IMG/VR virus record: IMGVR_UViG_3300034523_000082
Coordinates: 1 to 21,642 of that record
Reading direction: 5' to 3' (one strand)
From: a virus
Length of the DNA stretch: 21,642 bases
The notes under the pieces are model-generated. The model was given only the letters and a program-made list of their open reading frames with translations. It did no database searches and had not been told where the DNA came from. This document shows positions 1 through 21,642 of this stretch, one piece after another; the stretch's first letter is position 1; every line of letters starts with the position of its first letter. Made by a program: the position numbers and the translations under genes.

Positions 1-329
1 GGCATGGCCCAGGTCAGGATCGCGCAGTGGCGGAAACGCTCCGGTGCCGGCGAGCGATGAGAGCGGGTGATTTCCTCGATCGCGGCGTGCTTGCGGTCGA
101 CGTGCGTCGAATACTTCGCCACCAAGTGCCGCCAGTGCTCCGAGGTGAGGTTTTTGTGCAGCCGGCTGAACACCATGCAGTCGAAGAGGAAGGCAGCCTC
201 CTTGCCCACGATGGCGCCCTTCTGCTTCGCCGCTTGGACCTTCGGCTCGAAGTCGCAACCGCCCGCGCTGTTGATCGTCTCGGCCGCCAGGGCGCGGACC
301 ACTGCCGATACCACGTTCTGATAGTTCAC
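1..329 (-). CDS. Hypothetical phage protein in the late-regulator position (partial, C-terminus off the window)
   Basis: This is the most downstream visible gene of the leftward operon. It begins with GTG, which overlaps the TGA of the small membrane gene before it as GTGA, behind a G-rich GGGGGTGG Shine-Dalgarno. About 109 residues are visible and the frame is open to the window edge. The start is MNYQNVVSAVVRALAAET, and a later stretch contains HWRHLVAKYSTH. I do not recognise a named domain. In lambda-like phages the gene after ninG is usually the late antiterminator Q or a functional equivalent, so position alone suggests a late regulator. That is inference, not homology. It could equally be an uncharacterised conserved phage protein. 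The reading frame itself is well supported by the operon context. Confidence 0.7.
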   Translation of the reverse strand, partial: MNYQNVVSAVVRALAAETINSAGGCDFEPKVQAAKQKGAIVGKEAAFLFDCMVFSRLHKNLTSEHWRHLVAKYSTHVDRKHAAIEEITRSHRSPAPERFRHCAILTWAM

Positions 330-472
330 TGTCCACCCCCTGCCCGCTTGGCCTTTCTCAAAATGAATTCTTCGTAGCTGCGCTTGCGTCGAACCGCGCC
401 CGCCCAGGACAGCGACAAGCCGCCCACCACCATGAGGGTGGCCAAAATCAGGAATCCCCATGCTGGTGTCAT
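326..472 (-). CDS. Small single-pass membrane protein (48 aa)
   Basis: This short gene lies between ninG and the last gene of the leftward operon. Its ATG overlaps the ninG stop (ATGA) and its TGA overlaps the next GTG (GTGA), so it fits the coupled pattern exactly. The product is 48 residues: a hydrophobic segment at residues 5-25 (WGFLILATLMVVGGLSLSWA) followed by a basic tail rich in Arg and Lys. This predicts one transmembrane helix with the tail in the cytoplasm. No family is recognisable. The coupling on both sides is the main reason to believe it is translated. Lysis or regulatory roles are possible but not supported by any motif. Confidence 0.6.
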   Translation of the reverse strand: MTPAWGFLILATLMVVGGLSLSWAGAVRRKRSYEEFILRKAKRAGGGQ

Positions 473-1074
473 GCTGCCGCCCTCCTCAGGTCTTTGAGCT
501 TCTGCCTGTACAGAGCCTTGATGGCCTGCAGGTCCTCGATGGTCAGGCGCTGGGGCTTATGAGGCCCTTCGAGCCATTCAACCTGGTCGGCGCCGATGCG
601 CTTCACGAGACGGATTCGGTACTCGACCGCGTTACCCGACAGGTTGCGGTTGCACTTCACGCACTGGCGGTGGACGTTCAGCGGCTCGAACCGCAGCTCC
701 GGGCAGGCGCCCACTGACCGGTAATGGCCGGCGTCCCAGCGGCTGCCGGTGATGAGGTCGTGGTCGCTCGGCAACGAGTCGCAGCTGATACACGGCAGGC
801 CGGCGTCACGCTCACGGATGTAGGCGTTGAACGCGGTCTGCGCCTCGGCCATGTGCTCGCGGCGGGTCTTCAGCTTCTCCCGCCGCTCCTGCAGGTCCTG
901 CCGGGCCTGCTTGGTGATGGCCTTGGCCGCGATCTTCTGCAGCTTCGGATCTTTGGCCATGGCCTTGGCACAGGCGATGCTGCACACCTTCTGCGTGGTC
1001 ATGGTCGGCTTGAAGGGCTTGCCGCAACCTGGCGCCTTGCACTTCTTCGGCTTGATCTCCTTGATCCCAGTCAT
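469..1074 (-). CDS. ninG: NinG/Rap family recombination protein
   Basis: The 201-residue product matches the lambda NinG (Rap) family in length and layout. An N-terminal zinc-finger-like block has Cys pairs at CKAPGC and CSIAC. A basic coiled region follows at about residues 45-90. The C-terminal half has a CISC pair, then DAGHYRSVGA, LRFEPLNVHRQC and VKCN, an HNH-like metal-binding core. Rap in lambda is a structure-specific nuclease that promotes RecA- or Red-dependent recombination at branched DNA. Here the gene is coupled to the preceding gene by a one-base TGATG overlap and sits downstream of ninB, as in other lambdoid nin regions. The family call is firm. Nuclease activity is inferred from the family. 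Confidence 0.9.
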   Translation of the reverse strand: MTGIKEIKPKKCKAPGCGKPFKPTMTTQKVCSIACAKAMAKDPKLQKIAAKAITKQARQDLQERREKLKTRREHMAEAQTAFNAYIRERDAGLPCISCDSLPSDHDLITGSRWDAGHYRSVGACPELRFEPLNVHRQCVKCNRNLSGNAVEYRIRLVKRIGADQVEWLEGPHKPQRLTIEDLQAIKALYRQKLKDLRRAAA

Positions 1075-1322
1075 CAGCGATCCTCCCGTTTCTGCCGCTG
1101 GTAGAAGCTCGTGACTACCTCGGCCAGGAACCGGCAGCCCATCTCACTAAGCCCGCTGGCAAAGTCCGCCGCGGCACCGGCACGCCCGGCGTACTCTTGA
1201 TCCAGTCGCTGAGCCACTGCAGAACAGAACGAGCCAATATCCTCGGCGTCCATCTCTTTCACGACCTTCTCGGCCGAGAGGAACACTGTGGTTTGCGTTG
1301 TGATTCCAAGTCCGTCGCTCAT
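1074..1322 (-). CDS. Hypothetical phage protein between ninB and ninG (82 aa)
   Basis: An 82-residue, mainly helical, acidic to neutral protein with no recognisable domain. It is translated from an ATG that overlaps the ninB stop as ATGA, and it ends in TGATG with the ninG start, so it is coupled on both sides. The sequence contains RLDQEYAGRAGAAADFASG and ends QRQKREDR. There is no signal peptide or membrane segment. In lambdoid phages the nin region holds several small accessory genes of unknown or regulatory function and this occupies such a slot. Nothing in the sequence supports a more specific role. Confidence 0.75.
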   Translation of the reverse strand: MSDGLGITTQTTVFLSAEKVVKEMDAEDIGSFCSAVAQRLDQEYAGRAGAAADFASGLSEMGCRFLAEVVTSFYQRQKREDR

Positions 1323-1789
1323 GCCGCCTCCTCGCTCAGCAGATCACTGAACACCACGCCCTGCGGCGCGAACTCGGCCACGATGCGGTCGGTGTACTGG
1401 CAGCCCTGCGCCCGGTCGAACAGCCGGGTCACCGGGAAGCCGTCCGGCCCGAACATCGCGCACGGCCCCATCAGACGAAGCTTCACCTCATACGGCAGGT
1501 GGATGAACGACTCCGCCCAACCGGTGCGGAACTCATCGCAGCCAGCGCGCATGATCGGAACGCCGAAGTGCAGCTTGCAGTACCGGCGCACATCCTCGAT
1601 GTCGCCCATCTCGGTGCTCTTGGCGATGCGGTCGTACATCGCAAACCACAGGGCGTTCTGGTCCAGGGTGCGGTCCTTGCCCGCGCGCATGGTGACCACA
1701 ACGAACTTCTTGTCGCGGAACATACGGGTGAGCATGGTCACAGCCTGGGAGAGCTTGGCCTGGCTGTTGACGCTGATTTTCTCGGTCAT
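1319..1789 (-). CDS. ninB: NinB family recombination protein
   Basis: The product is 156 residues when started at MTEKISVNSQ, close to the usual NinB length. The ATG at 1789 overlaps the stop of the upstream membrane gene (ATGA), which decides the start over longer in-frame extensions. Family features visible are the central KDRTLDQNALWFAMYDRIA segment, where a basic residue and DQNALW are conserved, and the FGVPIMRA and FLRAD-like downstream helices. NinB (Orf in lambda) binds single-stranded DNA, interacts with SSB and can replace RecFOR functions in Red recombination. The neighbouring ninG supports the assignment as a nin region. Confidence in the family is high, and the biochemical role is taken from the lambda homologue. 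Confidence 0.9.
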   Translation of the reverse strand: MTEKISVNSQAKLSQAVTMLTRMFRDKKFVVVTMRAGKDRTLDQNALWFAMYDRIAKSTEMGDIEDVRRYCKLHFGVPIMRAGCDEFRTGWAESFIHLPYEVKLRLMGPCAMFGPDGFPVTRLFDRAQGCQYTDRIVAEFAPQGVVFSDLLSEEAA

Positions 1790-2007
1790 GGCCGCCCCCC
1801 CGCCTTCTTGCTCACCTTCCCTTCGGCTTCCAGCTGACGCATGGTCTTGCGCAGCGTGTTCAGGTCGTAGGCGCGCATCATGGCCTTGATCCACTTGTTC
1901 ATGATCGTGACGCAGGCGTAGGACAGGGCGAAGAGCACCAGGGCGACCAAGGCAGTTCCGGCGCACGCCATGACCGCGTAACCGAGCCACATGGCAAGAT
2001 CATTCAT
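1786..2007 (-). CDS. Small membrane protein (73 aa)
   Basis: This 73-residue protein begins at an ATG overlapping the upstream stop (ATGA) and ends in an ATGA overlap with ninB. Residues 5-37 form a strongly hydrophobic segment (GYAVMACAGTALVALVLFAL and beyond), giving one transmembrane helix. A basic amphipathic tail follows, with NKWIKAMMRAYDLNTLRKTM and a KKAGGRP end. No family is recognised. The tail looks cytoplasmic by the positive-inside rule. The longer in-frame start upstream would run into the neighbouring gene and lacks the coupling signal, so I used the short form. Confidence 0.65.
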   Translation of the reverse strand: MNDLAMWLGYAVMACAGTALVALVLFALSYACVTIMNKWIKAMMRAYDLNTLRKTMRQLEAEGKVSKKAGGRP

Positions 2008-2306
2008 GGCGCCACCTTCAGGCCATGGACCTCGATGGCTTCGCGCGCTTCTGCACGGGCCTTTTCGTGGCCGAAGATCACGTCGGGCTGAAACATTTCT
2101 GGATTGAGTTTTGGCAGCTCCACCACCACGGCCTCGCGGGAGGCCTGCCAGGCCCACCACGCGCACAGGGTTTCCAGCGCCACGTAGTCGCCGGCGGCGC
2201 GACTGGTGCCGTTAGCGAAGCGCAGTGCCTGCTGGGTACGGGCAAGAGACAAGCCTTGGCTTTTTGCTGCGGCCTCGAACTGCTCGCGCATCTTGTTGCT
2301 GTCCAT
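2004..2306 (-). CDS. Hypothetical phage protein (100 aa)
   Basis: A 100-residue soluble protein starting MDSNKMREQFEAAAKSQG. The middle contains a Trp-rich helix (CAWWAWQASREAVVVELP). This general form, with MR.QFEA.. at the start and a W.AWQASR motif, recurs in small early proteins of temperate phages, but no biochemical function is known to me. It is coupled to the gene before it by TGATG and to the gene after it by ATGA. There are no metal-binding, membrane or nuclease signatures. Confidence 0.75.
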   Translation of the reverse strand: MDSNKMREQFEAAAKSQGLSLARTQQALRFANGTSRAAGDYVALETLCAWWAWQASREAVVVELPKLNPEMFQPDVIFGHEKARAEAREAIEVHGLKVAP

Positions 2307-2575
2307 CAGTGCTTCTCCTCGGCCAGAAAGTCCGATACCGATTTCCCGGTGGCGATGTGCTCAAGGTTTCCTTGGTCGTTCGTGCGGAACTCGCCTTTTG
2401 GCAGATAGAGCCGATCGAAATACCCATGCCATGCATGGATGCGTGGATCGCACGCTGAGCACAGCATCCAAGGCTGGCTTGGCAGTCCGCGCCATTGCCC
2501 TTCCATGCGGACCCAGAAATTGCTGGTGGCTGTGTTCTCTCGGCAGCCGCATTCGTAACACTGGAATAGGCTCAC
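2306..2575 (-). CDS. Small zinc-binding-type hypothetical protein (89 aa)
   Basis: Started at the GTG that overlaps the P-like gene stop as GTGA, the product is 89 residues. An upstream in-frame ATG exists but would add about 22 residues lying inside the P-like gene and lacks a ribosome binding site. The N-terminus has CYECGC and a second pair, CSAC, about 30 residues later, a likely four-Cys zinc site. The C-terminal part contains WHGYFDRLYLPKGEF and GNLEHIATGKSV. No named family is recognised. In the operon it lies between replication and nin genes, so a DNA- or replication-linked accessory role is possible but unproven. Confidence 0.7.
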   Translation of the reverse strand: MSLFQCYECGCRENTATSNFWVRMEGQWRGLPSQPWMLCSACDPRIHAWHGYFDRLYLPKGEFRTNDQGNLEHIATGKSVSDFLAEEKH

Positions 2576-3333
2576 ACCCCCTCCCCGGCCGGCTGCCCGG
2601 CGCGCTTGATGTTCAACTTGGCCAGCAGGTGTGCACGGCACGCGGCGGCGCTGGTTGGGATCTGCTGGATCTCCAGCAGGCGGGCCTGCTTCTGGTTGGC
2701 GTACTCGTCGGCCAGCTGTGCGGCGCTCTTCTGGCTGTCGTGGCCGATGCCGGTGGCGATGTCGCCCAGTGGCTCGCCGGCGACCAGCATGCGAATGGTG
2801 ATGTCGTAGGCCCGGGCGAATACCTTCTCTGCCCGCTCCACCTCCATCGACCCCAGGTTCTGCGCCTCACACTGCAGGGCCGCGTGGCGCACCGCTGCGT
2901 GCGACCAGGTGCGGGAACCTGCCCTGCTGGGGTGGAAGTTCTCCAGCGCCTCTGCCAGGGCCCGCGCAAGCGGCGGAATGCCCATCTCTTCCGGCGTCGG
3001 CTGGCACAGCTTGATGAACTTGCCGCTGCTCGGGGCGAAGTCGGTACCCAGCACCCGGCACTTCTGGATGCCGAAGCGGATCTGCTCGAGCGTGTTGATG
3101 CCGGCCGCGACGAAGGACTTGATCCAGCTGCGCTTGGCGGCCTTCAGCGCCTCGTCATCCGGCCAGGCCTGCTTCCACGCAGGGAAGATGGCCTGCAGCT
3201 CCTTGAACAGGGCGTTGACCACTTCAGTGGTGCCTGGGTCCAGCTGCTTGGCCGGGGCCTGCGCCTCGGCGGGCAGGTTGCGTGCCGCGGCCATGATCTG
3301 CGTAACGCTGCGCAGTTTCGGTTGTGCGGTCAT
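2572..3333 (-). CDS. Lambda P-like replication protein
   Basis: A 253-residue protein of the phage replication P family. In lambda, P recruits the host replicative helicase DnaB to the O-bound origin. The diagnostic segment is at about residues 40-125: ELQAIFPAWKQAW, then LKAAKRSWIKSFVAAG, LEQIRFGIQKCR and APSSGKFIKLCQPTPEEMGIP. The C-terminal half is helical and more variable. The gene follows the O-like initiator with an ATGA overlap, the standard O-P order. The start is fixed by that overlap, with a G-rich ribosome binding site just upstream. The family assignment is strong. Direct helicase loading is inferred from lambda. Confidence 0.88.
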   Translation of the reverse strand: MTAQPKLRSVTQIMAAARNLPAEAQAPAKQLDPGTTEVVNALFKELQAIFPAWKQAWPDDEALKAAKRSWIKSFVAAGINTLEQIRFGIQKCRVLGTDFAPSSGKFIKLCQPTPEEMGIPPLARALAEALENFHPSRAGSRTWSHAAVRHAALQCEAQNLGSMEVERAEKVFARAYDITIRMLVAGEPLGDIATGIGHDSQKSAAQLADEYANQKQARLLEIQQIPTSAAACRAHLLAKLNIKRAGQPAGEGV

Positions 3334-4106
3334 AAGCCCCCCAGGTCATCAGCCCAGCTGGTGTCGTTGAAGTCGGGACCGCTGGCCGGGCGGCGGGATG
3401 CGAACGGGGCGGCGCCTGCCGGCTGGGGCAGTTCGTCTTCCCAGCGCTTGCCGTTCAGCCAGGTGGATGCGTGCGGGATGAACTGGCCGCCGTCCTTGGT
3501 CCAGTCGGTCGATACGGTCCAAGCAGCCAGTGCCTTGGCCATCAGGTCGAACAGGTCAGCGGTGACCTTGATCTTCTTCCAGACCTTCTCTGCGCCGGCC
3601 TTGCCGACCTTGCGCGGATACAGAGCCCAGAAACGATCAAATGCGACCAACTCGGGAGCGTCAGCGGACGATGGGTTTGTATCTATTGATTGAGTAATAG
3701 AATCCTTTATTAAGTAGCTGTCGGTTTGCCCACAGTTCGGTAAACCCACACTTCGGTTAACCGAATATTCGGAAACCTGTAGGTTCGGTTCGTAGTGGAC
3801 GATGACGCGGCGGCCGAGCACCTTGCCGGTACCTTCCTCTCGCACAACCTCATGGCTGACCAACCCCAAATCCTTGAGGCAGGCCATCGCCCTGGAGTAG
3901 CGCTCACGACCGATCGAGAACCTGTCTTGCAGGTGAGAGCCAATGACTTTCCAGTCGCTGGAGCGCGTCTGCAGGTAGGTCCAGATGGCCAGGGCATCGG
4001 GATTGATGATCATGGCCACCACATCATTGCTCAGCGAGCTGTATGGGGCCTGCTTGGCATGGAAGGTGGTTGCCGTGGCCTTCTCCACGTTCACGGGCTT
4101 GGTCAT
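3330..4106 (-). CDS. O-like replication initiator with internal origin
   Basis: A 258-residue phage replication protein. Residues 20-115 look like a winged helix-turn-helix: an AIWTYLQTRSSDW helix, then IGRERYSRAMACLKDLGLV, as in lambda O and DnaD-type initiators. The C-terminal third has FDRFWALYPRKVGKAGAEKV and FIPHASTWLNGKRWEDE, a segment shared by many phage initiators and DnaD-like proteins that probably contacts the P/helicase partner. The region between the two domains (about residues 103-150) is encoded by five 16-bp iterons followed by an AT-rich stretch, so the gene probably carries its own origin as lambda O does. It is coupled to the HNH gene upstream and the P gene downstream by ATGA overlaps. 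Confidence 0.85.
   Translation of the reverse strand: MTKPVNVEKATATTFHAKQAPYSSLSNDVVAMIINPDALAIWTYLQTRSSDWKVIGSHLQDRFSIGRERYSRAMACLKDLGLVSHEVVREEGTGKVLGRRVIVHYEPNLQVSEYSVNRSVGLPNCGQTDSYLIKDSITQSIDTNPSSADAPELVAFDRFWALYPRKVGKAGAEKVWKKIKVTADLFDLMAKALAAWTVSTDWTKDGGQFIPHASTWLNGKRWEDELPQPAGAAPFASRRPASGPDFNDTSWADDLGGL
3676..3799 (-). other. Probable phage replication origin: five 16-bp iterons plus AT-rich stretch
   Basis: On the plus strand a TCGG core recurs at exactly 3721, 3737, 3753, 3769 and 3785, a strict 16-bp period. The consensus unit is roughly TTCGGTtaaCCcacag. The middle units are the most alike, and the outermost two are less conserved. Because 16 is not a multiple of three, the encoded protein does not repeat, so the periodicity must be selected at DNA level. 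Immediately beside it (3676-3719) lies the most AT-rich stretch of the gene. Iterons next to an AT-rich unwinding region inside the initiator gene is the lambda ori layout. Function as an origin is inferred from that layout. Confidence 0.75.
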
Positions 4107-4456
4107 GGCAGCACCTCGAAGTGGAATCTGTGCTCCTTGTCGAAGCCCAGGACCGGGAAAGCACCGGCCTCCTTCAGGTACATCAGCTGGGAATGGCCGA
4201 AAATCGCCACGCCAGTGACTTTCTTGGCGGTTAGGTACATGCGGTAGTGCTCGAGCGTCTTCGTTCCCTTGGAAGCGTTGCAGGAGTGACAGGACGGCAT
4301 GAGGTTGCCGAGGTCGTTCGAGCCTCCCAAGGACTTAGGGAAAACGTGGTCGATGTGGAAATCTTCTTCGCACAGGTTGTCGCCGCAATACGCGCAATGC
4401 CCGTTGGTTTTGGCGTACACCTTGACGCGCTTGAATGGAGAGATGGATTTGCTCAT
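4103..4456 (-). CDS. HNH endonuclease
   Basis: A 117-residue protein with a complete HNH motif: CAYC at residues 21-24, HIDH at 34-37, an Asn in LGNLMP at 51, and CHSC at 56-59 followed by NASKG. The two Cys pairs form the structural zinc site and His/Asp/Asn the catalytic ββα-metal core. The start ATG at 4456 overlaps the Ea22-like stop (ATGA) and has AAGGAG upstream, so longer extensions were rejected. It sits inside the replication operon ahead of the O-like gene. Possible roles are a homing-type insertion, a host-DNA nuclease or a recombination nuclease. It is not beside terminase genes, so a packaging role is unlikely. Confidence 0.85.
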   Translation of the reverse strand: MSKSISPFKRVKVYAKTNGHCAYCGDNLCEEDFHIDHVFPKSLGGSNDLGNLMPSCHSCNASKGTKTLEHYRMYLTAKKVTGVAIFGHSQLMYLKEAGAFPVLGFDKEHRFHFEVLP

Positions 4457-4953
4457 TGGCCTCGCTCCTTGGCCAAGGCGGCGTCGATGAACGCATCCAT
4501 GCGCGCAGGTGCCATGCCTGGGATATCCCTTGTGTCGCAATACCCTGCGCCATCTCTCAGCCAACGGTACCGCTCGGCATCCTTGCGCAGCGCTTCGTTC
4601 TCGTCAGAGATGCCGCGCTTGATGCGACGCTCAGCCTCAACGGTAAGCCTCCACGCCTCGTTATCGGTTTTGAGCTGATCTCGCTCAATGCGGAGCGCGC
4701 GGGCCTTTCGGAACTGCTCGCTATAGAGCAACTGAATGCGCTCGATCTCTGCCCAGTCCGACTCCACGCCAGCCTTGAGCCGCTCGATCTCGGCCAGCAG
4801 GGCCAGGATCGTGGCCGGCCCTGCAGCGCCAATAAAATCGCGCTCTGCATCACCAGTAACACGGGATAGTCCGAATGACTGCGGGCTGTACCAGTCTGGA
4901 ACTTTGCTCGCAGCCTCGGCCATCGCCTTGAGTTGTGCCTTGTCGATGCTCAT
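4453..4953 (-). CDS. Ead/Ea22-like phage protein
   Basis: A 166-residue protein with the typical layout of Ea22-type accessory proteins. The N-terminal block has LKAMAEAAS, DW and AERDFIGAAGPATILALLAEIERL, a long coiled coil covers residues 60-125, and the C-terminal block has ERYRWLRDGAG and DAFIDAALAKERG. These proteins are common in early operons of lambdoid phages and vary by mosaic exchange. Ea22 of lambda affects the balance between lysis and lysogeny, but no molecular mechanism is established. It is coupled to rha upstream and the HNH gene downstream by ATGA overlaps. Confidence 0.8.
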   Translation of the reverse strand: MSIDKAQLKAMAEAASKVPDWYSPQSFGLSRVTGDAERDFIGAAGPATILALLAEIERLKAGVESDWAEIERIQLLYSEQFRKARALRIERDQLKTDNEAWRLTVEAERRIKRGISDENEALRKDAERYRWLRDGAGYCDTRDIPGMAPARMDAFIDAALAKERGQ

Positions 4954-5798
4954 GCTGCACCCCGCACAGCCTTGTCGTGGGTGTGCAGCCCGTCCCAGTT
5001 CTTCTTCATGGGCAGCTCGCCGGCCAGGTACAGCTCGTACAGGCGCACGGCGCCCTTGCGCAGAAGAATTGGCGTGTAGCTGATGAACGCCTCTTTCCCG
5101 TGCGGGGTGATCTCCTGCTGGTGTTCGGTCATGTACTTGTCGCGGGCGTAGGCGGCGACGCGGTACCGGGTACCGGACTTGCTCTCGTTGTAGAGCCAGC
5201 TGCGGCCTTCGAGGAAGTGGCCGACCTGCATCACGTTGACCCCATTCAGGCCCTTGCAGAACTGAACATGGCTCATGCCTTCCTTGAACAGGTTCTCCAG
5301 ATGGTCGATCTTCTTGGCCTGGGCCTCGACCTGGACAGTGAGCAGGACGCGGGCTTTCTCCGACTCCAGGGCCATCTGGAGGATTTCCAGCTTGCTCAGG
5401 TCGGTGGGCGCAGGCGGCGCTGCCTTCGCGAGGCGCCAGAATTCCTTGACCAAGCGTTTTTTGAACTCACGGACGATGGCCGTGTTGCGCATGTAGGTCA
5501 GCAGCAAGGTCGCCTGCTGCTCGTTCATCAGCGCAATCTCGCGGGACTGCATACCGCCTGCGGTCTCGAAGGGTTCGATTTGGAATCGCACCCCTCCAAA
5601 CTCGCTGAAGTCGGCCTGGTACTTGCGAACCAAGGCAATCACGCTGGCGTGCTCGTTGCCGGTTTCGTGAGCGATGGTGCCGGTGGTGGTCACCGCCTCA
5701 CCGTCGACGATGGCCACAATTGGAGTTCGCGCCACGAAATCGTGGTTCGCATTTTGTGGCGCGAGGGCCACGGTATTGATTTGGCTACCAAGGTGCAT
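4950..5798 (-). CDS. rha: Rha family regulator with C-terminal antirepressor (ANT/KilAC-like) domain
   Basis: The product is 282 residues from the ATG at 5798, which has GAGG nine bases upstream. An in-frame ATG 39 bases earlier lacks a good ribosome binding site and abuts the hairpin at 5839-5864. The N-terminal half has the Rha pattern: an IVDGEAVTTTG start, HASVIALVRKY, EFGGVRF, then REIALMNEQQATLLLTYMRN and a VKEFWRL helix. The C-terminal half, with EGMSHVQFCKGLNGVNVMQV, SRYR-like KSGTRYRVAAYARDKY and a TPILLRKGAVRLYEL end, resembles antirepressor C-terminal DNA-binding domains. Such proteins interfere with repressors or regulate host lysogeny. It heads the coupled thirteen-gene run, so it may control expression of that run. 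Confidence 0.85.
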   Translation of the reverse strand: MHLGSQINTVALAPQNANHDFVARTPIVAIVDGEAVTTTGTIAHETGNEHASVIALVRKYQADFSEFGGVRFQIEPFETAGGMQSREIALMNEQQATLLLTYMRNTAIVREFKKRLVKEFWRLAKAAPPAPTDLSKLEILQMALESEKARVLLTVQVEAQAKKIDHLENLFKEGMSHVQFCKGLNGVNVMQVGHFLEGRSWLYNESKSGTRYRVAAYARDKYMTEHQQEITPHGKEAFISYTPILLRKGAVRLYELYLAGELPMKKNWDGLHTHDKAVRGAA

Positions 5799-5838
5799 AT
5801 ATGATTGCCTCGCACATGTGTTACGAATGCAGTACAAG

Positions 5839-5864
5839 AAACCGGGCGGCCACCCGGTTTTTTT
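5839..5864. terminator. Terminator-like hairpin between small leftward genes and rha
   Basis: An inverted repeat AAACCGGG / CCCGGTTT (5839-5846 and 5853-5860) with a six-base loop is followed on the plus strand by a seven-T run ending at 5864. Read leftward the stem is followed by TTTCTTG, a weaker U-tract. It stands between the third leftward gene and rha, so in the leftward direction it would act as an attenuator. The stronger T-run faces right, where no gene points toward it in this window. Confidence 0.6.
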
Positions 5865-5875
5865 GCGCCTGCGGT

Positions 5876-6082
5876 TTAGGTGTCACTTTTGAGGCCCTCT
5901 TTAGGGGCCAATTGGTACAGCTTCGCTTTGGGCCTACCGACCATCGCCGGCCCTCCCATTGCCAGGAACTCGATGGCAATCGCCTCAAGTGCCTGATCAA
6001 TGCTCAAGCCCTTCTTCAAGGCGAAAGCACTGATCCTTCTCTTTGCACCATCACTCAGGTGCTCGTAGTCGATTTCGGGCAC
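5876..6082 (-). CDS. Small hypothetical early protein (68 aa)
   Basis: A 68-residue protein starting at GTG (6082) with an excellent GGAGGT four bases upstream. No ATG gives a comparable start. The N-terminal 45 residues include DGAKRRISAFALKKGLS followed by an amphipathic helix with EAIAIEFLAMG, a strand-helix-helix rhythm that could be a small DNA-binding or RHH-like fold. The remainder (GRPKAKLYQL) is basic. No family is firmly recognised. It is the third gene after the leftward promoter, where small regulators such as CII-like or RHH proteins are common, but no HTH consensus is clear enough to assign that. Confidence 0.65.
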   Translation of the reverse strand: MPEIDYEHLSDGAKRRISAFALKKGLSIDQALEAIAIEFLAMGGPAMVGRPKAKLYQLAPKEGLKSDT

Positions 6083-6100
6083 GTGACCTCCATAGGGCCC

Positions 6101-6301
6101 CTAGGCCGCGCTAGACTGCTTGTCGTCCTTGCTCAGCGCTTCAATCGCACCGTTTTCCACGGCCCACTCGATCATTTCGTAGAGGTAGGTCGCGTGCTGC
6201 ATCTCTGCGCGCTCTGCTGCCCTGGCCAGGATGCGGTCCAGGGTTTTGTTGAAACGGACCTTCCGAGGCGTATCACGCTTGTGGGATTGGTCTGCGTACA
6301 T
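6101..6301 (-). CDS. Arc-type ribbon-helix-helix protein (66 aa)
   Basis: The 66-residue product has a ribbon-helix-helix pattern. A basic N-terminus leads to a β-strand (RKVRFNKTLD), then helix A (RILARAAERAEM) and helix B after HATYLYEMIEWAVENG. This is the size and spacing of Arc/MetJ-type repressors, which bind DNA as dimers through the strand. The start has AAGGAG ten bases upstream. It lies second in the leftward transcript after the Cro-like gene and so is a candidate second-layer regulator. The fold is judged by eye and the DNA target is unknown. Confidence 0.7.
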   Translation of the reverse strand: MYADQSHKRDTPRKVRFNKTLDRILARAAERAEMQHATYLYEMIEWAVENGAIEALSKDDKQSSAA

Positions 6302-6331
6302 GCGGGTACTGCTCCTTGCGGTTGAAATGGG

Positions 6332-6571
6332 TTAGGCGGCGGACTTGGTTGGCGCGGTGACAGCTAGAAGGCGCTGAGCCTTGAACGGCTTGCCATTGGC
6401 CTTGGCCAGGACTGCGATCTTTTCCGCGTAGCTGGTCTCGCCGGTGTATTCGGTGCGCGGGAGGCAGCCAGCGGTGAGCCACTTGTAGACGGCGCGCGGC
6501 GTTTTCCCGCAAGCGAGCGCAACGGCAGTTACGCCGCCTGCGTCATCGATTGCCTTCTTGAGCTCCTGCAT
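6332..6571 (-). CDS. Cro-like (YdaS-type) regulator
   Basis: The first leftward gene, divergent from the repressor gene and separated from it only by the operator region. The 79-residue product is a Cro/YdaS-type helix-turn-helix: LKKAIDDAGGVTAVALACGK, then TPRAVYKWLTAG as the recognition helix, followed by TSYAEKIAVLA. This is the usual form of short Cro proteins of GC-rich phages, which turn off the repressor during lytic growth. GGAGG lies just before the ATG. Its promoter is covered by the two sites described at 6592-6628. The role is inferred from position and fold. Confidence 0.8.
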   Translation of the reverse strand: MQELKKAIDDAGGVTAVALACGKTPRAVYKWLTAGCLPRTEYTGETSYAEKIAVLAKANGKPFKAQRLLAVTAPTKSAA

Positions 6572-6586
6572 GGGGCCTCCAAACGA

Positions 6587-6615
6587 AATATGAACTGTCA
6601 GTACATATTATGTCG
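6587..6615 (-). promoter_or_regulatory. Leftward early promoter (PL-type)
   Basis: On the minus strand a CATATT -10 box (6592-6587) is placed relative to the two operator sites exactly as the CATATT of the rightward promoter is. The -35 region falls at 6615-6610 (CGACAT, a weak match, with CCGACA one register off). The predicted start near 6580 would leave a leader of about ten bases containing GGAGG before the Cro-like ATG. The call rests mainly on the shared geometry with the better rightward promoter. Confidence 0.6.
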
Positions 6616-6628
6616 GAACTGAAAGTAC
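6592..6628. promoter_or_regulatory. Operator pair between Cro-like gene and repressor
   Basis: Two sites follow G(A/T)AC-N5-GTAC: GAAC TGTCA GTAC at 6592-6604 and GAAC TGAAA GTAC at 6616-6628, starting 24 bp apart. The first is the core of a longer, nearly perfect 21-bp palindrome (6588-6608). The same motif with the same 24-bp spacing recurs at 9035-9071, the other early promoter. Two sites per promoter suggests cooperative repressor binding. The sites are seen directly. Binding by the adjacent repressor and by the Cro-like protein is inferred. Confidence 0.8.
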
Positions 6629-6654
6629 ATGCAAGCGCGTGCGATATTGAACCT

Positions 6655-7407
6655 ATGGTTCAGATAGAAGAAATACGCGCAGCCTTCGCGGCACGCCTGA
6701 GGGAAGCCCTGCTCGCCAACGACATTCCGTCGTGGGGCGCTGGTGCTCGTCTTGCGAAACTTGCCGGCGTTACGCCGAAGGCAAGCAGCAAGTGGCTGAA
6801 CGGAGAGTCAATGCCGGGCGGCGCCAAGATGCTTGCCCTGGCATCCGCGCTCAAGGTCCGGGTCGAGTGGCTGGAGTATGGGCGCGGTGGAATGCGGGAT
6901 GGCGATCATGAAGCCCCGAAGCCATTGGCGTCACAGCCCGCCGACATTCCCGCCTTCCCTACTGAAGATGACGAAGAAGACGCGTACGTACACATCAAGC
7001 AGTACACCGCCCTTGTTTCGGCGGGGCCAGGTCAATCCAATGACCACGTCGAGGTCAGGGGGACGCTCGCATTCAAGCGCGAGTGGATCCGGTTCATGGG
7101 CCTTAACCCGAGGAACCTGAAAGTAATTTACGCGCAGGGCTCAAGCATGGAGCCAACCATAAGTGATCGCGACGTATTGCTGATTGATGAGTCACGGATC
7201 GATCCTGTAGACGGCCAGGTGTTCGCGCTCTTCAGCGAGAACAAGGGTGCCATCGTCAAACGCCTTATCTTCTCCGACCTAGAGGGATGGATAATTCGGA
7301 GCGATAACCCAGACAAAGCACTCTATGCAGATCTCAAGGTGCCGGACGGAGAGATTCATGAGCACCGAATCCTTGGTCGCGTAATTTGGCGTGGCGGAGT
7401 CCTCTAG
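6655..7407 (+). CDS. CI/LexA-type phage repressor with S24 self-cleavage domain
   Basis: The product has an N-terminal helix-turn-helix (about residues 28-75: ARLAKLAGVTPKASSKWLNG) and a C-terminal S24/LexA peptidase domain. Catalytic Ser164 lies in GSSMEPT, Lys202 in AIVKRL, and a likely Ala-Gly cleavage bond at residues 123-124 in VSAGPG. It should hold the prophage silent and be inactivated by RecA-stimulated self-cleavage after DNA damage. I chose the ATG at 6655 because homologous repressors begin near IEEIR-like residues and because the upstream ATG at 6610 would put operator site two inside the coding region. Neither start has a clear Shine-Dalgarno, so the longer form of 265 residues remains possible. 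Confidence 0.9.
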   Translation: MVQIEEIRAAFAARLREALLANDIPSWGAGARLAKLAGVTPKASSKWLNGESMPGGAKMLALASALKVRVEWLEYGRGGMRDGDHEAPKPLASQPADIPAFPTEDDEEDAYVHIKQYTALVSAGPGQSNDHVEVRGTLAFKREWIRFMGLNPRNLKVIYAQGSSMEPTISDRDVLLIDESRIDPVDGQVFALFSENKGAIVKRLIFSDLEGWIIRSDNPDKALYADLKVPDGEIHEHRILGRVIWRGGVL

Positions 7408-7409
7408 CC

Positions 7410-7649
7410 ATGCCCCTAACCAAGCCCAACCAAGAACTCCGCCGCGACCTTCAGGGCCTGGCCTCCGACCTGAAATGGTCAGCGGTCGAGCTGATGCGGA
7501 TTGCTGAACGACTGAGCCTGGCCGGAAACGAGCACGACGCCCAGGCAGTGATCAGGATCTGCCAGGTTATGCAGGCTGCGGAGGATCGGTTGGTGGGGTA
7601 TGGGGATGAGGTAAAGGCTCGGCGGATTGAGCGACACAAGGCTGATTAG
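7410..7649 (+). CDS. Small hypothetical protein downstream of the repressor (79 aa)
   Basis: It starts two bases after the repressor stop, with GGAG about ten bases upstream, so it is probably co-transcribed with the repressor and expressed in the lysogen. The 79-residue product is helical and charged: ELRRDLQGLASDLKWSAVEL, then MRIAERLSLAG and EDRLVGYGDEVKARRIERHK. There is no signal peptide or membrane segment. No family is recognised. Expression with the repressor suggests a lysogenic-stage function such as repressor modulation or host protection, but that is only positional inference. Confidence 0.65.
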   Translation: MPLTKPNQELRRDLQGLASDLKWSAVELMRIAERLSLAGNEHDAQAVIRICQVMQAAEDRLVGYGDEVKARRIERHKAD

Positions 7650-7680
7650 CTCCTCCTCCGACACAAGATGAATCCAATTT

Positions 7681-7711
7681 TTGAGAGATCCCCGGAGATT
7701 TGCTTTAGGAT
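7681..7711 (+). promoter_or_regulatory. Possible promoter of the membrane-protein cassette
   Basis: TTGAGA at 7681-7686 is followed 17 bases later by TTTAGG (7704-7709) or 19 bases later by TAGGAT (7706-7711). The gene starts at 7721, so transcription from TAGGAT would leave almost no leader, while AGGA could also act as ribosome binding site. The same TAGGATGGC string precedes the lipoprotein gene at 8633. The call is tentative. Confidence 0.4.
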
Positions 7712-7720
7712 GGCTGCTAG

Positions 7721-7993
7721 ATGAGCTCTACCAAGGATGATGCCGCAAGCGGCTCCATGCTTAAGGATTTGTCGCTGGCGATTGACTCGTTCAAGGGGCT
7801 CCTGGAAATGATCTACGCCAAATCGGCGTACTTAGGCCATTTCTGCGTCATCATGATCATTGTCTGCCCCGCCTATGCTATCTACACTTGGGGAAAGATT
7901 GGGAAGCCCGAGCGCGCTGCTGACGAAAAGGCTGAGAAGGCCTTCAAGAAAAAGCTAGCCAAGGGCAAGAAATCTGGAGGTAAAGGGAAATGA
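7721..7993 (+). CDS. Membrane protein A of accessory pair (90 aa)
   Basis: A 90-residue protein with one transmembrane segment at about residues 37-57 (YLGHFCVIMIIVCPAYAIYT) and a strongly basic C-terminal tail rich in Lys and Gly (FKKKLAKGKKSGGKGK). The stop overlaps the next ATG as ATGA, so the two membrane genes form a pair. The cassette has its own apparent promoter and ends at a terminator, and lies in the immunity region, where superinfection-exclusion and other lysogenic-conversion genes are often found. No family is recognised. Base composition is visibly less GC-rich than flanking phage genes, consistent with separate acquisition. Confidence 0.7.
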   Translation: MSSTKDDAASGSMLKDLSLAIDSFKGLLEMIYAKSAYLGHFCVIMIIVCPAYAIYTWGKIGKPERAADEKAEKAFKKKLAKGKKSGGKGK

Positions 7994-8481
7994 TCGAATT
8001 TGTCGTCGCAAGCCTGCTGGCAGCTACCACTGTCGGCTATTGGGCGCTTTGCAGATCCCGATCCCTTCCTTTGAGGGAGAAGGCATCTCAACTGGTTACC
8101 GAGTACATCGAGCGCGATGATGTGTCGGAAGCAGACGCTCAGTCGATGTTCGGGGCCTATTTCATGGCTACCAAGTGCTGGTTCTTACCGCTGGCCGTGA
8201 TTCTGTCGATTGGGCTCATTCCCTACATTGCATTGGTCAGCAAACCTGGTGACAAGCCGACCCCGGATGACAAGCGCAAGATTATGGCCAGCTGCATGCT
8301 GTTCCATGTTGTGCGAAACCCTCTCATATCCGTTGTCTGCCTTTCCGTTATTTTCATATGGACAATGCTCTTTGTGGCCGGCGGCCTACTAACTCGCAGA
8401 ATCACCTCTGTTCCCTCTCTAGGCCAGGTTCTCGATATTTTGAGCATATTGAGGCCAGAAAGAGATAGGCATGCACATTGA
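7990..8481 (+). CDS. Membrane protein B of accessory pair (163 aa)
   Basis: A 163-residue integral membrane protein with three likely transmembrane segments, at about residues 2-21, 62-82 and 108-130 (a core of ISVVCLSVIFIWTMLFVAGG). Between the first two lies a soluble stretch containing EKASQLVTEYIERDDVSEAD. It is translated from an ATG overlapping the stop of the preceding gene, so the two products are probably made together and may form a complex. It ends just before a strong terminator. There is no recognisable family or catalytic motif. A role in excluding other phages or altering the host envelope is a plausible inference from location. Confidence 0.7.
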   Translation: MIEFVVASLLAATTVGYWALCRSRSLPLREKASQLVTEYIERDDVSEADAQSMFGAYFMATKCWFLPLAVILSIGLIPYIALVSKPGDKPTPDDKRKIMASCMLFHVVRNPLISVVCLSVIFIWTMLFVAGGLLTRRITSVPSLGQVLDILSILRPERDRHAH

Positions 8482-8485
8482 TGGT

Positions 8486-8509
8486 AAAGCCCGCCTAGGC
8501 GGGCTTTTT
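8486..8509 (+). terminator. Terminator after the membrane-protein pair
   Basis: AAAGCCCGCC (8486-8495) pairs with GGCGGGCTTT (8498-8507). In practice the loop is CTAG. T's run from 8505 to 8509. The stop codon of the upstream gene lies five bases before the stem. The stem sequence is nearly the same as that of the terminator at 8991-9015. Confidence 0.85.
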
Positions 8510-8574
8510 CATGCCTTAACGCTTTTTTCACGCCCTGCCCTGCACAGTGAAGGCTCATCCGATTTCCCTACGTT

Positions 8575-8601
8575 AGCCCGCGCTTCCCAGCGGGCTTTTT
8601 T
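8575..8601 (+). terminator. Second terminator, upstream boundary of the lipoprotein cassette
   Basis: AGCCCGC (8575-8581) pairs with GCGGGCT (8590-8596) around an eight-base loop and is followed by six T's (8596-8601). It is about 65 bases after the previous terminator with no gene between them, so it may be the trailing end of a gene lost by recombination, or a second barrier against read-through into the lipoprotein cassette. Confidence 0.8.
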
Positions 8602-8665
8602 ACGCCTGCGTGATGGCTCAAGGCCAGAGTGGTAGGATGGCGACTCAATTCACAGGGAGGTCGCC

Positions 8666-8974
8666 ATGCTTCGCCACATCCACCGCTTTCTTCTCGCTGC
8701 CGTAGTCGTCGCTCTGGCTGGGTGCGCCGGCACACCATTCACCTTCGGCCAGGCCAGCCAGGTTAAGGTCGGCATGACCGAGGATCAGCTCTACGAGATC
8801 ATGGGTAACCCCTACATGGTCACATCCAGGGAAGAGGGCCAGATGTGGATCTACAGCCATGCCACCGCCTTCAGTGGCGCTAAGACCGTATCCTTCGAGA
8901 CGAAGGACGGCAAGGTGACCAAAGTTCCGTACATCCCGAAGGACTTCATCGCCAAACCAAGCCCTGATGAGTGA
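8666..8974 (+). CDS. SmpA/BamE-like outer membrane lipoprotein
   Basis: A 102-residue lipoprotein precursor. Residues 1-19 are a signal peptide ending in a lipobox with LAGC, the lipidated Cys being residue 20. The next residue is Ala, so outer-membrane sorting is expected. The mature part has the SmpA/OmlA (BamE-fold) hallmark KVGMTEDQLYEIMGNP, followed by β-strands with EGQMWIYSH and KVTKVPYIPK. GGGAGG precedes the ATG. The gene stands alone between two terminators, a typical moron arrangement. The family fold is well supported. A role in blocking superinfection or altering the outer membrane of the lysogen is inferred. Confidence 0.85.
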   Translation: MLRHIHRFLLAAVVVALAGCAGTPFTFGQASQVKVGMTEDQLYEIMGNPYMVTSREEGQMWIYSHATAFSGAKTVSFETKDGKVTKVPYIPKDFIAKPSPDE

Positions 8975-8990
8975 TTCAACCGATTCCATG

Positions 8991-9015
8991 AAGCCCGCCT
9001 AGCGCGGGCTTTTTT
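8991..9015 (+). terminator. Terminator after the lipoprotein gene
   Basis: AAGCCCGC (8991-8998) pairs with GCGGGCTT (9004-9011) around a five-base loop, and T's run from 9010 to 9015. It closes the lipoprotein cassette just before the rightward operator-promoter region, insulating the latter from repressor-phase transcription. Confidence 0.88.
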
Positions 9016-9034
9016 GTGGGCGCGAGAAAAATGT

Positions 9035-9071
9035 GTACTTTTGGTACTTGACGACTGTGAACCTCTGGTAC
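9035..9071. promoter_or_regulatory. Operator pair at the rightward early promoter
   Basis: GTAC TTTTG GTAC at 9035-9047 and GAAC CTCTG GTAC at 9059-9071 both fit G(A/T)AC-N5-GTAC, and start 24 bp apart. The pair beside the repressor gene (6592 and 6616) has the same motif and the same spacing. One site lies directly upstream of the -35 box and the other fills the spacer, so bound repressor would block RNA polymerase. The second site shares TGAAC-N5-GTACATATT with the first left site. Confidence 0.8.
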
Positions 9072-9076
9072 ATATT
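9048..9076 (+). promoter_or_regulatory. Rightward early promoter (PR-type)
   Basis: TTGACG (9048-9053), a 17-base spacer and CATATT (9071-9076) make a good sigma-70-type promoter driving the right arm. Operator sites overlap it on both sides of the -35 box. The first gene with a clear ribosome binding site starts at 9329, so the leader is about 245 bases. Confidence 0.75.
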
Positions 9077-9083
9077 TACACCC

Positions 9084-9328
9084 ATCGAGGCGCTACACAG
9101 CCCCTCGGGAGGCCCTCAAGGCCACACACGACTGGTGAAGCCGCCAGATAGCACGGGATCAGCGAAGTGATCTCCCAGCCCCGGAAAGCGGGACCGACTG
9201 GAATCAAGTTCTTTGACAGATGAAGCGCCGATGCTGCCGCCAGTAGCGGGCTGAGGCGTACGGACCACGAGATTCACTGAAGCACCTGGGCGACCGGGTG
9301 CTTTGGGAATCCACTGGAGGAACACAGC
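9084..9328 (+). ncRNA. Hairpin-rich untranslated leader of the right arm
   Basis: No credible gene lies in this stretch. It holds several stem-loops: GATCA-gcgaag-TGATC (9157-9172), CCCG-gaaag-CGGG near 9179-9191, and AAGCACC / GGTGCTT around 9281-9303, the last just upstream of the first ribosome binding site. No poly-U follows them. It may be an antitermination element, a regulatory leader or a stable small RNA. None of these is shown by the sequence alone. Confidence 0.4.
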
Positions 9329-9463
9329 ATGAACCGCAAACAATTCCGGAAGGCCCGCGTCGCCGTGAAGTCCGACCGCCTGAACAACACCTGCAACTGC
9401 CTCGTTCCCGGTTACGAGAAGGCGCTGATCCTTGAGCTGATGCACCGCCCACGCTCCTGGTGA
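9329..9463 (+). CDS. Small basic protein, first gene of right arm (44 aa)
   Basis: A 44-codon gene with a strong GGAGG eight bases before the ATG. The product starts MNRKQFRKARVAVKSDRLNN and includes TCNCLVPGYEK and ends RPRSW. It is basic at the N-terminus and has a single closely spaced Cys pair. No family is recognised. As the first gene after the rightward early promoter it would be produced early on induction. The ribosome binding site and codon use support translation. Confidence 0.55.
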   Translation: MNRKQFRKARVAVKSDRLNNTCNCLVPGYEKALILELMHRPRSW

Positions 9464-9471
9464 TTTCACTC

Positions 9472-9495
9472 GCAGCCATTCCTATGAGTGGCTGC
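9472..9495 (+). repeat. Stem-loop in the gap before the 103-aa gene
   Basis: GCAGCCA (9472-9478) pairs with TGGCTGC (9489-9495), with further weak pairing toward the loop. There is no T-run. It lies between two right-arm genes, and could affect processing or translation of the downstream GTG-started gene. Confidence 0.5.
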
Positions 9496-9521
9496 CGGGA
9501 AATCAACCCGAGGGCATCCAC

Positions 9522-9833
9522 GTGAACAAAGAAGAAATCTACGACGAGCAGATCAGCCCGCTGATGCAGCAGATCATCGCCATCTGTAAGGAAAAGGGCA
9601 TCGCAATGCAGGCCAGCTTCGACATCGCTCACGATGGCGAAGGCCCGAACGGCGAGGATTGCTCGTCTCTGACCTGCACAACTCACTTGCCTGACGGTGA
9701 AGGTAAGTTCAACGAGCGCTTCGAAAAGGCAAACCAAATCATTCGCCAGGGTCACCGCTCGCACAGCGCTCCGGTTATGCACCTCACCACCGTGAACCCC
9801 GATGGCTCAATGACCCTGGCCGCGATCATCTGA
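9522..9833 (+). CDS. Hypothetical phage protein (103 aa)
   Basis: A 103-residue soluble protein that starts at GTG behind GAGGG. Near the start it has EEIYDEQISPLMQQIIAICK, then KGIAMQASFDIA, and a later segment with SSLTCTTHLPDGEG. The C-terminus has APVMHLTTVNPDGSMTLAAI. The pattern resembles small conserved early proteins of Pseudomonas phages but no function is known to me. It follows the stem-loop at 9472-9495 and precedes a 362-base gap. The frame is well supported by length and codon bias. The role is unknown. Confidence 0.75.
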   Translation: MNKEEIYDEQISPLMQQIIAICKEKGIAMQASFDIAHDGEGPNGEDCSSLTCTTHLPDGEGKFNERFEKANQIIRQGHRSHSAPVMHLTTVNPDGSMTLAAII

Positions 9834-10195
9834 ACAACCAACGCCACGTCAGCATGACGATAAATGGCCGTCGGGAATCGCTGCGCAAGTTCGACGTTAA
9901 AGCACAGGAAGCGTGACAGCCGGAAAAGACGGCCCGATCACCTCGCAAGAGGCTGCATCGGAGTGTGATCTGAATGCGCAGGCTGATGCGCGAGTGTAAG
10001 ACCTGGTGGATCGCGGGAATCATGGCCGGCAAAGTGAGTAAGCGCCCAGATGGCCATGGCGAGTCCAACAATGAGCGGCTGAAACCTTCGCCCCGGTGAA
10101 ACCCCGGTGTCACTGAGGCCGCTAATAGCCAAGCCGGAGATCAGCACCGGCCAGATCACACCCCGATGCATCCCGCATCCCAACTGGAGTACCAC
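9834..10195 (+). other. 362-base gap with small hairpins and only very short ORFs
   Basis: No long gene fits this stretch on either strand. It holds a GCCG-gaaaaga-CGGC hairpin (about 9918-9932), a CCTC-GCAA-GAGG hairpin with a GNRA-type loop (about 9941-9952) enclosed by a GATCAC / GTGATC pair, and a near-tandem CCCCGGTGAAACCCCGGTG at 10091-10109. Two tiny ORFs, of 20 codons at 9854 and 41 codons at 9974, have poor ribosome binding sites. It may be an untranslated RNA region or the remains of decayed small genes. Confidence 0.4.
9974..10099 (+). CDS. Possible small ORF (41 aa)
   Basis: A 41-codon frame reading MRRLMRECKTWWIAGIMAGK and then a polar tail with GESNNERLKPSPR. A short hydrophobic middle might associate with membrane. 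The upstream GGAG is too far from the ATG to be convincing. It is listed because the surrounding 362 bases have no other gene and small right-arm proteins of this size are common in this phage. It may well be non-coding. Confidence 0.3.
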   Translation: MRRLMRECKTWWIAGIMAGKVSKRPDGHGESNNERLKPSPR

Positions 10196-10378
10196 ATGCT
10201 CCTTCTCATCCTGATCGGCGCAGCGCTCAGCCACATGAGGCCAGAACCTCATCCTGAAAGCGGCCTGCCTACCGGTCCATTGCGCAGTCATCGAGAGCGA
10301 TGGCGAACATCCATCGGGGCACAGGCCGTTCTGGAGGCTGTGTCCCGCCAAGAACTCTCGACTCTGATAAGGCATTGA
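10196..10378 (+). CDS. Small protein with hydrophobic N-terminus (60 aa)
   Basis: A 60-residue ORF with CTGGAG six bases before the ATG. The first 12 residues (MLLLILIGAALS) are hydrophobic and could be a short membrane anchor. The remainder is charged, with HRERWRTSIGAQAVLEA. An in-frame ATG 30 bases upstream lacks a ribosome binding site. No family is recognised. It follows the structured gap and precedes another hairpin-rich gap. Confidence 0.5.
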   Translation: MLLLILIGAALSHMRPEPHPESGLPTGPLRSHRERWRTSIGAQAVLEAVSRQELSTLIRH

Positions 10379-10390
10379 GCCTATGGAAGA

Positions 10391-10414
10391 AAGCCCGGGG
10401 AATCCTCGGGCTTT
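10391..10414 (+). terminator. Hairpin after the 60-aa gene, terminator-like without U-run
   Basis: AAGCCCG (10391-10397) pairs with CGGGCTT (10407-10413) around GGGAATCCT, followed by TCGCTCG rather than a T-run. Stem sequence resembles the three immunity-region terminators, but the lack of U's makes efficient termination doubtful. Confidence 0.4.
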
Positions 10415-10441
10415 CGCTCGAAATACCCTTCCCTTCACATC

Positions 10442-10517
10442 GACCGCATCGGCAGGCGCCAGGCCACCTTTCACGGTGGGTTTGGTCACCCGCGCCTGGC
10501 TCCTGGCCAATGCGGTC
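10442..10517 (+). repeat. Nested inverted repeats (76 bases)
   Basis: Three nested arms: outer GACCGCAT / ATGCGGTC (10442-10449, 10510-10517), middle CAGGCGC / GCGCCTG (10453-10459, 10492-10498) and inner CCACC / GGTGG (10464-10468, 10475-10479). All are perfect. The structure fits between two genes and ends 17 bases before the next ATG. It would fold strongly as RNA and may be a regulatory RNA or processing site. Confidence 0.65.
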
Positions 10518-10534
10518 CTACTGAGGCTTTCACG

Positions 10535-10798
10535 ATGAGCAAAGACACAGGCGGACCGGCGTTCCCGGTCTCGTATGACCACGACACCTTCCAGCCATCT
10601 CGTGTCGACGAGGCCAAGCAGCTTATGTCAGGTATGACCCTGCTCGATTACTTCGCGGCTAAGGCGCTTGTCGGACTTCTGTCTTGGCCTGGCGACGATG
10701 GAAGCGGCAGCTATCACTCGAACAGCGACCCGGCTCATACCGCAAGCATGGCTTACGAATACGGCAAGGCCATGCTCGCCGCCCGGGTGAAGCCATGA
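10535..10798 (+). CDS. Conserved phage protein of the GGPAFP/DYFAAKAL type (87 aa)
   Basis: An 87-residue protein with hallmarks of a widespread small phage family: the TGGPAFPVS start, GMTLLDYFAAKALVGLL in the middle, and a C-terminal MAYEYGKAMLAAR helix. The function of the family is unknown. It ends in an ATGA overlap with the next gene (DUF551 type), a pairing often seen in temperate phages. There is no strong ribosome binding site upstream (GAGGC at about ten bases), possibly because the nested hairpin immediately upstream shapes access. Confidence 0.8.
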   Translation: MSKDTGGPAFPVSYDHDTFQPSRVDEAKQLMSGMTLLDYFAAKALVGLLSWPGDDGSGSYHSNSDPAHTASMAYEYGKAMLAARVKP

Positions 10799-11028
10799 TC
10801 GCCTGGATCAAGTGCAGCGACAGGCTGCCGGAGGTTGGGACCAGGGTTCTTGCTTGGAACGAACAATACGGTGCCCGTGAGTCGCTTTACCGCGAATACG
10901 GCAAGGGCTCGATTGCTCACTCCCTCGGATATCCGCCGTACTTCTCGTGGGAAGAGCCGCAAAGCAGTTGGGCTTCAAGCTGGAAACCGACCCACTGGCA
11001 GCCCCTCCCTTCCCCACCCACCGAGTAA
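10795..11028 (+). CDS. DUF551 family protein (77 aa)
   Basis: A 77-residue protein with the DUF551 layout: the N-terminal IAWIKCSDRLPEVGTRVL, a variable middle with YFSWEEPQSS, and the C-terminal THWQPLPSPP. DUF551 domains are small phage-associated modules often joined to Ea22-type proteins. No molecular function is established. The ATG overlaps the stop of the preceding gene, so the two are co-translated. Longer in-frame extension upstream would run through the preceding gene and is rejected. Confidence 0.85.
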   Translation: MIAWIKCSDRLPEVGTRVLAWNEQYGARESLYREYGKGSIAHSLGYPPYFSWEEPQSSWASSWKPTHWQPLPSPPTE

Positions 11029-11048
11029 CCCACCACCTGGAGGCGACC

Positions 11049-11477
11049 ATGGGCGCACTTCGAGCAGCACAGTTTGAGTACGACAACCGGATGCCGCCGG
11101 CGGTGAGCGACGATGACGCCGACCAGGTGGAGTGGATCGAATCCAACGCGCAGAAGCTGGTACTGGGCTATCGGGTCAGCTGGGGCTATCGCGGGGAACG
11201 CGGCGAGATCACCCAGGCCGACTTCGCCCGGGCTGTGCAGGACCATTTGAACAACCGCCAGATAGACGGCCTGGACCAGCAGGATGCCTTCGGCAAGCTG
11301 GTCATGGCTGGCATGGGTACTGGAAGCAAGGGCTTCATCATGGAGCTGTGTACCTACCTGCTTGGCGGACCCAAGGTCCTCAAGGAAATCGCAGCCGACC
11401 TGCTGCGCCCGGTAGCGGCCAAGGCCGTCGCAGCCGAGCAGGATCGCGAGCGCGACATTCTGGAGTGCGGATTTTGA
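11049..11477 (+). CDS. Hypothetical phage protein (142 aa)
   Basis: Started at the ATG with CTGGAGG just upstream, the product is 142 residues. It is mostly helical, with QVEWIESNAQKLVLGYRVSW, then DFARAVQDHLNNRQIDGLDQ and FGKLVMAGMGTGSKGFIMEL. The C-terminal 35 residues are an Ala-rich charged helix. No domain is recognised. It ends in a TTGA overlap with the next gene. Earlier in-frame ATGs lie inside the DUF551 gene. Confidence 0.75.
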   Translation: MGALRAAQFEYDNRMPPAVSDDDADQVEWIESNAQKLVLGYRVSWGYRGERGEITQADFARAVQDHLNNRQIDGLDQQDAFGKLVMAGMGTGSKGFIMELCTYLLGGPKVLKEIAADLLRPVAAKAVAAEQDRERDILECGF

Positions 11478-11701
11478 AGACGCCTGAGCAGATGCACGCC
11501 CTGGCAATCGGCGAGGTGATGTCGCAGCTTCGCCAGCTGGCCAAATCCCCCACCCCTGTTCCAGACCAGACCTTCGTCCTCGGCATGCTGGAAGGCTTCG
11601 AGAAGATCGGCGTCTTCGACCTTCAGACCCTGACCAACATCCGCGACAAGGTCTTCGTCACCACCACTCAACGCGTTGAGCAACTGAGGGAATCAGCATG
11701 A
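11474..11701 (+). CDS. Hypothetical protein started at TTG (75 aa)
   Basis: A 75-residue helical protein reading KTPEQMHALAIGEVMSQLRQ, ending TTTQRVEQLRESA. The start is a TTG overlapping the preceding TGA (TTGA), analogous to the ATGA overlaps elsewhere. GGAG lies about nine bases upstream. A later in-frame ATG would cut off the conserved-looking start. It ends in an ATGA overlap with the next gene. No family is recognised. Confidence 0.6.
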   Translation: MKTPEQMHALAIGEVMSQLRQLAKSPTPVPDQTFVLGMLEGFEKIGVFDLQTLTNIRDKVFVTTTQRVEQLRESA

Positions 11702-11868
11702 CCACAGCACCTGTGAAGTCCCTGATTGACGAACAGCTCGAGCAGATCGAGCGCAGCCTGGCGATCATCGGCGTGGGTCTTCCCCGCGAACTCCCGGTGC
11801 AGAAGCTTCCACCGGAGATCGTTGCGGCGCTCAAGGCCGGCCAGATCGCTGTGAGGCCTCGGCCATGA
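11698..11868 (+). CDS. Small hypothetical protein (56 aa)
   Basis: A 56-residue protein coupled on both sides by ATGA overlaps. It begins MTTAPVKSLIDEQLEQIERS and contains GVGLPRELPVQKLPPEIVAA, with an amphipathic helix followed by a Pro-rich linker and a second short helix. No signal or membrane segment and no recognised family. Its location in a run of overlapping small genes supports translation. Confidence 0.6.
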   Translation: MTTAPVKSLIDEQLEQIERSLAIIGVGLPRELPVQKLPPEIVAALKAGQIAVRPRP

Positions 11869-11981
11869 CCAGCTACCAGCGCGCCCGCCGCTTGGTCATC
11901 TGGCGCGGCTCATTCTCCATGCTCTTCGCCTGCACCTTCTTCATGCTCGCCAGCGCGCTGGCCGGCAGCATCACTTCCTGA
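11865..11981 (+). CDS. Small membrane protein (38 aa)
   Basis: A 38-residue ORF starting in an ATGA overlap. Basic residues at the start (YQRARRLVIWRG) are followed by a hydrophobic segment (FSMLFACTFFMLASALAG). This predicts one transmembrane helix with the N-terminus inside. It is the last of four coupled small genes, before a 173-base gap that holds no gene I can support. No family is recognisable. Confidence 0.5.
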   Translation: MTSYQRARRLVIWRGSFSMLFACTFFMLASALAGSITS

Positions 11982-12154
11982 ACACACACCCGGCGCACGG
12001 CGGGCCTTCGGGATAACCGTACCCCTTTGGGAGCGTAAGCGGCGAGAGCGCGCAACCATCCACCGCAGCCAGGGCCTGGAGCGTACCTCCGTGCCTGGGT
12101 GACCTGGCATTTCCCCTTTCAACTGACGGCGCCGGCCTGGCGCGAGGTTTTCTA

Positions 12155-13279
12155 ATGTCCGCAGAACAGAAACTGATCGCGATCGAAGAGATCAGCGAGG
12201 CGAACGCACCGGCCATCTACGTGGCCGGCGGCCTGCAGCAATTCATTGACCTGGTGAAGGCTGAGGTCGAAGGCGAAGTGCCCGACCTGACCACCCGCAA
12301 GGGCCGCGAACGCATCGCCAGCCTGGCCGCCAAGGTCAGCAAGTCGAAGACGGCCGTCGAGAAGCCCGGTCGCGACTACCTGCGCCGGCTCAAGGAAATG
12401 CCGAAGGTGGTCGAGGCCGAACTGCGTGAGTTCGTGACCACGATGGACGCGCTACGGGACGAGACGCGCCGGCCGCTAACCGAGTGGGAAGCCGCCGAGG
12501 ATGCGCGGATCGACCGCCACAACGACCGCCTGAACTGGCTGAAGACTCTGGCCGACGACCTGGGCGATCTGAACTCCCTGCAACTCAAGGGCCTGATTGC
12601 CGAAGCTGAAGGCATGCAGCTTGGCGCCCACTGGGAGGAATTCGAGGCAGAAGCGGCCAACACCAAGGACAAGGTCCTGACCAGTCTGCGGGCAGCGCTC
12701 CAGAAGCGCGAGAAGTTCGAAGCCGAGCAAGCCGAACTTGCCCGCCTGCGCCGTGAAGCAGAAGAGCGCGCCGAACAAGATCGCATACGTCTGGCCCAAG
12801 AGGCCGCGGTTGAGGCCGAGCGCCAGCGCGTGGCCCAGCAGCAGCAAGCAGAACGCGAAGCCGCAGCCCGCCGAGAGCAGGAACTGCTTGACCAGGCCGC
12901 TGCACAAGAGCGCGAAGCCGAGAACCAGCGACTCCAGCTCAAGCTGCAGGCGGAGCAAGCCGAACGTGCCCGGGTTCAGGCTGAAGCCGATCGCGTTGCC
13001 GCCGAGCAGCGGATGGAGCAGGAGCGTCAGGCGGCCGCCCGCCGGCAAGAGGAAGCAGCCGAGCAGGCCCGCCAGGACGAGCGCCGCCGCGCTGATGCCG
13101 CTGCCGCGGAGATTCTTCGCCAGCAAGAAGCCCGCGAGCGCGACCAGGCCCACAAAGCAAAGGTTATGGGCGAGGCCAAAACAGCGTTGATGTCACTGAA
13201 CATCACCGAGGAGCTGGCCAGGGCCATCGTGCTCAAGATCGCTCGCCGCGAAATCCCGAACATCACCATCAACTTCTGA
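12155..13279 (+). CDS. Coiled-coil protein of the phage recombination module (374 aa)
   Basis: A 374-residue protein whose N-terminal 140 residues resemble DUF1351-type phage proteins: VPDLTTRKGRERIASLAAKV, VEKPGRDYLRRLKE and MDALRDETRRPLTEWEAAED. Residues 185-345 are a long Ala/Glu/Gln/Arg coiled coil. The C-terminal 35 residues (AKTALMSLNITEELARAIVL, then IPNITINF) are a small conserved end. Proteins of this form precede single-strand annealing and exonuclease genes in several temperate phages, and probably assist recombination or nucleoprotein assembly. Start ATG with GAGG seven bases upstream. The long coiled coil tends to create false ORFs on the opposite strand. Confidence 0.8.
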   Translation: MSAEQKLIAIEEISEANAPAIYVAGGLQQFIDLVKAEVEGEVPDLTTRKGRERIASLAAKVSKSKTAVEKPGRDYLRRLKEMPKVVEAELREFVTTMDALRDETRRPLTEWEAAEDARIDRHNDRLNWLKTLADDLGDLNSLQLKGLIAEAEGMQLGAHWEEFEAEAANTKDKVLTSLRAALQKREKFEAEQAELARLRREAEERAEQDRIRLAQEAAVEAERQRVAQQQQAEREAAARREQELLDQAAAQEREAENQRLQLKLQAEQAERARVQAEADRVAAEQRMEQERQAAARRQEEAAEQARQDERRRADAAAAEILRQQEARERDQAHKAKVMGEAKTALMSLNITEELARAIVLKIARREIPNITINF

Positions 13280-13289
13280 GGTAGCCGCC

Positions 13290-14051
13290 ATGAGCAGCAC
13301 CATCATTGTGCCGGAGCAGCGCCGCCAGGCAGTTGCGGCAGCCGGCCCAGTCGACAACAGCATCATGGCTGTAATCAGTCGAGCAGCTGCAGATCCGTCC
13401 TGCGACATCGAGAAGATGGAGCGCCTTTTGGCCATGCATGAGCGCATGCAGGCCAAGACAGCAGAAGCCGCCTTCAACGCCGGCATGGCGCAGATGCAAT
13501 GCGAGATCCCGACCGTGTTCGAAGCGGCGGTGAATCTGCACACCGGCAACGCCTACGCCACGCTCGACGACATCACCCGGGTGGTCAAGCCGATCATGCA
13601 GCGGCACGGCTTCGCGATCACCTTCAAGGTGGAGAACCAGGACAAGTCGATCAGCGTCACCGGCATCCTGATGCACCGCGACGGACACCGCGAGCAGACA
13701 ACCATGACCCTGCCGGCCGACATCGGCAAAGGCCGGAACGATGTTCAAGCCGTCGGCTCGTCCACCACCTACGGCAAGCGCTACGTGATGTGCGCCTTGC
13801 TGAACATCACAACCGGCGACGTCAGGGACGACGACGCGCAATCGTCGGATGGCTCCGACACGGCAGAAATGCGGGCCCAGGCGGTGAACGACATCCTTGC
13901 CCAGGTCGAAGCTGCCGCCACGCCAGACGAGCTCAAGGATGTGTGGCAGGCATCCGTAAAGGTCATGCAGGCCAGCGGAGACAAAGCCGGATACGACGCG
14001 GTGAAGATCGCCGTGACCAAGCGGAAGACAGCACTGGAGGCCAATCCATGA
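13290..14051 (+). CDS. erf: Erf family single-strand annealing recombinase
   Basis: A 253-residue Erf-type protein. The N-terminal block has MERLLAMHERMQAKTAEAAF and NAGMAQMQ, then AYATLDDITRVVKPIMQRHG, and the signature GSSTTYGKRYVMCALLNIT lies at about residues 156-174. Erf of P22 forms rings on single-stranded DNA and anneals complementary strands, needed for genome circularisation and recombination. The C-terminal 65 residues are a helical region that may contact SSB or the exonuclease. It is followed by a YqaJ-type exonuclease in ATGA overlap, the classic annealase plus exonuclease pair. Confidence in the family is high. Confidence 0.88.
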   Translation: MSSTIIVPEQRRQAVAAAGPVDNSIMAVISRAAADPSCDIEKMERLLAMHERMQAKTAEAAFNAGMAQMQCEIPTVFEAAVNLHTGNAYATLDDITRVVKPIMQRHGFAITFKVENQDKSISVTGILMHRDGHREQTTMTLPADIGKGRNDVQAVGSSTTYGKRYVMCALLNITTGDVRDDDAQSSDGSDTAEMRAQAVNDILAQVEAAATPDELKDVWQASVKVMQASGDKAGYDAVKIAVTKRKTALEANP

Positions 14052-14815
14052 TCATCGTCAATTGCACCCAAGGCTCGCCAGAGTGGCTGCAGGCCCGTGC
14101 CGGCGTTATCACCGCCAGCATGTTCAGCACCGCACGCTCCAAAGTGAACGGGCTCACCGCCCAGCAGCGCACGTACGTCGACGCCATCCTGTCCGGCCAC
14201 AGCGAGGCCAAGGCTCGTGATCTGGCTGGCTACAAGGCCGCGCCCAAGGCTGAGGTCGTGCAGCGGGCCCTGGATGGCGAGAAGGTCGGCGAACCGTCCA
14301 ATGCCGCCCTCTCCTACGCCTTCGAGCTGGCCGTCGAGCGCATCGGTGGCGCCCCGCTCGACGGCGGGTTCGAAACCTGGCAGATGCGCCGCGGCCACGA
14401 ACTTGAGCCAGAGGCCCGGATGGAGCATGAAATCCAGACAGGCCTGATCGTCACACAGGTCGGCCTGGTCAAAACGGACGACGGCTCATTCGGCGCCAGC
14501 GCGGACGGATTCATCGGCGAGGACGGCGGCAGCGAGTACAAGTGCTTCCTGGCCCCGGACAAGCTGCGCGCATTCCACATCGAGAACGATGCCAGCGATG
14601 TCATAGACCAGGTGCAGGGCTGTATGTGGATCACCGGCCGGAAGTGGTGGCACATCGGGATGTACTGCCCACTCCTAAAGCCAGTCGGCCGCCAGCTCTG
14701 GTGGCGCGAGTTCAAGCGCGATGACGACTACATCGAACAGCTGGAGCAGGACCTCTGGGAGTTCAAGCTGCTGGTCGATGGATACGAGAAACAACTCAGG
14801 AGCAAAGCAGCATGA
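14048..14815 (+). CDS. YqaJ/lambda-exonuclease family recombination nuclease
   Basis: A 255-residue nuclease. The N-terminal motif [17 protein letters not shown] (residues 8-24) is diagnostic of the YqaJ family. [10 protein letters not shown] follows, then the metal-binding Asp153 in SADGF and Glu163-Tyr-Lys165 in SEYKCF, with a downstream [14 protein letters not shown] helix carrying the conserved Gln. These belong to the PD-(D/E)XK fold that resects 5' ends to give single strands for the adjacent Erf annealase. It overlaps erf by ATGA and the SSB gene by ATGA, so all three are co-translated. All catalytic residues appear intact. Confidence 0.9.
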
Positions 14816-15348
14816 AAGGCGTCAACAAAGTCATCCTGGTTGGCACCTGTGGCAGGGACCCGGAAGTCCGATACCTGCCAAACGGGAATGCCGTGACCAA
14901 TGTCAGCCTTGCCACCAGCGAGTCTTGGAACGACAGACAGACCGGTCAGAAGGTCGAGAAAACCGAGTGGCACAGGGTGGTGCTGTTCGGCAAGGTCGCG
15001 GAAATCGCCGGCGAATATCTACGCAAAGGGTCGCAGTGCTACATCGAGGGCAAGCTCAAAACCCGGGAATGGGAGCAGGACGGCATCAAGCGGTACAGCA
15101 CCGAGGTGCACGTTGACATCAACGGCACCCTGCAACTGCTGGGCGGCCGGCCTGAGAACCAAGGCGGCGGCCAGCAGCGACAACAGCGGCAGCCTCAACA
15201 ACAGCGGCAACATCGCCATCAACCTCGACAGCAGCACAACTACAACGCGAATGACAACTACGGACAACAGAGCCAGCAGTCGGCGCCACCGGATAATTTC
15301 GACGACGACATCCCGTTCGCCCCACTCCACCACCTGGCGGGTGCATAG
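14812..15348 (+). CDS. ssb: Single-stranded DNA-binding protein
   Basis: A 178-residue SSB. The OB-fold (residues 1-110) shows [39 protein letters not shown] and [21 protein letters not shown] low-complexity Gln/Arg/Asn linker follows (residues 115-160), then the interaction tail DDDIPF (residues 164-169). In host SSBs the DDDIPF motif is the extreme C-terminus; here nine more residues (APLHHLAGA) follow. The gene completes the Erf-exonuclease-SSB recombination set and is coupled to the exonuclease by ATGA. It would protect single strands and recruit phage or host factors. Confidence 0.92.
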
Positions 15349-15350
15349 CC

Positions 15351-15545
15351 ATGAGCGATTGCGGCGAGCATCCCAGCGTCTACTACCTTGGCCGGGAATG
15401 CCGCCGCAACGGTGGCGGCAAGATGGCCAACCCATTCGCCTATCACACCTTCCACGGCGCCTGGTTCTTGGCCGGGTGGAACGACATGGATCTTGAGATT
15501 GAGCAGAAAAATCCGAAGCGCGCTGCAAAGAACAAGGCGGCGTGA
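15351..15545 (+). CDS. RMF/CrpP-like small protein
   Basis: A 64-residue protein with the ribosome-modulation-factor/CrpP-type pattern: YYLGRECRRNGGG at the start of the core, then NPFAYHTFHGAWFLAGWNDMD. The GxxxxxNG...NPF...W..GW spacing is shared by RMF, which dimerises ribosomes in stationary phase, and by CrpP-type plasmid and phage proteins. The C-terminal tail is basic (KNPKRAAKNKAA). It follows the ssb gene by two bases. Ribosome or translation modulation in infected cells is one possibility. Drug modification as reported for CrpP cannot be inferred from this sequence. Confidence 0.7.
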   Translation: MSDCGEHPSVYYLGRECRRNGGGKMANPFAYHTFHGAWFLAGWNDMDLEIEQKNPKRAAKNKAA

Positions 15546-15586
15546 GCAGTTCAACCTACCGCCCAGCGGATTGAAGGAGGTGCCGT

Positions 15587-16150
15587 ATGGCGATGACGCC
15601 GCAGGAGCGCGACAAGCGCCGGCGCGAGAAACAGGAGCGCTTGGGCGAGCAGGATCTGCGCTTGAAGGTCACCGCTGCTCATGTCAGCCAGCTTTCTGAG
15701 CTGATGTCCTGGGACGAGATCGAGGAAAGCGGCGAAGCGCTCACCCTTCTGATCTACAACGCTCACAAGCTCGGCCGGGAGAAGTTTCCTTTCTTCGCCG
15801 CCGGCGCCCACCTTGAGATTGAAAGCGACAAGCACATCAAATCGGATCGATGCGAGATCAGGCTGATGGCCCGGCGCGGCACCGTCCAGCAGATCGACGC
15901 AATGGGCGAGTGGATCAACACCACGGACCGCAGCTTCATCGTCCGCCTGCTGATTGATCGCGCCCATGCTCTGGGGCCGATTCAGGCCCTCACGCTTCTG
16001 GGGTCGCCTCCGCGCCACAAATTCGCAATGAGCAATTCTGTGGCGCGCGCCCTTGATGAATGGCGAATGCAGCGAGAGCTTCGATCGCCCGATATCCGCC
16101 TTGGCGACGACCCCGACGACAAAGGCCTCCTGCTTCTCGCAAGTGCCTGA
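15587..16150 (+). CDS. Tandem ribbon-helix-helix-like protein (187 aa)
   Basis: A 187-residue protein with a strong GGAGG before the ATG. Two segments share a strand-helix-helix pattern: residues 24-64 (DLRLKVTAAHVSQLSELMSW ... LLIYNAHKLG) and residues 87-129 (CEIRLMARRGTVQQIDAMGE ... LLIDRAHALG). Each ends in LLI-x-x-A-H-x-LG. A single-chain RHH pair would bind DNA without needing a dimer partner. The N-terminal 20 residues are highly basic and the C-terminal 35 carry a further NSVARALDEW helix. A regulator or DNA-packaging role is inferred. The internal duplication itself is visible. Confidence 0.6.
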   Translation: MAMTPQERDKRRREKQERLGEQDLRLKVTAAHVSQLSELMSWDEIEESGEALTLLIYNAHKLGREKFPFFAAGAHLEIESDKHIKSDRCEIRLMARRGTVQQIDAMGEWINTTDRSFIVRLLIDRAHALGPIQALTLLGSPPRHKFAMSNSVARALDEWRMQRELRSPDIRLGDDPDDKGLLLLASA

Positions 16151-16152
16151 CC

Positions 16153-16169
16153 CGCGCTGCCAGCCAGCG
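16153..16169 (+). repeat. Stem-loop before the methyltransferase gene
   Basis: GCGCTG (16154-16159) pairs with CAGCGC (16164-16169) around a four-base loop just after the previous stop, and a second GCCTC / GAGGGC hairpin lies near 16190-16210. No T-run follows. The 83-base gap has no other content. Confidence 0.4.
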
Positions 16170-16233
16170 CCTTCCCCTATTCAACGATAACGCCTCCCCG
16201 GCGAGGGCGGCGCCTGCACGCAAGGACCACAAC

Positions 16234-17208
16234 ATGACCCAGCAGCACCGCATCCTGGTGGGCGACTGCATCGAGATGATGCGGACGCTGCCGGATCAGT
16301 CAGTGCACACCTGCATCACCAGCCCGCCCTATTTCGGGCTGCGCGACTACGGGGTCGACGGCCAGATCGGGCTGGAGGCCTCCCCCCGAGAATTCATCGA
16401 GAGACTGGTCGCTGTGTTCCGCGAGGTGCGCCGCGTGCTGCGGGATGACGGCACACTTTGGGTGAACATGGGCGACAGCTACTCAAATGGTGGTAGGACC
16501 TGGCGGGCACCTGACAAAAAGTCAGAAGGCAGGGCCATGGAAACGCGACCTGATGATGGACTGAAACCGAAGGACCTTTTGGGCATGCCGTGGCGCCTGG
16601 CCTTCGCGCTGCAGGACGACGGCTGGTACCTCCGTCAGGATATCGTATGGGCCAAGCCGAACCCTATGCCAGAAAGCGTACGCGACCGGTGCACCAAAGC
16701 GCACGAGTATCTGTTCCTGCTCAGCAAGAGCCCGCGCTATTACTTCGACCAGGACGCCATACGCGAGCCTGCCCGAGCCCAGGCGGCCCCGGAAAGCGCC
16801 AGCAGGCGCAACAGCTTCGCCAGGGAGACGAAGTACACCGATGGCGAGCACGGGCAGACAGCGCAGCACCGTACAGGCCGTAATGATGTGGACTACGACG
16901 AGACCCGGAACAAGCGCAGCGTCTGGACGGTGTCCACCGCTAGCTTCAAAGGCGCGCACTTCGCCACCTTCCCGCCCGACCTGATCCGCCCATGCGTCCT
17001 GGCCGGCTCGCCGCGCGGCGGGATGGTGCTCGACCCGTTCGGCGGCGCCGGTACCACCGCACTCGTTGCCATGCAGGAAGGCCGGCAATCGGTCATCTGC
17101 GAGCTGAACCCCGAATACGCAGCCCTCGCCCGCCAGCGTCTGGATACAGCCTGGATCGAAGGCGCTGCACAGATGGATTTCTTGCTGGATCAATCGCCAG
17201 CCGCTTAA
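16234..17208 (+). CDS. Beta-class DNA methyltransferase (probably N4-cytosine or N6-adenine)
   Basis: A 324-residue methyltransferase with motif IV TSPPYF at residues 29-34 and motif I (SAM binding) DPFGGAGTT at 267-275, so the catalytic motif precedes the SAM motif, which defines the beta class. TSPPY favours N4-cytosine, but N6-adenine members exist. Other motifs: DDGTLWVNMGDSY, LGMPWRLAFALQDDGWYLRQ and a FATFPPDLIRPC block before motif I. The start at 16234 has AAGGA at the right distance, and a longer extension was rejected. No restriction enzyme is nearby, so it is an orphan enzyme, likely for protecting phage DNA or for regulation. Confidence 0.88.
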   Translation: MTQQHRILVGDCIEMMRTLPDQSVHTCITSPPYFGLRDYGVDGQIGLEASPREFIERLVAVFREVRRVLRDDGTLWVNMGDSYSNGGRTWRAPDKKSEGRAMETRPDDGLKPKDLLGMPWRLAFALQDDGWYLRQDIVWAKPNPMPESVRDRCTKAHEYLFLLSKSPRYYFDQDAIREPARAQAAPESASRRNSFARETKYTDGEHGQTAQHRTGRNDVDYDETRNKRSVWTVSTASFKGAHFATFPPDLIRPCVLAGSPRGGMVLDPFGGAGTTALVAMQEGRQSVICELNPEYAALARQRLDTAWIEGAAQMDFLLDQSPAA

Positions 17209-17222
17209 TCACGGAGTTACCC

Positions 17223-18365
17223 ATGCCCACAGAAAACCGATCCAGCAACACAGAGATGGTCAGCTTCCCTCGCGAACTGTCCGACGACCTGGCAGAGCTA
17301 ATCGCTCACCGAGCACGCGTATGCGGCGGCGGCGCCTTCGAGATCTGGGAGGCAATCTGCGAAGGTTTCGCGGCGCCAGCCCAGCAGCCCCAACCCGAGC
17401 CAATAGCCTGGATGGTTGGTACTGCCTTCTGGTGGACCAAAGAAGAGGCAGAGAGGGATGCGGCGGAGACTGGGCTGCCGATTGTCGGCCTGGGGGCGAT
17501 GACCGGCGCAGCGCCTGCCGAGCAGCACCAGGGCGAGCCGGTAGCATGGATGGACCCGCGCTCACCTCAAATGCACGCGACGATCTCGAATGAGGTCAAG
17601 CAGCACAACGTCAAGTTCGGCGGCGCCCCTGCCTCGGCAATCAACGGCTACACCGTCCCCCTCTACACCCACGCCGACCCTGGCGATCTTGAGCGATGCG
17701 AAGCGAGACTGCATGAGGTTGCGAGCCTCTGCGCCACCGTAGAGCAGGAGCGCGACACCCTGCGCGCGCAGCTGGCCGAGGCGCATGCGCTACTGCGCGA
17801 TATCGAATTAACGATGGATGCTCAAGAGGACTCTGTGTCGCTTGGCTATGACATTGAAATGCGGATGGCCACCATCCTGCGACCATCCGCCAGCGCAGAG
17901 CCGAGCGCGCCGAAGTGCACGTATTGCGGCGACACCGGCCAGATCATGGTCGGTCGCAGCGGTGATGCCAACGACGGCAACGCGCCGATCATGGAGCCCT
18001 GCGAAGACTGCGACGGCAGCGGTTCATCTGGCGGGCAGATGCACAGCAACGGAATGGACGAACCCGAATATGAGCCCTTCAAGTGTGAGACTTGCGATGG
18101 CTTCGGTTCCGTTCCTGATGGTGAAATCACCGGAGCCGGTGGCGTTGAGTTCGAGAGCGGTCCGATTCAATGCGTGAAGGACTGCCCGGACTGCAAGCCG
18201 AGCGCGCCGGTTGATCGAGATGAGCGGGCTTTGATTGAGCTGGCCCTTAGCGAGTATGGCAAGGCCACGGGCAAACACGTACTGCCAGGTGGCATCAACG
18301 AAAATCAAGACGGATTCGTCCACGGGTTCTTGGTTCGCGCCGCCCTGGAGCGCAAGCCCTCCTGA
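17223..18365 (+). CDS. Mosaic phage protein with DnaJ-like zinc region (380 aa)
   Basis: A 380-residue protein with four parts. Residues 1-50 include SFPRELSDDLAELIAHRARV. Residues 60-160 carry repeated EPIAWM / EPVAWM and VPLYTH motifs typical of Ea22-like phage proteins. A coiled coil follows at residues 165-210. Residues 232-324 have four Cys pairs of DnaJ type: CTYCGDTG, CEDCDGSG, CETCDGFG and CPDC. The C-terminal 45 residues are helical. DnaJ's cysteine-rich domain binds two zincs and misfolded proteins. Here there is no J-domain, so a chaperone link is only structural analogy. GGAG precedes the ATG. Confidence 0.75.
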   Translation: MPTENRSSNTEMVSFPRELSDDLAELIAHRARVCGGGAFEIWEAICEGFAAPAQQPQPEPIAWMVGTAFWWTKEEAERDAAETGLPIVGLGAMTGAAPAEQHQGEPVAWMDPRSPQMHATISNEVKQHNVKFGGAPASAINGYTVPLYTHADPGDLERCEARLHEVASLCATVEQERDTLRAQLAEAHALLRDIELTMDAQEDSVSLGYDIEMRMATILRPSASAEPSAPKCTYCGDTGQIMVGRSGDANDGNAPIMEPCEDCDGSGSSGGQMHSNGMDEPEYEPFKCETCDGFGSVPDGEITGAGGVEFESGPIQCVKDCPDCKPSAPVDRDERALIELALSEYGKATGKHVLPGGINENQDGFVHGFLVRAALERKPS

Positions 18366-18370
18366 CCACT

Positions 18371-18390
18371 GGAGTACAAAAGTACTCCAC
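18371..18390. repeat. Perfect 8-bp inverted repeat between convergent genes
   Basis: TGGAGTAC, AAAA and GTACTCCA form a perfect stem-loop five bases after the stop of the rightward gene and 22 bases before the end of the leftward gene. It lacks a T-run on both strands. It could act as a bidirectional 3' end stabiliser or a weak terminator for both convergent genes. Confidence 0.6.
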
Positions 18391-18412
18391 TCAGCTGTAG
18401 CCCCTGTCCCCT

Positions 18413-18712
18413 CTATTTCGAGCAGGCGACTTTATCGAATTTCGGCTGGGTATCGGTGGCGATCCGGCGAGCCCGCCCCACTCCCCAGGCCAGCGCCCTG
18501 GTCATTGACTCGCCAGGTCGGGAATCGAAAGCCTCTTCGTGAAGGGCCATGCCACTCGCGGCATATACCCCAATGAACATCTGCGTGTTACCCGTTCGCG
18601 ACAGGCGCACCTGAACATCAATGACCGTTCCATCCTCGAGTTCTTCGTCATGAGTTCGGTGGTGAAGCGTTGGATCAGCCCACTCCCAGAAAACTTCACC
18701 GCGAATCCTCAT
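18413..18712 (-). CDS. Hypothetical protein on the opposite strand of the right arm (99 aa)
   Basis: A 99-residue gene with an excellent AGGAGG before its ATG, convergent to the preceding right-arm gene. The product begins MRIRGEVFWEWADPTLHHRT, contains GTVIDVQVRLSRTGNTQMFI and GMALHEEAFD, and ends KVACSK. It looks like an α/β protein of a small uncharacterised family seen in Pseudomonas genomes and phages. A TAAAAT-like -10 lies about 20 bases upstream of the ATG, so it may have its own promoter and could be expressed in the lysogen. Its orientation suggests it was inserted as a separate unit. Confidence 0.7.
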   Translation of the reverse strand: MRIRGEVFWEWADPTLHHRTHDEELEDGTVIDVQVRLSRTGNTQMFIGVYAASGMALHEEAFDSRPGESMTRALAWGVGRARRIATDTQPKFDKVACSK

Positions 18713-18832
18713 GTCGGCCTCCTACGATTTTAGTTGTATGCCACGGGTGAACTCTCACCATAGCCAAAGCGAGGCGAGACGCAATCTCGGTATCGCAGCT
18801 TGAGAACTGAATCGGACCATCGGCCGATTTTC

Positions 18833-18860
18833 TTGTACCGAACCCAACCACTTGTACAAC
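18833..18860 (+). promoter_or_regulatory. Possible promoter for the 98-aa gene cluster
   Basis: TTGTAC (18833-18838), a 16-base spacer and TACAAC (18855-18860) form a plausible promoter. TTGTACAA (18852-18859) is a perfect 8-bp palindrome at the -10, possibly a regulator site. Just upstream AATCGG / CCGATT (18810-18829) with TTTTCTT is a weak terminator-like hairpin. Together they suggest transcription restarts here after the antisense gene. Confidence 0.4.
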
Positions 18861-18893
18861 TCACTGCCGCGATATGGCGGCCAAGGAACCCGC

Positions 18894-19190
18894 ATGCCTG
18901 CAAAACAATATCCTCTGGAGGTGCAAAGCGTCGGCAGCGACACCTACATCGCAATGAGCAAGGGCCATCACGACCTTGATGTGTTCATGGCTGAAGCCGT
19001 CAAAGAACACCCGGGCTGGTTCCTGGGCGGCCCGCAGCATAAATGGTGCAAGACGGTGCCGGATCGCTCTGGCGAGTTTGCACACCGATATGTGTTCGTC
19101 GAGGAAGGCACGCCAGGCGCATGGCCGGCAACCTACTGCTGGGAGTTCGGCGAGGACTACAAGCGCTACAACGCCGAGGTGCAGCCATGA
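18894..19190 (+). CDS. Hypothetical phage protein (98 aa)
   Basis: A 98-residue protein from the ATG with AAGGA five bases upstream. An in-frame ATG 42 bases earlier overlaps the proposed -10 box and was rejected. Sequence features include YPLEVQSVGSDTYIAMSKGH, HPGWFLGGPQHKWCKTVPD and FAHRYVFVEEGTPGAWPATY. It is rich in aromatic residues and probably compact. It ends in ATGA with the next gene. No family is recognised. It opens a second run of coupled small genes. Confidence 0.75.
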   Translation: MPAKQYPLEVQSVGSDTYIAMSKGHHDLDVFMAEAVKEHPGWFLGGPQHKWCKTVPDRSGEFAHRYVFVEEGTPGAWPATYCWEFGEDYKRYNAEVQP

Positions 19191-19438
19191 CCCGCCTCGC
19201 CCTCTGCCTCCTGCTGCTGGCCACCGGTGCCAGCGCAACCGAGAACGTCATCGACGTACAGCACGACAGCCAGCGCGGCGTCACCTGCTACCTGCTCAAT
19301 GGGGTCGGCATCAGCTGCATCCCCGACAGCCAGCTGCAGGCCGGCAACGAGCGCCAGCTCTCCCCGCACGAAACCCAACCCGAACCTACACCCGCTCTGG
19401 CGCCTGGGCGCTGGATTGATGAGAGGTATCAACTGTGA
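19187..19438 (+). CDS. Small exported (periplasmic) protein (83 aa)
   Basis: An 83-residue precursor with a Sec signal peptide: MTRLALCLLLLATGASA then a likely cut before TENVIDVQ. The mature part of about 66 residues contains two Cys (VTCYLL and ISCIPD) that could form a disulfide. It ends with a polar Pro-rich tail. Exported small proteins in prophage early regions can affect envelope or host adsorption. No family is recognised and there is no lipobox. It is coupled to both neighbours by ATGA and GTGA. Confidence 0.65.
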   Translation: MTRLALCLLLLATGASATENVIDVQHDSQRGVTCYLLNGVGISCIPDSQLQAGNERQLSPHETQPEPTPALAPGRWIDERYQL

Positions 19439-19716
19439 AAATTGGAAGGCTCTTTATCGGACTGAAGTGGTGCTACGGCGCGAAAGACCAAGCTGTGATC
19501 TTGAGCTGGGAGCTGAAGTGCGGCTACTGGCGGTGGGCGATCTGGTGGCGTAAGCCAAAGAAAGCGCTGTGCCTTCCGGCCTTCGGGCCATCCATGGCGG
19601 CAGGTACCAAGTACTTCGTTGGCCATGGCCACTTTGGCGCCTGGGCGCGGCTTCCGCTGGTCGGCTCGTTGTCCATCTCAACCCAACCGCCCTATCCGGC
19701 GCAGGTGCAGCCATGA
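19435..19716 (+). CDS. Hypothetical Trp-rich protein (93 aa)
   Basis: A 93-residue protein started at GTG in a GTGA overlap. It is rich in Trp and basic residues: KIGRLFIGLKWCYGAKDQAV, then LKCGYWRWAIWWRKPKKALC, and AGTKYFVGHGHFGAWARLPL. This could be a compact β protein or a membrane-active peptide. There is no classical transmembrane helix. It ends in ATGA with NinX. No family is recognised. Confidence 0.65.
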   Translation: MKIGRLFIGLKWCYGAKDQAVILSWELKCGYWRWAIWWRKPKKALCLPAFGPSMAAGTKYFVGHGHFGAWARLPLVGSLSISTQPPYPAQVQP

Positions 19717-20141
19717 CCGACCTGATCGAAGTGAGGGTATCCAACCTGGTCGGCACGGCACTGGACTGGGCTGTGGCTAAGGCGCTCGGATGGCAAATGG
19801 TGCGAGTACCGTCCGACATTGACGGAAACAACGGTGGAGAGGTACTTGCGCCACCGGATTTCAGCAAGGACTTTCAGTTCCCGCCCCGGGGCGCAGTCCC
19901 AGTTGGCTACTTTCTGCGCCGCTGGTCTACCGACTGGAGCCAAGGTGGTCCGCTTATCGACAAGCATGGAGGCAGCGTTCAGCACGATCGGGGAGTCCCG
20001 CTCAGCACCCGCTATAGCGCGGGGCCAGATGGTGATGCGGTCTGGTGCTACGGCCCCACGCCACTTATCGCATTCTGCCGAGGCCTAGTCCGCTACAAAC
20101 TCGGCGACACCGTCCAGGTGCCCAAGGAGCTGATGCCATGA
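19713..20141 (+). CDS. ninX: NinX/DUF2591 family protein
   Basis: A 142-residue protein with NinX (DUF2591) features: LVGTALDWAVAKALG at residues 12-26, GGPLIDKHGGSV in the middle, and GPTPLIAFCRGLVRYKLGDT near the C-terminus. NinX genes are found in nin regions of P22-like phages and as single genes in many temperate phages, with no known biochemical function. Here it lies in the right arm, far from ninB and ninG. ATGA overlaps couple it to both neighbours. Confidence 0.85.
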   Translation: MTDLIEVRVSNLVGTALDWAVAKALGWQMVRVPSDIDGNNGGEVLAPPDFSKDFQFPPRGAVPVGYFLRRWSTDWSQGGPLIDKHGGSVQHDRGVPLSTRYSAGPDGDAVWCYGPTPLIAFCRGLVRYKLGDTVQVPKELMP

Positions 20142-20509
20142 ATATCGATACGAAAGATCTGCAGGAGCTGGTCAAGCGCGTACTCACTGATCGACTGTTC
20201 TGCGGCGACGAGACCCATCGAACCCTGGCTACAGGCGTCGAATCGCTGCTAGCCGAGATCCAGGCCCTGCGCAAGGAGGCCGAGCGCAGCAAGCGCATGC
20301 TGCTGGATGCCTGCGTCTCCGTCGGCAGCATTGGCGAAGCCCTCGGCCTGGATATGGATGCCGACGCCGACACGATGATCGGCACGGCCCGCGACCTGAT
20401 CGAAGGCCTTAACCGCATCGCCAAGGAATGCCCGCTTGGAAGCCCAGGCTTTGCCATCGCTTGTGAGGTACTTGGTGAGCTTGGCGTGCAGCAGGAGACG
20501 CAACCATGA
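20138..20509 (+). CDS. Hypothetical coiled-coil protein (123 aa)
   Basis: A 123-residue protein. The first 35 residues are helical (DLQELVKRVLTDRLFCGD), a short coiled coil follows (LLAEIQALRKEAERSKRML), and the rest is a mixed helical region with GEALGLDMDADADTMIGTAR and FAIACEVLGELG. The overall style resembles C-terminal parts of Ea22-like proteins but lacks their diagnostic ends. It is coupled at both ends by ATGA overlaps. No family is assigned. Confidence 0.65.
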   Translation: MNIDTKDLQELVKRVLTDRLFCGDETHRTLATGVESLLAEIQALRKEAERSKRMLLDACVSVGSIGEALGLDMDADADTMIGTARDLIEGLNRIAKECPLGSPGFAIACEVLGELGVQQETQP

Positions 20510-20559
20510 TCCTGCCCCTGATGTACATGGCCTACCTGATCTACAGGGGGCCGCGATGA
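20506..20559 (+). CDS. 17-residue hydrophobic micro-ORF
   Basis: A 17-codon frame reading MILPLMYMAYLIYRGPR, with ATGA overlaps at both start and stop. It fills the entire gap between two genes. It could be a real membrane micropeptide, or serve only to carry ribosomes to the next gene. The perfect overlaps and in-operon location are the sole evidence. Confidence 0.4.
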   Translation: MILPLMYMAYLIYRGPR

Positions 20560-20747
20560 GCAAGAACTGCAACACCTGCAAGTGGCTGGAGTGGGTTGAC
20601 GGCGAAAGCGAGTCGGACACCGGCTTCACGTGCAACAAGCGTCATCAGCAGATGTGGGCCGACGGCCGCGAGCAAGAGCTGCTCGACAACCTGGAGCGCG
20701 ACGATTACCGCGCGCGCTACAAACGCTGCTTCGAACCAGAAGCCTAA
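20556..20747 (+). CDS. Small Cys-containing protein (63 aa)
   Basis: A 63-residue protein starting in an ATGA overlap. It has CNTCKWLEW near the start, FTCNKR and RCFEP later, so four to five Cys could bind one zinc. CNTC-x-W and similar motifs are frequent in small phage zinc proteins. The C-terminal half is charged (REQELLDNLERDDYRARYKR). There is no established function. The gene ends 51 bases before the next ATG with a hairpin between. Confidence 0.65.
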   Translation: MSKNCNTCKWLEWVDGESESDTGFTCNKRHQQMWADGREQELLDNLERDDYRARYKRCFEPEA

Positions 20748-20767
20748 CCCCTCCCCCTACTACTTAA

Positions 20768-20793
20768 GCTCGCCGACATGCGCGGGCGAGGAG
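20768..20793 (+). promoter_or_regulatory. Hairpin that pairs part of the next ribosome binding site
   Basis: CTCGCC (20769-20774) pairs with GGCGAG (20785-20790). The Shine-Dalgarno GAGGAG begins at 20788, so its first half lies in the stem. Opening of the hairpin would raise translation of the gene at 20799. This is visible pairing; regulation is inference. Confidence 0.4.
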
Positions 20794-20798
20794 CAATC

Positions 20799-21155
20799 AT
20801 GTCTGATTTTCAGACCACGACCGAACCCGTGGCCAGGAAGCGCCATGCCTGCTGCGAATGCCGTGGGCATATCGAGCCTGGGCAGCGATACCAACTGGTG
20901 GCTGGCTGCTGGGAAGGTTCGATGGAGAGTTTCAAAACCTGCCTTCCCTGCGTTCAAGCCCGTGACTGGGCAACTACCCAACCTGAATGGGTAGGTGACG
21001 GGGAGCACCTCTACTACTTCGGCATGCTGGAAGAGGACTTGGCCAACCTGGCTCCGGAGGTTGCACCCGGCGACGGACGACGCTTCAGAGCCTATCGCAT
21101 ACAAGTTCAAATCTGTCGCCGCCGTGAAGCTGCGCACTCACAGAAAGCAGCCTGA
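20799..21155 (+). CDS. Zinc-binding-type phage protein (118 aa)
   Basis: A 118-residue protein from an ATG with GAGGAG upstream. The N-terminal half carries two Cys pairs: CCEC in ARKRHACCECRGHIEPGQRY, and CLPC in FKTCLPCVQARDW, the pattern of a small zinc ribbon common in Pseudomonas phage early proteins. The middle has DGEHLYYFGMLEEDLANLAP and the end is basic. No reaction is known. It probably binds nucleic acid or another protein. A start 21 bases upstream lacks a ribosome binding site. Confidence 0.75.
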   Translation: MSDFQTTTEPVARKRHACCECRGHIEPGQRYQLVAGCWEGSMESFKTCLPCVQARDWATTQPEWVGDGEHLYYFGMLEEDLANLAPEVAPGDGRRFRAYRIQVQICRRREAAHSQKAA

Positions 21156-21165
21156 CCACCAACCT

Positions 21166-21180
21166 GCCGCCACCGGCGGC
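21166..21180 (+). repeat. Short GC-rich hairpin before the 58-aa gene
   Basis: GCCGCC, ACC and GGCGGC form a perfect stem-loop 14 bases before the ATG, adjacent to the GGAGA ribosome binding site. There is no T-run, so it is more likely to affect translation or RNA stability than termination. Confidence 0.5.
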
Positions 21181-21193
21181 GTGGAGACCATCC

Positions 21194-21370
21194 ATGAACC
21201 TGATCGACTGCTACGTCACGAAGATCCTCGGCGAGCCGTACCGCAAGTTCGGCGCCTGGTGGGTATCGGTGGAATACATGGCCGAGGGCTGGCCCGGCAC
21301 CAAAGAACTCATGTTTCGCACCGAAGCCGCAGCCAGAGCCGCGGCAGTCGGGTACCACTTCACGGCCTGA
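21194..21370 (+). CDS. Small conserved phage protein (58 aa)
   Basis: A 58-residue protein reading MNLIDCYVTKILGEPYRKFG, then AWWVSVEYMAEGWPGTKELM and a short end with AAVGYHF. This pattern (IDCYVTK.L..P, WWV.VEY, ELMF.T...A) is shared by small proteins near integrase genes of many temperate phages. Function is unknown. GGAGA precedes the ATG. It ends 12 bases before the excisionase gene. Confidence 0.75.
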   Translation: MNLIDCYVTKILGEPYRKFGAWWVSVEYMAEGWPGTKELMFRTEAAARAAAVGYHFTA

Positions 21371-21382
21371 GGAGGCCCAGCC

Positions 21383-21642
21383 ATGGTCCGATACAAGACC
21401 GTAGAACAGTTTTCCCGCGAGTCTGGCTACACACCTGACGCCATAAGGACCAAAATTCGCGACGGCAAATGGCCGAAGCACATGGTCTGGCGCAAAGCGC
21501 CTGACGGAAGAATCTTAATTGACGTTGAGGGGTATTACTCATGGGTAGAGATGGGGGAGGCGTCAGGCCCGCGTCTTCAAGTAGTATCGAAATCACATTC
21601 CAATACCAGGGCGTCCGGTGCCGGGAGCGGGTCCAGCTCAAG
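21383..21642 (+). CDS. xis: Excisionase-like protein (partial, C-terminus off the window)
   Basis: At least 86 residues are visible. A small winged-helix pattern starts at residue 3: YKTVEQFSRESGYTPDAIRT, then KIRDGKWPKHMVWRKAPDGR and ILIDVEGYYSWVE, matching phage excisionase-type DNA-binding domains. The last 30 visible residues are Ser/Gly-rich and are read in a different frame from the overlapping integrase gene. GAGGAGG lies upstream of the ATG. It should direct integrase toward excision. The overlap with the next gene is at least 102 bases. Confidence 0.8.
   Translation, partial: MVRYKTVEQFSRESGYTPDAIRTKIRDGKWPKHMVWRKAPDGRILIDVEGYYSWVEMGEASGPRLQVVSKSHSNTRASGAGSGSSS
21541..21642 (+). CDS. 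int: Tyrosine integrase N-terminus (partial, rest off the window)
   Basis: From the ATG at 21541 (GAGGGG about ten bases upstream) the frame reads SSSIEITFQYQGVRCRERVQ near its end. This is the DUF3596/arm-DNA-binding start seen in many phage tyrosine integrases (a SIEI.F.YQG.RCRE..  pattern). Only 34 residues are inside the window. It overlaps the 3' part of the excisionase gene in another frame. The catalytic domain and attachment site lie beyond the edge. The call depends on this short N-terminal match. Confidence 0.7.
   Translation, partial: MGRDGGGVRPASSSSIEITFQYQGVRCRERVQLK

Follow-up and report, generated by a model that had tools for sequence, protein, structure and literature searches.

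The early region of this virus lies within a window of 21,642 nucleotides (the whole stretch of DNA analyzed, and all that the virus record contains) and is organized around a cI-type repressor gene and a divergent cro gene. Leftward of the operator region next to cI (OR), cro (6571-6332) comes first, followed by two small genes, a gene for a Rha/ANT antirepressor, and then replication and Nin-like genes; rightward of the second operator region (OL) is an apparent recombination operon with Erf-, YqaJ- and SSB-like products. The Erf-, YqaJ-, SSB-like, replication and Nin-like labels reflect a reading of the translations, without a family search. The region map is lambda-like and drawn opposite to the usual lambda map. 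The features are as follows.

6332-6571, minus strand: Cro, 79 aa, phrog_35, with a P22_Cro/YdaS-like match below the Pfam cut-off
6592-6604: OR1, GAACTGTCAGTAC (15-bp site 6591-6605), overlapping the start of the cro transcript
6607-6634, minus strand: predicted PR, leftward promoter of the cro/replication operon; -35 TTGCAT (6634-6629), 16-bp spacer holding OR2, -10 CATAAT (6612-6607)
6616-6628: OR2, GAACTGAAAGTAC, in the PR -35/-10 spacer and over the presumed PRM -35
6619-6655, plus strand: presumed PRM; -10 GATATT (6643-6648) and a weak -35 CTGAAA/TGAAAG inside OR2
6649-6661: OR3, GAACCTATGGTTC, containing the cI ATG (6655)
6655-7407, plus strand: cI-type repressor, 250 aa, HTH_3 and Peptidase_S24 domains
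7410-8974, plus strand: variable cargo, with ORFs 7410-7649, 7721-7993, 7990-8481 and 8666-8974
8993-9015, plus strand: probable terminator, a GCCCGC-GCGGGC stem followed by T6
9035-9047: OL site a, GTACTTTTGGTAC, directly upstream of the PL -35
9048-9076, plus strand: PL; TTGACG (9048-9053), 17 bp, CATATT (9071-9076), with an expected +1 at about 9083
9059-9071: OL site b, GAACCTCTGGTAC, within the spacer that separates the PL -35 and -10 and abutting the -10
9121-9228, plus strand: putative PL leader RNA, with stem I (9132-9147), stem II, a covarying stem III and a boxA-like sequence, GTTCTTTGACA (9208-9218)

The original prediction held that sites fitting G[AT]AC-N5-GTAC start at 6592 and 6616 beside the repressor gene and at 9035 and 9059 at the rightward promoter. 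All four are present, and the start-to-start spacing within each pair is exactly 24 bp, as claimed. The asymmetric pattern has 8 strand-matches in the window (0.29 expected by shuffling). It also matches at 5028, inside the Rha/ANT gene, and at 21238. Repressor sites have two-fold symmetry, so the motif is properly written GWAC-N5-GTWC, not in the asymmetric form first given. This symmetric motif (GWACNNNNNGTWC) matches seven times in the window: at the four predicted sites, at 5028 and 21238, and at a fifth site (6649-6661), previously overlooked, that overlies the cI start codon. Markov-simulated windows contain a mean of 0.46 (order 1) or 1.35 (order 3) such sites, and none of 800 simulated windows contains a 24-bp pair or a 24+33 triple.

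A weight matrix trained solely on relatives with <85% repressor identity ranks exactly the five OR and OL sites first to fifth in the 21.6-kb window (23.1, 20.4, 20.3, 19.4 and 15.6 bits; next best 10.1), with OR3 receiving the top score. The matches at 5028 and 21238 were rejected as extra operators; their matrix scores are low (5.0 and 7.7), and 5028 is in coding sequence. The same scan found no third OL site (OL3) in the window, and no high-scoring site is present in 5040-6592 that would correspond to the operator about 300 bp beyond OR in HK022. Across 20 whole relatives, the loose motif outside OR and OL is neither rarer nor enriched relative to a reversed-pattern control, so a stricter motif (GWACYNNNRGTWC) and the matrix were used instead. 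The stricter motif has 4-6 sites per contig in the 20 relatives' contigs (13-67 kb), and its reversed control has 0-8. Among the contigs listed, the OR and OL sites account for the majority of the matches (four or five). A motif common elsewhere in the phage would speak against an operator function; the check with GWACYNNNRGTWC in the relatives' contigs did not refute that function, and in the window the sites exceed chance. The switch is a three-site OR (6592, 6616 and 6649) plus a two-site OL (9035 and 9059), replacing the earlier two-plus-two description.

Conservation was assessed in 80 viral loci (the window and 79 others found through the repressor). The OR triple lies at exactly -63/-39/-6 from the cI ATG in 79 of the 80. 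OR2 is identical in sequence in all 67 training loci, OL site a is the identical 13-mer in 42 of 55, and in most relatives the OR3 sequence sets the N-terminus of the repressor to M-V-(Q/H). The two OL sites are 24 bp apart in 45 loci and 25 bp apart in 21; a third OL site is found in 14 of the latter, at -64 to -77 (most at -72 to -77). A search of viral contigs with the OL pattern, made without the repressor, gave 33 informative hits; in every one the same strand carries the OR triple upstream, and after it a gene for a repressor with the helix TPKAxSKW. The same OR1-OR2 sequence is present in Pseudomonas genomes (P. juntendi, P. palmensis and P. vranovensis), which points to Pseudomonas as the likely host. 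Pseudomonas phages Riah and vB_PstS-pAN and phages of Klebsiella and Citrobacter (L001-L008) have the same three-plus-two sites, with an OL spacing of 24 or 25 bp, and differ in cargo and in repressor C-terminal domains; the regions examined in these phages carry no operator annotation. Some motif matches, such as 5028, are in conserved coding sequence, and OR3 overlaps cI codons 1-3, as would be expected of chance palindromes or coding constraint; this explanation has a negligible probability, being already refuted by the simulated windows and opposed by conservation of the operators across about 70 distinct regions, as well as in phages of Klebsiella, Citrobacter, Providencia and E. coli.

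The closest described counterpart is annotated in the HK022 immunity region (GenBank X16093), whose oR sites, pR, oL sites and pL were converted to offsets from the cI ATG. HK022 and the window share OR sites at -63/-39/-6, a 24-bp OL spacing, and the placement of the pR and pL hexamers, with offsets that agree to the base; in both, OR3 lies on the cI ATG, cro is divergent, the CI N-terminal domains and the Cro proteins are homologous, the -35 of the rightward promoter lies between the two OL sites with the -10 abutting the second, and an early leader RNA (putative in the window) is located just downstream of PL. HK022 differs in that OL directly follows cI, whereas the window has 1.6 kb of cargo in between; in having a nun gene, none being seen in the window; and in having the operator about 300 bp beyond OR, an accessory rather than a defining site, of which the window scan found no counterpart. 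Its put RNA also appears to differ from the window's leader RNA, which carries a boxA-like sequence. Together with the matrix scores and conservation, the HK022 offsets bear out the original claim of repressor operators at both early promoters beside cI.

The claim of a compact two-site design holds for OL only, since OR has the third site on the cI start codon, and the design is not a distinct one: all five sites recur at matching offsets in HK022, and phage 933W also has three OR and two OL operators (PMC3317979, PMC5977221). A design of two operators on each side, linked by DNA looping and distinct from known lambdoid switches, would be consistent with the identical 24-bp spacing of both pairs and with the absence of a third site upstream of OL in the window. 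It is nevertheless highly unlikely, because the site at 6649 has the window's top score and lies at -6 in 79 of 80 loci and in HK022, 14 relatives even have a third OL site, and the OR-OL distance in relatives ranges from 0.8 to 4.7 kb. As originally stated, the two promoters of the window are about 2.4 kb apart with accessory genes in between; that range among relatives argues against this distance as a design feature.

CATATT had been proposed as the -10 box in both directions, at the same offset from each pair. The hexamer is indeed found directly against the outer site of each pair (9071-9076 on the plus strand and 6592-6587 on the minus strand), but only the right-hand copy fits a good promoter: PL is the sole sigma-70-like match in 6200-9700, and its position equals that of the annotated HK022 pL. 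The left-hand copy was rejected as the cro -10, because the +1 would then be the first base of the cro Shine-Dalgarno sequence; it is absent from HK022 and from the Klebsiella and pAN relatives, and is not conserved beyond Pseudomonas relatives. The cro promoter is more likely TTGCAT-16-CATAAT (6634-6607, minus strand), with its -10 between the two sites; this placement is that of the annotated HK022 pR, and the flanking bases are conserved over 69 distinct OR regions. The +1 of the presumed PRM would be the A of the cI ATG, which suggests a leaderless cI mRNA; its -10 hexamer GATATT occurs in 41 loci, and A at position 2 with T at position 6 is found in only 13 of 21 distinct hexamers. The hairpin at 8993-9015 probably ends transcription of cI and the cargo just before PL, and the stretch 8991-9032 is 93-95% conserved in Pseudomonas phages.

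The recognition helix of CI is TPKASSKW, and K42, K46 and the downstream E51 are present. The 933W repressor recognizes a 15-bp site with the half-site N-G-(A/T)-A-C-(T/C) through contacts by S41, K42, K46 and E51, and a K46A substitution abolishes specificity (PMC3317979). The window motif is the same half-site, G-W-A-C-Y, and K42, K46 and E51 are shared; the S41 contact to operator position 2 differs, residue 41 being proline in the window, as in HK022. Escherichia phage 1H12, used as a toxin-free stand-in carrying a 933W-like repressor, has the same operator scheme with one site degenerate, and the C-terminal domain of the window CI gives no significant BLAST alignment to the 1H12 repressor. 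Overall, the window and HK022 CI proteins are 32% identical; the Cro proteins are 56% identical over 55 aa. The recognition helix of Cro (TPRAVYKW) matches that of CI, which would account for how both proteins could read the same sites.

Natural domain swaps associate the sites with the DNA-binding domain of CI. Loci in which the repressor C-terminus is only 19-34% identical and the DNA-binding domain is 59-82% identical keep the sites; the exception (L040), with 65% identity in the C-terminal and 18% in the N-terminal, DNA-binding domain, has no site. The matching Cro helix might suggest that the sites are primarily targets of Cro or the antirepressor, with CI using other DNA. That the sites track the CI N-terminal domain across C-terminal swaps, that the 933W repressor binds the same motif (PMC3317979), and that the HK022 annotation names them repressor binding sites makes this reading very improbable.

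We estimate a probability of about 0.93 that the region is an HK022-operator-type immunity region of a lambdoid Pseudomonas prophage or phage, in which CI would bind five 15-bp sites at OR and OL. Judged by sequence comparison, the operators are a known kind of lambda-family on/off switch. The sites, their positions and conservation, the domain association and homology were observed; we infer that CI binds and represses, that it acts cooperatively and by looping, and that Cro uses these sites too. CI dimers would bind OR1-OR3 between cro and cI and the two OL sites; OR1 and OR2 would cover PR, which is predicted to drive cro, the antirepressor gene and replication leftward, and the OL sites would cover PL and the rightward recombination operon. 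Judging by homology, CI on OR1, OR2 and the OL pair would keep PR and PL off in a lysogen. Since OR3 overlaps the cI start codon and directly follows the presumed PRM -10, a protein bound there would be expected to stop cI synthesis. Release could come from SOS-triggered self-cleavage (via the S24 domain) or from the Rha/ANT-type antirepressor of the operon, and Cro, with its near-identical recognition helix, would act at the same sites to favor lysis. The presumed PRM -35 lies inside OR2; from this spacing, activation of the lambda type from OR2 may be absent in the window phage.

CI bound at OL and OR probably interacts at a distance. For HK022 CI, in vivo looping between OL and OR is known, as is cooperative binding at adjacent sites (PMC8053113), and the 933W repressor reportedly binds without cooperativity (PMC3317979). 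Cooperativity and looping reside in the C-terminal domain, which in the window is unlike that of HK022 or 933W, so neither property can be assumed; by analogy, OL-OR looping is plausible. The several-fold variation in OR-OL distance among relatives shows that neither the length of a loop nor its helical phase is kept constant. Lambda likewise has divergent cro and cI genes, repressor-controlled PR and PL, and an OL-OR distance of about 2.3-2.4 kb (that of the window), but it has three sites on each side and another motif, whereas OL in the window has two.

The interval between cI and OL is a cargo slot, since in 68 loci it holds 194 ORFs falling into 111 sequence clusters. Its position corresponds to that of rexAB in lambda. 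The window's own cargo includes two probable membrane proteins and a BamE-like lipoprotein (8666-8974), and a PADLOC search of it gave no defence match. Among relatives, strong PADLOC matches were obtained to PD-Lambda-5_B (2e-107), PDC-M53A (1.5e-153) and PDC-S42 (5e-32), other cargo representatives gave weak matches only, and Pfam families include Imm_superinfect and restriction and methyltransferase domains. The variation in OR-OL distance is explained by this interchangeable, partly defence-like cargo.

The PL leader of 44 of 68 relatives contains a boxA-like sequence (GCTCTTTA), nearly always 50-69 nt after the OL pair (background elsewhere, 0.003 per 300 nt); the window has the 9121-9228 element in its place. 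A 30-nt core of this element was found in 78 IMG/VR contigs, and an alignment of 41 distinct copies predicts three hairpins. Stem III covaries: it shows 34 double-sided changes, compared with 6.4 +/- 2.0 after shuffling and 0-4 when slid. Stems I and II hardly vary, which is largely explained by the use of the core as the search pattern. A boxA-like [CT]TCTTT follows at 76-79 nt in 76 of 79 elements. A coding explanation was rejected, all three forward frames containing a stop in 41 of 41 sequences. In most cases the element follows the -10 of the best-scoring promoter at a distance of 27-59 nt, and this promoter is usually of a TTGAC type flanked by palindromes; only 10 of 79 of these promoters are of the HK022 type, indicating that the element is exchanged among immunity types. 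Each of 25 carrier contigs has a single copy, with no second one at PR.

Searches for known counterparts were negative within their scope. Rfam models gave only sub-threshold matches over the window (mir-242_2 and RsmY), far below gathering scores; blastn of the element against the annotated phage collection gave no match; a model of the element (R1, which represents the leader element and not put) found no match in HK022; no N-binding boxB was identified in the leader; and the literature that was searched gave no description of such a leader in Pseudomonas phages. In HK022, the cis-acting put RNA sits at the same place (PMC9378689). This position and the boxA-like sequence fit a leader of the put/nut type, so a role in cis antitermination is the best guess, and the element is probably of that kind. 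The chances seem roughly even that 9121-9228 is an undescribed leader RNA that provides cis antitermination for early operons in lambdoid prophages of Pseudomonas, and that it travels between phages independently of the immunity specificity upstream. If it is an antiterminator, Pseudomonas phages would have in it a widespread element of their early operons, with a role comparable to that of lambda nut and HK022 put.

The operators themselves are of a known kind; what makes the region interesting is how cleanly nature has swapped the repressor domains, together with the leader RNA next to OL. One five-site CI/Cro module, exact to the base, is common to enterobacterial and Pseudomonas prophages. 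Around this fixed operator module, the C-terminal domain of CI is freely exchanged, and so are the genes that lie between cI and OL. The natural swaps could be used to separate operator recognition from cooperativity and looping, and the operator module predicts which prophages share immunity.

The RNA transcribed from the rightward promoter PL carries a conserved leader that different immunity types have in common; it contains a covarying stem and a boxA-like GTTCTTTGACA. The features discussed here, in the window and in the viral loci compared with it (L-numbers), are:

Window 9121-9228, also L086 and L096-L173: conserved PL leader RNA
L036:5147-5320 and 12 relatives, 3' of the operator pair OL at PL (alignment A2): second structured leader module, distinct from the first
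64-77 bp 5' of the OL pair in L054, L056, L067, L070-L072, L075-L077, L080 and L082-L085: third OL-like site
Window 7408-9034, and the interval between the repressor gene cI and OL in 68 loci: hypervariable cargo slot

Leaders of the window type occur in 78 IMG/VR contigs, as a single copy in each of the 25 tested, and the window element has no match in Rfam. The second module shows compensatory changes on both sides at 5 of its 34 predicted pairs; no Rfam family reaches the gathering threshold for it. A boxA-like CGCTCTTTAACA is present in 44 of 68 PL leaders (L009-L085), nearly always 50-69 nt 3' of the OL pair; next comes a non-coding module, of which there are several that replace one another.

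The third OL-like site is confined to loci with an OL spacing of 25 bp. Cargo in the 68 cI-OL intervals comprises 194 ORFs in 111 clusters; part of it matches PADLOC defence models, and some matches a Pfam superinfection immunity family. The operator OR3 overlies codons 1-3 of cI (window 6655-6663), so that in most relatives the repressor N-terminus, M-V-(Q/H), is set by the operator.
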